From positions 1 to 64,000 of the forward strand of contig JAAUSR010000003.1 in NCBI GenBank assembly GCA_012032555.1: a stretch of DNA of 64,000 nt, given 5' to 3'. Of the stretch, positions 1-64,000 are shown in pieces; within the stretch, counting starts at the first letter, position 1; each line of letters opens with the position of its first letter. The position numbers and the translations under genes are program-made. Origin of the DNA: Thioploca sp. GTDB lineage: Bacteria; Pseudomonadota; Gammaproteobacteria; Beggiatoales; Beggiatoaceae. The notes below the pieces were generated by a model, which saw only the letters and a list, made by a program, of their open reading frames with translations, had not been told where the DNA came from and did not search any database.

Positions 1-2183
1 GTACGTGCCTGGATCGTCTGGTCAAGCAAAATAGCCAAATTATTTAGCGAACTGGCGGTAGCGGGATGGTTAGCACCTAATTCTTGCTCAAGAATCGCTA
101 ACGCCCGCCGGTACAACGGTTCAGCAGCAGAAAAGTTTCCCGTGGTATTAAAAAATCCAGCTAATTGATTTAGTAGATCAGCTAGCTCAATCGGTGTTGA
201 AACGGTTTTTTCATACTCAGCTAAAGTGGTTTTGTAGCAAGCAACCATGTTCGCTGAGGTTCCTAAATATCGCCAGTATTTCCATAGTTCATATTTCTTA
301 TCATCCTGCATTAATTGATGAAACATGGATATTTCGCTAATACAAGTTTGTAATTGGTTGTTTTCATTAGCATGGAACCAATGATAAGGCAATTCATCTG
401 CTTGACGACTATCTAGCGGTTGTTGGCTAAAATAACTGGCGAGGCGGCGATGAACCGATTGTTGATCAGTGACGGTGGGTAAATAACTTTGTTGCACAGC
501 TTGGCGAAAATAGTCATGCGCAAAACCCCATAAACTATTACGATTAATTAGGGCTTCACGCACAGCGAGAAAAAAAGGTAACCATTGATTTTGCGGGAGT
601 GGTTGTGCGGAACTTAACATGGTTAACCACTCGGTTTCGGTTAAGCCTCGGCGGGCTGCCCATAACACCGTCAAAGCATCTCGCACTAACTGAGGACGTT
701 CGCGTTCGTAATCAGCGGCTAATCGCGTTAACACTTTTTGGTACAACGCCACTACCGAATCTGCTGCTAAGTAATTATTGAGTTGTTGTTCTAATTCTTT
801 GAATTTACCAAACAACCGCAATTCTTCCAGTAATACTCGTAAATACAAAGGATTAGCGGTGAGCGGGGCGACGACTAACTGTTGAACGTGGTGTGGACTG
901 AGTTCTTTGTGATAGCGATGTAAATAGCGCCGAATTAAGTCCTCGCGTTCTAGTTCAGTTAATGGTGCGACTGTTAGCGTTGACCAAGCTCGCGATTCCA
1001 ATGCGGTTAAACTCATTCCGGGTAAAGTGGCAACCAGCAAGCGAATGCGTTTCGGAATGAAGCGTGGTAACCAATTTAACTGTTGTGCAGTTTCAGCGAG
1101 TTGGTTAAGCCCATCTAAAATCAGAATAATTCGGCGTCCTTGTTGTTCCGCTTGTGCATGAGCGGCGGCGAACCAAAAAGGTAAACGGTCACTAAGTTGT
1201 TGGGGATCCGTAGGTAGTGGTTCGGTCATGGTAAAATGCGTTTGCAATTCGGTCATGATGCGTCGTAATAAAACTGCTTCCTCAGTGCTGTAAGGCGAAC
1301 TACCGATGAAATGAAAAATCACCACATCTTGCGGGTGCCGCTGGCGATAACTTAACGCCCAATTAGCTAACAACGCTGATTTACCAATGCCGGACTCTCC
1401 CAGAATAATCAACGGTGGCTCATCACTCGCTGCTTGTGCATCTAATCGCTGTAAGTCTGCTGGGCGCTCAATGTACACTTGTTGCCGACTGCGGGCAAAA
1501 TATTCATGTTCTAAAGCTTCTTGTTGCTGGGGGGTGAGACGACGATTGAGCGGAAAGCGACGATTAATATAATGCCATAAATCGCGTAATATCCAATTCA
1601 CTAATTCATCGGGCTGTTGATAAGTTCGTACTGGTAGCCCACTGGCACGAATGCGTTGTTTTAAATCGGCTAACCGTTCTTGAGATTCTGGGGAATCGTC
1701 TGGAAATTGAGCAGCTGGTTGGGATGAGGCAGAATCCCGAAAATAATAGCGCATGAATTCAGGGATTGAGTTTGCAGTGCGGTGTTGCTCGGCTAGTGCT
1801 AATGCTTGCAAGATTTCTAATTCGGTTACGCTACTTCGTGGATTATGATCCGTTAACCAAGTATATTTGGCTTGCAAATCAGCATATTTTTCAGCATAAT
1901 TAGGTGATTGGAAATCATAGATCCGGCCATAACGTTCCCCTAAAATAGCGATAAAGTAAGGATAACAATCCGCTACCGCCGTCAAGCAAAGATCGATGAC
2001 TTCAGCTAGTTTTCGCTCTGCCGAGATTCCCCACCGTAAGTCGATAAAAACTAATTCGACACCCCGCCGACGACATTTTTGCGGTAACCGCAACCAGACT
2101 GATTTTGTTAATAATTCACGTTCTGCAACCAGATCGTCAAATGTCGAGGAAATAAAGACACGAATTTCACGAGAAATTGTCAT
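1..2183 (-). CDS. STAND-type signalling NTPase: DUF4062 + P-loop NTPase + TPR (3' end off window)
   Basis: The reading frame is open from an ATG at 2183 to the left edge of the window, so the C-terminus is missing (727 codons seen). The N-terminus reads REIRVFISSTFDDLVAEREL, the signature of the DUF4062 domain that precedes STAND NTPases. A Walker A motif, GESGIGKSALL, lies near residue 265 and a Walker B-like stretch, RIILILDGLNQL, near residue 355. The last visible residues, HPATASSLNNLAILL, are a kinesin-light-chain type TPR repeat, and more repeats probably follow. Proteins of this build are regulated switches: TPRs sense a ligand, and the NTPase oligomerises to turn on the effector domain. 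Several are antiphage or cell-suicide factors, but no effector activity is shown here. It is transcribed divergently from the vWA/PP2C/kinase genes. The domain assignment is firm; the role is inferred. Confidence 0.88.
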   Translation of the reverse strand, partial: MTISREIRVFISSTFDDLVAERELLTKSVWLRLPQKCRRRGVELVFIDLRWGISAERKLAEVIDLCLTAVADCYPYFIAILGERYGRIYDFQSPNYAEKYADLQAKYTWLTDHNPRSSVTELEILQALALAEQHRTANSIPEFMRYYFRDSASSQPAAQFPDDSPESQERLADLKQRIRASGLPVRTYQQPDELVNWILRDLWHYINRRFPLNRRLTPQQQEALEHEYFARSRQQVYIERPADLQRLDAQAASDEPPLIILGESGIGKSALLANWALSYRQRHPQDVVIFHFIGSSPYSTEEAVLLRRIMTELQTHFTMTEPLPTDPQQLSDRLPFWFAAAHAQAEQQGRRIILILDGLNQLAETAQQLNWLPRFIPKRIRLLVATLPGMSLTALESRAWSTLTVAPLTELEREDLIRRYLHRYHKELSPHHVQQLVVAPLTANPLYLRVLLEELRLFGKFKELEQQLNNYLAADSVVALYQKVLTRLAADYERERPQLVRDALTVLWAARRGLTETEWLTMLSSAQPLPQNQWLPFFLAVREALINRNSLWGFAHDYFRQAVQQSYLPTVTDQQSVHRRLASYFSQQPLDSRQADELPYHWFHANENNQLQTCISEISMFHQLMQDDKKYELWKYWRYLGTSANMVACYKTTLAEYEKTVSTPIELADLLNQLAGFFNTTGNFSAAEPLYRRALAILEQELGANHPATASSLNNLAILLDQTIQAR

Positions 2184-2922
2184 AGTATAGTGCCGTAGGA
2201 AATCTGTTTTAATGACTAACAAAAAAGTTTAGCATTTTTGGGGTTCAAGTATCTATAACAAATGTAGCTAAAATCTTATCGAGATGTTGTGGTTGATTAT
2301 TTGAGATAGATAAGAAGCATCAGTTTTCTTCGGTAGAATCACAGCGGTTGAATAAGTCTTGGTTATTTTTTAATGCCGTTAATCTAATAGGAAAAGGTTA
2401 GGTAAATCTAGAAGATGAGAGGAATTGATGAAACCGGGCAAAGAATAGAGTAAGTTATTAAGGGTTTGCTTGAGTGTGACCAGCACCCAAGCCCCCTAGC
2501 CGCTATTCAAACTTAGGTAGGAATTGTTTGAATAGCCGTCGTTTTCTATTAGAGCAAAACTGATACCAGTTTTAGTCAACTTATTCGATTTTAATTTAGC
2601 ACAATGGGTAGTAAGATTGGCGCCTTAGCAAGGCAGTGCTGGGAGAAGGTGGGTTATTTACAATAACTTTTTTATTTTAAAAAGTGTTATGATTTTTAAT
2701 GTCGTCTTGGCTATCTATCCATTTCAAATTTCTTGGCTAAACGAAATGATTGTGAATCTTATTTCTTTCAAGCAAGATAGATAGCACCACTGTCATAAAA
2801 ATGCCAGATTGTGTTAAAATGGTCATATCAGCATCAATAATTATTTTCAAATAATAATAATTATTATTAATTAATATAACTCATTATTAATCTTCAAATT
2901 TACTTAATTAAGGAATAATACT
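2184..2922. other. Divergent intergenic region, AT-rich
   Basis: No convincing gene is seen. The 740 bases separate the STAND gene from the vWA gene and must hold both promoters. The part just before the vWA start is almost pure A/T. One clear structure is the 10-bp inverted repeat listed separately. Confidence 0.5.
2503..2535. repeat. 10-bp perfect inverted repeat
   Basis: CTATTCAAAC at 2503-2512 is matched by GTTTGAATAG at 2526-2535 around a 13-base spacer. No T-run follows on the plus strand, so an operator or a transcript hairpin is as likely as a terminator. Confidence 0.5.
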
Positions 2923-3759
2923 ATGCCTGCTGCTATCAGTAGCGCTAATCCGTCGTGTTTTGTATTTCTTGTTGATCAATCGGCCTCGATGCAAAAACCA
3001 TTTGGTGGTAGCGAAGCTAACCAGAAGAAGAGCGAAGGAGTTGCGGACGCTATTAATCGTTGGTTACAAAATTTGATTATTAAGTGTGCCAAATCAGAAG
3101 GAATACGAGATTATTATTATGTGAGTGTTATCGGTTATGGTGCCCAAATTAATTCTGCTTTTAAAGGAGATTTAATTGGGAGGCGGTTAGTTCCTATTAG
3201 TCAAATTGCAAATCACCCGTTGCGAATTGAAAAACGAACTAAATTCGTTGATGATGACAGTGGTGATTTAGCTGAACAAACGCTCAAATTTCCGGTCTGG
3301 ATTGAACCCATTGCTAATGGACAAACGCCAATGTGCGAAGCTATTGTATTGGCACAAAGGATTCTTTCTAAATGGTTGGAGGAACATCCCGATTGTTTTC
3401 CACCCATTGTTATTAATATGACAGATGGTGCAGCTACCGATGGTGATCCACGCATTTTTGCTACTAAACTGACTCATTTGGCGAGCAGTGATGGGAATGT
3501 GTTGTTATTTAATATTAACTTTTCTTCCCACCAAGCGAACCCGATTGAATTTCCGGATAGCGACAAAAATTTAGTAGATAAATATGCTAAACAACTTTTT
3601 CAAATGTCGAGTTTGTTACCGGATTACATGAGAAAGATTGCTTCTCAGGAATACAACATCCCGGTTTCAAAAACAACTCGTGGTTTTACTTTTAATGCCG
3701 AGATGGTCGCGCTTATTAAATTTTTGGATATTGGTACCCGTCCAAGTAATTTAGAATAA
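2923..3759 (+). CDS. von Willebrand factor A domain protein, TerY-like
   Basis: This 278-residue protein is essentially a single vWA domain. The metal-ion-dependent adhesion site is intact: DQSAS at residues 18-22, a Thr in NGQTPMCEA near 134, and the Asp of MTDGAA near 167. There is no signal peptide, so it is probably cytoplasmic. It is preceded by AAGGAA seven to eight bases before the ATG. Only one base separates its stop from the ATG of the next gene (PP2C), and a kinase gene follows. A vWA + PP2C + kinase set is the established TerY-P triad, in which the vWA protein is thought to be the scaffold or target of reversible phosphorylation. The vWA fold is certain; the triad role rests on gene order. 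Confidence 0.9.
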   Translation: MPAAISSANPSCFVFLVDQSASMQKPFGGSEANQKKSEGVADAINRWLQNLIIKCAKSEGIRDYYYVSVIGYGAQINSAFKGDLIGRRLVPISQIANHPLRIEKRTKFVDDDSGDLAEQTLKFPVWIEPIANGQTPMCEAIVLAQRILSKWLEEHPDCFPPIVINMTDGAATDGDPRIFATKLTHLASSDGNVLLFNINFSSHQANPIEFPDSDKNLVDKYAKQLFQMSSLLPDYMRKIASQEYNIPVSKTTRGFTFNAEMVALIKFLDIGTRPSNLE

Positions 3760-3760
3760 A

Positions 3761-4492
3761 ATGCACATTACCGCCGAAACCTTTTGGTTACCTAAACAAG
3801 GTTATGCGCTATCTGACTATGAAGATGCTTATTATCCTAATTCGGTTATTAAACAACAAGTCAACATTTTTAGATGCGCCGTTGCCGATGGGGCAACCGA
3901 AAGTTCATTTTCCGGTCAATGGGCACAGTTATTAGTCAAGGCTTACTGTGAAGATAAGTTGGAAGTGGATGGGTTTAATTATTATCTACCCCAATTACAA
4001 CGGCAATGGATTAATCAAGTGACTACTCAACCTTTGCCTTGGTATGCTGAAGCCAAATTACAACAAGGTACATTTTCGACTTTAGTTGGGTTAACTTTGC
4101 ATAAACAACCGCCAATAGGTAAAGTACTCGCTATTGGCGATAGTTGTCTATTTCAGGTTCGTCAAGAAAAGCTTAATCACCGTTTTCCGCTAACTCATTC
4201 GCAACAATTTAATAACAATCCGTCTTTATTATCAAGCAACGTTTCATATAATAAGCACCTTGCACAATATATTTACCAGATAAACATCAAGTGGCAACCC
4301 GGAGATGAATTTTATCTCATGACCGATGCACTGGCTTACTGGTTTTTACATAATTATGAGCAGCATAGTCAACCCTGGCAAGCTTTGCGTCAATTAACTC
4401 AACAGAACTTTAAAGATTGGATTATTAAATTAATAGCAGCACAACACTTATCTAATGATGACGTGACTCTCATGCGTATCTTTCTTAAATAG
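3761..4492 (+). CDS. PP2C-family serine/threonine phosphatase
   Basis: The 243-residue protein carries the PP2C metal-binding motifs in order: AVADGATES near residues 39-47 (Asp-Gly pair), AIGDSCLF near 125, MTDA near 187, and a C-terminal NDDVTLM that matches the last metal-binding Asp of the family. Its length is close to the minimal bacterial PP2C domain, with no fused sensor. The ATG overlaps the end of the vWA gene except for one base, which suggests translational coupling. It should oppose the kinase encoded 95 bases downstream, removing phosphate from the vWA protein or a shared target. Family assignment is by motif; substrate is inferred. Confidence 0.88.
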   Translation: MHITAETFWLPKQGYALSDYEDAYYPNSVIKQQVNIFRCAVADGATESSFSGQWAQLLVKAYCEDKLEVDGFNYYLPQLQRQWINQVTTQPLPWYAEAKLQQGTFSTLVGLTLHKQPPIGKVLAIGDSCLFQVRQEKLNHRFPLTHSQQFNNNPSLLSSNVSYNKHLAQYIYQINIKWQPGDEFYLMTDALAYWFLHNYEQHSQPWQALRQLTQQNFKDWIIKLIAAQHLSNDDVTLMRIFLK

Positions 4493-4586
4493 TCAATTAC
4501 CCAGTATTTTCAATATTAAATGCCGATCGGAGTTGGTTAGTGTCTTCAATAAATATGAGAAAAAATGCTCCTGCTGATGATTCATT

Positions 4587-6455
4587 ATGATTTGTCCAAC
4601 CGCACTAGATTATAGTAATGCGATTCAAAATCCACATCTTAATTTTCAAGATCCTGAATTACAACAAGGTGAAGCAGAAATAACCCCGTTGGGATTACCT
4701 CGTCCTTGGAGTGGTAATTTTGCCACGGTTTTTCAAATGCATTGCCAACAAGAAGATTGGGCAGTTCGTTGTTTTACGCGTGAATTAAGCGATCAACAAT
4801 CTCGTTATGCGGTTATCCATCATCATTTAGAAATGGCTAAGTTACCTTATACTGTCCAATTTAGTTTTATTCCCAAAGGAATTAAAGTCAATGGTCAATG
4901 GTATCCTATTCTCAAAATGGCTTGGGTAGAAGGCGAATTGTTAGATCATTTTATTGTTAAACACTTACATAACGTTAGAATTTTACGTCAATTAGCTATC
5001 CGTTGGGTACGAATGGTTAAACAGCTAGAATCGGCTAAAATGGCACATGGTGATTTACAACATGGTAATATTCTAGTGGTTAAAGGTAATATTAAGTTAG
5101 TTGATTATGATGCCATGTTTGTTCCGGCACTGGGTGGACAAAAAAGTCGCGAAATTGGACATCATAATTATCAACACCCAGATCGATCGGCGAGTGACTT
5201 TGATGTTTATGTGGATCGTTTTTCAGCTTGGATTATTTATATCAGTCTAGTCGCATTGAGTCTTAATCCTGATCTATGGCAATTAGTGGGTGCCGGTGAT
5301 GAATTTATTTTGTTTTGCAGAGAAGATTTTGTCAAACCAGAAGAATCGTTACTTTTAGCTTTACTGGCAACTCATGAAGATCCGCGGTTACAATTACTAG
5401 CACAATTCGTTGAAAAATTACTCTCGATCCCTTTATCACAAATACCACCATTGCTATCACTCGCTAGGCAACTTGAACCACTACTTAATTTAGAAACGAC
5501 TCAGATTCGTTGCTTAAACGATTACATCAATTCTCAGTTAAAAGCGGAATTATTTGAACAATTGTTTTCAGCGAGAAACGATACATTAATAACAATCACC
5601 TCTACAGTAAAAATTAATACCCAATCAAATGAAAAATCAGCAAATAATTCAATAAATCAGACACCAGTGGTCGTAGAAAAAGACACTACACCACTTAATA
5701 AAAATAAATCAAATAATCTACTTGTTGATTTACCGAGAGCATTGCCAATGGTGCCTTGGTTGCAAAATTCGACTAAACTGGCTTCATCGCCAACTCATTT
5801 AGTAGCAGAAATGGAATCAGTGCAATGGTTTCAACAAGCGGCTCAACAAGGTCATGCGGAAGCTCAATATACCTTAGCTTGGATGTATGCGCAGGGAAGA
5901 GGTGTTTCTCAAGATTTACAACAAGCCGCTAAATTATTTCGTCGCGCGGCGCTTAAGGGTTATGCCGAGGCTCAATACCATCTCGGTCTCATGTATATTC
6001 AAGGAATAGGAGTTCCTCAAAATCATACTCAAGCAGCCCACTGGTTTGTTAAAGCGGCTATACAAGGACATGTAGCGGCTCGCCAAGCACGCGTTAACTT
6101 ATATCTTAAAATTGCAGAACAAGGTGATATTCAAGCACAATATTTATTGTGGGTCATGTTTACTCAAGGAGAAACGGGAATTACTCAACCTTTACAGTGG
6201 CTTCAGCGAGCCGCTGAGCAGGGTTATGTTACCGCTCAATATACCTTGGCAACCTTATATGAGCAAGGTAGTGATATTCCACGTGATTTTTCTAAGGCCA
6301 CCTATTGGTATAGACAAGCGCTAAAGCATGGTCATTTTTTAGCGGTTAAACGATACTTAAGGTTGTGGATTTTTCGTTATCAAGATAAAATTAAAATTAT
6401 ATTTATATTGTTGTTGTTATTAGGGATTTCTATAGTATTATATCAATATAGTTAA
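4587..6455 (+). CDS. Protein kinase-like protein with Sel1 repeats and C-terminal membrane anchor
   Basis: There are 622 residues. The first 290 or so form a eukaryotic-like kinase fold: catalytic loop HGDLQHGNILV at about 153-163 and a DYD in place of DFG near 172. The usual VAVK lysine position reads WAVRCF, so the ATP-contacting Lys appears replaced by Arg. A low-complexity Asn/Thr-rich linker follows (about 335-380). At least four Sel1-type repeats come next (about 408-585, for example AEAQYTLAWMYAQGRGVSQD). One hydrophobic segment of about 20 residues ends the protein, so it is probably tail-anchored with the kinase in the cytoplasm. It is the third member of the vWA-PP2C-kinase set. The Sel1 repeats would recruit partners. 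The Arg substitution leaves open a pseudokinase. Confidence 0.88.
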   Translation: MICPTALDYSNAIQNPHLNFQDPELQQGEAEITPLGLPRPWSGNFATVFQMHCQQEDWAVRCFTRELSDQQSRYAVIHHHLEMAKLPYTVQFSFIPKGIKVNGQWYPILKMAWVEGELLDHFIVKHLHNVRILRQLAIRWVRMVKQLESAKMAHGDLQHGNILVVKGNIKLVDYDAMFVPALGGQKSREIGHHNYQHPDRSASDFDVYVDRFSAWIIYISLVALSLNPDLWQLVGAGDEFILFCREDFVKPEESLLLALLATHEDPRLQLLAQFVEKLLSIPLSQIPPLLSLARQLEPLLNLETTQIRCLNDYINSQLKAELFEQLFSARNDTLITITSTVKINTQSNEKSANNSINQTPVVVEKDTTPLNKNKSNNLLVDLPRALPMVPWLQNSTKLASSPTHLVAEMESVQWFQQAAQQGHAEAQYTLAWMYAQGRGVSQDLQQAAKLFRRAALKGYAEAQYHLGLMYIQGIGVPQNHTQAAHWFVKAAIQGHVAARQARVNLYLKIAEQGDIQAQYLLWVMFTQGETGITQPLQWLQRAAEQGYVTAQYTLATLYEQGSDIPRDFSKATYWYRQALKHGHFLAVKRYLRLWIFRYQDKIKIIFILLLLLGISIVLYQYS

Positions 6456-6581
6456 GTGGTTAAATGAATCGAAGTCAATCTGGTTTAACCCAATCCAGTT
6501 GCGCTTGCGGCAAAATTTATTTTTTGTTGGGGAGAGTTTGATATATTTTTAAATTGATTAGAAAAAATTGGGTTTGAATTA

Positions 6582-6802
6582 TTGATATCATGTTATTCTA
6601 TTTTATTAAGCGGTTACGCCCAAGCAGAAAATACTTTTATTAATCAAACCATTGTTGAAACAGAGCTAGCGGCACTAGAAAATACTGAAATAAAAATCAT
6701 TCAAGTAGAAGCTATGGCCGCAGAAAATGCCGGCAAGCTGTGGAACAAAACCCTACTACTACTCCACCTTCACAACATGTTATAAATAATCAATTAAATT
6801 GA
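6582..6802 (+). pseudogene. Small exported-protein remnant, start lost and one frameshift
   Basis: A reading frame beginning with a TTG at 6582 opens with a hydrophobic stretch ending SGYAQA, like the end of a signal peptide, and continues as a Glu/Ala-rich segment. At about 6737-6740 one base seems to be missing: the next frame continues as VEQNPTTTPPSQHVINNQLN and stops at 6802, which looks like a more natural tail than the listed frame. No ATG or good ribosome site is present upstream. I do not recognise a family. It may be the end of the kinase operon or a decayed lipoprotein. Confidence 0.3.
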
Positions 6803-7091
6803 TGTTATTTAATATAATAACACTATACTGTTTTGCTTACACATTCTTCCAAATCGTCTGTTCTTTTTTTCCTCTTTTATGGTCAACTTATGTTAAAGTT
6901 GTTTAGTCCTTCTTAGCAACAATTATTTCTTAATCGAGATTAAATGGTTTTATCAAAAATAACTAAAGAAGGAGCTAGAAATGTTTACCATATTGAATTA
7001 GTTGTTCTCAGATATTCGTCTATTAAAGATTAAGAATCAAACAAGTAACAAGAATAAGGTTATTCAATTAAAGTCATTAGGTAATTGGTGC

Positions 7092-7724
7092 GTGAACGTC
7101 ATTGCTTGTGTACATCAAAAAGGCGGAACCGGTAAAACAACGTTGGCTATCAGCGTTGCTCTCACACTGGCACAACAAAATCAACGCGTGTTATTACTGG
7201 ATACAGATTATCAAGGTACAGCCAGTGATTGGGGACAACAGTTTGGTGAAGTTTTCAACATTGTAGTTCGTTCCCAAGTACAAGCGAATATCCAACTAGA
7301 ACAAGACATCAAGCATTTTCAAACCCATTTTAATTGGTGTGTCATTGATGCAGCGCCTACTTTATCAGATATTACGGTGAAAATCTTACAACTCAGCCAC
7401 GAGTTACTTATTCCAATTCGTCCAGCCCTACCTGACATTTGGGCTATATCAAGATTAGCTTCTCTCATCCATCAAACTCATCGCGCAGTTGGTTACATAC
7501 CCAAAACTAAAGTCATATTTAACCAGTATCAAGGCGAGATTTTACCACCACTCTATGCCGCATTAAGGCAATATCATTTACCGGTTTCCTCTACTTTATT
7601 GCCGCTTGACCCACGCTTTGCTGCTTTATTTACCGGTCAGTCGCTTTCACCATCCTTACGAAGATTGGTTCAAAATTTACTAACCGAAGAAATACCCAAA
7701 AAACTTTTTAACGAACAAAAATAA
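7092..7724 (+). CDS. ParA/MinD-family ATPase (orphan)
   Basis: The protein carries the deviant Walker A motif KGGTGKTT, the VLLLDTDYQGTASDW segment and the Walker B-like VIDAAPTLSD, in the order typical of ParA ATPases that move plasmids, chromosomes or other cargo. I choose GTG at 7092 because it gives the usual short N-terminus (V/M-N-V-I-A-C-V then KGGTGKTT) and about 210 residues. A longer frame from TTG 7002 exists. Further up, a better ribosome site (GGAGCTAG) precedes ATG 6981, but that frame meets a TAG at 6999-7001. No ParB or parS-like partner is visible next to it. It ends at a strong hairpin shared with the convergent sat gene. The ATPase call is sure; the cargo is unknown. Confidence 0.82.
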   Translation: MNVIACVHQKGGTGKTTLAISVALTLAQQNQRVLLLDTDYQGTASDWGQQFGEVFNIVVRSQVQANIQLEQDIKHFQTHFNWCVIDAAPTLSDITVKILQLSHELLIPIRPALPDIWAISRLASLIHQTHRAVGYIPKTKVIFNQYQGEILPPLYAALRQYHLPVSSTLLPLDPRFAALFTGQSLSPSLRRLVQNLLTEEIPKKLFNEQK

Positions 7725-7725
7725 G

Positions 7726-7762
7726 TTGAATAAAGCACATCATGCTACTGTGCTTTATTCAA
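7726..7762. terminator. Bidirectional terminator hairpin between parA-like gene and sat
   Basis: TTGAATAAAGCACA at 7726-7739 pairs perfectly with TGTGCTTTATTCAA at 7749-7762 around a nine-base loop. It sits between two convergent genes, so it can end transcription from both sides. Confidence 0.75.
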
Positions 7763-7787
7763 GAAATGATATTAATTAAGAATATTG

Positions 7788-8984
7788 TTATTGTTGTTGA
7801 ACTTGACTCTGATAATATCCCATTAAAATTTTTGCGACTTCCGGACGAGAAAATTCGGGTGGTAAATCTTTACCCGCTGATAACATTTCTCGTACTTTGG
7901 TGCCAGAGAGGAGAACAAAATCATCTTTGGTATGATCGGGTACATCACGCATCATCACGACTTTATTGAGCTTCTTCGAATAAGCCGTATGATCGGCACG
8001 GAAAATTTCGATTTGTAAAGCACCTGGAGGAACTTCCCGATCAAAAATAGTTTGTGCATCAAAAGCACCATAATAGTCACCTACACCGGCATGGTCACGA
8101 CCAATGATAAAGTGAGTACAGCCCGCATTTTGCCGAAATATCGCATGTAATACCGCTTCCCGTGGACCCGCATACAGCATATCAAAACCATAACCCGTAA
8201 TCATAACGGTGTTAGGGGGGAAATAAATTTCTACCATCTTCCGAATAGAAGCATCGCGTATTGGTGCCGGGATATCACCGGCTTTTAGTCTACCCAGTAA
8301 CATGTGAATAAGAACACCATCGGCTTTGACAGCCTCTTTCGCTATTTTACAAAGTTCTTCATGCGCACGATGCATCGGATTACGGGTTTGAAAGGCGACT
8401 ACCTTTTGCCAGCCCCTTTCTTGAATTTCATTACGAATTTCTACGGCGGTACGGAAAGTATCCGGAAAGTCTTGTTGGAAATAGCTGAAATTCAGCACTT
8501 GAATTGGCCCAGAAATAGCGTATTTACCTAAAGAAGTAAACGTAGCAACTCCAAAATGGCCTATTTCTAAGGTACCAAAAATTCTTTCTGCCATGAAATT
8601 GAATTGTTCGTCACTTATCTGTTCAATGGCTTCAACATCCTGAATGGCTAAAACCGGATGTCCTTCAATATTGGGATCACGTAAAGCAATTCGCTTCGCC
8701 CCCGCAATTGACGAAATATCATTAGTCAGATTAAAAACCGGAACTGGCCAAAATAAACCGCTAGTTGTATGCATTTTTTCAGCGATATTCATGGCATCAG
8801 CGACGTTCATATAGCCAGTCAAAGGGTTAAAGTAACCTCCACCCAGCATAACTGCATTAGCAGCCGCTGCTGAATTGAGTAATAAAGAAGGTAACTCTTT
8901 AGCTTCTTGCATTAATTGTTGATGTTTTTTCTCGTTATACACAAATAACGGATTTAGCGTTTCCGATCCGTGTGGCTTGATCAT
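7788..8984 (-). CDS. sat: Sulfate adenylyltransferase (ATP sulfurylase), homo-oligomeric Sat
   Basis: The 398-residue protein matches the single-chain Sat family used in dissimilatory sulfur metabolism, not the CysD/CysN pair. Catalytic motifs are intact: QTRNPMHRAHE near residue 195 and GRDHAGVGDYYGAF near 293. Sat interconverts ATP + sulfate and APS + pyrophosphate. In sulfur oxidisers it runs towards ATP synthesis, with APS supplied by AprAB. The aprAB genes are not next to it here. The ATG at 8984 is preceded by TAGGAGCA, a good ribosome site. A hairpin 40-80 bases upstream lies in its leader. Identity is firm; the oxidative direction is inferred from the likely host. Confidence 0.96.
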   Translation of the reverse strand: MIKPHGSETLNPLFVYNEKKHQQLMQEAKELPSLLLNSAAAANAVMLGGGYFNPLTGYMNVADAMNIAEKMHTTSGLFWPVPVFNLTNDISSIAGAKRIALRDPNIEGHPVLAIQDVEAIEQISDEQFNFMAERIFGTLEIGHFGVATFTSLGKYAISGPIQVLNFSYFQQDFPDTFRTAVEIRNEIQERGWQKVVAFQTRNPMHRAHEELCKIAKEAVKADGVLIHMLLGRLKAGDIPAPIRDASIRKMVEIYFPPNTVMITGYGFDMLYAGPREAVLHAIFRQNAGCTHFIIGRDHAGVGDYYGAFDAQTIFDREVPPGALQIEIFRADHTAYSKKLNKVVMMRDVPDHTKDDFVLLSGTKVREMLSAGKDLPPEFSRPEVAKILMGYYQSQVQQQ

Positions 8985-9775
8985 TATTTGCTCCTAAGTA
9001 TTCACATAATGGTGCCTAAGTATAAAAAAACCTTGTTTAGTGAGTGAAGGAATAAGGTTTTTATCACTTTAAAATATTTCCTTTTATTATTTACGCTGCG
9101 TATTATACCTGTTATCCCTGTTGTTTCGAGTAATTTATGGGTATTTTTTTATAAAAATAAAAATAGTTAACATAAAAAATATATATTGTTAACCTGATTA
9201 AGTTGGGTATCTTAAATAACTACCCTGATTCACTTCTCGCTTTTAAACTTAAAGAAGAAAGACAAACGAGATCATGATTAGTGTAACAATGGTAGTAAAT
9301 CTGGGCTATAACATTGAAATAATGATTGACTATACTGAATTTATTTAGGTTATTGACCCATCTATTTTAAATAATATCAGAGAACAGGTATAAATATTGC
9401 CTTTTCGCTCGTATCCTATTTTCAGAAACGAATATCATCATGATGAACCGAGTTCTCGATTTGAAAATCTATTTATAAACTCAGCATTTTATAACAGCTC
9501 GGTTAAGCCCTTTTATTAAAGGAACATCATTTTTTGGTGAATAATAATAAATTAAGCCTGATAATAAGTTGATCGCCACGATTTTGCTTTGAAAAGGTAT
9601 CATTATTCTTCCGAGATATGATAAGAAACTAATTCTCTTTTGGCAGAGACAAGATGAGTAAATAACATGAAAAAGCGCTTGTTATCCTATTTTTTTATTA
9701 TTTTGACTTTTTTTTATTAACTCCTCCTTAACATGGGCTAAATCTACTGAATTTTTAAAAAAAGAAAGCACCAAG
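8985..9775. other. Divergent intergenic region with leader hairpin and broken signal-peptide sequence
   Basis: No complete gene is seen. AAAAACCTT at 9026-9034 pairs with AAGGTTTTT at 9054-9062 in the leader of sat, which could act as an attenuator or terminator. The end of the region (from ATG 9667) encodes the probable signal peptide of the WD40 protein in a shifted frame. Confidence 0.55.
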
Positions 9776-11266
9776 ATGGATAATTGTCAAGCTAATCCCA
9801 ACAGTTTACCACTACTGATGAAAATACCCATTGGTAAACACCAACTTGAGGTTAGAAATCAGTGTAAATATGTTATCGTAAAGGTTACCTTTGCCGACGG
9901 TCGGGAAGTCAGCCGGAAAATAACCTTAGTTGATACTATTCCGTCACTATCTATAGAAGATAAAGAAATTAAGATAACGGATATTTTTAATCCTATTCAA
10001 GATAGTTTCGAAACAGAGATAGAGTTTAAAAAACGTCAACAATTCCTATTAGATAATCAATCACGATTGCTTAATTTATTTAATCAATTGGTACAAAAAC
10101 ATGAGCCACATTATCAGGCTGGAATTGCTTATTTAGATAAAGACAACTACAACATTAAAAACAATACGTTTCCAGTCTCTATTGAATGGCGAAGTTGGGC
10201 CAATCAATTTGAATTACCGGTTCAGGCTAGCATTACAGCAACACAAAGTGAGGCTCGTCGTTTATGGCATGAAGGCTCGCGAAAACCAGTTTATATTTAT
10301 ATGGGAATGGTTGGAGAACAAGTGAGAGTGAACCAACAAATTTTAATTGGGCTTGAACAAGAATGGGTCGTTCGGAACCCTTTACCCACTCATTTATTAA
10401 ACACCTTACGGGGACATAAAAAAACAGTATACTCAGTTGATTTTAGCCCTGATGGTAAAATCCTCGCCTCTGGAAGCCGAGATAACACTGTTAAACTTTG
10501 GAATATGGAAACTAAACAAGAAATCAGTACCTTACAAGGCCACGGTAATTCTGTATTCTCGGTAGCAATTAGTCCTCAAGGAAATATTCTCGCCTCTGGG
10601 AGTAAGGATAGAACTATTAAATTATGGGATCTCAATACGAATCAAGTCATACGAACTTGGCGTCATAAAGATGGTGTCAGGGTCGTGACTTTTAGTCATG
10701 ATGGTCGTATTCTCGCCTCGGGTAGCTATGATGGTACCATTAAATTATGGGAAGTCAAATCGGGTCGATTATTAAATACCATCGATGCTCATCGAGAAGG
10801 CGTACTGGCCATTGCTTTTGCACCAGATGATAAGATTATCGCTTCTGGCGGTAAAGAAGAAATGATCAAATTGTGGAATGTCACCACCAGGCAACTAGAA
10901 AAAACGATTCGGGCTGATGGTGACCGAGTATGGGCATTAGCCTTCAATCCGGATGGCTTTTTATTGGCGGCTGGTAGTGGCGATAATTCTCTCAAAATAT
11001 GGGAGACCAAAACCGGTAATGAATTACACAATTTACAGGGACATGGATACTGGGTGTTATCATTAGCTTTTAGTCAGGATGGACGGGTACTCGCTTCTGG
11101 TAGTAGTGATAGTACTATTCGATTATGGGAAGTAAATAGTGGTAATCAGTTGGATATTCTACAACAACATGGTAATTCAGTATTTTCAGTCACTTTCAGC
11201 CCAGATGGACGTTTCCTCGCTTCTGGCAGTAAAGATGAAACTGTTAAATTATGGGGAGCAAAGTAA
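9776..11266 (+). CDS. WD40 repeat protein, seven-bladed beta-propeller, probably exported
   Basis: The C-terminal 290 residues hold seven consecutive WD40 repeats, each ending in a variant of KLW (for example SGSRDNTVKLWN), enough for one closed propeller. The first 200 residues form a domain I do not recognise. The ATG at 9776 has no convincing ribosome site. Reading upstream in the same frame gives SLTWAKSTEFLKK, and an ATG at 9667 in another frame encodes MKKRLLSYFFIILTFF. The two join into a perfect signal peptide ending in TWA if one T is removed from the run of eight T at 9708-9715. The real gene therefore probably starts at 9667 and the protein is secreted to the periplasm or beyond. 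The propeller is certain; ligand and role are unknown. Confidence 0.85.
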   Translation: MDNCQANPNSLPLLMKIPIGKHQLEVRNQCKYVIVKVTFADGREVSRKITLVDTIPSLSIEDKEIKITDIFNPIQDSFETEIEFKKRQQFLLDNQSRLLNLFNQLVQKHEPHYQAGIAYLDKDNYNIKNNTFPVSIEWRSWANQFELPVQASITATQSEARRLWHEGSRKPVYIYMGMVGEQVRVNQQILIGLEQEWVVRNPLPTHLLNTLRGHKKTVYSVDFSPDGKILASGSRDNTVKLWNMETKQEISTLQGHGNSVFSVAISPQGNILASGSKDRTIKLWDLNTNQVIRTWRHKDGVRVVTFSHDGRILASGSYDGTIKLWEVKSGRLLNTIDAHREGVLAIAFAPDDKIIASGGKEEMIKLWNVTTRQLEKTIRADGDRVWALAFNPDGFLLAAGSGDNSLKIWETKTGNELHNLQGHGYWVLSLAFSQDGRVLASGSSDSTIRLWEVNSGNQLDILQQHGNSVFSVTFSPDGRFLASGSKDETVKLWGAK

Positions 11267-11493
11267 TTCTATATATTTCTAAGTGGTTAAAAATATAATC
11301 TTGATTTTAATTAGTATTCATTTAACAATGTAGGCAAGTGTTAGCACCTATTTTATAATACAAATAGCGATTAACCTCATATCCCGGAACTCTATCGTTA
11401 TCCAAAAGTGTTTTCCTCGGAAAAAGACTATCTTGCAAAATAGGGAGGAATTCAATTTTGGACAACACTAAGTCTTGATTTCAAGAGAATACT
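11267..11493. other. Intergenic region upstream of ileS
   Basis: This 227-base gap contains no gene that I can support. A purine-rich AGGGAGGAATT at about 11441 lies too far from the ileS GTG to be its ribosome site. The usual neighbour ribF is absent. Confidence 0.4.
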
Positions 11494-14310
11494 GTGAGCG
11501 AATATAAAGATACTTTAAATCTACCTCAAACGGATTTCCCGATGCGAGGCAATTTATCTCAGCGAGAACCATCAATCTTACAACGGTGGGAAGAACTTAA
11601 TCTATATCAACAGTTAAGACAACAAGGGCAAAAATATCCCCTTTTCATCTTGCATGATGGTCCACCTTATGCCAATGGTGATATCCATATTGGCCATGCG
11701 GTTAATAAAATTCTTAAAGACCTTATCGTCAAAGCACGAACCCTGAGTGGCTTCAATGTGCCTTATATCCCCGGGTGGGATTGTCACGGATTACCGATTG
11801 AATTAGAAGTAGAAAAAAATCATGGTCAAGTTGGTTATGAAGTCAATGCCAAAGATTTTCGTCAAGCCTGTCGTCACTATGCTAATCGACAAATAGAGAG
11901 ACAACGCGCTGATTTTAAAAGGTTAGGTATTATTGGGGATTGGGATAATCCTTATTTAACAATGGACTATCGCACCGAGGCTAATATTATTCGAGCTTTA
12001 GGGCGTATTATTGCTGCCGGACACGTTGATAAAGGTTTTAAACCCGTTCACTGGTGTACTGATTGTGGTTCAGCTTTAGCCGAAGCCGAAGTCGAGTATG
12101 AGGAAAAAGATTCTATTGCTATCGATGTTCGCTTTCCCGTTCTAGATGAATCGGCTCTACTAGCACGTTGTCACCATGCTCCAGAACGAGTAGGTTCTGG
12201 GCCGATCTCTGTCGTTATTTGGACAACCACGCCTTGGACTTTACCCGCTAATCAAGCTGTTGCGCTTCATCCTCATTTAGACTATTCCGTGGTGCAATGC
12301 CAAGAAGGTCAATATGGTACTGAACGTCTTATCGTTGCCGAAGCCTTACTTAAAGATACCCTATTCCGATATGGTATTGAACATTATCATGTTATTGCCT
12401 ATTGCTTAGGTAAAGACTTGGAAGGATTACAATTACAACATCCTTTCTATAATCGTCAAGTTCCTCTCATTCTGGGTGAACATGTCACAACTGAAGCGGG
12501 TACCGGTGCCGTTCATACCGCGCCAGGACATGGGCAAGAAGACTATGTGATTGGAAACCGTTATGGGTTACCGATAGATAATCCAGTCGATGGTAATGGT
12601 TGCTTTCTGCCTACTACGGAGTTCTTTGCCGGCGAAAATGTTTTCAAAGCCAATGAACACGTTATAGAAGTCCTTAAAGCCCGAGGTAATTTACTGCATG
12701 AACGTCGGATTCGTCACAGCTATCCTTATTGTTGGCGTCACAAAACTCCCATTATTTTTCGTGCGACTCCACAATGGTTTATCAGTATGGAAAAACAAAA
12801 CTTACGTCAACAGGCTTTAGCCGCTATTAAGACGGTCTCATGGACTCCAGAGTGGGGAGAACAACGAATTGAAGGTATGGTTGCAAATCGTCCGGATTGG
12901 TGTATTTCTCGGCAACGTAATTGGGGTGTCCCAATGCCTTTATTTATTCATAAAATGACCGGTACTCTACACCCCCGTACAACTGAATTAATTGAAATGG
13001 TGGCGCAACGAGTGGAACAAACCGGCATTGATGCTTGGTTTGAACTCTCAATAAAAGAATTATTAGGTGCAGAAGCCGCTGATTATGAAAAAATAACCGA
13101 TACCTTGGATGTTTGGTTTGATTCCGGGGTGACACAAGCCACTATTTTAGAAAACCATCCTCAATTACAGTTCCCCGCAGACTTATATTTAGAAGGTTCT
13201 GACCAACATCGTGGTTGGTTCCAATCCTCACTACTCACTTCAGTCGCCATGCGAGCCGGGGTAGCACCTTATAAATCGGTTCTCACTCATGGTTTTACGG
13301 TTGACGCTGACCGGAAAAAGATGTCGAAGTCTTTGGGTAATGTCATTGTCCCTCAGAAAATTATTAAGACTTGGGGAGCAGATATTTTACGTCTTTGGGT
13401 AGCTGCTACCGATTACCGTGGTGAGATTACCGTCTCTAATGAAATTCTAACCCGTATTGCTGAAGCCTACCGTCGCTTGCGTAATACCGCCCGTTTTTTA
13501 TTAGCTAACCTGCATGGTTTTAATCCAGCGACCGATTGTCTTGCACCAGAACAGATGTTAAGTCTTGACCGTTGGGCAGTTGATCGGGCTTGGCAATTAC
13601 AACAACAACTCATCAAGGCTTATGATGCTTACCTATTCCATGTCGTTTATCAAAAAATTCATCATTTTTGCGCAGTGGATATGGGTAGTCTTTACCTCGA
13701 CATTATTAAAGATCGCCAATATACTTGCCAAACCAATAGTTTAGCTCGTCGTTCTGCCCAAACCGCATTGTATCATATTGCTGAAGCTTTAGTTCGCTGG
13801 TTAGCTCCTATTCTCAGTTTTACCGCCGAAGATATTTGGCAATATTTACCTGGTCAACGAAGCCAATCAGTATTACTCGAAATGTCTTGGTATCAAGGCT
13901 TATTTGCTTATTCTGCTGCCGGATCATGGGAAAAAATTTTTGCTATCCGCGAGGTCGTTAATAGAGAATTAGAAAAATTACGTATTGCAGAAACTATCGG
14001 CTCCTCATTAGACGCGGAAGTCGATATTTATTGTGACAATCCCATTTATACTCAATTAGCGGCATTAGGCGATGAACTCCGCTTTGTATTTATTACTTCT
14101 TATGCTCGTGTTCACCCCATAAATACTAGGCCAGACGCAGTAGAACCGGGGAATGAATTTGGATTACAAGTGACCCCCTCACCACATCCTAAATGTATTC
14201 GTTGTTGGCATCATCGTGAAGAGGTGGGAACTCACACTGAACATCCACAATTATGTGGACGTTGTATCGAAAATGTTATTGGTCAGGGTGAACAGCGTCG
14301 CTATGCCTAA
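11494..14310 (+). CDS. ileS: Isoleucyl-tRNA synthetase
   Basis: The 938-residue class I synthetase charges tRNA-Ile with isoleucine. The HIGH motif appears as [11 protein letters not shown] near residue 62 and KMSKS near 608. The editing domain includes [13 protein letters not shown]. The C-terminal zinc-binding knot of bacterial IleRS is intact (CIRCW and CGRC, about residues 900-922). Length matches the usual 930-940. The start is GTG at 11494, in line with the family N-terminus [19 protein letters not shown]. Its last eight bases overlap lspA, the standard gammaproteobacterial order ileS-lspA. Confidence 0.97.
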
Positions 14311-14848
14311 TTCATCTTCTTGCCGAACGAAAGAAAATAATTCTCTTCGTTCGGCACAAAAACAAGCCAATGTCTTGGTATGGTTATGGTTATCACTACT
14401 CATCGTGATTCTTGATCAACTGACTAAAGTATGGATAAATACTCATCTTCCCTTTAATCAACCGCTTGCAGTACTCCCCTTTGTTAATTTAAGATTACTC
14501 TACAATACGGGTGCAGCGTGGAGTATTCTCGCTACGGCGGGTGGATGGCAGCGCTGGTTTTTAAGCGGTTTAGCTCTAGTTATTAGTCTATTAATTGTTG
14601 TCTGGTTATCACGATTAACTCGGCAACAATGGTGGTTAGCTTGTGCCTTAGCTTTGATATTAGGTGGTGCAGTCGGTAATTTAGTTGATCGAATAATTTA
14701 TGGATATGTAATCGATTTTATTGACATATATTACCAAGGCTGGCACTGGCCAGCTTTTAACTTAGCTGATAGTGCTATTAGTGTTGGTGCAATTATGTTG
14801 CTGTTAGAGGCTTTATTGAGTAACTCACAGCGAGAGTACACTGATTAA
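14303..14848 (+). CDS. lspA: Lipoprotein signal peptidase (signal peptidase II)
   Basis: This inner-membrane aspartyl protease cleaves prolipoprotein signal peptides. Four hydrophobic segments are visible, together with the conserved NTGAAWS, GNLVDRI and FNLADSAI stretches; the two catalytic aspartates lie in the last two. The frame is open upstream inside ileS, but ATG 14303, overlapping the ileS stop, gives a 181-residue protein with a short cytoplasmic tail before the first membrane segment. A GTG at 14288 is an alternative start. Translational coupling to ileS is likely. The envelope lipoproteins encoded at 30.5-31.6 kb would be among its substrates. Confidence 0.95.
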
Positions 14849-15410
14849 TTATTTTGAGATTTAATTTTTTATACGATAGTGATAGCCAACAATTTATCAA
14901 AGGTAAGACGTGAAGTAAAGTTTAGAATGCCGAGCAAAATGGTTGAGTAACAAGCTGCTGAATCAACGACTTTACTCGCTTGGACTTGAGCGAATTATGA
15001 AGGAAGTCGATTGATCACCGTTTTTGATAGGTTGTCGTGAAATTATCCCAATTTGTATTCCATTTACCTCGGCGAAGCAGCAGATGCCAATGCTACCGAT
15101 CATCATTCTAATTTGTAAAGACTTGCTTACCAGTCACAAACATTAACCGGCGGCTTTGTTACTTTGATCTACTCCGATGAACTGAACCCAATGTCAAACT
15201 TTATTCCCCATAAATTTATTTTTTATGGATACCAACATCCAGCGTAGCTTGCTTTGGTTTATTCTTAAACAAATTATTCAGTTGACTACCGGCGTTTTAT
15301 TCATTTATTGTTGTTATCTTATTCTGGAGTAAAGAAATTAAATTTTAGCCCAGTTAGTGAATATTTTATTTTTGAACCAACTAAAAATCATTTTGTCATG
15401 ACTAAATAAA
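14849..15410. other. Intergenic region after lspA
   Basis: The 560 bases hold no gene that I can support on either strand; short open stretches have no start site or family resemblance. The ispH gene that often follows lspA is absent. Confidence 0.4.
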
Positions 15411-18400
15411 ATGAATATTGTGCTTAAAACCATTATTTTGACCATAGTGATGATGTGCCTAGTAATAGAAGCAGTATATGGACAACAAGAAGATATCAAA
15501 TTTGAACATTTATCATTGCAAGATGGTTTATCACAAGGAACGGTGATGTGCATCTTACAAGACCATCGTGGTTTTATGTGGTTTGGTACTGAAGATGGAC
15601 TAAACAAGTATGATGGTTATAAATTTACTGTTTATCGGCATATACCGCAAACTAATCAAAGTTTAAGTAATAATTGGATTAATGTGATACATGAAGATAA
15701 TCATGGGATTTTCTGGATTGGTACAGAAGGTGGGGGAATCGACCGATTTGATCCGGCCTGGGAAACTTTTACCCATTATCGTCATAATCCTAATAATCCT
15801 AACAGTTTGAGTCATGATATCGTATTATCTATTTATGAAGATCATCATGGTATTCTCTGGATTGGTACCGAAAGTGGTGGACTTAACCGCTTTGATCCCC
15901 AACAAAATAGTTTTAAACATTATTTTCATGATCCGGATAATCCTCATACACTGAGTCATAATACTGTTTGGTCTATCGTCGAAGATCCAACGGGTATTCT
16001 GTGGATAGGAACTTATCAGGGTCTTAATCGATTTGATCCGAAGTCAGAAACTTTTAAGCACTACTATCACGATCCACATAATACTAATAGTTTGAGTCAT
16101 GATACTATCCTTGCTCTTTATGCAGATAAACAAGGTATTCTCTGGATTGGAACTGAGGAAGGGGGTCTTAACCAATTTAATCCCCAAACCGAAAAATTTG
16201 TGCATTACCGCAACGACCCAAATAATACCAATACCTTAAGTCACGATAAAGTCGTCGCTATTTATGAGGATCAGGCTGGTCTATTATGGATTGGTACTCA
16301 TGGTGGTCTCAATAAGTTGAATCGTCAAACCGGACAATTTACACACTATCAATATGATCCCTATAATTCATTTAGTTTAAGTCATAATGTCGTTTGGTCA
16401 ATCTACGGAGATCGAACCGGCATGATGTGGGTCGGCGCCTTTGGTGCGATTAATAAGTTCGAGCGACAAGGTAAACAATTTAGGCATTACCGATATGATC
16501 CCCATCATCCCCAAACGAGTTTAAGCGATAATAATGTGAGAGCGATTTATGAAGATAGCCAAGGAATTATTTGGATCGGGACTTATAGTGGTGGTTTAAA
16601 CCGTTTTGATCGACAAACTGACCAATTTCAAATTTATCTCTCTGATCCACATAATCCTAATTCACTGAGTCAGAATAATGTTCGAAGCCTTCACGAAGAT
16701 AGTCGGGGTTACTTATGGATTGGTACTTATGGTAATGGTTTAGACCGACTCGATCCGAAAACGAATCAATTTAAGCATTATGTCTATATCCCGGACAATC
16801 CAGATAGTTTAAGTAGTAACAATGTTGGTGCGATTACAGAAGATAGTCGGGGTAGGCTGTGGATTGGAACTTATGGGGGTGGTCTTAATCAGTTTGATCC
16901 ACAAGCTGATCGGTTCGAAAATTATCGCAATGAACCCGATAATCCCGATAGTTTAATTAATGATAATGTCAAGGTTATTTATGAAGATAGCGGAAGTCAA
17001 TTATGGATTGGTACTCATGAAGGTTTAGACCATTTTGAGCGACTCACCGGTCGGTTTATCCATTATTTACATCGAGCTAATGATCCTAACAGTTTAAGCG
17101 ATAATGGCATTTTGTCCATTTATGAAGATCAAAAGGGAAGACTTTGGATAGGCACCTTGAGTGGATTAAACCAATTTAACCCGGCAACCGGAAAATTTAT
17201 TCACTATCGAGAAAAAGACGGTTTAGCTAATGACACGGTTTATGGCATTTTAGAAGACGAACAAGGCTATTTGTGGTTGAGTACCAATCATGGGCTATCT
17301 CGGTTTAATCCGCAGACTAAAATTTTCAAAAACTACGATATTGGCGACGGCTTACAAAGTAACGAATTTAACATCGGTGCTTATTTGAAAACCCGTGATG
17401 GTGAACTTTTTTTTGGCGGCATTAGTGGATTTAATCGTTTTAACCCGGCTCAAATTAAAGATAATCCTTTGCCACCTAACTTGGTTATTACTGATTTTAA
17501 AGTTTTTAATCAATCGATTAAAGCCGGTCAGAGTGACATTTTATCCAATCCGCTTGATGAAACCAAACAAATCATGCTTTCTTATAAAGAATCCGTTTTC
17601 TCCTTTGAATTTGTAGCATTAAACTATCTACAATCACACAAAAATCAATATGCTTATCAATTAGAAGGATTTGATGAACATTGGACTCATGTTGATAGTA
17701 GCCGTCGCTTTGTAACCTATACAAATTTGGATGCCGGTAACTATATTTTTAAAGTCAAAGGCTCAAACAATGATGGCATATGGAATGAAGAGGGTGTCAC
17801 CATTAACATCACGATTACGCCGCCGCCATGGAAAACTTGGTGGGCATATACTTTGTATATTATTTTTATTTTAGCGATTGTTTTAAATTACATTCGAATC
17901 CAAAAAAATAAGTTACGTGAAAGTGCTCGCCTTAACTTAGTTTTAGAAGAAAAAGTAAAAGAACGGACTCAAGAATTGCAAGAAAAAAATACGGCGCTTA
18001 TTACTCTTAATCAAGAAAAAAATGAATTCCTAGGCATTGCCGCTCATGATCTAAAAAATCCGCTGTCAGCTATTCGTGGTTATGCTGAAGAAATTCAAGA
18101 AGCTTTCAGCGAGATGTCAGGAGAAGAAGTGGTAGAGATGGCTGGACTGATCCAAACCAGTTCTAAAAAGATGTTCGATTTAATTACTAATTTATTGGAT
18201 GTTAACGCGATTGAATCCGGCAAAATGAATATTTCATTGCAGACAGTCAATATCTTACCCATTGTACAATCATTGGTCGATCATTATCGTGATCGAGCTA
18301 AGGCGAAAAATATCACCCTACAATTTATGGCTTCGAATTTACCCCACCCAGCTTTTGTTGATGAAAACACCACTCATCAAGTATTAGATAACTTGATCTC

Positions 18401-18695
18401 TAATGCCGTTAAATATTCGCCATCAAGTAAAAATATTACAGTCCGTCTTGTCCTACAGGAACAATATATTCGTTGTGAAATTCAAGATGAAGGTCCCGGT
18501 TTGAGTGAACAAGACAAAAAGAAATTATTTGGTAAGTTCAATCGTTTAACGGCAAAACCGACGGGTGGTGAACATTCTACTGGTCTGGGGTTATTTATTG
18601 TTAAAAAATTAGTTGAAGCTATGAATAGCCAAGTGTGGTGTGAAAGTGAATTAGGACAAGGTGCTACTTTTATCGTGCAATTTCCAATAAATTAA
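15411..18695 (+). CDS. Sensor histidine kinase with two-component propeller repeats and Y_Y_Y domain
   Basis: There are 1,094 residues. A signal peptide (about 1-24) is followed by more than a dozen propeller repeats of the Reg_prop type, each with the pattern I-x-E-D-x-x-G-x-L-W-I-G-T (about 35-665). A Y_Y_Y immunoglobulin-like domain (about 730-795) and one membrane segment near 808-828 come next. The cytoplasmic part has a coiled coil, a HisKA box AAHDLKNPLSAIRGY with the phospho-His near 878, and an ATPase domain with NLISNAVKYS, DEGPGLS and TGLGLFIVKK. No receiver or DNA-binding domain is attached, so it must signal to a separate regulator. It senses an unknown extracytoplasmic ligand, perhaps a polymer, since most characterised relatives bind oligosaccharides. 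A diguanylate cyclase gene follows 240 bases downstream. Confidence 0.93.
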   Translation: MNIVLKTIILTIVMMCLVIEAVYGQQEDIKFEHLSLQDGLSQGTVMCILQDHRGFMWFGTEDGLNKYDGYKFTVYRHIPQTNQSLSNNWINVIHEDNHGIFWIGTEGGGIDRFDPAWETFTHYRHNPNNPNSLSHDIVLSIYEDHHGILWIGTESGGLNRFDPQQNSFKHYFHDPDNPHTLSHNTVWSIVEDPTGILWIGTYQGLNRFDPKSETFKHYYHDPHNTNSLSHDTILALYADKQGILWIGTEEGGLNQFNPQTEKFVHYRNDPNNTNTLSHDKVVAIYEDQAGLLWIGTHGGLNKLNRQTGQFTHYQYDPYNSFSLSHNVVWSIYGDRTGMMWVGAFGAINKFERQGKQFRHYRYDPHHPQTSLSDNNVRAIYEDSQGIIWIGTYSGGLNRFDRQTDQFQIYLSDPHNPNSLSQNNVRSLHEDSRGYLWIGTYGNGLDRLDPKTNQFKHYVYIPDNPDSLSSNNVGAITEDSRGRLWIGTYGGGLNQFDPQADRFENYRNEPDNPDSLINDNVKVIYEDSGSQLWIGTHEGLDHFERLTGRFIHYLHRANDPNSLSDNGILSIYEDQKGRLWIGTLSGLNQFNPATGKFIHYREKDGLANDTVYGILEDEQGYLWLSTNHGLSRFNPQTKIFKNYDIGDGLQSNEFNIGAYLKTRDGELFFGGISGFNRFNPAQIKDNPLPPNLVITDFKVFNQSIKAGQSDILSNPLDETKQIMLSYKESVFSFEFVALNYLQSHKNQYAYQLEGFDEHWTHVDSSRRFVTYTNLDAGNYIFKVKGSNNDGIWNEEGVTINITITPPPWKTWWAYTLYIIFILAIVLNYIRIQKNKLRESARLNLVLEEKVKERTQELQEKNTALITLNQEKNEFLGIAAHDLKNPLSAIRGYAEEIQEAFSEMSGEEVVEMAGLIQTSSKKMFDLITNLLDVNAIESGKMNISLQTVNILPIVQSLVDHYRDRAKAKNITLQFMASNLPHPAFVDENTTHQVLDNLISNAVKYSPSSKNITVRLVLQEQYIRCEIQDEGPGLSEQDKKKLFGKFNRLTAKPTGGEHSTGLGLFIVKKLVEAMNSQVWCESELGQGATFIVQFPIN

Positions 18696-18770
18696 TTAAT
18701 AAATAATATAAATAATTATTAAATTATTCGATGAAATTTTTAATTGAAATGAGATAAAGTTTTTTAATTG

Positions 18771-18802
18771 AGACCTTTCGTGTTGCAAAATAGCGAAGGT
18801 CT
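18771..18802 (+). terminator. Probable terminator after the propeller kinase
   Basis: AGACCTTTCG at 18771-18780 pairs with CGAAGGTCT at 18794-18802 with one bulged T. The stem is flanked by a T-run before it and TTTAGTTAAAAAA after it. Confidence 0.55.
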
Positions 18803-18934
18803 TTAGTTAAAAAATGGGCTTTAACTGGAAAATAGCAAAACGGGTTTTTTATAAAACAGAGTCATATTAATGAGGAGTGATATTGGACCGGAGAAAAAAA
18901 TTGCCCATCAATTTCACCACAAGCAATTATTAAC

Positions 18935-21307
18935 ATGCTAATTAAAGCCATTAATCTTTTTTCTTCACCCCTCTCAGGAAAACATTCACTTCGTACGGTT
19001 CTTATTGTCGCTTTTGTTAGCCAAATTATTGCTGCTATGGGATTAACGGCATGGCTCTTGTTTTATAATGGGCAACATGCGGTTGCAAAATTAGCTACTC
19101 AATTACGTAATGAAAGCACTGCCCACATTCAACAACATCTGAAAAACCATATGGCTGTTCCCCTGTTGGTTAATCAACTGAATGCTGAAGCCATTCGTTT
19201 AGGATTATTAAATTTAACTGATCAAGCGCATTTAGAACGTTACCTTTGGAATCAAATCAAACAATTTGATACCTTGAGTTATATTGCTATTGCTACCGAA
19301 AAACCTTCTTATATCGGTACCCAAACACCAACAGAAAACACCGTTTATTTAGAAATCCTCGATGAAACCACACAGGGTCATTTAGAAATATGGAATACCA
19401 ACGATCAGGGGCAACGAACGGAGCGCAAGCAAATTCTCAATAATTATGATCCACGTACTCGTCCCTGGTATCAATCTGTTGTTCAGGCAGGTAAACCAAT
19501 ATGGAGTGATGTTTTTGTTTATTTTTCTGGTGCTGGTATTGGTATCTCTGCTAATCATCCGATTTACAATCAACAAGGTCATTTGATTGCCGTGGCCAGT
19601 GCTGATATAACTCTGCTGAAAATTAGCAAATTTCTTCATTCTCTCAATATTGGTCGACATGGTCAAACCTTTATTATGACTCGTTCCGGTGGTTTGATAG
19701 CGACTTCAACCACCGAAAAACCCTATACCATCAACCCAACAACTCAGCAAGCAGAACCACTCAAAGCAATCGCCAGCCGTAATGCTATAACCAGTGCTAC
19801 CGTTAATTATTTAATGCAACAATTTGGTGACTTGAAATACATTAACCATAATCAACAACTCAACTTCCTGCATCAAGGTGAATTGCAATTTCTACAAGTC
19901 GTTCCTTTTCAGGACCAATGGGGACTCAATTGGTTAATTGTCGTGGTCGTACCAGAAACTGATTTTATGGAAACTATCCATACTAACAGTCAAGTAGTCC
20001 TACTCCTCTTTATAATAGCTTTAATTTTAGCTACCCTAATTGGTATTCTCACCGCACGTTGGATTGTTCAACCGGTCCAATGGTTGGATATGGCTGCTCA
20101 ACAATTAGCGAATGGTCAATGGGATCAAATTTTACCCACTGAGCGCCATGATGAAATTGGTAATTTAGCAAAATCTTTTAGTAAGATGGTTGAACAATTA
20201 AAAAATTCCTTTACTGAACTAGAAACCAAGAATACACAATTACGAAAAACTGAAAATAATTTAACCAAGTGGTTAGAAACCTTACCAGTGGGAATATTCG
20301 TGTTAGATGCTCAAGCACAACCTTACTATATGAATCAGGTTGCTCAGCAAATTTTAGGCAAGGGAATTATCAATGGTGCTAAAAGTGAGGATATACCCGA
20401 AATTTATCATACCTATATTGTCGGTACGGATCAACTTTATTCACTTGACCGCCAACCACTTGTGCGTGCCTTACAAGGAGAGATAAGTACTGTTGATGAT
20501 GTAGAAATCCATCGGGCAGATAAAACGATACCGGTAGAAGTATGGGGAAGTCCTATTTTTAATGATAATGGCCAACTCGATTATGCGATTGTGGCTTTTC
20601 AAGATATCACTGAGCGTAATCAAGCCGAAACCATCCGCCGCCGCTTCACTGAAAAATTAGCGCAATTAAATAAACAACTAGAAGAATATTCACATACTTT
20701 GGAACAAAAAGTACTTAAACGAACTGTTGCTCTGGAACAAGCCAATCAGGAATTACAAAAATTAGCGCGTTTAGATAGTTTAACCCAAATCGCTAATCGT
20801 CGCAGTTTTGATGAAACACTAGACTTACAATGGCGGATACTTCGTCGAGAACAATTTTCTTTGTCTCTTATTCTCTGTGATATTGATTATTTCAAGCTCT
20901 ACAACGATACCTATGGTCATTCCGCTGGAGATGAATGTTTGCGACAAGTCGCTTTAGCTATGAATCGAGCAAGCAAACGTCCAGCGGATTTAGTGGCTCG
21001 TTATGGTGGCGAAGAATTTGCTGTTATTATGCCCAATACTCATCCCAAAGGCGCTTGGCATGTTGCTGTTGAAATTCAACGAGAAATACAACAATTACAA
21101 ATGCCTCATTGTCGCTCCCCATTTCATTATCTCACTTTAAGTATCGGTATTTCCAGTGTGATACCCAATCAAACTTGTTGCCCAAAAACCTTAATTAACT
21201 TTGCTGATGAAGCACTTTATGAAGCCAAAGAACAAGGAAGAAACTGTATTGTAACAAAATCATTTAACCCTAAATTAGTGGAAACCGATAACGGTGCTGG
21301 AAGTTGA
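18935..21307 (+). CDS. Diguanylate cyclase: Cache - HAMP - PAS - GGDEF
   Basis: The 790-residue membrane protein makes the second messenger cyclic di-GMP. Membrane segments lie near residues 20-45 and 356-376. Between them is a periplasmic dCache-type sensor with the DPRTRPWYQ motif. A HAMP linker (about 376-430) and a PAS domain (about 445-565) follow. The C-terminal GGDEF domain begins at LARLDSLTQIANRRSF. Its active site RYGGEEF is intact, with Asp in CDIDYFK and the product-inhibition site RPAD five residues before GGEEF. There is no EAL domain. It should therefore be an active, feedback-inhibited cyclase that couples an external small molecule to surface attachment or motility. Confidence 0.95.
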   Translation: MLIKAINLFSSPLSGKHSLRTVLIVAFVSQIIAAMGLTAWLLFYNGQHAVAKLATQLRNESTAHIQQHLKNHMAVPLLVNQLNAEAIRLGLLNLTDQAHLERYLWNQIKQFDTLSYIAIATEKPSYIGTQTPTENTVYLEILDETTQGHLEIWNTNDQGQRTERKQILNNYDPRTRPWYQSVVQAGKPIWSDVFVYFSGAGIGISANHPIYNQQGHLIAVASADITLLKISKFLHSLNIGRHGQTFIMTRSGGLIATSTTEKPYTINPTTQQAEPLKAIASRNAITSATVNYLMQQFGDLKYINHNQQLNFLHQGELQFLQVVPFQDQWGLNWLIVVVVPETDFMETIHTNSQVVLLLFIIALILATLIGILTARWIVQPVQWLDMAAQQLANGQWDQILPTERHDEIGNLAKSFSKMVEQLKNSFTELETKNTQLRKTENNLTKWLETLPVGIFVLDAQAQPYYMNQVAQQILGKGIINGAKSEDIPEIYHTYIVGTDQLYSLDRQPLVRALQGEISTVDDVEIHRADKTIPVEVWGSPIFNDNGQLDYAIVAFQDITERNQAETIRRRFTEKLAQLNKQLEEYSHTLEQKVLKRTVALEQANQELQKLARLDSLTQIANRRSFDETLDLQWRILRREQFSLSLILCDIDYFKLYNDTYGHSAGDECLRQVALAMNRASKRPADLVARYGGEEFAVIMPNTHPKGAWHVAVEIQREIQQLQMPHCRSPFHYLTLSIGISSVIPNQTCCPKTLINFADEALYEAKEQGRNCIVTKSFNPKLVETDNGAGS

Positions 21308-21432
21308 TTTTAACGGATGACATACCTTAAAAAAATATTTTATATTTTTGATTGGAAAGATTCTTGTATTTAGAACTAATAGATATTATATAGGGGCAAT
21401 CTATCATCCTATTTGATAGATGGAATGGTAAT

Positions 21433-21747
21433 ATGTTGATTAAACTTCCTATTTCTATGGATATTAAAGATATGAAAAAACTCTTGTTTGCTGTTAGCAT
21501 TATTATGTTTAGCTTATTGGGGTTACACACTTATGCTGCTGATGCAGCAACGACTCATGGATTAAAGTCTAATCATATGAGAAATATGGATCCTCGTCAT
21601 GAAGAGACTATGCCGGCTACTGATGATTCAACCAAACCAGTGACGAAAGAGAAAAAAGTAGCTCATAAAAAAACCATATCTCACAAGAAAACTGGAAAAC
21701 CCTCAAAGCATAATAAACACACTTCTAAAAAGGAAGAACAGAAATAG
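21433..21747 (+). CDS. Small exported Lys/His-rich protein
   Basis: The listed frame starts at ATG 21433, but ATG 21472 gives a textbook signal peptide beginning MKKLLFAVSIIMFS and ending near YAADA. The mature part, about 65 residues, is very rich in Lys, His and Thr with repeats of HKKT and SHKK. It has no recognisable fold and is strongly basic, so it may bind polyanions (polyphosphate, nucleic acid) or metals. It lies alone between the cyclase and a convergent porin. No family is recognised; that it is a real gene is supported by the signal peptide. Confidence 0.6.
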   Translation: MLIKLPISMDIKDMKKLLFAVSIIMFSLLGLHTYAADAATTHGLKSNHMRNMDPRHEETMPATDDSTKPVTKEKKVAHKKTISHKKTGKPSKHNKHTSKKEEQK

Positions 21748-21996
21748 ATCTATTTGATCTCATTTTAGGGTACGCTTAAGTTAAGTGTAGTTTTCCCCCT
21801 CCCCTTAGTAAGGGGGGGTGTGGTCATTAACCAGTTGAATAAGACTAACTTTTTCAACCGCCTCTATGTCATTTTTGTGAAAAGTCGAAGTGAGTGCCTA
21901 AATGCGGTCGGGTGTGCATTGCCCACCCGGTTGAGCGTAAATGATAGGTGTGCGATATATACTCAACTAGGCTATTCTCTTGCACATATTTTAATA
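21748..21996. other. Convergent intergenic region with GC-rich hairpin
   Basis: CCCCTT at 21801-21806 and AAGGGG at 21810-21815 form a tight hairpin inside a C-run/G-run (21795-21818). A second weak palindrome around 21908-21932 resembles the GGTGGGCAA..TTGCCCACC hairpin found intact at 49633. No gene is seen. Confidence 0.45.
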
Positions 21997-23166
21997 TCAA
22001 AAATCATACTGCAATCTAAATGAGAACGCGTTACCGGTATCACTTGATACAGCTTTAGTCAATTTGGTATTAATATAGTTCATCATTAGACGAACTTGCT
22101 GATTAACATAATAATTCATCCCAACCGTGACATTAGTGGCTTTAACTCCGGAATCGTTATCTTGAGTATCTAAAACACTATAACGTGTTGTTAACTCCCA
22201 TGCGCCCGATTGAGCACGGGGTTTAATTTTGCCAAATTCGCCTTGGTCATAGGAACGGGACTCGCCGGTTAAAAAGTAACTACCCTGTAAATAGTACCCA
22301 GTATAGTTAACATTCGCTGACGATTCAGCATTGATGTCAGCTAGCATGTATTCGACTTGTAGTGAAAATGGCCCTTTAACTCCAGCCACTTCGAGTCCTA
22401 ATAAGTTGACTTGATTAGCCGCAGTTTTTGCACTGGTAACAATCTTGTCAGCCAGATGTACTTCGGCACGTTCGTCAATTTTATATTTTTCACCATCAAA
22501 ATCTCGAATAGAACCAGCGATGCCTAAATGCAATAAATTACCGTGTTGGTGCCACGGGGCGTAAGTTAACCGACCGGTAACGGCATAAAGGTTATGCTCG
22601 GTATCGTTGTTGTCGATATCATAAAGACCTAAGCTCCATACTAGCTGGCTGGTATCACCCGATAAACTGATGCCAAGGTTGCGTGAGGGAGCAAATGCTT
22701 CGGTTGCCATAGATTCTTCTATCATCGTGAGATAACTTGAACTGGTCAATTTCTCTAAACCAAAAGGCTCTTTAGTTTTACCAACGGTCAATTTTAGATC
22801 CTTCCAACCGGTGTATTTAATATTCGCATCCGCAATGCTCAATCTCTCTTCTTTACCCTCAAAATCGAATTGGAGTTCGGTTTTCCAATCCTTATTCAGC
22901 TTACTAACAACCGTTAACTGAGCATCTCTTAGTTCTAAATCACTACCAGATTGACCGCCACGGTGGATCCCATCGACAATATCACTATCCCACATCATCC
23001 GACCTTCAAGTTCCAGCTTGAAATTATTTGGTCTAGTTTTAACACTCTTACTGCCTAATTCAACTGGATTACTGGTGGATGCCGACACAAAAATCGGTAT
23101 CGCTAATAGTATGCTTAAACTCCATCGACATAATAAATCTAGGTTGGTAACAAGTAATCGCTTCAA
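21997..23166 (-). CDS. Outer-membrane porin of the phosphate-selective O/P type
   Basis: This 389-residue protein has a signal peptide ending near VSASTS, then alternating beta-strand segments and a C-terminal Phe, as expected for an outer-membrane barrel. The pattern ELRDAQLTVVSKLNKDWKTELQFDF followed by KLTVGKTKEPFGLEKLTSS is that of the OprO/OprP family, whose best-studied members take up phosphate or pyrophosphate. It is the last gene of a minus-strand run CotH - VTC - DUF4956 - porin, 60 bases after DUF4956. Gene order suggests a phosphate-related substrate, but the arginine ladder that sets selectivity cannot be judged from sequence alone. Confidence 0.85.
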   Translation of the reverse strand: MKRLLVTNLDLLCRWSLSILLAIPIFVSASTSNPVELGSKSVKTRPNNFKLELEGRMMWDSDIVDGIHRGGQSGSDLELRDAQLTVVSKLNKDWKTELQFDFEGKEERLSIADANIKYTGWKDLKLTVGKTKEPFGLEKLTSSSYLTMIEESMATEAFAPSRNLGISLSGDTSQLVWSLGLYDIDNNDTEHNLYAVTGRLTYAPWHQHGNLLHLGIAGSIRDFDGEKYKIDERAEVHLADKIVTSAKTAANQVNLLGLEVAGVKGPFSLQVEYMLADINAESSANVNYTGYYLQGSYFLTGESRSYDQGEFGKIKPRAQSGAWELTTRYSVLDTQDNDSGVKATNVTVGMNYYVNQQVRLMMNYINTKLTKAVSSDTGNAFSFRLQYDF

Positions 23167-23226
23167 TTAAACCACCCGTTTTATGGGTTGCTCATGGAAA
23201 TTATTTTAAATATTAGCCGGTTATCA

Positions 23227-23892
23227 TTATTTAATTGAAAATTGGCTTGCCCTGATTTTTTCATCAGCTTGATGACTGATATCAGTTGGTCTTAGTATGG
23301 GTTTTGGTTCCTCTTCTAAGTAGTATATTTTTAACAAAGCCGTATCTCTCAAAAAATCGATGTTTTCAATTTGCACAGTTTGTATATTTAACCCCGTTCG
23401 CTGTTTTAAATCAGCCAATAACAGTTCTCGATTTTGCGGTTTAATGTTATCTATTTTCTCATATTGGATAGTTTTTTCAGTCAAGTTAGGCATGAATAAG
23501 AGAGATTCTGCAAAAGCCGCAAAGCCGCTAATAAGCAAATTGATAAGTAATAGTTCCCAATAATTAATTTGACTAACTGCCGATAACAGCGCGATTCCGA
23601 TAACCAAAAATAAATAAGTCATTTCTTTAATAGAAATAGACTCGGTTCGGTAACGCAGCATGGAAAATATGGCAAATAAGCTGAACGCAAAACCCATCGA
23701 TACATCAACATTGTGTAATAATCGCGTTACGAAAAATACCCCGATACCAAATAGATAGAAACTGAATAAAAAATCTCGATTAGGTGATTTGCGGTAATAG
23801 CATAATCGGACTAAGACAAATAACGACAAGAGATTGATAGCAAAGCGGATAAAAAACGCCATATCTAAAGTTGCTGAGCTACTTTCAAACAT
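23227..23892 (-). CDS. DUF4956 membrane protein
   Basis: The 221-residue protein has four to five hydrophobic segments in its first 140 residues, including the family signature GFAFSLFAIFSMLRYRTESI, followed by a cytoplasmic domain. DUF4956 proteins are typically found beside VTC-domain polyphosphate polymerase-like and CotH-kinase genes, as here. The start codon ATG at 23892 overlaps the stop of the frame-restored VTC gene (TGA at 23885-23887), suggesting translational coupling. Biochemical function is unknown for the family; a transport or assembly role with VTC is inferred. Confidence 0.88.
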   Translation of the reverse strand: MFESSSATLDMAFFIRFAINLLSLFVLVRLCYYRKSPNRDFLFSFYLFGIGVFFVTRLLHNVDVSMGFAFSLFAIFSMLRYRTESISIKEMTYLFLVIGIALLSAVSQINYWELLLINLLISGFAAFAESLLFMPNLTEKTIQYEKIDNIKPQNRELLLADLKQRTGLNIQTVQIENIDFLRDTALLKIYYLEEEPKPILRPTDISHQADEKIRASQFSIK

Positions 23893-24765
23893 AATGGTAG
23901 TCTCTCCTTATCGCTGAATATTGTTGGAGTTTAAGCAATTTGGGTTTAAAATTGTTGATTTTGAGGGTATCGAAGTAAGTTAAGCAGCAACCCATACAAT
24001 ATTTACTGAAAGATAGGGGTTTAATATTGTTTTGGCGCATTAATTCAAACAAGGGAGAGGCAATATTTTTCGTGCTTGTTTGAGTTCTACGATAAAAATA
24101 CCGTCTAAGGCATATAAAAACTCTCCCTCGGTCGGTTGAAACCATAAACAAAAATCTAAGGTAATCCGTTCACCCAATTGCTCGTTTGCTAGCGTTATCC
24201 GTTGATAACGCACTAACTGTTTAGAATACAAACTGGTGGGGATTGTTCCCGGTAATTGTTGTTGTAGAAAATCGGTCATTTTCTCAGTCATGGTTTTATT
24301 GGGGTCAGTACTGATTTTCATGCGGGTTTTAATGGTTTGGCGATGATTATTTTTGAACTTGACCTCAAGAAAATCGGTTTGCGTTTCCAGGTACTGACGA
24401 TGTCGCACTTTGAAACGATTTAGCTTGCCATTATGGTGCATATAATAAAATTGAAAATTATCGGTATCAAAATAAATATTTTGGTAAGTAAATATCCGAC
24501 GACTATCAATTTCTAAAATCGAGTAATCCATTTGTAGTTGCGTTAAAATCTCTGGCAAGAAATATAATGGTAATAAATACTTAGTATCGAATCTATTCAT
24601 CAAATTAGCATTTGATAGTTCATGTAACGCATAACTTGGAAAATCTTGGAGGAAGGGAGTTAGGCTACGGTTAAGTTCCAAACATTCTTGAAAATAAATT
24701 GCCTGATTTTTGGCTGGAAACGTTATTATTTCCCGATTGGAATTGAACAAATCAGGTAACATCAT
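23885..24765 (-). CDS. VTC-domain (polyphosphate polymerase-like) protein, frameshifted near the C-terminus
   Basis: The frame from ATG 24765 encodes 241 residues of a VTC domain: NRFDTKYLLP, YFDTDNFQFY, KVRHRQY, FLEVKFKN, KTRMKI and IVELKQ. These are the basic and acidic tunnel residues of VTC4-type polyphosphate polymerases. It stops at 24040. The neighbouring frame continues with IKPLSFSKYCMGCC and NNFKPKLLKL, the usual C-terminal helix of bacterial VTC proteins, and ends at 23885. One extra A in the A5 run (plus-strand T at 24066-24070) would restore a single protein of about 293 residues overlapping the DUF4956 start. Known VTC4 makes polyphosphate from ATP; bacterial members next to CotH are less well characterised. 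I annotate the whole gene and treat the shift as a probable sequence error. Confidence 0.85.
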
Positions 24766-24843
24766 GACGTATTCTCCGGTTAAATTTGAAGTTCTAGTCG
24801 GTTAATACCAACCGACTAGTTATTGAATCCATTTAGGGAAAAT

Positions 24844-27081
24844 TTAATTGTTATTTTTAGGTGGTTGACCAGGAAATTCGCCGGGCGGATTTCTACCTGG
24901 AAACGCGCCACCAGTTTTACAACTACCTGAACCGTCGCCACTAGATGGGATAGTTCCATCCAGTTGCCCGCGAATATTAGTAACACGTTGTTCTACAAAG
25001 GACAGCAAACCAAAACGGCTCCCCATATCACCCATACCGCCGCCACCTTGAGGCAATTGAAAATCGCCTTGGGGTGGTTGAATATTGCCAACATCTCCAT
25101 CGATTGGTTGGTTAATGTCATTAGTTGGATTAAGTGGTGTTTCCGTCGTTGCTGTAGTCGATTCCGTAGAATTATTAATCCCTTCAGTTAAAGAAGCTTC
25201 AAATTCTTCCGGGGTGTAGAATGTAGTCGGATCGGCATAAACAAAGTCACGTATTAAAGTAGCTATTTTATTGATGCTTTGTGCCATGGTTTCCGGATTA
25301 AACGGACCATTGATAAGTTCTTCAAAGTAACCATGATAAGTGGCGCGATAATTTGGATCTTGCAGTAACTTGTCAATGAGCGGTCGATTACTCATTGCGG
25401 ATGTTGTGGGTTCATCAATCATTAACCCAATCGTTTCTTCTTCCGAACAGCCGGCGTTAAAACTACCAAAGGACAAATTAAAATCCCACGGAATAATAGA
25501 AAATACGCCATTTTCCTCATATAAATAATAATTATGCGTCATCGAACCTTGATAACTATCTAGATTAGATAAAACCGTACTAACCGCGAAATAGCGTAAG
25601 ATTTCATTAACATTTAAAACCGATTGGTAATCAGTTCCATGATTTAACACCTCCATCATAGTCATAAAAGCGGAGTTATCACTGCTGTCTTCATTGGTTT
25701 GCAATTCAACGCCGGAATAGTCGCTGAAATTATCACTAATCCACAGCAGATCACTGCCTTTGCCATCGGGTTTGTACAAATCACCAGCGGCTTGAGTAAA
25801 ATGGTTTTGCAGAAATTCGCTATCAACCGGTTCTACCACGGTATAAAGTCCGTGCAAGTTATTATTGATATATAAATTGACATAAGCAATGCGGGGTGTC
25901 GGTAACCCCATATACCGCATTAAATCGTAGGAGAGGTAATCACGCATGTAACTGGGATCGTTCCAATTATTATTAAAATTGAGTTTGCGGATTCCAGCTA
26001 GTGTTTGCTCAGGGAGATAGTGATCGATATCAACTTTAAAACTGTAGCGATTAGAGTTGTTATCTCTAGCCACACTCATAAGACTAGAATTTCCCTTAGT
26101 TCTAAAAGCCACATTTTCTACTCTAATCCCATTAAAAATCATCGTACTGGGTTTATATTCTTCCGCCATCGGATCAGCTAAAATCGCTTGCCAATCGGTT
26201 GCCTTGATTTCAATGTAAACATCAACTACTTTATTCGTATCAAATAGTTCGATTTCTTGATTATTAGTGGTTACGTTATGAATAACTTCATCATTGACAA
26301 CTTCATTATTAACCTCAGTATTTTTTTCATTTATAGCACCGGGCGTTGGTTTTAAAGTTTGCGCATCACTTACACTATTTGGCAGCAAGCCATAACTCGA
26401 ACCACTGGGTGCTTCACCATCTTCCCACTGCAAATAATCCACTAATTCGTCATTTTTGAATAAACTAAGACTATCACTCGCTCCCAGTTTAAAATTAACA
26501 TAATAATCGCCCGTCTCTGGCGGCTCGTCGGTTGCCTGAATTACTAGAAATTGTCCCGGAGTCAGGGTAATAGCTGGTAACGCCACCGGTGCTCGTTTTT
26601 TATCGTTATCTACGACCGAATAATCACCAAGATTAACCGCAACTGTTCCGATCACATAAAGCTCAAACCAATCATTACCGCCATTCGCAGCCTTAGCTAC
26701 CATTTCATTAATTATTAACGGCGAACTGTTTTTGACTAAGTCCCAATAATCACTCACTTGGCCAACCGATTTAATTGAAAGTCCCACTGGTTCAATATCA
26801 TGAAACAGATTACCGTAAACATAAACTTGCTCATCCATCGTCGCTAACCAAGTATCGGTATCTGCATAATAACGGGCCAAATAGCCCTGAATCGATTGAG
26901 TAACACTATGCGGGGGGCCAAAAAAAGTGGAATATTGTTTCTCAGCCCAATTAAAGAGAATATTACTATTAGCAATTTCCCGTTCGGTTTGGTCAGCACT
27001 AGCTGCTGTAAACAAAGATAATGCTAATAGATAGAAAGTGATACCCTGAATTTTAGAAAAAAAGGTATGAAGTGGTTTCAT
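24844..27081 (-). CDS. Secreted CotH-kinase-family protein with lamin-tail domain
   Basis: There are 745 residues. A signal peptide (about 1-29) is followed by an N-terminal module FNWAEKQYSTFF..GYLARYYADT, a lamin-tail-like domain (about 118-235, INEMVAKAANGGNDWFEL), and a CotH domain (about 280-600). The CotH domain has FRTKGNSS, KLNFNNNWNDPSYMRDYLSY, DLYKPDGKG and IPWDFNLSFG, the last including the metal-binding Asp. The tail is Pro/Gly/Asn-rich with short PPQGDF-like repeats. CotH is an atypical protein kinase (spore-coat CotH phosphorylates coat proteins), so an exported protein-modifying enzyme is likely. It is the first gene of the CotH-VTC-DUF4956-porin run; the intergenic gap to VTC is 78 bases. 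Confidence 0.9.
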   Translation of the reverse strand: MKPLHTFFSKIQGITFYLLALSLFTAASADQTEREIANSNILFNWAEKQYSTFFGPPHSVTQSIQGYLARYYADTDTWLATMDEQVYVYGNLFHDIEPVGLSIKSVGQVSDYWDLVKNSSPLIINEMVAKAANGGNDWFELYVIGTVAVNLGDYSVVDNDKKRAPVALPAITLTPGQFLVIQATDEPPETGDYYVNFKLGASDSLSLFKNDELVDYLQWEDGEAPSGSSYGLLPNSVSDAQTLKPTPGAINEKNTEVNNEVVNDEVIHNVTTNNQEIELFDTNKVVDVYIEIKATDWQAILADPMAEEYKPSTMIFNGIRVENVAFRTKGNSSLMSVARDNNSNRYSFKVDIDHYLPEQTLAGIRKLNFNNNWNDPSYMRDYLSYDLMRYMGLPTPRIAYVNLYINNNLHGLYTVVEPVDSEFLQNHFTQAAGDLYKPDGKGSDLLWISDNFSDYSGVELQTNEDSSDNSAFMTMMEVLNHGTDYQSVLNVNEILRYFAVSTVLSNLDSYQGSMTHNYYLYEENGVFSIIPWDFNLSFGSFNAGCSEEETIGLMIDEPTTSAMSNRPLIDKLLQDPNYRATYHGYFEELINGPFNPETMAQSINKIATLIRDFVYADPTTFYTPEEFEASLTEGINNSTESTTATTETPLNPTNDINQPIDGDVGNIQPPQGDFQLPQGGGGMGDMGSRFGLLSFVEQRVTNIRGQLDGTIPSSGDGSGSCKTGGAFPGRNPPGEFPGQPPKNNN

Positions 27082-27378
27082 TCTAGTCCCCTAATAAAAA
27101 AATTTAACTCATCATTTCAATTCAGTGGAATGACAAGTACCACCAGACTTAAAGATAAGAATGAACCCAGATTGTAGAGAAAGTTTGAAGAAAATGTGAA
27201 ATTTACGGTTTCATTCAAGCTCAGCCTCACTGTCATTGAGTTAAGGGTAGATACATCGGTTTGCCCCTACAAAATATCCCATAGGTCAATGTCATTAAGT
27301 TAAGCTTGAAAAGGTTCTTGAGTAGGATGGAAGATTGACCCAACCTACGCTGTTAACGCATACTATAATATTAGCTGG
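27082..27378. other. Intergenic region with two copies of a short dispersed repeat
   Basis: This region carries the cotH promoter. It contains CACTGTCATTGAGTTAAG at about 27229 and AATGTCATTAAGTTAAGC at about 27287, two members of a short repeat family seen also at 28976 and, partly, at 52981. No gene is seen. Confidence 0.45.
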
Positions 27379-27558
27379 TTACGCTCGCTTTGGTATGTTG
27401 TCGGAAGTTCCATATTTTAGTTGCCGTCCCAACTTAACGGCTAGTTGTTGAACGCTAGAATGAGCATTTTCAACATATTTCACTAAACTGTGAGCAGCTA
27501 TTTCATCTAGCTGCTTTTGAGTCTGATATTTTTCAACCAACAATTCATTAATAATCAT
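27379..27558 (-). CDS. Small protein overlapping a PIN-domain remnant
   Basis: An ATG at 27558, overlapping the stop of the PIN fragment, opens a 59-residue frame, MIINELLVEKYQTQ onward, ending at TAA 27379. It is helical and charged with no recognised fold. The overlap with a toxin-like gene suggests a toxin-antitoxin pair, though antitoxins usually precede VapC toxins. Too short for certainty. Confidence 0.45.
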   Translation of the reverse strand: MIINELLVEKYQTQKQLDEIAAHSLVKYVENAHSSVQQLAVKLGRQLKYGTSDNIPKRA

Positions 27559-27796
27559 CCATATTCTCCGAGAATAATTCTAATGGAGTTACTATTCCAG
27601 GTGTAGGTAAATTAAGACGAGTATTGATGATACGAATATGTTTCCGTTTGTTGACATTAGCCAAATGATTACAATTCCAGGTTAACAAAAAATCTATTTG
27701 ATAAGATGAAGCATAAGCTAAGTGTAAAGCATCACCTTTTAATACTCGTGGAGGAGGATGTTCAAATGCAACCCCCTCTCCATCATGCGCTAGTAC
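27548..27796 (-). pseudogene. C-terminal remnant of a PIN-domain (VapC-like) toxin
   Basis: The 82-codon open stretch encodes VLKGDALHLAYASSYQIDFLLT and WNCNHLANVNKR, the classic C-terminal half of a PIN ribonuclease with the acidic GDALHLA and DFLLTWNC segments. The N-terminal half with the first catalytic Asp is absent; a TAG at 27797-27799 and unrelated sequence lie upstream. It is a truncated gene. PIN toxins cleave RNA; this one should be inactive. Confidence 0.65.
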
Positions 27797-28168
27797 CTAC
27801 AATACTCGTGAAACAATGGGACCATCGACCTATGAAACCGAAACAGGTATGCGTAGTATTGAGGCTAATGACGCAGAGAGTGCGAATTGGTTCTACTAAT
27901 TTTAGAAAGATTAAATGAATGGTATTCTTGAATAATGTAGTAATTTCTAATAAAGTTTATTATGTAGCGATTTGAATAGTTCATGACTACCTTGTGCAGG
28001 ACTACCACTTTAGGTTCAACTTTTTTTAATTGTACTAGCAGCTCATCAGAGAATACAACTAAGTTATGATTCTTAAACGTTACTTCAAATAAGTTGGCCG
28101 TATTTTCCGATACGGCTGCTAGAAATCATTCTATCTTTTCAACACTACTTAATTTAAGGAGAGCTTTC

Positions 28169-28918
28169 ATGAAAAAACATTATTTGAAATTAGTAGTTAT
28201 GCTGGTATTTTCAGTCTGTGTCAACGCACAAGCGGTTAGTGATAGTTCCCAGGAAGAAGTAATTTATGCTAATCCAGAAGAAGTGATTGATTATGTTAGT
28301 CCACTAGAACTTCCAGAACTTATCGCTGATTCGATAGTCATTTATGTACCAGATAAAGATATGTCATTGCATATAATGGAACCTACGGAACGCATAATTG
28401 AGGGCCACGTCATCAAGGTTGAAAAAGGGGTAGAACCAAATTTGATTATCCATACGGCAGATACAATAATTAGGCCACTTGAAAAAGATGTTCCAGTCAA
28501 ATTGTTCTTGAAACGATTTCCCGATAGAGAGGCCTATTATCCAATCGCTATTTTCCCAGTGACTGCTGATGAAGTAACCGAGTCAACCTCCTTAGAGAAC
28601 TTTCAACTCTCTACAAATCCGACAACTCACTTGGCAGCAACCGCCGTCGGTTTATGGCAAGATATAGATAATGAAGCCGCCTATTATTCAGTTCATCAAA
28701 ATGGGAATACCGTTATTATTATTGACTTGCTTCGTTTAGAGGCTGCTGGAGATAAATTTTCAGCAACCTATAGGGGTTCGGTAGAAGATTATATATTAAA
28801 TCCAATGTCACCCGGATTGCCAATGAGTGTAACATTTCAATCGGATAAAGAAGCTATAATTATGCCTATTTGTGATGTTTGTAGTGTGGTTATAACCAAA
28901 ATAAAAAAAGTTTTTTGA
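28169..28918 (+). CDS. Exported protein of unknown function
   Basis: ATG 28169 is chosen because it follows AAGGAGAG at the right distance and opens a clear signal peptide (MKKHYLKLVVMLVFSVCVNAQA). A longer frame from 28094 has neither. The mature protein, about 225 residues, is acidic at first (EEVIYANPEEVIDY) and contains YVPDKDMSLHIMEPTERIIEG, suggesting beta structure. I recognise no family. It stands alone between remnants. Confidence 0.65.
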   Translation: MKKHYLKLVVMLVFSVCVNAQAVSDSSQEEVIYANPEEVIDYVSPLELPELIADSIVIYVPDKDMSLHIMEPTERIIEGHVIKVEKGVEPNLIIHTADTIIRPLEKDVPVKLFLKRFPDREAYYPIAIFPVTADEVTESTSLENFQLSTNPTTHLAATAVGLWQDIDNEAAYYSVHQNGNTVIIIDLLRLEAAGDKFSATYRGSVEDYILNPMSPGLPMSVTFQSDKEAIIMPICDVCSVVITKIKKVF

Positions 28919-28996
28919 TTGTACTGTAAAGACTTAGATTTGGACTTTTATATTACCTCGTTCCCACACTCTGCGTCACTGCCATTAAGTTAAGCC

Positions 28997-29440
28997 TTAA
29001 TATATTATTTTACGCCGTCGTTTAGCGTAGTTGAGCCAGTGACGAGCAGAACGTTTTTTACGTGTAACTTTTCTATTTTCTCTTGTAGAAGTTGGATTGG
29101 TTAAGAATAGCGACTCCAACTGCTTCAATACTAAATTAACCGGTTACCTATGCACAGTGTGTTTTTCTGATAATGTTGAATTAGTATCAGCAGTCAAAAT
29201 GGATTCTAAGCCCGTTAAGTCTACTAATGAATAAAAGTCTTGATACACAAACTCCACTGTTTTTCCAGTGAAATTTTCTAAATCAAGTCAGTTAAGCGGT
29301 CACGGACAAACCGTACTGTTATTTCTTCTGGTAGTTTTAATCTCTGCATTTCAACACGTTTGGTATGATGTGATTTGAATTTAACAATCTGACTCTCATC
29401 GCCCTCACCTTTAAGCATGTTTCGCGTAGAAGCACCGTGT
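28997..29440 (-). pseudogene. Decayed protein-coding remnant, family unknown
   Basis: On the minus strand the segment ESQIVKFKSHHTKRVEMQRL, then KLPEEITVRFVRDRLTDL, is followed one frame over by FTGKTVEFVYQDFYSLVDL and, past an in-frame TAA, by a basic tail with KVTRKKRSARHW and LNYAKRRR. These continuous protein-like stretches with one frameshift and one stop show a dead gene. I cannot name it. The stop at 28997 lies inside a copy of the dispersed CATTAAGTTAAG repeat. Confidence 0.4.
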
Positions 29441-29665
29441 CAACTTGGGTTTAGAAATGAATTTTAATGCGATGGTTCTGGTTTTGTAACCCTTGTCATT
29501 GGCGCTAAAATAATTTCTAATAATTCATGGTGACCTTGTTTAGGTTAGGTCGGTTGTGTAAACCATCTTTTCCAACCTTTCAAGGCTGCCTTTCCAATTT
29601 CATTTCAGAATGGTCCAAACTGTTGTTAAATAAAGCAAACTTTAAAATGAGTTCTACTCTCAATC

Positions 29666-30490
29666 ATGGATAAAAAACACATTGCGATAGGAGTTGGTGT
29701 GATCACCTTTGTGGCCATTACGCTCACTATCATCTTAATTTGGATGATGAACTATCAGTCGGATGTGGTTATGTCATCACCGCCAAATCAATCTTTTCGA
29801 TGGCAATCAATGAAATCAACTAATCATCCTGATTTGGCAGAAAACTTCACTGCAGAAATACCAGAAAATACTACCCGTGAAATGATTGAACAGCCTGAAA
29901 ATGGAGATCTTGATCAAGAAGAGGAAATCACTGAATCAGTACCTGTTATTCCTGAACAACCTAAGATACCTTGGTCTCAATTTAACAAAAGTTTATTAGC
30001 GCTAGAACAAGAACAATCGGCTATAATGACACTACTTGCTCAAAAATATTCTTCTGTGGTTGAACCAGAAATTCAAGTCGTTGAACCGGCAGCTAAAGTA
30101 ATTGAGCACAATCCTAAAACAGTTGAGATAGAACCCGAAATACCTACTACTAGAGTAGTGCCCAACCTTAAACCGGTTGAAATAGAACCCGAAACACCTA
30201 AAACTGTTGCAACTGCAACTGGAATTGTCGCCACCTCCCCCCAACCGGTCGAACTAGAAACTAACACGCTGACAACAACTGAAATAGCTGAATTAACCCA
30301 TTTATTAGGGAAAAAGACCGTTGCTAAACCACTAGAACTCGCTTGGGCAGATTTATTTATCAACTTAAATTCAAATACTTGGCTAAAAGTTGCACAACAA
30401 ATTTTTGAATTGGAGCAATGGCGAGAAAAAACTATCGACTCTTTAAGTATCAAAATCGATCGTCAGAATAATCAAGAGAATAATAAGTAG
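29666..30490 (+). CDS. Single-pass membrane protein with Glu/Pro-rich periplasmic linker
   Basis: The 274-residue protein has one N-terminal membrane segment (about residues 6-28, GVGVITFVAITLTIILIWMM) and a long Pro/Glu/Thr-rich region with a repeated VEIEPE-x-P motif (about 140-190), as in extended TonB- or FtsN-like periplasmic linkers. A predicted helical C-terminus (about 200-274) contains LAWADLFINLNSNTWLKV. It begins an apparent operon with a DUF4398 lipoprotein (54-base gap) and an OmpA-like lipoprotein (14-base gap), so an envelope-spanning job is likely. No family recognised. Confidence 0.7.
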   Translation: MDKKHIAIGVGVITFVAITLTIILIWMMNYQSDVVMSSPPNQSFRWQSMKSTNHPDLAENFTAEIPENTTREMIEQPENGDLDQEEEITESVPVIPEQPKIPWSQFNKSLLALEQEQSAIMTLLAQKYSSVVEPEIQVVEPAAKVIEHNPKTVEIEPEIPTTRVVPNLKPVEIEPETPKTVATATGIVATSPQPVELETNTLTTTEIAELTHLLGKKTVAKPLELAWADLFINLNSNTWLKVAQQIFELEQWREKTIDSLSIKIDRQNNQENNK

Positions 30491-30544
30491 TTATTTGCAG
30501 TAGCGGTTGATTTTTAATCGAACCGTTGTCAAAAGGTATTTAAT

Positions 30545-30877
30545 ATGTTAAAAATTCACTTTTTTATGGTAATGGTGGTTATCGGGGGAGGATGTAGTAC
30601 TTATCAATCGGCACCACAACAATTACCTCAAGAGAAAATAGCGAATGCCAAATTAGCGATTCATAAAGCCCAAGCCAGTCGTGCTCAAGAATTAGCTTGG
30701 CAAGAACTTAATAAAGCCCAAAAATATTTACAACAAGCTCAAGCAGCAATGTCAGCTGAAGAATATGAATTGGCCGTTCGTTTAGCAGAAAAATCGCTAG
30801 TAGAAGCACAACAAGCAGAAGCGAACGCAGAATACGAAATCGCCCACCAGGCATTACAAGAAATACGAAGGCGTTAG
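30545..30877 (+). CDS. DUF4398-type lipoprotein
   Basis: The 110-residue protein starts with a short signal peptide and a lipobox-like VIGGGC at residues 12-17. It continues as an almost pure alpha-helical Ala/Gln/Glu-rich domain with the repeating pattern AIHKAQASRAQELAWQEL, LNKAQKYLQQAQAAM and LAEKSLVEAQQAEA. This is the DUF4398 pattern, found mainly next to or fused with OmpA peptidoglycan-binding domains. The OmpA-like gene follows after 14 bases. It probably sits in the inner leaflet of the outer membrane. Confidence 0.82.
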   Translation: MLKIHFFMVMVVIGGGCSTYQSAPQQLPQEKIANAKLAIHKAQASRAQELAWQELNKAQKYLQQAQAAMSAEEYELAVRLAEKSLVEAQQAEANAEYEIAHQALQEIRRR

Positions 30878-30891
30878 GAGTAAAATAATTT

Positions 30892-31653
30892 ATGAAAAGC
30901 ATAAGTTATGCTCTTTTTAGCAAATTTTTGCTATTATTCCTTATTATTTGGCTAGAAATGAGTTGTAGTACGGTACCAACTGCGGAGAATAGTTTGTTAA
31001 CCGAAGCGAGCGAGATTTATGCTCAGGCGAGTGCAGATTCTAATGCAACTTCCTTAGACGCCTTGGTTGAAGCTAAATCAGCGCTAGAGAAAGCGAAAAA
31101 ATCTCAGGATAATGAAACGAAAGAACATTTTGCCTATTTAGCTAAACGTTATGCACAAATTGCGATTACCATTGCTAAACGCCAAGCATTAGAATTAGAA
31201 AGAAAAAATTTACTACAGCAGCCCGTACCGAGTTTACGTGAAAACAATAGTCTAAAAGCTAACAGTCAACAATTACACCAACAAATCGCTAATTGGCAAC
31301 ATCATCCCAATGAGCAATTAGTTTTAGTATTAGAGAAGACTTGGTCTAAAACTGAATCGGCGGATTTACTACCAAAAGCAAGACTAAGTCTTAATACAGT
31401 TGCTACTTTTCTCAACCAATATCCAGAATTACAGGTTCTTGTAAAGAATTATGATAATAATTCCGGTTATGATCAATATAATCTTGGTTTATCTGCTCGA
31501 CGTGCCCATGCCGTTAAATTTGCCTTAATTAATCGTGGTATTCGTTCTAATCGGATTAGAGTAACCCAAGAAAGTCAATTGCTTACTACTCATAATCAAA
31601 CTACCCCGAAGGATAAGCAAAATAACCGTGTAGAGCTTATCATTTTCAAGTAA
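30892..31653 (+). CDS. OmpA-like lipoprotein with N-terminal DUF4398-like helical domain
   Basis: There are 253 residues: signal peptide and lipobox LEMSC (Cys near residue 25), a helical domain resembling DUF4398 (about 30-125, ALVEAKSALEKAKKSQ), and a C-terminal OmpA domain (about 150-253). The C-terminal domain has the peptidoglycan-binding pattern LSARRAHAVKFALINRGI followed by RIRVTQES and NRVELIIF. The usual Asp of the OmpA peptidoglycan-binding site falls in YDNNSGYDQYN. It should tie the outer membrane to the wall and probably works with the two genes before it. Confidence 0.87.
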   Translation: MKSISYALFSKFLLLFLIIWLEMSCSTVPTAENSLLTEASEIYAQASADSNATSLDALVEAKSALEKAKKSQDNETKEHFAYLAKRYAQIAITIAKRQALELERKNLLQQPVPSLRENNSLKANSQQLHQQIANWQHHPNEQLVLVLEKTWSKTESADLLPKARLSLNTVATFLNQYPELQVLVKNYDNNSGYDQYNLGLSARRAHAVKFALINRGIRSNRIRVTQESQLLTTHNQTTPKDKQNNRVELIIFK

Positions 31654-31765
31654 AAAAGCAGTGAGAGATTTCGAAATAAGTACTAATTATGGTAGGATGG
31701 GTGGGAATAACATCATCTTAAGTAAAATGTAGCTAACAATATCAAACCAAGGAGAAAGTACTTTT

Positions 31766-32566
31766 ATGGTTGACATTGACCAATATCGAGTCAAAGAAGA
31801 ACCTTACTATCGAATCGTAAGTGATGAAGTGGCTCTTTACGAAGCAGCTTATGCCGCACGGATGCCAGTCATGCTTAAAGGACCAACTGGTTGTGGTAAA
31901 ACCCGCTTTGTAGAATATATTGCTTGGAAACTACAAAAACCATTAATCACCATAGCGTGCCACGAGGACATGACCGCTTCCGATCTAGTGGGACGGTTTC
32001 TATTGGATGCGACTGGAACACGTTGGCAAGATGGGCCATTAACAATAGCGGCTCGAATAGGCGCTATTTGTTATCTTGATGAGGTAGTCGAAGCGCGACA
32101 AGATACCACGGTTGTAATCCATCCGCTCACTGACCACCGTCGCAATCTACCTCTAGAGAAAAAAGGCGAGTTAGTAACAGCACATTCCGACTTTCAATTA
32201 GTTATTTCTTATAATCCGGGTTATCAAAGCTTGATGAAAGATTTGAAACAATCTACTAAACAACGTTTTGGTGCTTTAGATTTTGATTATCCAGCAGCAG
32301 AAGTGGAAGCTGAAATTGTTGCTCATGAAACTGGAATTAATATGACAGTGGCTGAAAAACTAGTAGCTATTGCTCATCGTGCCCGTAATCTCAAAGGTCA
32401 TGGTTTAGATGAAGGGATTTCTACTCGTTTGTTAGTTTATGCGGGTAGTTTAATTGCAAAAAATATTGATCCCAAATCGGCTTGTCATATGACGCTAGTA
32501 CGTCCACTCACTGATGACCCTGATATGCGGGATACATTAGATGCCGCTGTTAACACTTACTTTTAA
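31766..32566 (+). CDS. CbbQ/NirQ/NorQ-family AAA ATPase (MoxR group)
   Basis: The 266-residue protein has Walker [11 protein letters not shown] near residue 39, a Walker B region AICYLDEV near 107, sensor-1 Asn in VISYNPGYQ and the typical [13 protein letters not shown] and C-terminal [11 protein letters not shown] helices. Family members remodel Rubisco (CbbQ with CbbO) or nitric-oxide reductase (NorQ with NorD). Neither a vWA partner (CbbO/NorD) nor cbbLS/norCB is adjacent, so the client cannot be fixed from this window. A good AAGGAGAAAG ribosome site precedes ATG 31766. Family firm, symbol withheld. Confidence 0.9.
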
Positions 32567-32777
32567 GAAACTACCAGAGATATCAATCTAACTAATGCGT
32601 TTATAAAAATGAATTGGGAGCAACCTCAATAAAAGTTAATAGAATAGACTTGAAAATTAAATTTATTAGTAATTAATTATTATTAATAAATATTATGAGA
32701 TTGCTCCTAAGATAAGAATATTTTATTAATTACTCAAAACCAATGATTCTTCCTTTAGAGCTTGGTATATCGACTAT
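32567..32777. other. Convergent intergenic region
   Basis: AT-rich sequence with no gene and no strong terminator hairpin recognised. Confidence 0.35.
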
Positions 32778-32981
32778 TTAGATGTCTTCATCATCAGGAA
32801 ATGAGGCTTCACCGGCTTCAAGTTCATCAAGCCCCAAAATAAGTAAATCGGTATATAAAGCATCTTTTCCCTTGATTTCATTGGTATTAACACTGACATA
32901 ATTCGCTCCCCCTTGTTCAATGGCTAGCTTTTCAAGCCGATTCATTAATTCGTCAGGGATATTTATCTGTAACATTTTCAT
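32778..32981 (-). CDS. Small antitoxin-like protein, ribbon-helix-helix type N-terminus
   Basis: The 67-residue protein begins MKMLQINIPDELMNRLEKLA, a beta strand then helix as in ribbon-helix-helix antitoxins, and ends in an acidic tail EAGEASFPDDEDI. A GGAACTTACACC ribosome site precedes the ATG at 32981. No toxin gene follows, so it is either an orphan or a stand-alone regulator. Function is inferred only from fold pattern. Confidence 0.55.
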   Translation of the reverse strand: MKMLQINIPDELMNRLEKLAIEQGGANYVSVNTNEIKGKDALYTDLLILGLDELEAGEASFPDDEDI

Positions 32982-33736
32982 GGTGTAAGTTCCTTATTTA
33001 TTATTGAGATTGAAATTATTCAATGTAACAGTGACCTCTTCTACTTGCAAGCTATAGAATGAGTTTATGGATTACTTTTGATTATTGTCGGTGAATTATT
33101 TTATAGATAGAATAAGCAGTTATAAATATATAACTTATATTTTACAATGAAATATAGGAAGTTTTCCTATGATAGTAGGATTTTTCCCTATTTTTTTCTA
33201 TTTAATCAGAATTTTTCCTATAAGCTTGGGTATTTAACCCGGTAGTCAAAGCTTTTTTTATCCGCTAACATTATCAATACCAGTGGAAGTAGGAGAGGGG
33301 GCATTTTATAAAAAAAATGACCATAAAGAAATGAGTAGCCAGAGGAGGTTTTTAGCTTTATAAAAATCAATTTAATTCGAAGTTAAGCTGTTTTCTCTCA
33401 CCCTATAGTGTGCTCTCCCCTCTAAAATAAAAATATTCTTCACAGGAGAGGATTTGTTTTAAACGTCGTCATCAAAAAAAATAAGTGTTTATCTTATAAT
33501 AAACGTGAAAAACCTATATCTGATTAATCGGTTAGAGAAGTAGGCCAAAAAAAAGGTCATTGAAATGATTTTCCTTTCGATATCGGGTTGTCAATCGGTA
33601 TCGGACTGTTTCGAGTTGTTCCGATGTGTATCCGGTTATCCTGCCACTATTTTATCTGGCCAACTTATTTTATTCTTATCTGAATTTTGCTTCAGGGGGA
33701 AGTGACTTCTGGAGCAACTTGACTTGGATATAAAAA
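32982..33736. other. Long AT-rich intergenic region with short repeats
   Basis: No gene is seen in 755 bases. ATAGGAA at about 33162 pairs with TTCCTAT two bases on, and the motif TTTTTCCCTAT or TTTTTCCTAT recurs at about 33180-33222. A cluster of related TCGGTAT/TCCGGTTATC words lies at about 33575-33650. These may be the decayed ends of mobile elements or a regulator-binding array. Confidence 0.4.
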
Positions 33737-34290
33737 ATGGTTAAACCTGTTAACAACTTGAACACATTTTCATTTTCTACTTCCACACTAATTTATCCCT
33801 TAAAGGGATTCACCCTAATAGAAATTATGGTGGTACTTATTATTATAGGTGTGGTTTTAAGCTTTGTTACTTTGTCGGTAGGTAACGGTAGACAAACACA
33901 ACAACTACAACAAGAGGCACAGCGGTTAGCTTCACTATTAACTTTAGCCAGTCAAGAGGCTATTCTTCAAGCTAAGGAGTTGGGTGTTGCTTTTACTCCG
34001 GAAGGCTACCGTTTTTATGAATGGCAGGGGCAAACCAAGTGGCAGGCGTTGAATAATGATGATCTATTCTATCCCCGAATCTTGCCACCCACCATCAGAT
34101 TGGTTTTTATTTTGCCAGTGAACCATTACAACTGGAAGAAAAAGCAAATCAACCTCAACTATTATTACTCTCCAGTGGTGAATTTACTCCTTTTGAGATC
34201 AGATTGATCACCAAGTCAAATACTCAGGGATATTATCAACTCACCGGCAATATTATTGGACATATTAATATACAAGCTATTGAATTATAG
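33737..34290 (+). CDS. GspH/FimT-type pseudopilin, frameshifted
   Basis: The protein carries a prepilin peptidase site, KGFTLIEIMVVLIIIGVV, with cleavage after Gly and Glu at position +5, then the pseudopilin helix QLQQEAQRLASLLTLASQEA. These are minor pseudopilins at the tip of type II secretion or type IV pilus fibres. The listed frame ends at 34207 in an unnatural tail. From about 34100 the next frame reads GFYFASEPLQLEEKANQPQ, then LLLLSSGEFTPFEIRL, the expected GspH beta-sandwich, and stops at 34290. One missing base near 34100 explains this. The gene stands alone; no gspG/I/J/K neighbours are present. Confidence 0.8.
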
Positions 34291-34402
34291 ATATGTGCTT
34301 ATCCCAAATTGTGTTCAAGAATAAGTGTAACTTGTCAATCCATTGCCGACTGGTATGGAAATATTCTTGAAAACTACGGAGTATAACTGCATAAAGGGAC
34401 AA

Positions 34403-35719
34403 TTAATTAGCTAGTGTTTCTACTCGGATTTTAGTGACTTTCCCAGAAATACTTTCTAGATTCTCAACCGCTTGTATAGCTTGATTGAGTTGTTTTTCTT
34501 TAACTTGATGGGTTAACATCACCACATCAACTTGTTTCTCGCCACTAATCGGTTCTTTTTGAATAATTGCTTCAATACTAATCTGATTCTCACTCAAAAT
34601 ATGAGTCACTTGTGCCATAACGCCTATGGTATCTACAGCGAGCATTCGCAGATAATAAGCGCTGGTGATTTCTTCAATCGGTAAAATGGGTAAATCAACT
34701 AAGGCATTCGACTGGAAAGCGAGATGAGGTACGCGATTGCCGGGATCCGTTGTTAACGTACGGGTCACATCCACTAAATCAGCTACAATTGCTGAACCGG
34801 TCGGTAAAGCGCCGGCACCAGCACCATAATAAAGCGATTGACCCAGGGCATCCGATTGAATTAACACCGCATTCATTACCCCATCTACATTAGCTAATAA
34901 ACGACGGTTGGGAATAAATGTTGGGTGAACTCGGAGTTCAATACCTATTTCAGTCCGTTTAGTAATACCGAGTAGCTTGATCCGATAACCTAATTCATCT
35001 GCATAGCGGACATCCTCTCGGGCAATTTTAGTCATTCCTTCTAAATAAACTTTATCAAATTGCAAAGGAATACCAAAGGCCAGTGAAGCTAAAATAGTTA
35101 ACTTATGAGCGGCATCAACCCCTTCGATATCAAAAGTGGGGTCTCTTTCAGCATAACCTAAACGCTGCGCTTCTGCTAACACCTCATTAAATTCACTGCC
35201 TTTATCGCGCATGGCAGTTAAAATAAAGTTACTCGTTCCATTGATAATGCCAACCACCCACTCAATTTTATTAGCTGATAACCCTTCGCGTACCGCTTTA
35301 ATAATAGGTATTCCACCGGCTACCGCCGCCTCAAAGGCGACTATAACCCCTTGCTGTTGCGCAGCAGCAAAAATTTCATTTCCATACTTAGCAATTAAAG
35401 CTTTATTGGCGGTTACGACGTGTTTGCCATTAGCAATAGCTTGCATAGTCATGTCTCGTGCTATCGTTGTACCGCCTAATAGCTCAATCACAATTTCAAT
35501 TTCTGGGTTATTAACAACATCAATTAGTTGTTCGGTCAGCACGATATTATCTGTACTGTAGGGGTGAGTTTGATTGATCTCTTTTGCGCAAGCATGCGTA
35601 ACCACTATTCCCCGTCCAGCACGACGGGCAATCTCTTCGGCATTATGCTGTAAAATATGCACTGTGCCACCACCCACTGTACCCAATCCTAAAATGCCAA
35701 CTTTGACCGGATTTAACAT
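34403..35719 (-). CDS. hom: Homoserine dehydrogenase
   Basis: This enzyme reduces aspartate-semialdehyde to homoserine, on the path to threonine and methionine. The ATG at 35719 follows AGAGGACAA and gives 438 residues. A longer frame from 35755 lacks a ribosome site. NAD(P)-binding GILGLGTVGGGT lies at the N-terminus, the central AEAQRLGYAERDPTFDIEG-type signature in the middle, and an ACT regulatory domain at the C-terminus (about 355-438), so feedback control by threonine is likely. It lies 110 bases after an aminotransferase gene on the same strand, a common gammaproteobacterial arrangement; thrC is not adjacent. Confidence 0.95.
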   Translation of the reverse strand: MLNPVKVGILGLGTVGGGTVHILQHNAEEIARRAGRGIVVTHACAKEINQTHPYSTDNIVLTEQLIDVVNNPEIEIVIELLGGTTIARDMTMQAIANGKHVVTANKALIAKYGNEIFAAAQQQGVIVAFEAAVAGGIPIIKAVREGLSANKIEWVVGIINGTSNFILTAMRDKGSEFNEVLAEAQRLGYAERDPTFDIEGVDAAHKLTILASLAFGIPLQFDKVYLEGMTKIAREDVRYADELGYRIKLLGITKRTEIGIELRVHPTFIPNRRLLANVDGVMNAVLIQSDALGQSLYYGAGAGALPTGSAIVADLVDVTRTLTTDPGNRVPHLAFQSNALVDLPILPIEEITSAYYLRMLAVDTIGVMAQVTHILSENQISIEAIIQKEPISGEKQVDVVMLTHQVKEKQLNQAIQAVENLESISGKVTKIRVETLAN

Positions 35720-35829
35720 GTATTGTCCTCTTATGCTTCTAGTTTTCCCTAACAAAATAGCCTGTTGATTATCACTTTTTCAATCGAATGAACCGGTGTA
35801 TCATCTAACCCGTCACTTGGGTAAGCATA

Positions 35830-37038
35830 TTACGGTAACGCCATTTCCGGTTTTTCTATTTTATCTTTTTTAAACATGTCACGAATTCCACGTAATGCTT
35901 GGCGAGTCCGATGTGGATTTTCAATCAGCGCAAATCGCACATGATCATCTCCATAGCTACCAAAGCCAATACCAGGTGATACGGCAACTTTGGCCTCTAC
36001 CAATAATTTCTTGCAAAATTCTAATGATCCCATTGCTTTATAAGGTTCCGGTATTGGCGCCCACACAAACATAGTGGCTTTAGGTTTGGCTACTGTCCAA
36101 CCTAAAGCATTTAAACCTTCACATAACACATCGCGCCGCTGACAATACATCTCACAGATTTCTTGTACACAATCTTGTGATTCCTCTAATGCTGCAATAG
36201 ACGCAACTTGAATAGGCGTGAAGGTACCATAATCTAAATAAGATTTTAGACGGGCTAAAGCAGCAATGAGAATTGGATTGCCACACATGAAACCGACTCG
36301 CCAACCTGGCATATTATAGCTTTTCGACATAGAAAAAACTTCAACAGCTACATCCTTAGCGCCCGGCACCTGCAAAATAGAGGGAGCAACATAACCATCA
36401 AAAACGAGATCAGCATAGGCTAAATCATGCAAAATCCATATTTCATGTTCTTTAGCAATTTCAACAATTTGCTCAAAAAATTCTAATTCAACACATTGAG
36501 TAGTCGGATTACCGGGGAAATTCAGCACTAACATTTTTGGCCGTGGCCAAGAACTCGTAATGGTTTTAACTAACTCGGTAAAAAAGTCTATTCCCGGAAC
36601 TAATGGAACATGGCGTATATCAGCGCCAGCAATAACAAATCCATAGGGATGAATGGGATAAGCTGGATTAGGTACTAATACCGAATCACCAGGGCCAACC
36701 GTTGCCAATGCTAAGTGTGATAACCCCTCTTTAGAACCAATTGTAACTATTGCCTCGGTTTCAGGATTTAATAAGACACCATACCGATGGGCATACCAAT
36801 GGGTTATAGCACGACGTAACCGGGGAATGCCTTTAGAAGCAGAATAACGGTGAGTATCTTTACGTTGTGCAACTTCAATCAATTTATCCACAATATGCTT
36901 AGGTGTGGGCTGGTCGGGATTGCCCATACCAAAATCAATAATATCTTCTCCCTTCGCTCGGGCTTGTTTTTTAAGTTCCGTAACGATATTAAAAACATAA
37001 GGGGGTAAGCGACTGATGCGAGGAAATTCGTCTTTCAT
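35830..37038 (-). CDS. alaC: AlaC-like PLP-dependent aminotransferase (class I/II)
   Basis: The 402-residue fold-type I aminotransferase has the PLP lysine in [15 protein letters not shown] near residue 237, GNPTTQCVE near 178 and [12 protein letters not shown] near 205. N-terminal [15 protein letters not shown] and overall pattern match the AlaC/YfdZ group, which makes alanine from pyruvate and glutamate, rather than AspC. A diaminopimelate-type aminotransferase role cannot be excluded. It precedes hom on the same strand and may be co-transcribed. Confidence 0.85.
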
Positions 37039-37363
37039 AGCATTTAAAATTTTATCAGGTGATCCTTTTTAACAATATTTTTTACCACGGCGTTCAATCT
37101 TGTCAACCGAGAAAAAATGTACCAACTTAAAGCATAACAGTATAATATATTCAGATAAAATAATTAGATTATTTTTTCAGCCAGTACGGTGGTGATAATA
37201 ACACAATTGTTTTAGTGAGATCGATGACTGTTAATATATAAAACTAATTTAATCAAAATTTTAATAAACTTAACCCTCGTTTTAATTCATCAAGTTTCTG
37301 CTCAATTAAATTTAGGCTTTAATGCTATCCATTTTAATTTGAATAAAATAACATGTTCATTCC
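37039..37363. other. Divergent intergenic region
   Basis: The 325-base AT-rich gap between the aminotransferase and the GspF-like gene holds both promoters; no gene or strong hairpin is seen. Confidence 0.35.
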
Positions 37364-38385
37364 ATGAAAACCACTCATCCTGTTAAAAAATCTCCTAAGA
37401 AACCCTTGTTACCCTCAGAATTGGCACAGCTTTATTTACAATTAGAACGATTACAGATAGCTGGGATACCGATATCGGAGAGTATAACAACCTTAGTACA
37501 AAACCAAGGAGAAATGGGTCAACGTGCTAAAGCAACCTTAACTTATCTCCGGCGAGGAAAATCTCTAGCTGAAGCCGGACAGCGAGCCGGTTTATTTGTT
37601 GGTTTAGATGTCACGTTGATTCAAATAGCTGAAAGTGGTGGGATCTACACCGAAGTTTTTCACCAATTAGCTCAGTCTTATGAGGAACAGGCACGCTATC
37701 AGCAACAAATCAAATCTCGCCTAACTTGGCCGTTCATCATTTTACTATTAGCGATTGTTATTCAACCTTTACCGGGCTTAGTATTAGGACAAATCACTTT
37801 AGGTGGGTATCTTCGTATGACGGTAGGTTTAATTATGCAACTCGGTTTGCTCAGTTGGATTATTTGGCACCTACCACAATGGTTACATCATCGTTGTTTT
37901 CAACCGCTTAGCTTAGGAATTTTATGGGATAAACTTCAACTGATTATTCCTTATTGGAATCGCTGGTATATCCGCCGAACCGTGCGCAATTTTATGCGTT
38001 CATTAGGCTTGATGCTACAAGCCGGATTACCAATTCTAGAAGCTTTACCTAAAGCTTATGAAATCGTTGATAATCTCATTATGCGCCAGCATTTACAGCA
38101 AATTATTATTCATTTACAACAAGGCCGGACTTTGCGGAAGCTATTTCGGCGGTAACAGAAATTAATCCTGTTGCTATTCAATTAGTCACCACTGGAGAAC
38201 AAAGTGGTAGTTTAGCAGAGATGATGCTTCACTATGCCAAACTAGAATCGGAAGCTATTGCTATACATAACGAAATGTTAGTCGCATGGTTACCCAGATT
38301 AGTTTATATTTTGGTAATACTATGGGTAGGTTATGGCTTGTTCACCTCAAATCCACTGACACTAGATTCAAAAATAGTTGAATAA
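37364..38385 (+). CDS. GspF/PilC-type inner-membrane secretion protein, frameshifted
   Basis: Two T2SSF domains are visible. The first (about residues 20-120) has LYLQLERLQIAGIPISESI. Hydrophobic segments (about 120-170) separate it from the second, RTVRNFMRSLGLMLQAGLPI (about 210 on). This is the membrane platform that couples to the secretion ATPase. The listed frame stops at 38155 after an unnatural RKLFRR. In the next frame FAEAISAVTEINPVAIQLV, TTGEQSGSLAEMML and a last membrane segment continue to TAA 38385. One missing T in TTT at 38131-38133 restores about 340 residues. It stands apart from other secretion genes, 3 kb from the GspH-like gene. Confidence 0.82.
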
Positions 38386-38603
38386 AAACATGTTGTTATT
38401 GAGGAGTTTCAACATCAGTACAAATTAATTTCTAGGAGATTTTTCTTGATTGCTGTTGCAACGACATTTTTACTAAAGCAAACTGAGCTTGTTTATCTTC
38501 TTTTTATATCTGTCATGATTCAGTAGCTTGTGGCTATTGTTACCGCTCAACCCGAATTGGGGTTTTCCGCTTTGCTAAAACGTCAGGTTAACTCATATCT
38601 CTA

Positions 38604-38990
38604 TCAACTATGGGATAATTTAGTTGAGTTTAAATACCCAGCCAATTGTCCAAATACCCAAATACCTAAATAGTCTGATAGTAAATCGCCCCCATCAAAG
38701 GTTCGGCTACTTATAAATAACTGCGAAATTTCTTCTAACGTTACTAAAATAGCGACAATTACACTACCTTTTAAGAAGGTATGCTGGTTAACAGTCCATT
38801 GAGAACATTGGAAACTTAAATTGACGGTTAAGGATAACAATCCCATTAAAATTAAATGTCCACCTTTGTCACCGTAAGGAATCTTGTCAACCCAATCTGT
38901 CAAAATGGCTACATAGTCACCTTGATCAGCAATTACAATAATAATTAGAATAAAAATTATATAACTAATTGTTATTTTTCTAATATTCAT
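38604..38990 (-). CDS. VanZ-like membrane protein
   Basis: The 128-residue protein has four hydrophobic segments. The motif PYGDKGGHLILMGLL in the second and EEISQLFISSRTFDGGDLLSD in the third/fourth are hallmarks of the VanZ family (conserved DK..H, E..Q, R..D..D). Family function is poorly defined. It is a lone gene; a phosphatase or teicoplanin-resistance role is not implied here. Confidence 0.83.
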   Translation of the reverse strand: MNIRKITISYIIFILIIIVIADQGDYVAILTDWVDKIPYGDKGGHLILMGLLSLTVNLSFQCSQWTVNQHTFLKGSVIVAILVTLEEISQLFISSRTFDGGDLLSDYLGIWVFGQLAGYLNSTKLSHS

Positions 38991-39097
38991 TTTTTAGGTT
39001 AAGTACGTTACCTGAAGATTCATCAATTCTGGTTGCTTCTACTAGAGATTTAATCTTCTCTAGCATATTATTATAGCATTTTGATTATTATAATATT

Positions 39098-40012
39098 TTA
39101 GTTATTGTCTTCTGGTAATGAATCACCGGCTAAATAAATAGCAGAAGCTTGTTCTTGTGCCATAATCATCGCTGCCGAATCCAATTCGCCTTGATCAGTT
39201 CCCATTAATACATTTAAATATTGAGCCGCTAATGCCGTTCCCGGTATAGCAATTCCCAATTCATACGCGGTCTGCATAGCAATTTTGATATCTTTATGGT
39301 GGAGTTTGGTTTTAAAACCCGGGTTAAAATTACGTTCTAACATGCGTTGACCATGCACCTCCAGAATACGACTGCCCGCAAAACCACCGAGCAAAGCAGC
39401 ACGCACATTGGCTGGATCCACACCAGCGGCTTTCGCTAAAATGAAAGCTTCTCCAATAGCGGCGATGGTTTGTGAAACGATAACTTGATTGCAGGTTTTA
39501 GCAATTTGTCCGGCACCTTGATCACCCACATGAATAATATTTTCGCCAAGAATTTTGAATAAAGGCAAAGCACGTTCAAATTGAGAAACTTTACCACCCA
39601 CCATGATAGATAAAGTGCCAGCTATTGCACCTTGGTCTCCGCCTGATACTGGGGCATCTAACATCGCTATGCCCTTTTCAGCCAAAGTAACTGCTATTCG
39701 ACGGGTGGTTAAAGCAGCAATACTGCTCATATCAATGACTAAACTGCCGGGTTTAGCGCCCTCAATGATCCCCTTTTCACCTAAAATAACTTCTTCTACA
39801 GCTGACGTATCGGAAACCATCGTGATAATGACATCAGTCTGTTCTGCCACGGCTTGAGGTGAAAAGCAAGCAACCGCTCCGGTTCGCAGTAACAGTTCCA
39901 TCAAGTTAGCACGTCGTGCATAAACCCACAGGGCATAACCGGCTTTGCGTAGATTAAGCGCCATCGGGTGTCCCATGATACCTAAACCAATAAAACCGAT
40001 TTTTTCCAACAT
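39098..40012 (-). CDS. garR: 2-hydroxy-3-oxopropionate (tartronate semialdehyde) reductase
   Basis: The 304-residue beta-hydroxyacid dehydrogenase has the N-terminal NAD(P) motif GFIGLGIMGHPMA, the substrate-binding DAPVSGGDQGAIAGTLSIMV near residue 120 and the catalytic Lys in GAGQIAKTCNQ near 172. The pattern matches the GarR/GlxR subgroup, which converts tartronate semialdehyde to glycerate, a route for salvaging glyoxylate (for example from Rubisco oxygenation). A 3-hydroxyisobutyrate dehydrogenase activity is a less likely alternative. It starts 10 bases after uvrD on the same strand. Confidence 0.85.
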   Translation of the reverse strand: MLEKIGFIGLGIMGHPMALNLRKAGYALWVYARRANLMELLLRTGAVACFSPQAVAEQTDVIITMVSDTSAVEEVILGEKGIIEGAKPGSLVIDMSSIAALTTRRIAVTLAEKGIAMLDAPVSGGDQGAIAGTLSIMVGGKVSQFERALPLFKILGENIIHVGDQGAGQIAKTCNQVIVSQTIAAIGEAFILAKAAGVDPANVRAALLGGFAGSRILEVHGQRMLERNFNPGFKTKLHHKDIKIAMQTAYELGIAIPGTALAAQYLNVLMGTDQGELDSAAMIMAQEQASAIYLAGDSLPEDNN

Positions 40013-40022
40013 AGCGAGTCTC

Positions 40023-42193
40023 CTAATATAATTTTTCTAATTGCGCATAAGCCATCATGAGCCATTTGTTACCACTGGCAAATTTAATTTGCACCCGGGC
40101 ATAATCGCCTTGACCTTCATAATTTAACACCACACCTTCGCCAAATTGTTTATGTTTAACTCGTTCGCCTCGATGTAATTTACCTTTAGCTAAAGCCATC
40201 CAAGATTTTAGCGGCGATACGATGGAATTCGATAAACGGACTGCTTGAATAAGTTCGGTGGGCATTTCACGAATGAAGCGCGAAGGCGTACCAAATTCGC
40301 GGTTACCGTAACGATAACGCGTTTCACTATGACAAAGATATAAATAGCGACGAGCACGGGTAATTCCAACATAACATAAGCGGCGTTCTTCTTCTAATTT
40401 GGATTCATCGAGACTATTTTGGTGAGGAAATAAATTTTCTTCCAAACCCACTAAAAATACCATTTCAAATTCCAAGCCTTTAGCCGCATGTAAGGTCATC
40501 AATTGCACACAATCTTCCCATTCATTACCCTGTCCTTCGCCGGCTTCTAAAGCGGTATGAGCTAAAAATTCGGTCAGTATATCCACTATCGGCGGGTTAG
40601 CTTCTTCAGTAGTAGCGGCTGGCAAATTGCTTCGACGTTGTTCAAATTGCCGAGCTGCATTGATTAATTCATCAAGGTTTTCTAAACGTCTTTGCGCTTC
40701 CTCTTTGCTTTCTTTCTGATAATGCGCTACCAAGCCGGTATATGTTTTAAGGTGTTTGATTTTTTCATGGAGCGATAACGCCTTAATTTGCTCATCGAAT
40801 TGTTGAATTAAGTCTAAAAAAACCGTTAAGGTACTACTAGCACGCGCTTTTAACTGCTGGGTCTCAATAGCATGCTGCGCCGCTTGCCATAAAGAAATTT
40901 CCTGTTGTCGAGCAATACTGCGTAAAGTTTCTAAAGTTTTTTCACCAATACCCCGTTTGGGCGTATTAACAATGCGTTCAAAGGCGCCATCATCATCACG
41001 ATGGTGTAGTAGTCGCAGATAAGCCAGCATATCTTTAATTTCAAGACGTTCATAAAAACGCAAACTACCATAAATTCGGTAAGGAATACTGCGTTGTAAC
41101 AATTCCTCTTCAAATAACCGCGATTGTGCTGTGGTGCGATATAATATGGCCATTTCTTGTCGTTGACCTGAATAAGCTTGCACCTTTTCCGCTACAAAAC
41201 GGGCTTCGTCCATTTCGCTATAAGCAGTATATAAAAAAATGGGTTCGCCAGCGCTGGCTTGAGTCCATAAATTTTTACCGAGTCGCTGGTCATTACGAGC
41301 AATTAAGGTATTGGCAACTTCTAAAATTGTGCCAGTAGAACGATAGTTTTGTTCCAACCGAATCAATTGTACCTGGGGAAATTCTTGATTAAAGTTAGCT
41401 AGGTTTGCGGCACTCGCATTGCGGAAGCCGTAAATCGATTGATCATCGTCGCCCACCACAAACAATTGACCACTCTGTCCGGCTAATAATTGCAACCAGT
41501 TATATTGCAAGGGATTAGTATCTTGAAATTCATCAACCAGAATATATTGAAATCGTTGTTGATAGTAAGCTAATAGACTCGGATTATCCCGCCACAGTTC
41601 ATAACAACGTAATAATAATTCAGCAAAATCGACTGATCCGGTTTGTTGACATCGCGCTTCATAAGCGGTGTAAATGTGCAACATTCGATTGTGCCAAGCA
41701 TCGCCTTCTTCAGCTACAAGGTCTTTAGCACGTAAGCCATGATCTTTACGGGTATTAATAAAGTGCTGCGCTTGTCTAGGAGTCAATACTTTGTCATCCA
41801 ATTCTAAACTTTTAATGACTTGTTTTAAGACACTCAGCTGATCATCACTATCAATAATTTGAAATGTTTGCGGTAAATTAGCTAATTGCCAATGTTTCGT
41901 AATAACAAATGAGCAATACTGTGAAAAGTATTTGCCCACAAATTTTGACTAGAATTGTTTAACAAAGTTTCTAGGCGAGTACGCATTTCACGAGCAGCTT
42001 TATTAGTAAAAGTCACTGCTAAAATATTATGAGCACGTGCCTGTTCAGTGGCTAACAACCAAGCAATACGGTGAGTCAGAACTTTAGTTTTACCAGTACC
42101 GGCTCCAGCCAGCACTAACACATGTCCTGGTGGAGCGGTAACTGCCTCTCGTTGCGCTTGATTTAGTGTATCGAGTAAGTGAGAAACGTTCAT
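40023..42193 (-). CDS. uvrD: DNA helicase II (UvrD), split by a frameshift
   Basis: Superfamily 1 3'-5' helicase for mismatch and excision repair. The first 95 residues from ATG 42193 include LNQAQREAVTAPPG, Walker A AGAGTGKTKVL and VTFTNKAAREMR. The frame breaks after TFHSIAHLLLRN. The adjacent frame continues with HWQLANLPQTFQIIDSDDQL and the other motifs: DEFQDTNPLQY, GDDDQSIYGFRNA, LMTLHAAKGLEFE, YVGITRARRYL and a C-terminal Tudor-like domain. One extra A in AAA (plus-strand TTT at 41895-41897) joins them into about 723 residues, the normal UvrD length. A true split is unlikely because both halves are otherwise perfect. Confidence 0.93.
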
Positions 42194-42242
42194 CGATTGC
42201 TATTTATCAGGTAAAGGACTAAAGCCATTTTATGAATACATT

Positions 42243-43691
42243 TCACGAAATGACGCCAATAACATTTAAAAATACTAAACCAATCCCCACCGGAGTGACA
42301 TAACGTAATAAAAAACGCCAAAATCGATAACTTCTATCTTGAGTAGCGGCATCAAGTTCTTCAGCTACCTTCTGATTATTCATTAACCAAGCAACAAAAA
42401 TAGCAATAAAAAATCCACCCAAGGGTAACATGACATTGGCAGTCAGAAAATCTAATAAATCGAATAACGTTTTCCCCTCAAATTTGGCAAACATAGCTAA
42501 TGGAGTCACCTCACGCCAAATGTTAAACGAAAAAACCGTCGCTAAGCCAATTAACCAGGAGACTAAACCACAAGTAATAGCTGCCCATGGGCGATTGAAT
42601 TTACCGGTTTCTACTAACCAAGCGGTTGCTGGTTCTAGCAGAGAAATAGCTGAAGTAGCAGCTGCTAAGGTCAATAACAGGAAAAATAAAGCACCGAATA
42701 AACTACCCGCTGGCATTTGTCCAAAGGCAATCGGTAATGTATTAAACACCAATCCTGGTCCTTGAGCCGGTGCTAATCCATGGCTAAACACAATCGGGAA
42801 AATGACTAAACCAGCTAGAATTGCAACAACAGTATCCGCCAAAACGACTACGGCAGTGGTTTGGGCAATAGAAGCATGTCTAGGTAAATAAGCTCCGTAG
42901 ACCATAATAGAACCCATACCCAAACTTAAGCTGAAAAAAGCCTGACCCATAGCGCTTAAAACCCCTTGTCCACTAAATTGGCAATTCGTTGTGGTCTCAC
43001 AATGAGGGTAAAATAATTGCTTAAAATTGACATCAAACATAAAATGCAGTCCGGTCATGAATTTATCGGTGGTCATGGCATAGAAAACCAATATCAATAA
43101 GACGATAAATAAGGCTGGCATCATGACTTGTACTGCTCGTTCTAATCCTTTTTGGACACCACCCGCTACCATCAAAATGGTCGCTATTATAAAAATACTA
43201 TGCCATCCTAATAATTGAATGGGATCGGTGATCAGATCGCTAAATTTTAAGCTCACAAACTGATTAACTTCTTCCGGTGGTAAGGTATTTACCGTTGTGA
43301 ACAAACCAGAAGCCAACCGTGGAATATAAGCCAAAGCCCAACCAGCAATCACACTGTAGTACGACAAAATCAATAAGCCAGCGAGGACACCCATCCAACC
43401 CAATACCTGCCATCCTCGCGACCGACCGGTTTCTTGCGCTAGTGCTCGCATGGTATTAACTGGACTGTGACGCCCACGTCTACCCAGCATGATTTCCGCC
43501 ATCATCACTGGCATACAAATCATAAAAACACAAATCAGATAAACAATAACAAAAGCGCCACCTCCATTTTCGCCGGTAATATAGGGAAATTTCCAGATAT
43601 TACCCAAGCCAACCGCAGAACCGGTAGCAGCAAAAATAAACGCTAAACGTGATGACCATTCACCATGTATAGAGGTATTTTGTGAACTCAT
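42243..43691 (-). CDS. Sodium-dependent neurotransmitter-family (NSS/SNF) transporter
   Basis: The 482-residue protein has about 12 hydrophobic segments and the TM1 signature GSAVGLGNIWKFPYITGENG used by LeuT-type carriers for sodium and substrate. FSLSLGMGSIMVYGAYLP lies in TM6-7. Substrate is probably an amino acid, with no closer call possible. The gene starts 50 bases upstream of the uvrD start and runs in the same direction, so uvrD may be read from it. Confidence 0.92.
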   Translation of the reverse strand: MSSQNTSIHGEWSSRLAFIFAATGSAVGLGNIWKFPYITGENGGGAFVIVYLICVFMICMPVMMAEIMLGRRGRHSPVNTMRALAQETGRSRGWQVLGWMGVLAGLLILSYYSVIAGWALAYIPRLASGLFTTVNTLPPEEVNQFVSLKFSDLITDPIQLLGWHSIFIIATILMVAGGVQKGLERAVQVMMPALFIVLLILVFYAMTTDKFMTGLHFMFDVNFKQLFYPHCETTTNCQFSGQGVLSAMGQAFFSLSLGMGSIMVYGAYLPRHASIAQTTAVVVLADTVVAILAGLVIFPIVFSHGLAPAQGPGLVFNTLPIAFGQMPAGSLFGALFFLLLTLAAATSAISLLEPATAWLVETGKFNRPWAAITCGLVSWLIGLATVFSFNIWREVTPLAMFAKFEGKTLFDLLDFLTANVMLPLGGFFIAIFVAWLMNNQKVAEELDAATQDRSYRFWRFLLRYVTPVGIGLVFLNVIGVIS

Positions 43692-44110
43692 GCCGATTAT
43701 TCCTCTAAAATTTAATAATAACTATTGTGAGCGAAAAAATAGCTACGCTCAACCCAAAAATGATAAAGGTATCAAAGTATCATAGCTTATCCATTGTCAG
43801 CAATTCTCACTTTGCTTACTCGGTTATCCGAGTATCAGGATATAACATTATAGATTGAGTTAGGTTATGACTAGAATGCTTTAGCTCTCCCGTTAGCAAA
43901 TGATTAAATCTATTTCCAGATAATTAATAAGTTATCTTTAAAGTGAGTGCGTATTGGGTGTGGGAGTGAGTCCAGTGAAATTTTTCCGGATGTTATCTTA
44001 TAACCGACATTCCGCACCCCATAATCAAGTTTTAGTATATAAATCCAGGTAGTAGTCACCTAAGGAACTGTCCCGAAATAACTTCCCGATTTACAGTTCA
44101 CTCCCTATCA
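43692..44110. other. Intergenic region with left island repeat
   Basis: No gene is seen. The stretch contains the left copy of the 18-bp inverted repeat (44001-44018) and leads into the insertion sequence. Confidence 0.4.
44001..44018. repeat. Left copy of 18-bp island-flanking inverted repeat
   Basis: TAACCGACATTCCGCACC here is the exact reverse complement of 54860-54877. About 10.8 kb of accessory genes lie between the two copies. A 12-base piece (GAATGTCGGTTA) recurs at about 63117. Confidence 0.7.
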
Positions 44111-45249
44111 AATAGTTTAGGAGTTACGCCTTGACAAAAAATTACGAAGGTGAATTAACTAATTCAAACTTGGTCGAATTCTCACGGATGAATTTCGCGA
44201 TAACCTCTAAAAAGAGTTTTCTCGATATTTCGTAACAGTTAGCAATCTCTCCTCGGGCCTTGGTTAACGATAGTTGAATGTCCCCACATAACGCACTAAA
44301 GATATGATTTCTTATCGCTCGTTCGGTTCTGACTTGAAAACCTTCTATATTACAAACTTGTTTGAGTACTCGATGATATTGTTCTATTCCCCAAGGTGTG
44401 TCGTGAACCGATTTAAATTCTTCTCGATTCAAAGAGTTTAAGTGATTAGTATCTGGTAAGTATATAATATAATAACGATATTCTTCTTTGAATTTCTGAC
44501 TATATACCTTGATTTCACCAAACCTGGGCAGGTAACATGCTAATCCTTCCTGGGGTATTTCCAAGGTTTGAACGGGTTGTTCACGTCCTCTTTCTAACGA
44601 TATCTTCCGATTTCGTTCTACTCCAAACCGAAACCCTAACCCTTCTTCTTTGATGAATTTAAGGTTGTCGGTACTGGCGTACCAACTGTCCCCACTAACC
44701 TAGTTTGCCTTTATCCCCTTTTCTTTTCCTTCTATTATCATCTCTTTAAAGTAGTCATGTTTGCTTTTGCCTTCTTCGGTTTGATCTATCCTGAAACTGA
44801 CGGGAATACTTATTCCAGAAGGGTCAGTGTCGTATAGTGTGATCCGATTGACTCCTAAAATGACTTTTTTAGGTTTTCCAGACCAATAGTAGTCTATTAT
44901 TCCCCTTGGTCTACTGTAGGGTTTGTCTATCACGGTGTCGTCTACACTTAATAGGCCTCCTTCTAAATTGATTTTGCCTTTGACTTCATTAAATAAGTCC
45001 TCTGACGTATAGTGTTCTCTCAATAAAAACCGATTTACACTGTCGTGTGTTATTGAGATAATCCCTCCTAAGCGACTACCACGGGCGTGTAATGGTTCTC
45101 CTAGTAAGTAACTGACATAGTCTTTTAAAGTACCGCGCGCGGTTGAGGGTTTATTGAGCTTTCTCATAGGGTTACCCTTTTGATTAACTTGATTTTTTTA
45201 ATTAGATCAGTTTTATTATTTGTTGTCAAGGCGTAACCTCTATAACTAT
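44111..45249. mobile_element. Insertion sequence, about 1.14 kb, with imperfect terminal inverted repeats
   Basis: Ends match in inverted orientation: GTTACGCCTTGACAA at 44123-44137 and its complement at 45222-45237, with similarity reaching out to AATAGTT at the left (44111) and AACTATT at the right (45243-45249). The element holds one DDE transposase gene on the minus strand. No clear target-site duplication could be picked out. Confidence 0.75.
44142..45167 (-). pseudogene. IS4/IS701-like DDE transposase with internal stop
   Basis: From ATG 45167 the frame runs through LSVDDTVIDKPYSRPRGI (first catalytic Asp) to KGIKAN, then TAG at 44700-44702. It continues in the same frame as VSGDSWYAS (second Asp), FRFGVERNRK and WGIEQYHRVLKQ (probable catalytic Glu) to 44142. 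The whole frame, 341 codons, fits an IS4/IS701-type transposase. A single nonsense codon, not a shift, interrupts it, so this copy is probably inactive unless the stop is suppressed or miscalled. Confidence 0.8.
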
Positions 45250-45322
45250 TGAAAGTGTTTAGTACTTTTTCTATTATTCTTGTAATAAAAATTTTAACAC
45301 TCAACATTTCTGAGTAACCTCA

Positions 45323-46252
45323 ATGAAAATTTTTTTATCACTAATCTTTTTAGGCATGAGTGTATTTAACGCCGCATCTGCTTTTGAAAATACTATCCGA
45401 TACGAAGAGGATTGTTTTGATTTAGAAGCAGGAATAGTTATACCGAGAGATCCAGTTATAGGAGCTTGTCTCCCTGAAATTGGGGATTTTTGGTTCACTT
45501 ATAGCCCCGCTGGTTTGGGTACTTATACGGTTGTCTCTCAAAATAGATGTATTATGTCAATGCCAATGTGTGAGGAAGGTGCAAAGATTGCTCATAGTGC
45601 TAAAGCGTATTCTGAAGTGAACTTTACCGATCTAAGTTCGCTTGAATTTACCAGTGATTTGGTTGATATTGATTTTGCTAGTGTCACTGCGATCTTACAT
45701 ACACTTGAAGGTCACTATTACAAGTTAGGATTTATCGAAGAAGTGCCTTGTAATCCTACTCCTGCTGGTGATACATGTGTAAAGTTCCAATGGGAACAAT
45801 TATCTGATTCTAATTCACCCGATCCCAATCCCAATGGATGTGAAGCAGTTGTTTATTCAAACACTGATAAGAAAATCACTTTTGATAAGCTAGCAATGGA
45901 ACTTTATAGCCCCTTCACAGATGAACCCAATGGGCAATTTGCTTTATTTACCGGTGCCGATATGAGTTTAACTATGTTAGCTGGTTTTGGTGATTTCAAA
46001 TATAAAGGCGGAAATCCTACCTACACCGGTCAAACTTTAATCGGAGCCAATAACTGTTATCCAACTTATTCCACCCAAGGAAAAACAGTACGGTTTCCTA
46101 AAATTAAGGTACCGTTAGTGAGCATACTACCTGATGGAAATACTGCTGATGGACCAATGACTTGTTACAGTGCTATGCTTAAGCTATCTACAACACAAGC
46201 AAAAGCAAATATATTTAAACTAATAGAAATCAATGAAATACCATGTGAGTAG
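45323..46252 (+). CDS. Exported protein of unknown function
   Basis: The 309-residue protein has a signal peptide, MKIFLSLIFLGMSVFNAASA, and a mature part with at least ten Cys spread along it, suggesting disulfides outside the cytoplasm. No repeats or known motifs are recognised. It begins about 75 bases outside the insertion sequence and is the first of five or more exported proteins in the island. Its reading frame is long and clean, so it is a real gene. Confidence 0.7.
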   Translation: MKIFLSLIFLGMSVFNAASAFENTIRYEEDCFDLEAGIVIPRDPVIGACLPEIGDFWFTYSPAGLGTYTVVSQNRCIMSMPMCEEGAKIAHSAKAYSEVNFTDLSSLEFTSDLVDIDFASVTAILHTLEGHYYKLGFIEEVPCNPTPAGDTCVKFQWEQLSDSNSPDPNPNGCEAVVYSNTDKKITFDKLAMELYSPFTDEPNGQFALFTGADMSLTMLAGFGDFKYKGGNPTYTGQTLIGANNCYPTYSTQGKTVRFPKIKVPLVSILPDGNTADGPMTCYSAMLKLSTTQAKANIFKLIEINEIPCE

Positions 46253-46272
46253 AACAACTCATCATTTTCGAT

Positions 46273-46557
46273 ATGAAAGATATTAATAATCTGAAAAAAA
46301 TAATCAAAAAGTATCGGATAATGTGCGATGAGGCTATGGCTAATCCGCGACATCGTTCGCCGTCGATTTATCAACTACCATCATGGAAAAATGTAGCCCA
46401 TCTGCTGGACGAGTTAGAAAAGGAATTGAAAGAAATCGAAACCGGCCAATCTGATTTTTTTGACTCTGTACAGGACATTAATAAAATTTATTTCCTACAA
46501 AAGGAGATAATTCTTGAGCGAGTAGAGTGGCTGTGGTCATGTGTTATCCTTAGGTGA
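46273..46557 (+). CDS. Small hypothetical helical protein
   Basis: The 94-residue frame starts 21 bases after the exported protein. It is charged and helical (LLDELEKELKEIETG) with no signal peptide. Its 3' third contains one arm of an 18-bp inverted repeat, so the end of the frame may be altered by a repeat insertion. No family recognised. Confidence 0.45.
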   Translation: MKDINNLKKIIKKYRIMCDEAMANPRHRSPSIYQLPSWKNVAHLLDELEKELKEIETGQSDFFDSVQDINKIYFLQKEIILERVEWLWSCVILR

Positions 46558-46649
46558 GTTGGGTTACTGCCTATTTTTAACATAACATAGCCCTTCTATC
46601 GCATGAATATACTTATCTATACATAATTTCAATTAATGTCCTGTACAGA
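46465..46649. repeat. Inverted repeat pair, 18 bp, about 150 bp apart
   Basis: TCTGTACAGGACATTAAT at 46465-46482 is exactly inverted at 46632-46649. Similarity continues weakly beyond on the inner side. One arm lies within the 94-residue ORF. Confidence 0.6.
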
Positions 46650-46789
46650 GGGAAGGGATTGTTGAATTATATCGGTTGTCGAATGGAAGAATGTCGTATC
46701 GGTTGAAAGCTTTTTAAGGATTATGTAACCAGATAAAATAGGTTAAAATAAGATTTAATTCAAAACAATAAAGTAGGAAAATATCTAAA

Positions 46790-48736
46790 ATGATTAATAA
46801 ATTAATTCACCTAGTCATTTTGTTTATAACAACTAGTTTTATTCAAAATGTCTTTGCAGAAGTTCTTATCGTTAATAGTATCGCTGATACAGAAATAAGT
46901 GATGATGGCAAATGTACCTTACGTGAAACTATCAACAATGCTAATACTGACAGTGATACTACTGAAGGAGACTGTATTCCTGGTAATGGAGATGACATTA
47001 TCGATTTAACTAACATTGCAGGGACTATTGTACTAAATGGACAACAACTACCTCCTATCACTTCTAACATTGAATTCAAAGCTTCAAAAGCTTATCTCTG
47101 TATCTTAAAACCCAGTAGTTTCAGCCCAAACTGTGCTTCTGGAACTTCTAAGTTGACCATTAGTGGTAACAGAAGAAGTCGTATCCTTCTAATTAGTGGA
47201 AAGGTAACAGTTAAAATTGATGGGATAATTTTTACTGAGGGTTTTGCCAATGGTGATATTCCTAGTAGTGATACCCCAAGCAGTAATACTATTTGTACAT
47301 TAGATAGAATTCTTGAATATGCTGGTACTGGTGATACTAATGTTCTGAATAGCTTAAAAGAAAACTGTGTTGTAGATTTACCTAATACCCCAGTTGAAGA
47401 AATTCAAACTTTTCAGATTGATAGTGTAGTAGTTAAGATAGCTAAGGCAGCTATTTTTGATCCGGCTCCTGATTGGGGTGGTGGGATTCAAAATCTTCAA
47501 GGAAACTTAATTATCACTAATAGTGTATTTTCTAACAACTCAGCGAAATGGATTGGTGGTGGTGCTCTTGTTAACCTTTATGGTAATTTAACTATTCTTA
47601 ACAGTATTTTCTCTGATAACCCTAACCGTGCTATTCTAAATTTTGCTAAGTCAACTATAAAAAATAGTACCTTTATAGGAAATAATGAAGGTGCTATTTG
47701 GACCAGTAATGGTGCTCATGAAGGTGATTTAACTGTTATTGATAGCACTTTTTCTAACAACTATGCTGGTAATGGCGGAGCTATTAACAATAATGGCCAA
47801 GGTAAATTATTCGTCACGGGCAGTACTTTTTTTAATAATATTGGAGGACATGGTAGTGTTATTTATAACTATGGCACTCCGATTATTGTTAATAGTACCT
47901 TTTCGGGAAATTATACTTCTGGTTGGGGTACTATTGATTCTAGCGCCTATAGTACAGTTACTATCATCAATAGCACTTTTTCCAATAATTCAGCAAGACT
48001 TGGTGGTAGCGGAATTGCTAGTGGGGATGGTGATGGAAGCAAATTGGCTAGAGGAGGTATCGTACATTTGAACAACACTATTATTGCTAATAGCATTGGT
48101 ATAGGTTGTTTAATTGGCTTGGGTGGTACCCTTGCTAGTAACATTAACAATTTAATTGAAGATAGCAGTTGTAATCCTACTTATTCTAGCGATCCTAATC
48201 TCGGTCCCTTACAAAAAAATGGTGGTATGACCTTGACTCATGCCTTACTACCCAGCAGCATTGCTATTGATGCTGGTGATGATACAGTTTGTGCAGCAGA
48301 GCCAGTATATGGTCTTGATCAACGTGGAAAACATCGTACAGGAATACAAGCAGGAAATCATTGCGACATTGGTGCTTTTGAATTAACCAGTGATTTAATA
48401 GAACTCATCGATTTTACAGCTACACCTAACGGAAAAAATATTCTATTTAAATGGGAGACGGGCGTCGAACGTCACAGTGCCGGGTTTTACCTCTGGCAAG
48501 CTGAGCCACTTGAAGGAAGTTGTGAACAATTTACTAATGAAACTCAATTGACTGATAAGATGATTTCTTCACAGGGTGATGAAAATGGCGGTGCTTTTTA
48601 TAAATATCGCTATGAAGGCTTGGTTAATGCTCCCCCTTCTTGTTACGGATTAGAAGAGAGAGAAACTTCTGGTAAAAGGAATTTTTATGTTATCGGTCCT
48701 GGCATCGAGAAGTGGAAAACTTTCTCTATAGAATAG
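46790..48736 (+). CDS. Exported parallel beta-helix (CSLREA/choice-of-anchor) protein with shared C-terminal domain
   Basis: There are 648 residues. A signal peptide (about 1-24) is followed by a CSLREA-like start, SDDGKCTLRETINNAN. A right-handed beta-helix follows (about 210-470) with many N-S-T-F-S-N-N turns, then the choice-of-anchor-type LDQRGKHRTG..CDIGAFE near 520. The last 110 residues, beginning FTATPNGKNILFKWETGVE and HSAGFYLWQAEP, form a domain found also at the ends of the proteins at 51377 and 53011. Beta-helix proteins of this kind are adhesins or polymer-binding surface proteins. A strong terminator follows. Confidence 0.82.
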   Translation: MINKLIHLVILFITTSFIQNVFAEVLIVNSIADTEISDDGKCTLRETINNANTDSDTTEGDCIPGNGDDIIDLTNIAGTIVLNGQQLPPITSNIEFKASKAYLCILKPSSFSPNCASGTSKLTISGNRRSRILLISGKVTVKIDGIIFTEGFANGDIPSSDTPSSNTICTLDRILEYAGTGDTNVLNSLKENCVVDLPNTPVEEIQTFQIDSVVVKIAKAAIFDPAPDWGGGIQNLQGNLIITNSVFSNNSAKWIGGGALVNLYGNLTILNSIFSDNPNRAILNFAKSTIKNSTFIGNNEGAIWTSNGAHEGDLTVIDSTFSNNYAGNGGAINNNGQGKLFVTGSTFFNNIGGHGSVIYNYGTPIIVNSTFSGNYTSGWGTIDSSAYSTVTIINSTFSNNSARLGGSGIASGDGDGSKLARGGIVHLNNTIIANSIGIGCLIGLGGTLASNINNLIEDSSCNPTYSSDPNLGPLQKNGGMTLTHALLPSSIAIDAGDDTVCAAEPVYGLDQRGKHRTGIQAGNHCDIGAFELTSDLIELIDFTATPNGKNILFKWETGVERHSAGFYLWQAEPLEGSCEQFTNETQLTDKMISSQGDENGGAFYKYRYEGLVNAPPSCYGLEERETSGKRNFYVIGPGIEKWKTFSIE

Positions 48737-48745
48737 GTTTTCTGA

Positions 48746-48765
48746 CCCCGCTTAGCGGGGTTTTT
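48746..48765 (+). terminator. Rho-independent terminator
   Basis: CCCCGC at 48746-48751, loop TTA, GCGGGG at 48755-48760, then five T. It ends the beta-helix gene. Confidence 0.9.
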
Positions 48766-48905
48766 AAAGAAAATCCCTTAATTAAGATGGTCAAGAATTT
48801 CCCAATTGGAGTGTCTCGTTTGAAACTAAAAAGAAGTCACGAGGAATGCCATTGAATTTTGTGATATGATAATTTTAAATCACCAACCTTAAGAGGTGAA
48901 TTATC

Positions 48906-49610
48906 ATGGCCAGTTTAGTTGAACTCGCATTTCCAGAAATCGAATACCCAGAAGCGGACGGACAACCCATCGGCGAGACCGATTTTCATATTACGGCAAC
49001 TTTATTATTGCTGCAAATGCTTCGGGATCACTTTGAAAATAATCCCCAAGTTTATGTTGCCAGTGATTTGATGTTTTATTATGAACCCGGTAATCCACGC
49101 GCGGTTAAAGCGCCAGATATCTTGGTAGTAAAAGGTGTAGGGAAACATAAACGCCGGGTTTATAAGTTGTGGGAAGAATCCGCTATTCCTTGTACTATTT
49201 TTGAAATCACTTCTAAGCAAACCGCTCAAGCGGATTTAACGGTTAAATATCAGTTATATGAGCGGTTAGGCGTTAAAGAGTATTTTTTATTTGATCCGTT
49301 GGATGAATATTTACAACCGCGTTTGCAAGGCTTTATTTTAGTTCAAGGACGTTATCAGGCTTTACCTTTATCTGCTGAAGATGAGTTAGTTAGTCGAGAG
49401 TTAGGTTTGATTTTGCGACCACAGAGAGACTTGTTAAGACTGGTGGATTCTTACACCGGACAGAGGTTAGCGACTTCTCATGAATCCGTTCGACGGGCAG
49501 AATTGGCGGAGCAACAAGCTCATGTTGAAACGCAACGAGCTAATGTAGCTGAAGCTAAGATTATTGAATTACAACAGGAATTGGAAAGATTACGCTGGAA
49601 AAAGAACTGA
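48906..49610 (+). CDS. Uma2-family (DUF820) PD-(D/E)XK nuclease-like protein
   Basis: The 234-residue protein has the Uma2 core: VYVASDLMFYYEPGNPR, KAPDILVVKGV with the Asp near residue 74, IFEITSKQT with Glu and Lys near 99-102, and KYQLYERLGVKEYFLFDP. The C-terminus is a coiled coil (about 195-234), as often seen in cyanobacterial and Beggiatoa members. The family is expanded in these bacteria and its biological role is not established; a nuclease tied to mobile elements is inferred from the fold. AGAGGTGAATTATC precedes the ATG. Confidence 0.88.
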   Translation: MASLVELAFPEIEYPEADGQPIGETDFHITATLLLLQMLRDHFENNPQVYVASDLMFYYEPGNPRAVKAPDILVVKGVGKHKRRVYKLWEESAIPCTIFEITSKQTAQADLTVKYQLYERLGVKEYFLFDPLDEYLQPRLQGFILVQGRYQALPLSAEDELVSRELGLILRPQRDLLRLVDSYTGQRLATSHESVRRAELAEQQAHVETQRANVAEAKIIELQQELERLRWKKN

Positions 49611-49632
49611 TATGTCGAGTTACAGCTTTAAT

Positions 49633-49657
49633 GGTGGGCAACAATACGTTGCCCACC
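49633..49657. repeat. Perfect 10-bp palindromic hairpin
   Basis: GGTGGGCAAC at 49633-49642 and GTTGCCCACC at 49648-49657 with loop AATAC. It resembles dispersed intergenic palindromes; a degenerate relative lies near 21910. It lies between the Uma2 gene and a transposase remnant and could stop transcripts from both. Confidence 0.65.
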
Positions 49658-50196
49658 CTACTTGGCTGGGGTGCTTTGAGTCTTATTACGACTGCCTTTG
49701 GGTCTCCCTGGTTTCCTTAACCGTGAAGTCGTTTTCACCATAGTCGATTCGTCCTCTGCTGGGGTCACTTGCTCAATCATTATCGGAACAGACTGCCGCT
49801 ATTTGACACTTATCAGTGATAAGGTGACAAATGATAAGCTAGGTATCGCGCGATGGTAAATCGAAGAAAAATAGCGTCCTAAGCCATAGGTGTGTTGGCC
49901 TGATTTCGTTATGGTCGTCTGGTCCCCGGCTATCAAAATGACATCATCTGGGTCTGTCAAGTGGTGTCTCATCAGATACCAGTTAAGACGACACCAAGAA
50001 AAGCTCTGCCGGAAGAATCGTTGTATGGTTCGGTAACTCCCTCCGGTTGCTCGAAAGATTTCACTGCCCGTTCATATTCTTCTTTTGTCATACCTACTTT
50101 ACCTTCAAAAAGTGGGAACTTTTCGATGACAAGATTCATGAAAACCGAGGCTAGTATTACCTGATTCTTTGTCTTTCTGTGTAGTCCCTCTACCAT
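49655..50196 (-). pseudogene. Transposase remnant (DDE type)
   Basis: Reading the minus strand, SYRTIQRFFRQSFSWCRLNW is followed by DVILIAGDQTTITKSGQ, TYGLGRYFSSIYHRAIPS and LSFVTLSLISVK. A TAG comes next, then RQSVPIMIEQV and the basic GRPKGSRNKTQ tail. This order is typical of a DDE transposase family widespread in cyanobacteria and large sulfur bacteria, with AGD holding a catalytic Asp. The upstream piece beginning MVEGLHRKTKNQ is in another frame and the C-terminal half is missing. It is a dead fragment. Confidence 0.6.
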
Positions 50197-50470
50197 ACTG
50201 AAACCTACTCTCGGGATCTGCTTCTAAGCCATAAGTAGTCTGGATTGTAACTGTACCCTCTATTTTTGCAGAACCCTTCAACCTAACAACTCACTTAAAA
50301 AATAATCTTTATTTTTTATCAATAGTTTATCTGTAGTTACTAAAAATCTTGACAAATCTTCATTTATTTTTTATTAATTTTTTTTATCATTATAAACTCT
50401 TATAAGTGAATGAAAGGCTGTGAATCTACCTAACCGTTATTAGTCCTAAAATCAAGAAAGGAGGATTGTC
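50197..50470. other. AT-rich upstream region of the DUF6345-like gene
   Basis: Shorter than 300 bases; poly-T/A tracts around 50360-50390 and a very strong AAAGGAGGATT ribosome site ahead of ATG 50471. No gene seen. Confidence 0.4.
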
Positions 50471-51298
50471 ATGCTTACTAAGTTTTGTTATAGACTAGTT
50501 GTTAGTATAACTTTTATATGGTTTTGGCAAAGTAATATTACTAATGCCAGTGAAGCTCGATCTTTTGCGATCACGAATTGGAACGGAAATTGTTCTGGTA
50601 GTACGCGTACTTGGTGGGATGATATGTGTATGGCTTGGCGAAAAGAAATGGGAAATAAGGGATGGACACAAGCATGGTGGAATTACCAATATGTAACAGC
50701 AGAAAAGTTTGTGGATCCATCGATATTCGCCTGGGGGAAAGATAACAATTATTTTGATGGTGGAAATGCTTCTCTGTTGTGTACTCATGGAGGATTTAAT
50801 AATGACGGATGGTATGGAGTAATGCATACTAAAGTCAATGGTAAATGTACAGTAGGTGCATCTGAGATGAAGCTTGGTAAGGCTTCGGGTGGAAAACTCC
50901 GGTTTGCACACTTGTCTTCTTGTAACAGTGTTCGATGGGATTTGAAAGAAAAATGGTGGGAAAAAGCTGCCAAAGGGAAGATACATGTTATTACAGGTTT
51001 TCATGGATATATGTATATTGGTAGTAAATACGTGAAGGAGTACAAGGAACTTGCGAAAAAAGGTTTTACAAAAGGGGTTGGAAAAGTTTGGGTTGATGAA
51101 ATGCATCATACCAGTCACTGGTATAATTCATGGAACACAGTATGTCCAATTGCGCTTGGTTTTGGAGATACTAAGCAGCACTCCCTTGATGCTTTGGATG
51201 AAAAATATAATAGTAATTGGAGTGATAAAGCTCCGAATTGGATGAGTTATCGATGGATAAGTAAATGTGATCCTGATGGTGGACCAAAACTTCCCTAA
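50471..51298 (+). CDS. DUF6345-like exported protein with caspase-like His/Cys motifs
   Basis: The 275-residue protein has a signal peptide ending near NASEA and a mature domain unusually rich in Trp and Lys. Its layout resembles DUF6345 proteins: SLLCTHGGFNNDGWYG near residue 100, then LRFAHLSSCNSVRW near 148 and VITGFHGYMYIG near 178. THGG followed about 50 residues later by LSSCNS recalls the His-Gly and Cys of clan CD (caspase/gingipain) peptidases, so a protease is possible but unproven. The AAAGGAGGATT ribosome site suggests high expression. A secreted protein with the shared C-terminal domain is encoded 78 bases downstream. Confidence 0.7.
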   Translation: MLTKFCYRLVVSITFIWFWQSNITNASEARSFAITNWNGNCSGSTRTWWDDMCMAWRKEMGNKGWTQAWWNYQYVTAEKFVDPSIFAWGKDNNYFDGGNASLLCTHGGFNNDGWYGVMHTKVNGKCTVGASEMKLGKASGGKLRFAHLSSCNSVRWDLKEKWWEKAAKGKIHVITGFHGYMYIGSKYVKEYKELAKKGFTKGVGKVWVDEMHHTSHWYNSWNTVCPIALGFGDTKQHSLDALDEKYNSNWSDKAPNWMSYRWISKCDPDGGPKLP

Positions 51299-51376
51299 TA
51301 TAGTCAAGGTATTTTGTGTCTGTACGAATTACATCATTACTCTTATCTCGATCTAACTAATTAAGGAGATTAACTA

Positions 51377-52675
51377 ATGAGATTTTATAGAATTTTTCTA
51401 GTAGTAGTTGTTTGTTTGTTGATAAATACGAACAAGGTATATTCTGCTACTAACGATCAAAGCAAATTTGGAACATCCACAGACTACAGTGAGTCATATA
51501 CAGAAGATTATGCTAATGGTGTCGAATTAGCCTTCCCACACTACAAAAATGAAGAATTAGGACGCTTTTTAGCAACGATTGTTAATAGTGAAAGTTTTGA
51601 TCCTATTAAAATACGTTCTTTGCGTGAAATTGAATCATTTTTCGCACTTCCTCCTATTGATCTTAAGGAAGGACAATTGGCTATTGAAACTGAACAATAT
51701 GCTTATGAGATTGACCCTACCAATGGCGGAGTTTATTTTCACGAAAAACAAAAAGAAGAAAAATCTTTACCGTTGCCTACGGCCGAAGAACTTAAGGATC
51801 GTTTTAGTTCCTTTCATAATACTTTTCTCGAAAATATAGGTATTGACTCTAGTCAGATTCTTTATAAAGAAACTTCCTTCACGCTTCTTCAGGCAATTTC
51901 TAATCCTGAAATGGACCCTATTGAAGAAACAATCCCTGTTGTTGATTCTATCTTTACCTATGCACTTCGCTCTCTAGATGGCTTTATTGTTGAGGGGAGC
52001 TATGCAAAAATTGTTTCAAATGATTTTAATCAAATTGAAACACTAGAACTTGTATGGCCTCGTTTCCAACTTTATCCACAATTAGCGGATTTTTGTAGTC
52101 GAAACAATTGTTTTTTAAAAGATCAGGAAGAACTGAAGCGACAAATTCTTGCAAAAGTAAAACAATCAGCTAATGGAAATGAGGTAAACATAAAAATGGC
52201 TGTAGTTCTAAGACCTATTCTTAATGGATATTTTACTCCTTCTATGAGAGTTGGTGTTATGCCAAATAATAATGAAGCGGGAGAAATTTTCTATGTGGAA
52301 TTGATCGACCAAGAATACCCAGATGAAAATGAAAAAGAAAATCCTCTTTTTGTAGAACTTTCTTCTTTCAATGTTGAAGAACAAGATGGAAACGTACTTA
52401 TAAAATGGGAAACAGCTACTGAAATCTACAGTATGGGGTTTTACCTCTGGCGTGCTCAGGCGAAAAATGGAACGTTTGTAAATATTACTAGGGTTACTGA
52501 TCAACTACTTAACAGTGAAGGGAGAATATCAGGTGCTTCTTATTCCTATAAAGATTACAACGTAAAAAATGGGAAAACCTACTACTACGCACTAGAAGAA
52601 ATCGACTCTAGTGGTATAAGTACTATACATACAGATTTTATAGATTCAGTTACGATTCAACATCGACATTTTTAA
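51377..52675 (+). CDS. Exported protein with shared C-terminal WETxxE/GFYLWRA domain
   Basis: There are 432 residues: signal peptide (about 1-24, ending VYSA), an unrecognised central domain (about 60-320), and a C-terminal 105-residue domain. The C-terminal domain reads VLIKWETATEIYSMGFYLWRA, then YSYKDYNVKNGKTYYYALEE, a fibronectin-III-like beta sandwich. The same domain closes the proteins at 46790 and 53011. A good AAGGAG ribosome site precedes ATG 51377. It may form an operon with the DUF6345-like gene and be its substrate or carrier. Confidence 0.75.
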   Translation: MRFYRIFLVVVVCLLINTNKVYSATNDQSKFGTSTDYSESYTEDYANGVELAFPHYKNEELGRFLATIVNSESFDPIKIRSLREIESFFALPPIDLKEGQLAIETEQYAYEIDPTNGGVYFHEKQKEEKSLPLPTAEELKDRFSSFHNTFLENIGIDSSQILYKETSFTLLQAISNPEMDPIEETIPVVDSIFTYALRSLDGFIVEGSYAKIVSNDFNQIETLELVWPRFQLYPQLADFCSRNNCFLKDQEELKRQILAKVKQSANGNEVNIKMAVVLRPILNGYFTPSMRVGVMPNNNEAGEIFYVELIDQEYPDENEKENPLFVELSSFNVEEQDGNVLIKWETATEIYSMGFYLWRAQAKNGTFVNITRVTDQLLNSEGRISGASYSYKDYNVKNGKTYYYALEEIDSSGISTIHTDFIDSVTIQHRHF

Positions 52676-53010
52676 TTGTTTAATTTATATAATGGTTCGG
52701 ACACTTTTTTCTAAGTAATTGATTTTATATGATAGTAGCTAAATATCAACTTATTGATAAAACGATATATTTTTAAAAACTGTCCGAAGTATTGTTTATA
52801 GTAAGTTGGTACTAGACCCATATTGTCTAGTACCTTAACTTTCAGAAACAAGTTTTCCAAGACAGAGCCATCAACTTAAGCAATTATTATCAACAATTAC
52901 TTACCAATGGTTAAGGAAGATTAGCAGTGAGGTCAAGATCTTAAATCCCCCCTAGCTTCCCTTTTTCAAAGGAGGGAATCCTTAAGTTGATGGCAGTGAC
53001 CCTACGCTGA
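52676..53010. other. Convergent intergenic region with inverted repeat
   Basis: GCCATCAACTTAAG at 52867-52880 and its exact complement at 52981-52994 enclose about 100 bases, including a CCCTCC/GGAGGG-type hairpin near 52946-52978. No gene is seen. Confidence 0.55.
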
Positions 53011-54141
53011 TTAGTTACAAATATTTTTTTGGTTTGTCACAGTAACAGAATCTATATAATTCCAATATTCAGTAGTGGTACCGTTAGAACTCACGTCTTG
53101 TAACAGGTAGCAATAGGTTATATTGGGTACAACATTGTAATCAATATGGAAATAACGTTCACCACCGGTATTACTACCATCATTAGAAAATAGGCGAAGG
53201 TCATTGTCTGGTTTATTAAGCAAGGTAATATCCGTATAATCCGCTATATTTGAAGTACATTCCCCATTAATAGGTGTACCACGCCAAAGATAAAATCCTA
53301 AGCTGTCCGGTTCAGCACCAGTTTCCCACTCCACTAAAACGCGGTCACTTAAAGGAGTTGCCATAAAAGAATTCAAGTTTACTAAAAGTGGCTCACTTTC
53401 TCCATGATTATCAACGGCGATCCCCAGATTATCCTGTTCTCCTGAGAAATGAATAGTAATCCTCTTACTGAAAGAACTTTTATCGGTGTCTAAAGAAATA
53501 CCCTCAAGAATGCCTTCTCCTTTAACTTCAGAAGTACCATCAGTTCGACGAGAAAAATCTATTTTACCCTGCTCAAGAATTTTAGCATTTTTAAGTTCTC
53601 TATCTAAATTATCCCATGAATCTGTCTCAAAAACTCTTAAATTAAAATAACCTGTCTCATTTGTTTTACCTATGGTATCGTGAATAGTTTTACCTGTTAG
53701 GACAAAAGTTAACTCACCCTTGTCTTTATCGTAACTAGCATTAGTTACTTTAACTTCTGCCAAAGGAGAAGGTGGAGGAGACGGTGGTTCCTCGATTGAA
53801 GGCTCTTCAGTTTTATCAGTTCGACGAAGGGAACCCGCAGAACCACCATTTGAGGCACCGACACTTAGGCTAATATTCCAAAAAGGTGCAGCATAAGCAT
53901 ACGCATAAGCAGAACAATTTGAGAATGATACGGAACAATATCTTGAACGAGCTCCAAAACCACTTGAAGATTTTACACAACTCCTTTCCCAAGGAAGGGG
54001 AGATTTACATCTTGCTACTACTTGAACGCTTGTCCAAGCAAATCCTGCTGAGGCATAGGCACCAGCATATACCACTCTAGTTAATGAGACAAATACGAGA
54101 AGAAAACAAATAAAAACACGTAAGTAAAGATTTATATTCAT
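53011..54141 (-). CDS. Exported protein with shared C-terminal WETGAE/GFYLWR domain
   Basis: There are 376 residues: signal peptide (ending near YAGAYA), a Tyr/Ala/Ser-rich N-terminal part with several Cys (about 28-100), a proline-rich linker EEPPSPPPSPL near 118, a middle beta domain, and the C-terminal domain beginning FMATPLSDRVLVEWETGAE and SLGFYLWRG (about 255-370). It faces the two other members of this domain group from the opposite strand. An exported, modular surface or secreted protein is likely; no enzyme motif is seen. Confidence 0.75.
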   Translation of the reverse strand: MNINLYLRVFICFLLVFVSLTRVVYAGAYASAGFAWTSVQVVARCKSPLPWERSCVKSSSGFGARSRYCSVSFSNCSAYAYAYAAPFWNISLSVGASNGGSAGSLRRTDKTEEPSIEEPPSPPPSPLAEVKVTNASYDKDKGELTFVLTGKTIHDTIGKTNETGYFNLRVFETDSWDNLDRELKNAKILEQGKIDFSRRTDGTSEVKGEGILEGISLDTDKSSFSKRITIHFSGEQDNLGIAVDNHGESEPLLVNLNSFMATPLSDRVLVEWETGAEPDSLGFYLWRGTPINGECTSNIADYTDITLLNKPDNDLRLFSNDGSNTGGERYFHIDYNVVPNITYCYLLQDVSSNGTTTEYWNYIDSVTVTNQKNICN

Positions 54142-54464
54142 ATAAATTAACTCCGTATTAGTACGAGGCCAGTTACCTGAAGAGAAATGAGTTTCTCTAA
54201 ATCCTCCTTGGTCTGGAGAATAAATAATTAGTACGATTGAAAGTTGAGTATATTACTTTGTCTTTATTAAATCAATAAAGAAAAACAAATATCATTCAAT
54301 ACTTGAAACCTGGACGTCCGGTTTATTGTCAGTTAATCGAGTTACCGTAAATCCGCTTTTAATGAATCCCACGCTTAACTCTTTCTACCTCAAGGCAAAA
54401 ACCTAAACCGTACCATACTTTATCGCATTATAATAGGTCCACTTATTTGATGGAGACCGTTTTA
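54142..54464. other. Intergenic region
   Basis: About 320 bases upstream of the 53011 gene; AT-rich with no gene that I can support. Confidence 0.35.
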
Positions 54465-54677
54465 ATGCCGGCTCATCCGCTCACTCGAAACCAAGTTAAA
54501 GCCGTTCTCAAACAAACTACCAATCTGAGAGACCAAGCCTTACTCACTTTAGGCTTTCAAACCGGTTTTAGAATTGCTGAGTTATTGTCTTTAACTATTT
54601 AACAAGTAGCAGATTTGCAGGGTCATATTAAACCCATTTTGATGGTAAGTAAATCTTACTGGCAAACTCAATTCTGA
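54465..54677 (+). pseudogene. Tyrosine recombinase (integrase) fragment
   Basis: MPAHPLTRNQVKAVLKQTTN, then LRDQALLTLGFQTGFRIAEL and LSLTI, stop (TAA at 54600-54602), and in the same frame QVADLQGHIKPILMVSKSYW. RDQALLxLGFQTGFRIAELLSL is the start of the XerC/D-type catalytic domain with its first catalytic Arg (in GFR). The rest of the enzyme is missing. It lies just inside the right island repeat. Confidence 0.65.
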
Positions 54678-54859
54678 TATTCTTAGTACAGTTAAGTTCA
54701 CTTGAAGTGCAGTTATCGAGTTTAGCCCAACCAAATAGTTCTCATTCCAACCTTCTGACCCACCAATGACGGCACACCAAGTCAGTAAGAGTATTTCTGG
54801 CAGAGGATGCAACGGGTTTCGTTTGGGGGGAATGGGGAAATGTTAGAATTAATTTATTA

Positions 54860-54877
54860 GGTGCGGAATGTCGGTTA
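54860..54877. repeat. Right copy of 18-bp island-flanking inverted repeat
   Basis: GGTGCGGAATGTCGGTTA, the exact reverse complement of 44001-44018. It lies about 180 bases after the integrase fragment. Confidence 0.7.
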
Positions 54878-54998
54878 TTAGTTATGACCAATTGCTAAAT
54901 TTAGTTTAAGTAGCTTGTTGGTACTTATTTACTCTCTTTACAAAAGTGAAGGTTCCGATAAAATAAATTGATTGACTTAACTGAATTGAGAACAGCTT

Positions 54999-56288
54999 AT
55001 GCGTATTTTGCTGGTCGGAGCGAGTGGCTTTATTGGTAAACATTTACTTATCGCATTGCTGCGTGCGGGACACACAATTCGTTGCTGTACGCGCCAATCA
55101 AACCAGTTTACCACACGCTTACCTAACGTTACCTGGATTTATGGCGATCTGGTCCACGATCACCGAGCAGAAGATTGGTTCCCCCGGTTACAAAATATGG
55201 AAGCCGTGATTAATGTTGCGGGCATAATTCGGGAAACTAGCTCAGTTCGTTTTGACGCAGTACATCGTGCCGGTCCTTGTGCCTTATTCACCGCTTGTGT
55301 TCAAGCTGGAGTACAGCGGGTAATTCAGATTTCCGCTTTGGGTGCGGATACCCAAGCCACGACTCCTTTCCATCGCAGCAAAAAATCGGCTGATGATTTT
55401 CTAGCTCAGTTACCATTGGAATGGTTTATCGTTTATCCCTCTTTGGTCTATGGACGTGGTGGCCACAGCTTTGCGCTATTCCTAGCGTTAGCAGCATTGC
55501 CACTTGTTCCGCTCCCCGGTAAGGGTAATCAGCAGTTTCAACCCATTGCAGTGGATGATTTAACGAACAGCATGGTATCTTTATTAACCACTTCAATAGT
55601 TCAACAACGTTTAGCTGCAGTTGGCCCAACCCCCATCTCTTTAAAAGATTTTTTAGCTCAATTACGTAGTTGGCTAGGTAAACCGCCGCTACGTTCATGG
55701 TTAATACCGCTGCCGTTCATGCTGAAAATAGCCCGTCTGGGTAGTTGGTTGCACCACCCGTTTCTCAATTTAGATACTTTGAGTATGCTATTGCGTGGCA
55801 ATATCGCCGATCCACAACCACTTGCCCGGATAACGGGCATTCAACCTAAAAGCTTAGAACGCGCCTTAGCAGAAATACCCGTAACCATAGCGGAACATTG
55901 GCAAACTAAACTCTATTTTCTTAAACCATTATTGCGTCTCAGTATTGCTTTGGTATGGTTATTAACGGGTATCGTCTCCGCTTTTGTTTACCCGATTGAA
56001 CATAGCTATCAGCTACTAGCTACTTTAGGAATAAGTGGTTGGAGTGCATCAGTGGCTTTGTTTGGAGCAGCAAGTTTAGATTTTGGTTTAGGTTTAGCAA
56101 CTTTGCTAAACTATCGCCTCAAGCAAGTGGGTAGTCTACAATTATTCTTGATACTACTCTACACTCTACTTATTAGTTGGTACTTGCCAGAATTTTGGTG
56201 GCATCCTTACGGTCCAGTTAGCAAGAATTTACCACTCGTCGTGGCAACCTTGATCATGATTAGCCTAGCTGATGAAAATAGTTTATGA
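54999..56288 (+). CDS. SDR-family NAD(P)-binding protein fused to a DoxX-like membrane domain
   Basis: The 429-residue protein starts with an atypical short-chain dehydrogenase domain: NAD(P)-binding GASGFIGKHLL at 7-17, NVAGIIRE near 73, and YPSLVYGRGGHSFALFLA near 145. From about residue 305 it carries four hydrophobic segments of the DoxX type. This SDR-DoxX fusion is a known protein architecture, generally next to a DUF2269 gene as here. The stop overlaps the next ATG by four bases (ATGA). Substrate unknown; a membrane-bound redox or quinone-linked role is inferred. Confidence 0.87.
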   Translation: MRILLVGASGFIGKHLLIALLRAGHTIRCCTRQSNQFTTRLPNVTWIYGDLVHDHRAEDWFPRLQNMEAVINVAGIIRETSSVRFDAVHRAGPCALFTACVQAGVQRVIQISALGADTQATTPFHRSKKSADDFLAQLPLEWFIVYPSLVYGRGGHSFALFLALAALPLVPLPGKGNQQFQPIAVDDLTNSMVSLLTTSIVQQRLAAVGPTPISLKDFLAQLRSWLGKPPLRSWLIPLPFMLKIARLGSWLHHPFLNLDTLSMLLRGNIADPQPLARITGIQPKSLERALAEIPVTIAEHWQTKLYFLKPLLRLSIALVWLLTGIVSAFVYPIEHSYQLLATLGISGWSASVALFGAASLDFGLGLATLLNYRLKQVGSLQLFLILLYTLLISWYLPEFWWHPYGPVSKNLPLVVATLIMISLADENSL

Positions 56289-56773
56289 ATGAATATCTGT
56301 GGCTTAAAACGGTACATATTTTTAGCGCTTTGTTATTGTTTGGCACGGGAATAGGGAGTGCCTTCTACAAATTCGTTACTGATCGCAGTGGCAATTTGCC
56401 AGCCATAGCCGTGACCAATCGCCATGTCGTTTGGGCTGACTGGTTATTTACTACGCCGACAGTGATCATTCAACCCATAACCGGGATTTGGATGGCGTTA
56501 CTGGCTGGTTGGCCACTCACTTCTGGTTGGATTAAATGGACTTTGATATTGTATGTGTTAGTAGGTTTATGTTGGTTACCAGTGGTTTATCTTCAAATCG
56601 CCATGCAACATATGGCCGAAAAAGCTATAGCGGCTGACACCACTTTACCACCGATCTACAGCCGATTGATGCGCATTTGGTTCTGGCTAGGTATATTGGC
56701 TTTTATCATGATGCTAGCTATTATTTACCTGATGGTATTCAAGCCGTATCGAGTTGGTTGGTTGATTTCATGA
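56285..56773 (+). CDS. DUF2269-family integral membrane protein
   Basis: The 162-residue protein has four hydrophobic segments and the family pattern LWLKTVHIFSALLLFGTGIG near the N-terminus, with VVWADWLFTTPTVIIQPITG in the second segment. Histidines in the first segments could bind haem. It is translationally coupled to the SDR-DoxX gene (ATGA overlap), so the two probably form one membrane complex. Confidence 0.87.
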   Translation: MNEYLWLKTVHIFSALLLFGTGIGSAFYKFVTDRSGNLPAIAVTNRHVVWADWLFTTPTVIIQPITGIWMALLAGWPLTSGWIKWTLILYVLVGLCWLPVVYLQIAMQHMAEKAIAADTTLPPIYSRLMRIWFWLGILAFIMMLAIIYLMVFKPYRVGWLIS

Positions 56774-56830
56774 CAATCCTATTTTCTGACTATCAGCAAG
56801 AGAAAAGTAATGGGTGATGTTCACTACACC

Positions 56831-57636
56831 TTATCGTTTTATCGCCTGTACCCGACCGGCTTGCAGAATAACTTGTTTGCCATTGGGATATCCCCACGTT
56901 TTCACCTGCTGGTTATCGATTAGTGCAACACTCTCGGAGCTGGGTTTTCCCCAGGCTTGTTTTACTTGTTCTTCAGTCATACTGATCACCACCTCTTTTA
57001 CTTCTACTAATTCTGCTAGTAATCGAGTCATTAAAGGAGTAATTTTTTGGGTTTTTATCCATTGTTTTTCTTGCTCTGCCCATTGCTTTAATAAATCAGC
57101 TAAATAAGTTTGTTGAGTTTGTGCTTGTGATTTTTTGGCTTGCGCTTTTTGATAATCAACCCGTTGTTGTTGTTGTTTTTCGACTTGTTGGCGAAGTACT
57201 TGATCATTAGTTGAAGTTTTTTGCTGAGTATTATCAATCAATCGATTGTTTTCATCATAAACTTTAACAGTTGGATAATTTTCAGTGTATTGAGGGTTTC
57301 GGTACCAAGGCGGAAAGGTACTTGATAAGTAGCGTCTACCCGTTTTTGATCCTGCCAAATATATAACCAGGATGGTGGTGGTATTACTGACTGCGATTCT
57401 GGTTGCGCTTTATTCGGTTTAGTGGGTTCTGAAGCCTGAGGTAACGTTAGTGAAGCCAGCGGTGGTAATTTAATCAACCTAATATCGCCACAGTCGGTTG
57501 ATAATGGCGTATTGTCACAGCATTTTTCCTTATTACAAATGCCACCATGTGATGAGCAACAGGTTGCTAAGGCGATAGGTTGAGTTAATAAATTGAATAG
57601 AATGAGTATTAAGTAAAAGGGGGTACCATGAGTCAT
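56831..57636 (-). CDS. Exported coiled-coil protein with BamE/SmpA-like C-terminus, frameshifted
   Basis: From ATG 57636 the frame gives a signal peptide, a Cys-rich stretch (CCSSHGGICNKEKCC) and PPPSWLYIWQDQKRVDATYQVPF, then runs out of register. The next frame continues PPWYRNPQYTENYPTVKVYD, a Gln/Lys-rich coiled coil (about 125-180) and MTEEQVKQAWGKPSSE, then NGKQVILQAGRV, a BamE/SmpA-like fold. One missing T in TTT (plus-strand AAA at 57314-57316) joins them into about 268 residues. It is probably a periplasmic or outer-membrane protein; WQDQ..TYQ resembles a DUF4124-type start. Role unknown. Confidence 0.72.
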
Positions 57637-57665
57637 AAAATTAACTAATCAATAGCAATTATATT

Positions 57666-59045
57666 CTATAATTCTCCAGAATAAGCCCAATCACTACCTT
57701 CATAATATTTTAAAATTTTCTCACAACGTTTGATATAAAGATGAGCCACTTTATCGGTTGGATTGATTTCGATGACTTGTTCAAAAGTTTTTTTAGCCGC
57801 TTCAAATTGTTTATCTTTAAACAATCCCAAGCCGGTGGTAAAAATAGATAAAGTTATTTTTTTTAATTTAAATAGTTCCGGCGGATCAGCATCAAATACT
57901 TCGTAGATTGTCACTGGAATAGATTTACCTTTGACTTTTAAATTATCAATGGTTCTCATATGGTATTGTTCTCGGTGGGAGAGCAAGGCAACGGTATTCT
58001 CACTGATAAGCAGTGATACATTATAAAGTTTACATAAATTCTCAATACGAGAAGCTAAATTAACGGTATCTGAAACCACCGTTCCATCCATCCTTTTTTC
58101 ACCACCAACGGTTCCTAGCATGAGTTGACCACTATTAATACCATTACCAATTCGGAGTGGTGGAAAATTTAACAATTGGCGCTTGTGGTTATATTGACAT
58201 AATCTATGCAACATTTGAATAGCGGCTTGTAAAGCATCATCCGCACTACGCGGAAATAACGCCATAATGGCATCACCAATATATTTGTCAATAAAACCGT
58301 GCTGCGCACTGATAATGGGTTCCATGTAACCCAAATAATCGTTCAAAAAACTAAAAACTTCTTCCGGCTTAAGGCTTTCAGATAATTGGGTAAAATCGCG
58401 AATATCAGTAAATACTACCGTCATTTCTTGTTGGACGGAGTCACCCAACTGAACGTCAATAATGCTTTCTTTATTTAAAATATGAATCAATTCTTTAGGT
58501 ACAAAGCGCCCATAAGCATCAACTAACTTAGATAGTTGGGTATTTTTTTCTTCAATCAGCAGTAAATCTTTATAAGAACGCAATCCAGTCGTAATGGTGG
58601 TAAACAATTTTTGATTAGACAGCTCAGTTTTATCTCGATAATCATTAATATCATACCGCAGGATAATTTCTTTTTCGGGAGCATAACCCGGTTGCCCAGT
58701 TCGCAAAATAATACGCACTAAGCGGTTTTGTAACTCATCACGAATAAATGAGACCAGTTGCAAGCCAGAATCATGTTCCTCCATCACGACGTCAAGTAAA
58801 ATTAAAGCAATGTCAGCACAAGTCGCTAAAATTTCTCGAGCAGCTTGAGCAGAATAAGCATCAATAAAAGCAATCCGTTTATCGTCAAAAGTATAATTTT
58901 TCAGCGCATATTTAGTAATTTGATGTACTTCTTCCTGATCATCAACCACCAAAATAGTCCAGGCGAGTGAAGAATGAGACGGAATTTCATTGGCTAATTC
59001 TTCAACTTCATCTTGGAACATCAATTCTTCATCATCCGATGTCAT
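57666..59045 (-). CDS. Response regulator with class III adenylate/guanylate cyclase output
   Basis: There are 459 residues. The receiver domain (about 28-150) has acidic DD, phospho-acceptor Asp in ILLDVVME near 82 and Lys in YRDKTE. A short helical linker follows. The class III cyclase domain (about 195-375) has metal-binding Asp in VVFTDIRDFTQL near 207 and a second in YIGDAIMALF near 260, plus the NLASRIENLC helix. The C-terminus is a TPR-like pair (about 390-445). It should make cAMP (or cGMP) when phosphorylated by a histidine kinase. The divergent SBP-histidine kinase operon is the obvious candidate partner, though unproven. Confidence 0.92.
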   Translation of the reverse strand: MTSDDEELMFQDEVEELANEIPSHSSLAWTILVVDDQEEVHQITKYALKNYTFDDKRIAFIDAYSAQAAREILATCADIALILLDVVMEEHDSGLQLVSFIRDELQNRLVRIILRTGQPGYAPEKEIILRYDINDYRDKTELSNQKLFTTITTGLRSYKDLLLIEEKNTQLSKLVDAYGRFVPKELIHILNKESIIDVQLGDSVQQEMTVVFTDIRDFTQLSESLKPEEVFSFLNDYLGYMEPIISAQHGFIDKYIGDAIMALFPRSADDALQAAIQMLHRLCQYNHKRQLLNFPPLRIGNGINSGQLMLGTVGGEKRMDGTVVSDTVNLASRIENLCKLYNVSLLISENTVALLSHREQYHMRTIDNLKVKGKSIPVTIYEVFDADPPELFKLKKITLSIFTTGLGLFKDKQFEAAKKTFEQVIEINPTDKVAHLYIKRCEKILKYYEGSDWAYSGEL

Positions 59046-59517
59046 GAAAAACCTTTTGATAGTAAATTAAAACGAAAATAAATGACAATCTGTCTGGTTC
59101 TGTACTCTTCTAAGTGACTTGATAATAACCTGCAATCATCACTATTTATAATTTAGGTTAATTAATAGAATTTATTATCTTTTAATAAACAAGTGTAAAT
59201 ATCATTGTCAATTAGTCAATCACCTATTGATAATATTAATGGTGTGTTATTTGCATAGAGTATTTATTTATCCTAAAATCATTTCTTTATTAACTAGATT
59301 GCAATGAGGCAAGAAATGAGCCGGATATATTTTATCCGTTGAAAAAGATTATTAATTTATTTTGCTACTAACCAACCTAATATCGTTTAGCAGTCTTTAA
59401 CCGATTTATTTTTAATTGAATTAGCGACAGCAATTATTTTTTCAAAGTAATCAATTTAAATAATAAAAATAGCATAAATAGGCTATTTTAATAACTCTAT
59501 TAAAAATTGAGGATGAA
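59046..59517. other. Divergent promoter region
   Basis: The 470-base AT-rich gap between the cyclase regulator and the sensor operon has no gene and no clear hairpin. Shared regulation of both sides is possible. Confidence 0.4.
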
Positions 59518-61617
59518 ATGACAAAATTTAACAATTTATTATTAATAATCCTGATGATTATCCTAACAAAAGCCGTTGCTGCTAGAGAAGAATTTACTAT
59601 TCTGACTCATGATTATCCACCTTACCAATATCAACAAGGTAACCAATTAAAAGGGGTATCAACTGCTGTTGTGAAAGAAATACTAAAGAAACTCAATTAT
59701 CCCGATAATATTCAAGTACGTAGTTGGAATACGGGCTATTATCTGACCCAAACCAGAACCAAACATATTCTCTTTTCCATGACTCGGATTAGCGAACGAG
59801 AAAACCTATTCAAATGGGTTGGTCCGATTACTTCATTTACTTATTATTTTTTCAAAAAGAAGGGGTCTCCAATTCACCTAACCCGTCTTGAAGATGCTAA
59901 ACAGGTTGCTTCTATTGGCACCATTAAAAATTATGATACACATCTATTTTTAGCGAGCAAAGGATTTAACAATTTAAAATTAATTAGTAATGATGTGAAT
60001 AATTACAAAGCCTTTTCCGTTAATCGGCTAGATTTAATCCCACTGGGACAACTGGCTATTCCCTTTGTAGCCAAACAAGCTCAAGTTAAACCGACTATTT
60101 TCGAAAATACCGGCGTGAAATTATTCGAAGCACATTACTACATCGCTTTTTCCAAAGATACAGCTGACGAAACGATTGCTCAGTGGCAACAAGCGTTAGA
60201 TGAAATAAAAGCAACCGGTGTATACCATCGAATTTACACTCAAGCGATTCAATCAGCTTATGCCGATTTTCAAGTTTACGACGAGAAACCCACTATGGTA
60301 TTTTTCAATTCCACCCCATCTGACAATCCAGCTTGGCAACATGGCGAAACCTTTATGCAAGCAGTGGCGGATAATTTAGAACTGAATTTAGAAATCTATC
60401 ATGCCAATGAAGATAAATACAACTTAATGAATCAGATTAGAAACGTTTTACAAGCACCGACTAAACCAGAAGCTATTTTATTTCAACAAAATGATTATTA
60501 CGATAAAGCTATTTTGCAACTCACTGACAAATTTAAAATTCCTGCCTTTATGCTGAGTAGCACTTCTGAGCCAAAACGTTATGGCATTCCCCGTCAACAA
60601 TACCCTTACTGGCTTGGAGAAATGTTATTAGCCCAAGAGTCCATCGCAACTCATGAAATCTTTTTACAAGGGGGTTGGGCACTTATCTTACTCCATGATT
60701 ATTTACAGGGATTTGATTTTGTAGAAGAAAGTCTTTCATTTCCCAGTTATAACCAGCCAGCAATCCAGCATGTTGCTCCCCAGCCGCTTAAAACTTTTCA
60801 AGCAAATAACTGGAGTAAAATCGACTTCAAGCAATTTTCTAAAAGATATAATCCCGAATTAAAACAATATAATTTTAGTTTAGCTAAGCTAATTCAACAA
60901 CATCAAGATTCTCTCTCTGCCGAATCATCGCGTAATGTTATTCATTTAGTGACCAGTGAATGGGCACCTTATACCAGCATTAAAATGAAAGATTACGGTG
61001 TCTTTACCGCAATTGTAACCGCCGCTTTCCAGGAAATGGGGATAACTACAGAATATCTTTTTGAAGATTGGCTCAAAGGCTATGATAAATTACTCGATGG
61101 TAGTCAACTCGCAACGTTTCCCTATACTAAAACTCCGAAAAGAGAACAAGAAGTATATTTTTCGCCAGAAATTATTTCATCAAAATATGTCCTTTTTTAT
61201 AATAAACACTATAAAACTAATTTTACTTATAATAATTGGCAAGATTTAAAAAAATACAATATTGCCGGTGTCCCCGGTTATTTCTATGAAGAAAAATTTA
61301 AGCAACAGGGAATTAACTACTATAAATTTAACAGTGAAGCCCTCGCTTTTCGAGAATTATACCAAGGTCACGTGGATTTATTTCCAACCGATGAATTAGT
61401 GGGTTTGACTCTATTGCAAGAACTTTATCCAAATACTTATAAAGAAGTTTTTTCGAGACTAGCTAAACCATTATGGATATCTTCCTTTCACGTTATCTTT
61501 TCTAAAACGCATCCAGATGGCGAACAAATGCGTAATTTATTTACTGAAGGTTTAACTCGGATTAAAGCACAAGGAATTTATCAAGCTATTTTAGAGCGTG
61601 GGCTACAACAACATTAG
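59518..61617 (+). CDS. Periplasmic sensor protein with three binding-protein domains (type II - type I - type II)
   Basis: There are 699 residues with a signal peptide (ending VAAREE). Residues about 25-240 form a type II solute-binding domain (SBP_bac_3: FTILTHDYPPYQYQQGNQLK). Residues about 255-400 look like the first lobe of a type I sugar-binding protein (MVFFNSTPSDNPAWQHGETF). Residues about 480-699 form a second SBP_bac_3 domain (TSEWAPYTSIKMKDYGVFTA). No ABC permease is nearby; the histidine kinase gene starts 15 bases downstream. The protein is therefore likely a ligand sensor feeding the kinase rather than a transporter part. Confidence 0.88.
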   Translation: MTKFNNLLLIILMIILTKAVAAREEFTILTHDYPPYQYQQGNQLKGVSTAVVKEILKKLNYPDNIQVRSWNTGYYLTQTRTKHILFSMTRISERENLFKWVGPITSFTYYFFKKKGSPIHLTRLEDAKQVASIGTIKNYDTHLFLASKGFNNLKLISNDVNNYKAFSVNRLDLIPLGQLAIPFVAKQAQVKPTIFENTGVKLFEAHYYIAFSKDTADETIAQWQQALDEIKATGVYHRIYTQAIQSAYADFQVYDEKPTMVFFNSTPSDNPAWQHGETFMQAVADNLELNLEIYHANEDKYNLMNQIRNVLQAPTKPEAILFQQNDYYDKAILQLTDKFKIPAFMLSSTSEPKRYGIPRQQYPYWLGEMLLAQESIATHEIFLQGGWALILLHDYLQGFDFVEESLSFPSYNQPAIQHVAPQPLKTFQANNWSKIDFKQFSKRYNPELKQYNFSLAKLIQQHQDSLSAESSRNVIHLVTSEWAPYTSIKMKDYGVFTAIVTAAFQEMGITTEYLFEDWLKGYDKLLDGSQLATFPYTKTPKREQEVYFSPEIISSKYVLFYNKHYKTNFTYNNWQDLKKYNIAGVPGYFYEEKFKQQGINYYKFNSEALAFRELYQGHVDLFPTDELVGLTLLQELYPNTYKEVFSRLAKPLWISSFHVIFSKTHPDGEQMRNLFTEGLTRIKAQGIYQAILERGLQQH

Positions 61618-61632
61618 CCATTAATTTTACCC

Positions 61633-63108
61633 ATGTTAAAAAGTTTACCTCTCAACGTGGCTTTAGTATTAGCTTTAGTTATTGGACTACTCGTGCCCGC
61701 TGGCTTAAGCGGCTGGCACCAATTAAATAGTCATCGTGATGTCCTGAATCGAGAATTAAATAAATTTCATGAACAAACCGCAGAAACTTTAGCGATTGGA
61801 ATACGTGATCCAATGTGGCATTTTTTGCCCGAATGGGGTGCTGAGTTTGTCAGTTCCATCATGTTAGATGAACGCATTGTTGAAGTATTCGCAAAAGATA
61901 CCGCTAATGATTTTGTTTTTTTACATAAAAAGATTCCCCAACGCGTAGCTGATGGAGTAGTGTTGACGATCCAAAAACCGGTGATCTTTGAAAATAACCC
62001 TATTGGGATGGTTCGAGTTGCCATTACGACTCACCAGTTAGAATCTGCTTTAAAAGAAGAACAAACTCGGTTAGTATTTATCGTGATTTTGCAACTGGGC
62101 GTTGGCTTACTTATTTTATTGCCACTCATGTATTTTAAAGTCCTTAACCCCATTCAATTGCTGATTTGCCAGTCGCAAAAATTAGCTCAAAAACAACTTG
62201 AGCAACCTTTTGTTTGGAATCGGACTGATGAATTGGGTACGCTGGGTAAAAGTTTTGAAAATACCCGTCAAGCATTAGCAACCCTATTTCAAGAAAACGA
62301 ACAAAAAGCCCAAGAATTAGGTGATACCCTGGAAGAACTCAAAGGTGCACAAAAACAATTAGTTGAATCTGAAAAAATGGCTTCTTTAGGTGGACTAGTC
62401 GCCGGGGTTGCCCATGAAATTAAAACCCCCGTAGGTAATGCTTTTACGGCAGTAACCACATTACGGGAGAAGACTAAGGAAATTACCGAATTATTTGAAC
62501 AAAATAAAATTAAACGCGGCGATTTTAAAGAATTCTTACAAGACACCGATGAAGGCGCTAAGATAGCACAAACCAATATCGAGCAAGCGGCTGAATTGAT
62601 TAAGAATTTTAAACAAGTCGCCGTTGATCAAACCAGTGAGGCTAAGCGGCGATTTAATTTAAAAACCTACCTCGAAGAGGAAGTGATTCTTAGTGTTAAA
62701 CCACAATTAAAACACACCCCCCTGGTTTCATTAGAAGTGATTTGCCAAGAAGATATTGAATTAGAAAGTTATCCTGGGGCTTTTTTGCAAATTATTACCA
62801 ATTTTGTCAGTAACAGTCTCATGCACGCTTTTACTGAGGGGCAAGTTGGACATATTGTGATTGAAGCGTATATCAACAATAACACGGCTATCCTCGTTTA
62901 TCGAGATAATGGTAAAGGAATGCCTCCCGAAGTATTAGAGAAGATTTTTGAACCCTTCTTTACCACTAACCGTATGGGCGGTGGCACCGGTTTAGGAATG
63001 CATATTATTTATAATTTGATTCATCAAAAACTAGGCGGTAAGATTGAATGTCAAAGTGAAGTGGGAAAAGGAGTTGAATTTATAGTGAGTATTAAATTGC
63101 CAGTTTGA
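61633..63108 (+). CDS. Membrane sensor histidine kinase
   Basis: The 491-residue protein has membrane segments near residues 8-28 and 147-168 around a periplasmic sensor (about 30-145). A HAMP linker, a coiled coil (about 210-245), the phospho-His box [15 protein letters not shown] near 260, and an ATPase domain with [20 protein letters not shown] and [11 protein letters not shown] follow. Its box and short spacing place it with the HisKA_2/ResE-like group that phosphorylates a separate regulator. It is 15 bases after the triple-binding-domain protein, and the nearest regulator is the divergent receiver-cyclase. Confidence 0.93.
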
Positions 63109-63121
63109 TGGAAGAATGAAT

Positions 63122-63149
63122 GTCGGTTAGCAACCCTTTACTAACCGAC
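63122..63149 (+). terminator. Hairpin after the sensor kinase
   Basis: GTCGGTTAG at 63122-63130 pairs with CTAACCGAC at 63141-63149 around a ten-base loop. It is a candidate terminator but is not followed by a T-run. Its left side (GAATGTCGGTTA) shares 12 bases with the island-flanking repeat. Confidence 0.45.
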
Positions 63150-63203
63150 ACTGGCACTGGCTCAATTTCCCAAACAAACTCGGGTTAAAAACAAGAAAAA
63201 TCT

Positions 63204-64000
63204 TTATTTAGCATCACATGCCCAAGTTATTCCCTCAATATCACCGTAGTGGGTTTCAATCGGGGCTTCATCCGTTACGGCACACGTCTTGATATCGAAC
63301 GAATGAATGCGAGTATCTTTAGCTTGATGTAAAGCAAATAAGAGTGAACCATCAGCTAACATATCCAAGGCTTCCACTTCGGAGGGAAAGGTATTACAAG
63401 CTTTGTCGACGGTACCGGTATCAGTAAGATATTGGTATAAAACTGTTCCCGCTGAGCCGTATAAAATTTTGCCTTCGTTGTCCCAAGTCATGCCTTCTAC
63501 TTTAGCGGTATGAGGAAGTACTTCGATTTTGTGACAAGTACCCGCCTCAATTTGGTTAATATCAATGATAAAAAGCCCTTTGTTATCTGCCCAAACCCAT
63601 AACTCTTGACTATGGGGATGAAATGACATTGCCGAAACTTCACCTAAACCAGTACCGCAGACTGGCGTTAATTCACCGGTGGTTTTATTAACCCGATAGA
63701 GATAACCTTTCTCATACCCGACGTCGGGATCATCGCCAGCCGATGCGTAGAGTTCTTGAGTGGAGGGGAGAATATCCATTTCTTCGATATCATATCCCAG
63801 ATGAGGCGTTCCTAACGGAGTCACTTTAAAATTTTCGTTCGTCGGGATTAATAGTAAAGAACTGGGTATTATTTAAACCCTCATCGTCTAAAGCATAAAC
63901 TAGACAAGCTTGGCTTTGCGGACAGGGCGTTTGAGTGCTTGCCCAAGTGGGATTTTTCTGGTTGAGCCAATTGATCAGGTTAGGATCGGATGCGGTTAGA
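63204..64000 (-). CDS. Beta-propeller-like protein, 5' end off window, frameshifted
   Basis: On the minus strand the window edge lies inside a frame encoding LTASDPNLINWLNQKNPTWA, then QACLVYALDDEGLNNTQFF, ending at TAA after DERKF. The neighbouring frame continues VTPLGTPHLGYDIEEMD and blade-like segments ELYASAGDD, ELWVWADNKGL, ILYGSAGTVLYQY and DGSLLFALHQA to 63204. One extra T (plus-strand A4 at 63828-63831) accounts for the break. The repeated ExLY/W-x-x pattern suggests a beta-propeller, probably exported. No start is visible in the window. Confidence 0.65.

What the first reader, a model, noticed from the sequence alone, without database searches (positions are those of the whole stretch)
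2923..6455. vWA - PP2C - kinase/Sel1 set: a TerY-P-type phosphorylation triad with a membrane-anchored kinase
Three adjacent plus-strand genes encode a vWA protein with an intact MIDAS, a minimal PP2C phosphatase and a kinase-like protein. The TerY-P triad is known from comparative genomics of tellurite/stress-linked systems. Here the kinase is fused to Sel1 repeats and a C-terminal membrane anchor, and its ATP-contacting Lys appears to be Arg (WAVRCF). This makes the third component unusual: either a divergent kinase or a pseudokinase scaffold.
Basis: partly seen in the sequence, partly recalled or inferred. Interest (0 to 1): 0.75.

Follow-up and report, generated by a model that had tools for sequence, protein, structure and literature searches.

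The report
TerY-P triad with Sel1-tailed kinase
Three neighbouring bacterial genes form a known type of protein-phosphorylation switch, linked elsewhere to phage defence, whose kinase here carries an unusual Sel1-repeat scaffold and a membrane tail; the kinase residue that looked odd is normal for its family.

Summary
The three genes match PADLOC's TerY, PP2C and STK_OB profiles, with metal-binding and catalytic residues intact. A model of the third protein's N-terminal domain is a bilobal kinase (pLDDT 82; best Z 17.5, to PKR). It continues into Sel1 repeats (Pfam E 1.5e-32) and a hydrophobic C-terminal helix (residues 602-620).

The Lys-to-Arg change is real but not unusual. R61 aligns with the beta-3 Lys of other kinases and is invariant in 16 of 16 relatives aligned, three OB-type TerY-P kinases included. 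Beta-3 Arg plus DYD is a published bacterial kinase motif (PMC12599244, section 12 read).

What is new is the tail. The OB half of the profile is unmatched. Sel1 plus tail anchor was seen only in the window and its congener G040, under purifying selection (Sel1 dN/dS 0.12). Within the order, related kinase domains carry at least five other C-termini: PEGA+WD40, PEGA+FGE, TPR+Lcl_C, coiled coil+HhH, membrane helices. I read it as a TerY-P-like reversible phosphorylation switch with an interchangeable input module, here cytoplasmic and membrane-tethered: a new variant of a known kind.

The parts
2923..3759 (+). TerY-type vWA protein, 278 aa, intact MIDAS (D18, S20, S22, T135, D168)
   Evidence: PADLOC TerY E 2.2e-95; MIDAS invariant in 10 of 10; dN/dS 0.094 versus congener
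3761..4492 (+). Minimal PP2C-type Ser/Thr phosphatase, 243 aa; Asp kept at D22, D43, D127, D189, D233, D234
   Evidence: PADLOC PP2C 1.3e-33, Pfam PP2C_2 2.6e-9; these Asp invariant in 11 of 11; dN/dS 0.098. That such Asp form the metal site is recalled from PP2C motifs
4587..6455 (+). Kinase - linker - Sel1 repeats - C-terminal membrane helix, 622 aa
4587..5459 (+). Kinase domain (residues 1-291): beta-3 R61, catalytic-loop H154-G-D156...N161, D173-Y-D175
   Evidence: STK_OB 2.3e-77 over 1-291; AF2 pLDDT 82, pTM 0.81, R61 in strand 57-62; VIA-align Z 17.5 to PKR 6d3k; motifs invariant or nearly so
5460..5801 (+). Linker (about residues 292-405), mostly disordered in the model, fast-evolving
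   Evidence: Residues 301-411 with pLDDT under 50; dN/dS 0.394
5802..6356 (+). Sel1 repeat superhelix (about residues 406-590), predicted cytoplasmic
   Evidence: Pfam Sel1 1.5e-32, 3 stretches; full-length model matches Sel1 crystal structures, e.g. 6ok3 E 3.6e-10; dN/dS 0.121
6390..6446 (+). Single C-terminal membrane helix (residues 602-620), tail-anchor-like
   Evidence: Hydropathy 2.47 over 19 residues; basic residues on its N side, so N-in/C-out is inferred

Best explanation
A TerY-P-like reversible Ser/Thr phosphorylation switch. The kinase is a divergent but most likely active member of the TerY-P kinase family that uses beta-3 Arg paired with a DYD motif in place of the Lys-Glu pair. 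It is tethered to the inner face of the membrane by its last helix and senses or recruits partners through cytoplasmic Sel1 repeats. The PP2C protein reverses its autophosphorylation or substrate phosphorylation. The vWA protein, through its MIDAS metal site, acts as the adaptor that binds a peptide or partner and couples the two enzymes. In relatives the kinase domain is kept while the C-terminal module differs, so that module probably sets the input. The output is probably phage defence or another stress response. Shown: gene set, folds, motifs, conservation, purifying selection, different modules on related kinase domains. Inferred: catalytic activity, topology, adaptor role of vWA, input role of Sel1, defence output.
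For: Three matches to PADLOC profiles with consecutive accessions, TerY, PP2C, STK_OB (that these make up its TerY-P system is recalled). Kinase fold. R61, D156, N161, D173 invariant in 16 of 16, D175 in 15 of 16; R61 aligns to the beta-3 Lys of ULK3 and IKK-beta. PP2C and MIDAS residues invariant. All three genes and the Sel1 part under purifying selection against G040. Of 11 kinase copies in the order, 5 sit in triads whose frames all look intact, in the order vWA-PP2C-kinase. The same gene order occurs in Campylobacteraceae L038 and on two cyanobacterial plasmids (the Calothrix PP2C was recognised by eye). Different modules on sister kinase domains. Published, seen as passages: OB-type TerY-P modules and a Pseudomonas TerY-P are anti-phage (PMC11090510, PMC7699616, PMC10889362). 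E. coli YegI autophosphorylates and is dephosphorylated by PphC (PMC13232886).
Against: No activity is shown for this protein or any relative here. No Glu is conserved in helix alphaC, and a review counts about 60% of DYD kinases as pseudokinases by motif. The OB module of the tested defence form is absent. The triad has the same downstream neighbours in the only congener found and no mobile gene was noticed beside it. The set is not always complete: 3 of the 11 kinases of the order have no PP2C beside them (L035 in 18 kb; L037 and L034 at contig ends), one PP2C gene is split (L032) and one kinase tail is out of frame (L033). Foldseek TM-scores of the kinase model are modest (query-normalised 0.39-0.57 in the 50 rows listed), and the five AF2 models ranged from pLDDT 82 to 52.
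Confidence: 0.7

Rival explanations
1. The third protein is a pseudokinase scaffold: it binds ATP through Arg but does not transfer phosphate, and PP2C and vWA act on another kinase's product.
For: Beta-3 Arg, no conserved alphaC Glu. The DYD family is about 60% annotated as pseudokinase. In 3 of 11 copies of the order no PP2C lies beside the kinase.
Against: Catalytic-loop Asp and Asn and the metal-binding Asp are invariant in 16 of 16. A PP2C with intact Asp residues is the usual neighbour. The review itself models ATP in DYD kinases with an Arg-Asp salt bridge. E. coli YegI, whose lack of conserved motifs is stated in the title of a paper cited in PMC13232886, is reported there to autophosphorylate.
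Confidence: 0.17
2. The triad is a housekeeping or envelope-stress regulator in this genus (YegL-PphC-YegI-like), not a defence system. This is a rival about the output only.
For: Downstream synteny in the congener, other input modules that look extracytoplasmic, and the same gene set in E. coli K-12.
Against: Patchy distribution: strong matches in 8 of 42 genomes of the order but only 2 genomes outside the order in four overlapping samples of 369, 398, 385 and 394; plasmid and viral-contig copies; tested relatives are anti-phage (passages).
Confidence: 0.35
3. The Sel1-TM tail is a chance fusion or assembly artefact.
For: Found in one genus only, among the genomes searched.
Against: Same fusion in another genome (G040, one 4.8 Mb contig) at 84% identity over 216 residues of the Sel1-TM part, Sel1 dN/dS 0.121, one open frame in both.
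Confidence: 0.02

Closest known systems
TerY-P triad, STK-OB form (Gao et al. 2020, primary paper not held, known here from passages; PADLOC TerY / PP2C / STK_OB)
   Same: All three profiles match, gene order vWA-PP2C-kinase as in the OB-type loci seen; kinase domain homologous over profile 1-292, same R61, HGD..N and DYD. Two of the OB kinases seen also end in a single membrane helix (L041 of G412, L045).
   Different: OB half of the profile unmatched, Sel1 repeats in its place; kinase domain only 34-36% identical to the three OB types; anti-phage activity untested.
TerY-P triad, zinc-ribbon form of CoCoNuT and ter-linked clusters (Anantharaman et al. 2012, not held, as cited in PMC11090510)
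   Same: Same three components.
   Different: No zinc ribbon in the Pfam scan, no TerD in the genome. CoCoNuT core genes were not searched for.
Kinase-PP2C-vWA sets beside GAP1-N2 GTPase systems (PMC7159879, passage)
   Same: A protein kinase, in some cases fused to membrane helices, next to PP2C and a stand-alone vWA gene.
   Different: No Sel1 mentioned in that passage; the GTPase and tubulin-like partners were not searched for here.
E. coli YegL-PphC-YegI
   Same: vWA, PP2C and membrane kinase genes in one locus; kinase and phosphatase reported to act on each other. The C-terminal coiled coil-HhH region of YegI matches the tail of a TerY-P kinase of this order (L031, E 5e-11).
   Different: No phmmer match of the window proteins to the three, no TerY, PP2C or STK_OB match in PADLOC; no Sel1.
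DYD family of bacterial Ser/Thr kinases (PMC12599244)
   Same: Beta-3 Arg, no alphaC Glu, D-Y-D, predicted membrane association.
   Different: The review reports it from actinobacteria and firmicutes; homology to its representative was not tested.

Membership tests
TerY-P triad (broad sense) | TerY-type vWA gene | tested here: met
   PDLC02224 E 2.2e-95 over 5-276 of 277
TerY-P triad (broad sense) | PP2C gene of the TerY-P type | tested here: met
   PDLC02222 E 1.3e-33 over 28-238 of 242
TerY-P triad (broad sense) | TerY-P kinase domain, adjacent | tested here: met
   PDLC02223 E 2.3e-77 over the kinase half; gaps 1 and 94 nt
TerY-P, STK-OB form (tested anti-phage form) | C-terminal OB fold on the kinase | tested here: not met
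   Profile match stops at 292 of 562; Sel1 instead. OB-type relatives match to 498-555 (four proteins). So it is filed as TerY-P-like, not as this form
TerY-P, STK-OB form (tested anti-phage form) | Anti-phage activity | not testable with these tools
   Needs plaque assays
TerY-P, zinc-ribbon/ter-linked form | Association with ter (TerD) genes | tested here: not met
   No PF02342 match in the own genome (0 of 1; control 2 of 14)
DYD kinase family | Beta-3 Arg with D-Y-D | tested here: met
   R61, D173-Y174-D175
DYD kinase family | Absence of the alphaC Glu | tested here: met
   No Glu conserved across the 16 rows in helix 70-84
DYD kinase family | Phylogenetic grouping with the published family (representative WP_153409036.1) | not tested
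   Representative sequence not fetched
YegL-PphC-YegI | Sequence homology of the three proteins | tested here: not met
   No phmmer match at E <= 10 for four window queries (vWA, PP2C, kinase half, C-terminal half) against three E. coli targets; a more sensitive profile comparison was not run
Protein kinase fold | Bilobal kinase structure | tested here: met
   AF2 pLDDT 82, pTM 0.81; 1000 of 1000 chains re-aligned with Z >= 8, best 17.5, rmsd 3.8 over 247

The most novel reading that the evidence does not exclude
TerY-P kinases are a modular receptor chassis in this bacterial order: the same Arg-type kinase, mostly with PP2C and vWA partners, is fitted with interchangeable input domains (PEGA-WD40, PEGA-FGE, TPR-Lcl_C and coiled coil-HhH behind a membrane helix; Sel1 in front of one). 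In the Sel1 version the input has moved from outside to inside the cell, so it reads an intracellular cue, possibly phage-made, at the membrane.
Probability: 0.35. Interest if true: 0.55.

Novelty: new variant of a known kind. Interest (0 to 1): 0.36.

Why it matters
It moves attention from one odd residue, which is a family trait, to the part that does vary: the C-terminal module of TerY-P kinases. If the module is the input, this order offers a natural set of domain swaps on one kinase chassis for asking what TerY-P senses; the passages read here give hypotheses on that (metal, nucleic acid) but no experiment. It also shows that a TerY-P-like system without an OB fold still matches current defence-gene profiles strongly, so such a match should not by itself imply the OB form.

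Tried and rejected
Tellurite/ter linkage: no support in this genome, no TerD. A second TerY-P in the genome: one STK_OB and one TerY match only. Homology to E. coli YegI/PphC/YegL: no phmmer match, although a C-terminal region is shared with another kinase of the order. Phage genomes: no match to the kinase domain in the annotated phage collection at E 1e-5; none in IMG/VR with the single sequence, one with the alignment. Diversity-generating retroelement idea for relatives ending in Lcl_C or FGE domains (that such domains are DGR targets is recalled; a passage of PMC7517822, links C-type lectin domains and kinases in cyanobacteria): the last 220 bases of the kinase genes of L032 and L034 have no second copy in those fetched loci; L029, a WD40 ending, shows only its own repeats. 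Elsewhere in those genomes was not searched. Promoter and terminator scans: no more sites than in shuffles (15 against a mean of 18.8; 2 against 3.1). Full-length structure: pLDDT 62.7 overall, so the kinase domain was modelled alone. Coordinates were not at hand, so the R61-D175 salt bridge was not measured. Genome-collection scan with one sequence gave one locus. Rows dropped: A2 (10 rows) leaves out the vWA of L032, which appears in two overlapping frames, and those cut by the locus ends (L040, L041); A3 (11 rows) leaves out the split PP2C of L032 and the Calothrix PP2C, which has an N-terminal extension; A1 holds all 16 kinases in hand, L045 came later and also has the Arg. The tree has long branches (Acaryochloris, G023b, Calothrix), so their place is unsure.
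Full report
1. What is there. Three + strand genes lie at 2923-3759, 3761-4492 and 4587-6455, with gaps of 1 and 94 nt. The first is a TerY-type vWA protein (PADLOC E 2.2e-95), the second a PP2C phosphatase (PADLOC 1.3e-33, Pfam 2.6e-9), the third a TerY-P kinase (PADLOC STK_OB 2.3e-77 over residues 1-291, profile 1-292 of 562) that continues into Sel1 repeats (Pfam 1.5e-32) and a hydrophobic C-terminal helix at 602-620. General Pfam models are weak for the vWA (0.0033) and kinase (29.2 bits against a cut-off of 31.7), so the call rests on the dedicated profiles, the alignments and the fold.

2. Motifs. In 16 aligned kinases (all in hand at that point) G43, R61, H154, D156, Q158, N161, D173 and Y174 are invariant, and D175 is Asp in 15 of 16, Glu in L035. 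The later L045 has R61 too. The profile aligns R61 to the beta-3 Lys, and D156 and N161 to the catalytic-loop Asp and Asn, of both ULK3 and IKK-beta; D173 aligns to the DFG Asp of ULK3, while in the IKK-beta alignment a gap intervenes there. The vWA MIDAS residues are invariant in 10 of 10 and six PP2C Asp residues in 11 of 11. So the Arg is a family trait. A review describes a DYD family of bacterial kinases with beta-3 Arg, no alphaC Glu, and a modelled salt bridge from the Arg to the second Asp of DYD (PMC12599244, section 12 read). The window kinase shows all three sequence features.

3. Structure. The kinase domain alone, modelled on three sequences, gives pLDDT 82 and pTM 0.81 (best of five models, 82 to 52), with R61 in strand 57-62 followed by helix 70-84. 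Foldseek returns kinases with modest TM-scores (query-normalised 0.39-0.57 in the 50 rows listed). All of the 1000 chains re-aligned by VIA-align have Z of 8 or more, the best being PKR 6d3k (Z 17.5, rmsd 3.8 over 247). The full-length model is poor overall (62.7) but its C-terminal part is a confident superhelix that matches Sel1 crystal structures (6ok3 E 3.6e-10), and kinases appear from rank 26 on. Residues 301-411 are disordered in it.

4. Selection and context. Against the only congener found (G040), dN/dS is 0.094 (vWA), 0.098 (PP2C), 0.116 (kinase domain), 0.394 (linker), 0.121 (Sel1) and 0.488 (last 32 residues, few sites). Downstream synteny is shared with G040: a ParA-like gene, an ATP-sulfurylase-like gene (by eye) and a WD40 gene. 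Upstream is not: the window has a minus-strand DUF4062-NACHT-TPR protein, G040 an NRPS-like gene and a methyltransferase-like fragment (names by eye). The genome has one STK_OB and one TerY match and no TerD.

5. Relatives. In the order, 21 of 42 genomes match the kinase profile at E <= 0.001, but only 8 of 42, with 11 copies, strongly (E <= 2.3e-58); the best matches of the other 13 are at E 2.2e-8 or worse, cover a small part of the profile, and are probably ordinary kinases (at that lax threshold 2 of 14 control genomes also ring). Samples at E <= 1e-20 of the class (2 of 369, both in this order), phylum (3 of 398, the window's own included), class of G412 (1 of 385) and order of G567 (1 of 394) add only G567 and G412 outside the order; the samples overlap, and no control genome rings. 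Of the 11 copies, 5 have vWA and PP2C beside them with all frames apparently intact (window, G040, both of G023, G024). A sixth triad (G029, L033) has the kinase tail out of frame where an Lcl_C-like part begins. One has its PP2C split between frames (G028, L032), one is cut by the contig end after PP2C (G025, L030), and three have no PP2C beside them: L037 (vWA only) and L034, both at contig ends of G030, and L035 of G028, with neither within 18 kb. Further afield the triad is on a Campylobacteraceae contig and on Acaryochloris and Calothrix plasmids (Calothrix PP2C by eye).

6. The tail is what varies. The 11 copies end in: Sel1 plus terminal helix (window, G040); helix then PEGA and WD40 (G024, G025); helix, PEGA and FGE-type domain (G030 L034), with a contig-cut copy whose start of an FGE-like part was read by eye (L037); helix, TPR and Lcl_C (G028 L032); helix and TPR, out of frame before an Lcl_C-like part (G029 L033); two helices, coiled coil and HhH (G023 L031, coiled coil and HhH by eye); membrane helices (G023 L036); nothing (L035). 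The helices come from hydropathy alone; the scan also flagged a segment inside the kinase domain of L035 and of the Acaryochloris kinase, which I take as false. In those with a helix between kinase and module, the module is probably outside the cytoplasm; in the Sel1 pair the helix is last, so Sel1 is probably inside. The closest layout is the OB kinase with a terminal helix (G412, L045). Ten of the 11 kinase domains form one clade (99/99), with the Sel1 pair together (100/100) and next to G023 L031 (91/87, not strong). So different tails sit on one kinase lineage, which I read as exchange. The tail of L031 matches E. coli YegI (5e-11), though the window's kinase has no detectable match to YegI.

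7. How it probably works. Shown: gene set, folds, residues, selection, tail diversity. Inferred: the kinase is active, using Arg-Asp in place of Lys-Glu; it sits on the inner membrane face; Sel1 repeats bind the partner that triggers or localises it; PP2C reverses it; vWA bridges by a metal-dependent peptide contact (role of MIDAS as in PMC7159879, passage). For the enzyme pair the best published parallel is E. coli, where YegI is reported to autophosphorylate and PphC to dephosphorylate it (PMC13232886, passage; primary papers not held). For output, TerY-P modules with an OB kinase are reported as stand-alone anti-phage systems, and a TerY-P protects Pseudomonas cells (passages). Defence is therefore likely but not shown; a regulatory role is the main rival.

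8. Known or new. The triad is known, and a kinase fused to membrane helices beside PP2C and vWA genes has been described (PMC7159879, passage). The OB-defined form is not met, so I file this as TerY-P-like with a Sel1 tail. A search for TerY with Sel1 in the held papers found one paper, where the two words occur in separate passages; a search for Sel1 repeat, protein kinase domain, bacterial and fused found none. Bacterial kinase fusions with TPR, WD and FGE-type domains have been described (PMC1262709, passages; the word Sel1 does not occur in it). The library is open-access only, so absence from it is weak evidence.

9. Limits. Species names are not given for the genomes; a Beggiatoa-like order is my guess from recall, untested. 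Cyanobacteria were not surveyed. No coordinates were available to measure the active site.

Noticed in passing
window 3-2222 (minus strand, runs off the window): STAND-type protein with DUF4062, NACHT and TPR next to the triad; weak PADLOC STAND_TPR match (2.7e-8). Not at this place in the congener.
   Followed up: partly
L031 (G023) 9652-11922: TerY-P kinase whose C-terminal coiled coil-HhH region matches E. coli YegI (5e-11): a module apparently shared between two triad lineages.
   Followed up: partly
L032 (G028) 7107-8166: PP2C gene split between two frames, so this triad looks decayed; no repair attempted.
   Followed up: no
L033 (G029), end of the kinase gene at 6777: Kinase frame stops where an Lcl_C-like sequence goes on in another frame; described only.
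   Followed up: no
L035 (G028) 8774-9697: Orphan 307-aa TerY-P kinase with DYE in place of DYD, no vWA or PP2C match within the 18 kb fetched.
   Followed up: partly
L045 102-1748 (IMG/VR contig): OB-type TerY-P kinase with a terminal hydrophobic helix on a contig classed as viral.
   Followed up: no
L036 (G023) 2731-4164: PP2C protein of 477 aa with a hydrophobic stretch and further C-terminal part (by eye); the phosphatase of a triad may also be membrane-bound.
   Followed up: no
window 9776-11266: WD40 protein three genes downstream of the kinase, kept in the congener; some relatives of the triad kinase carry WD40 propellers.
   Followed up: no
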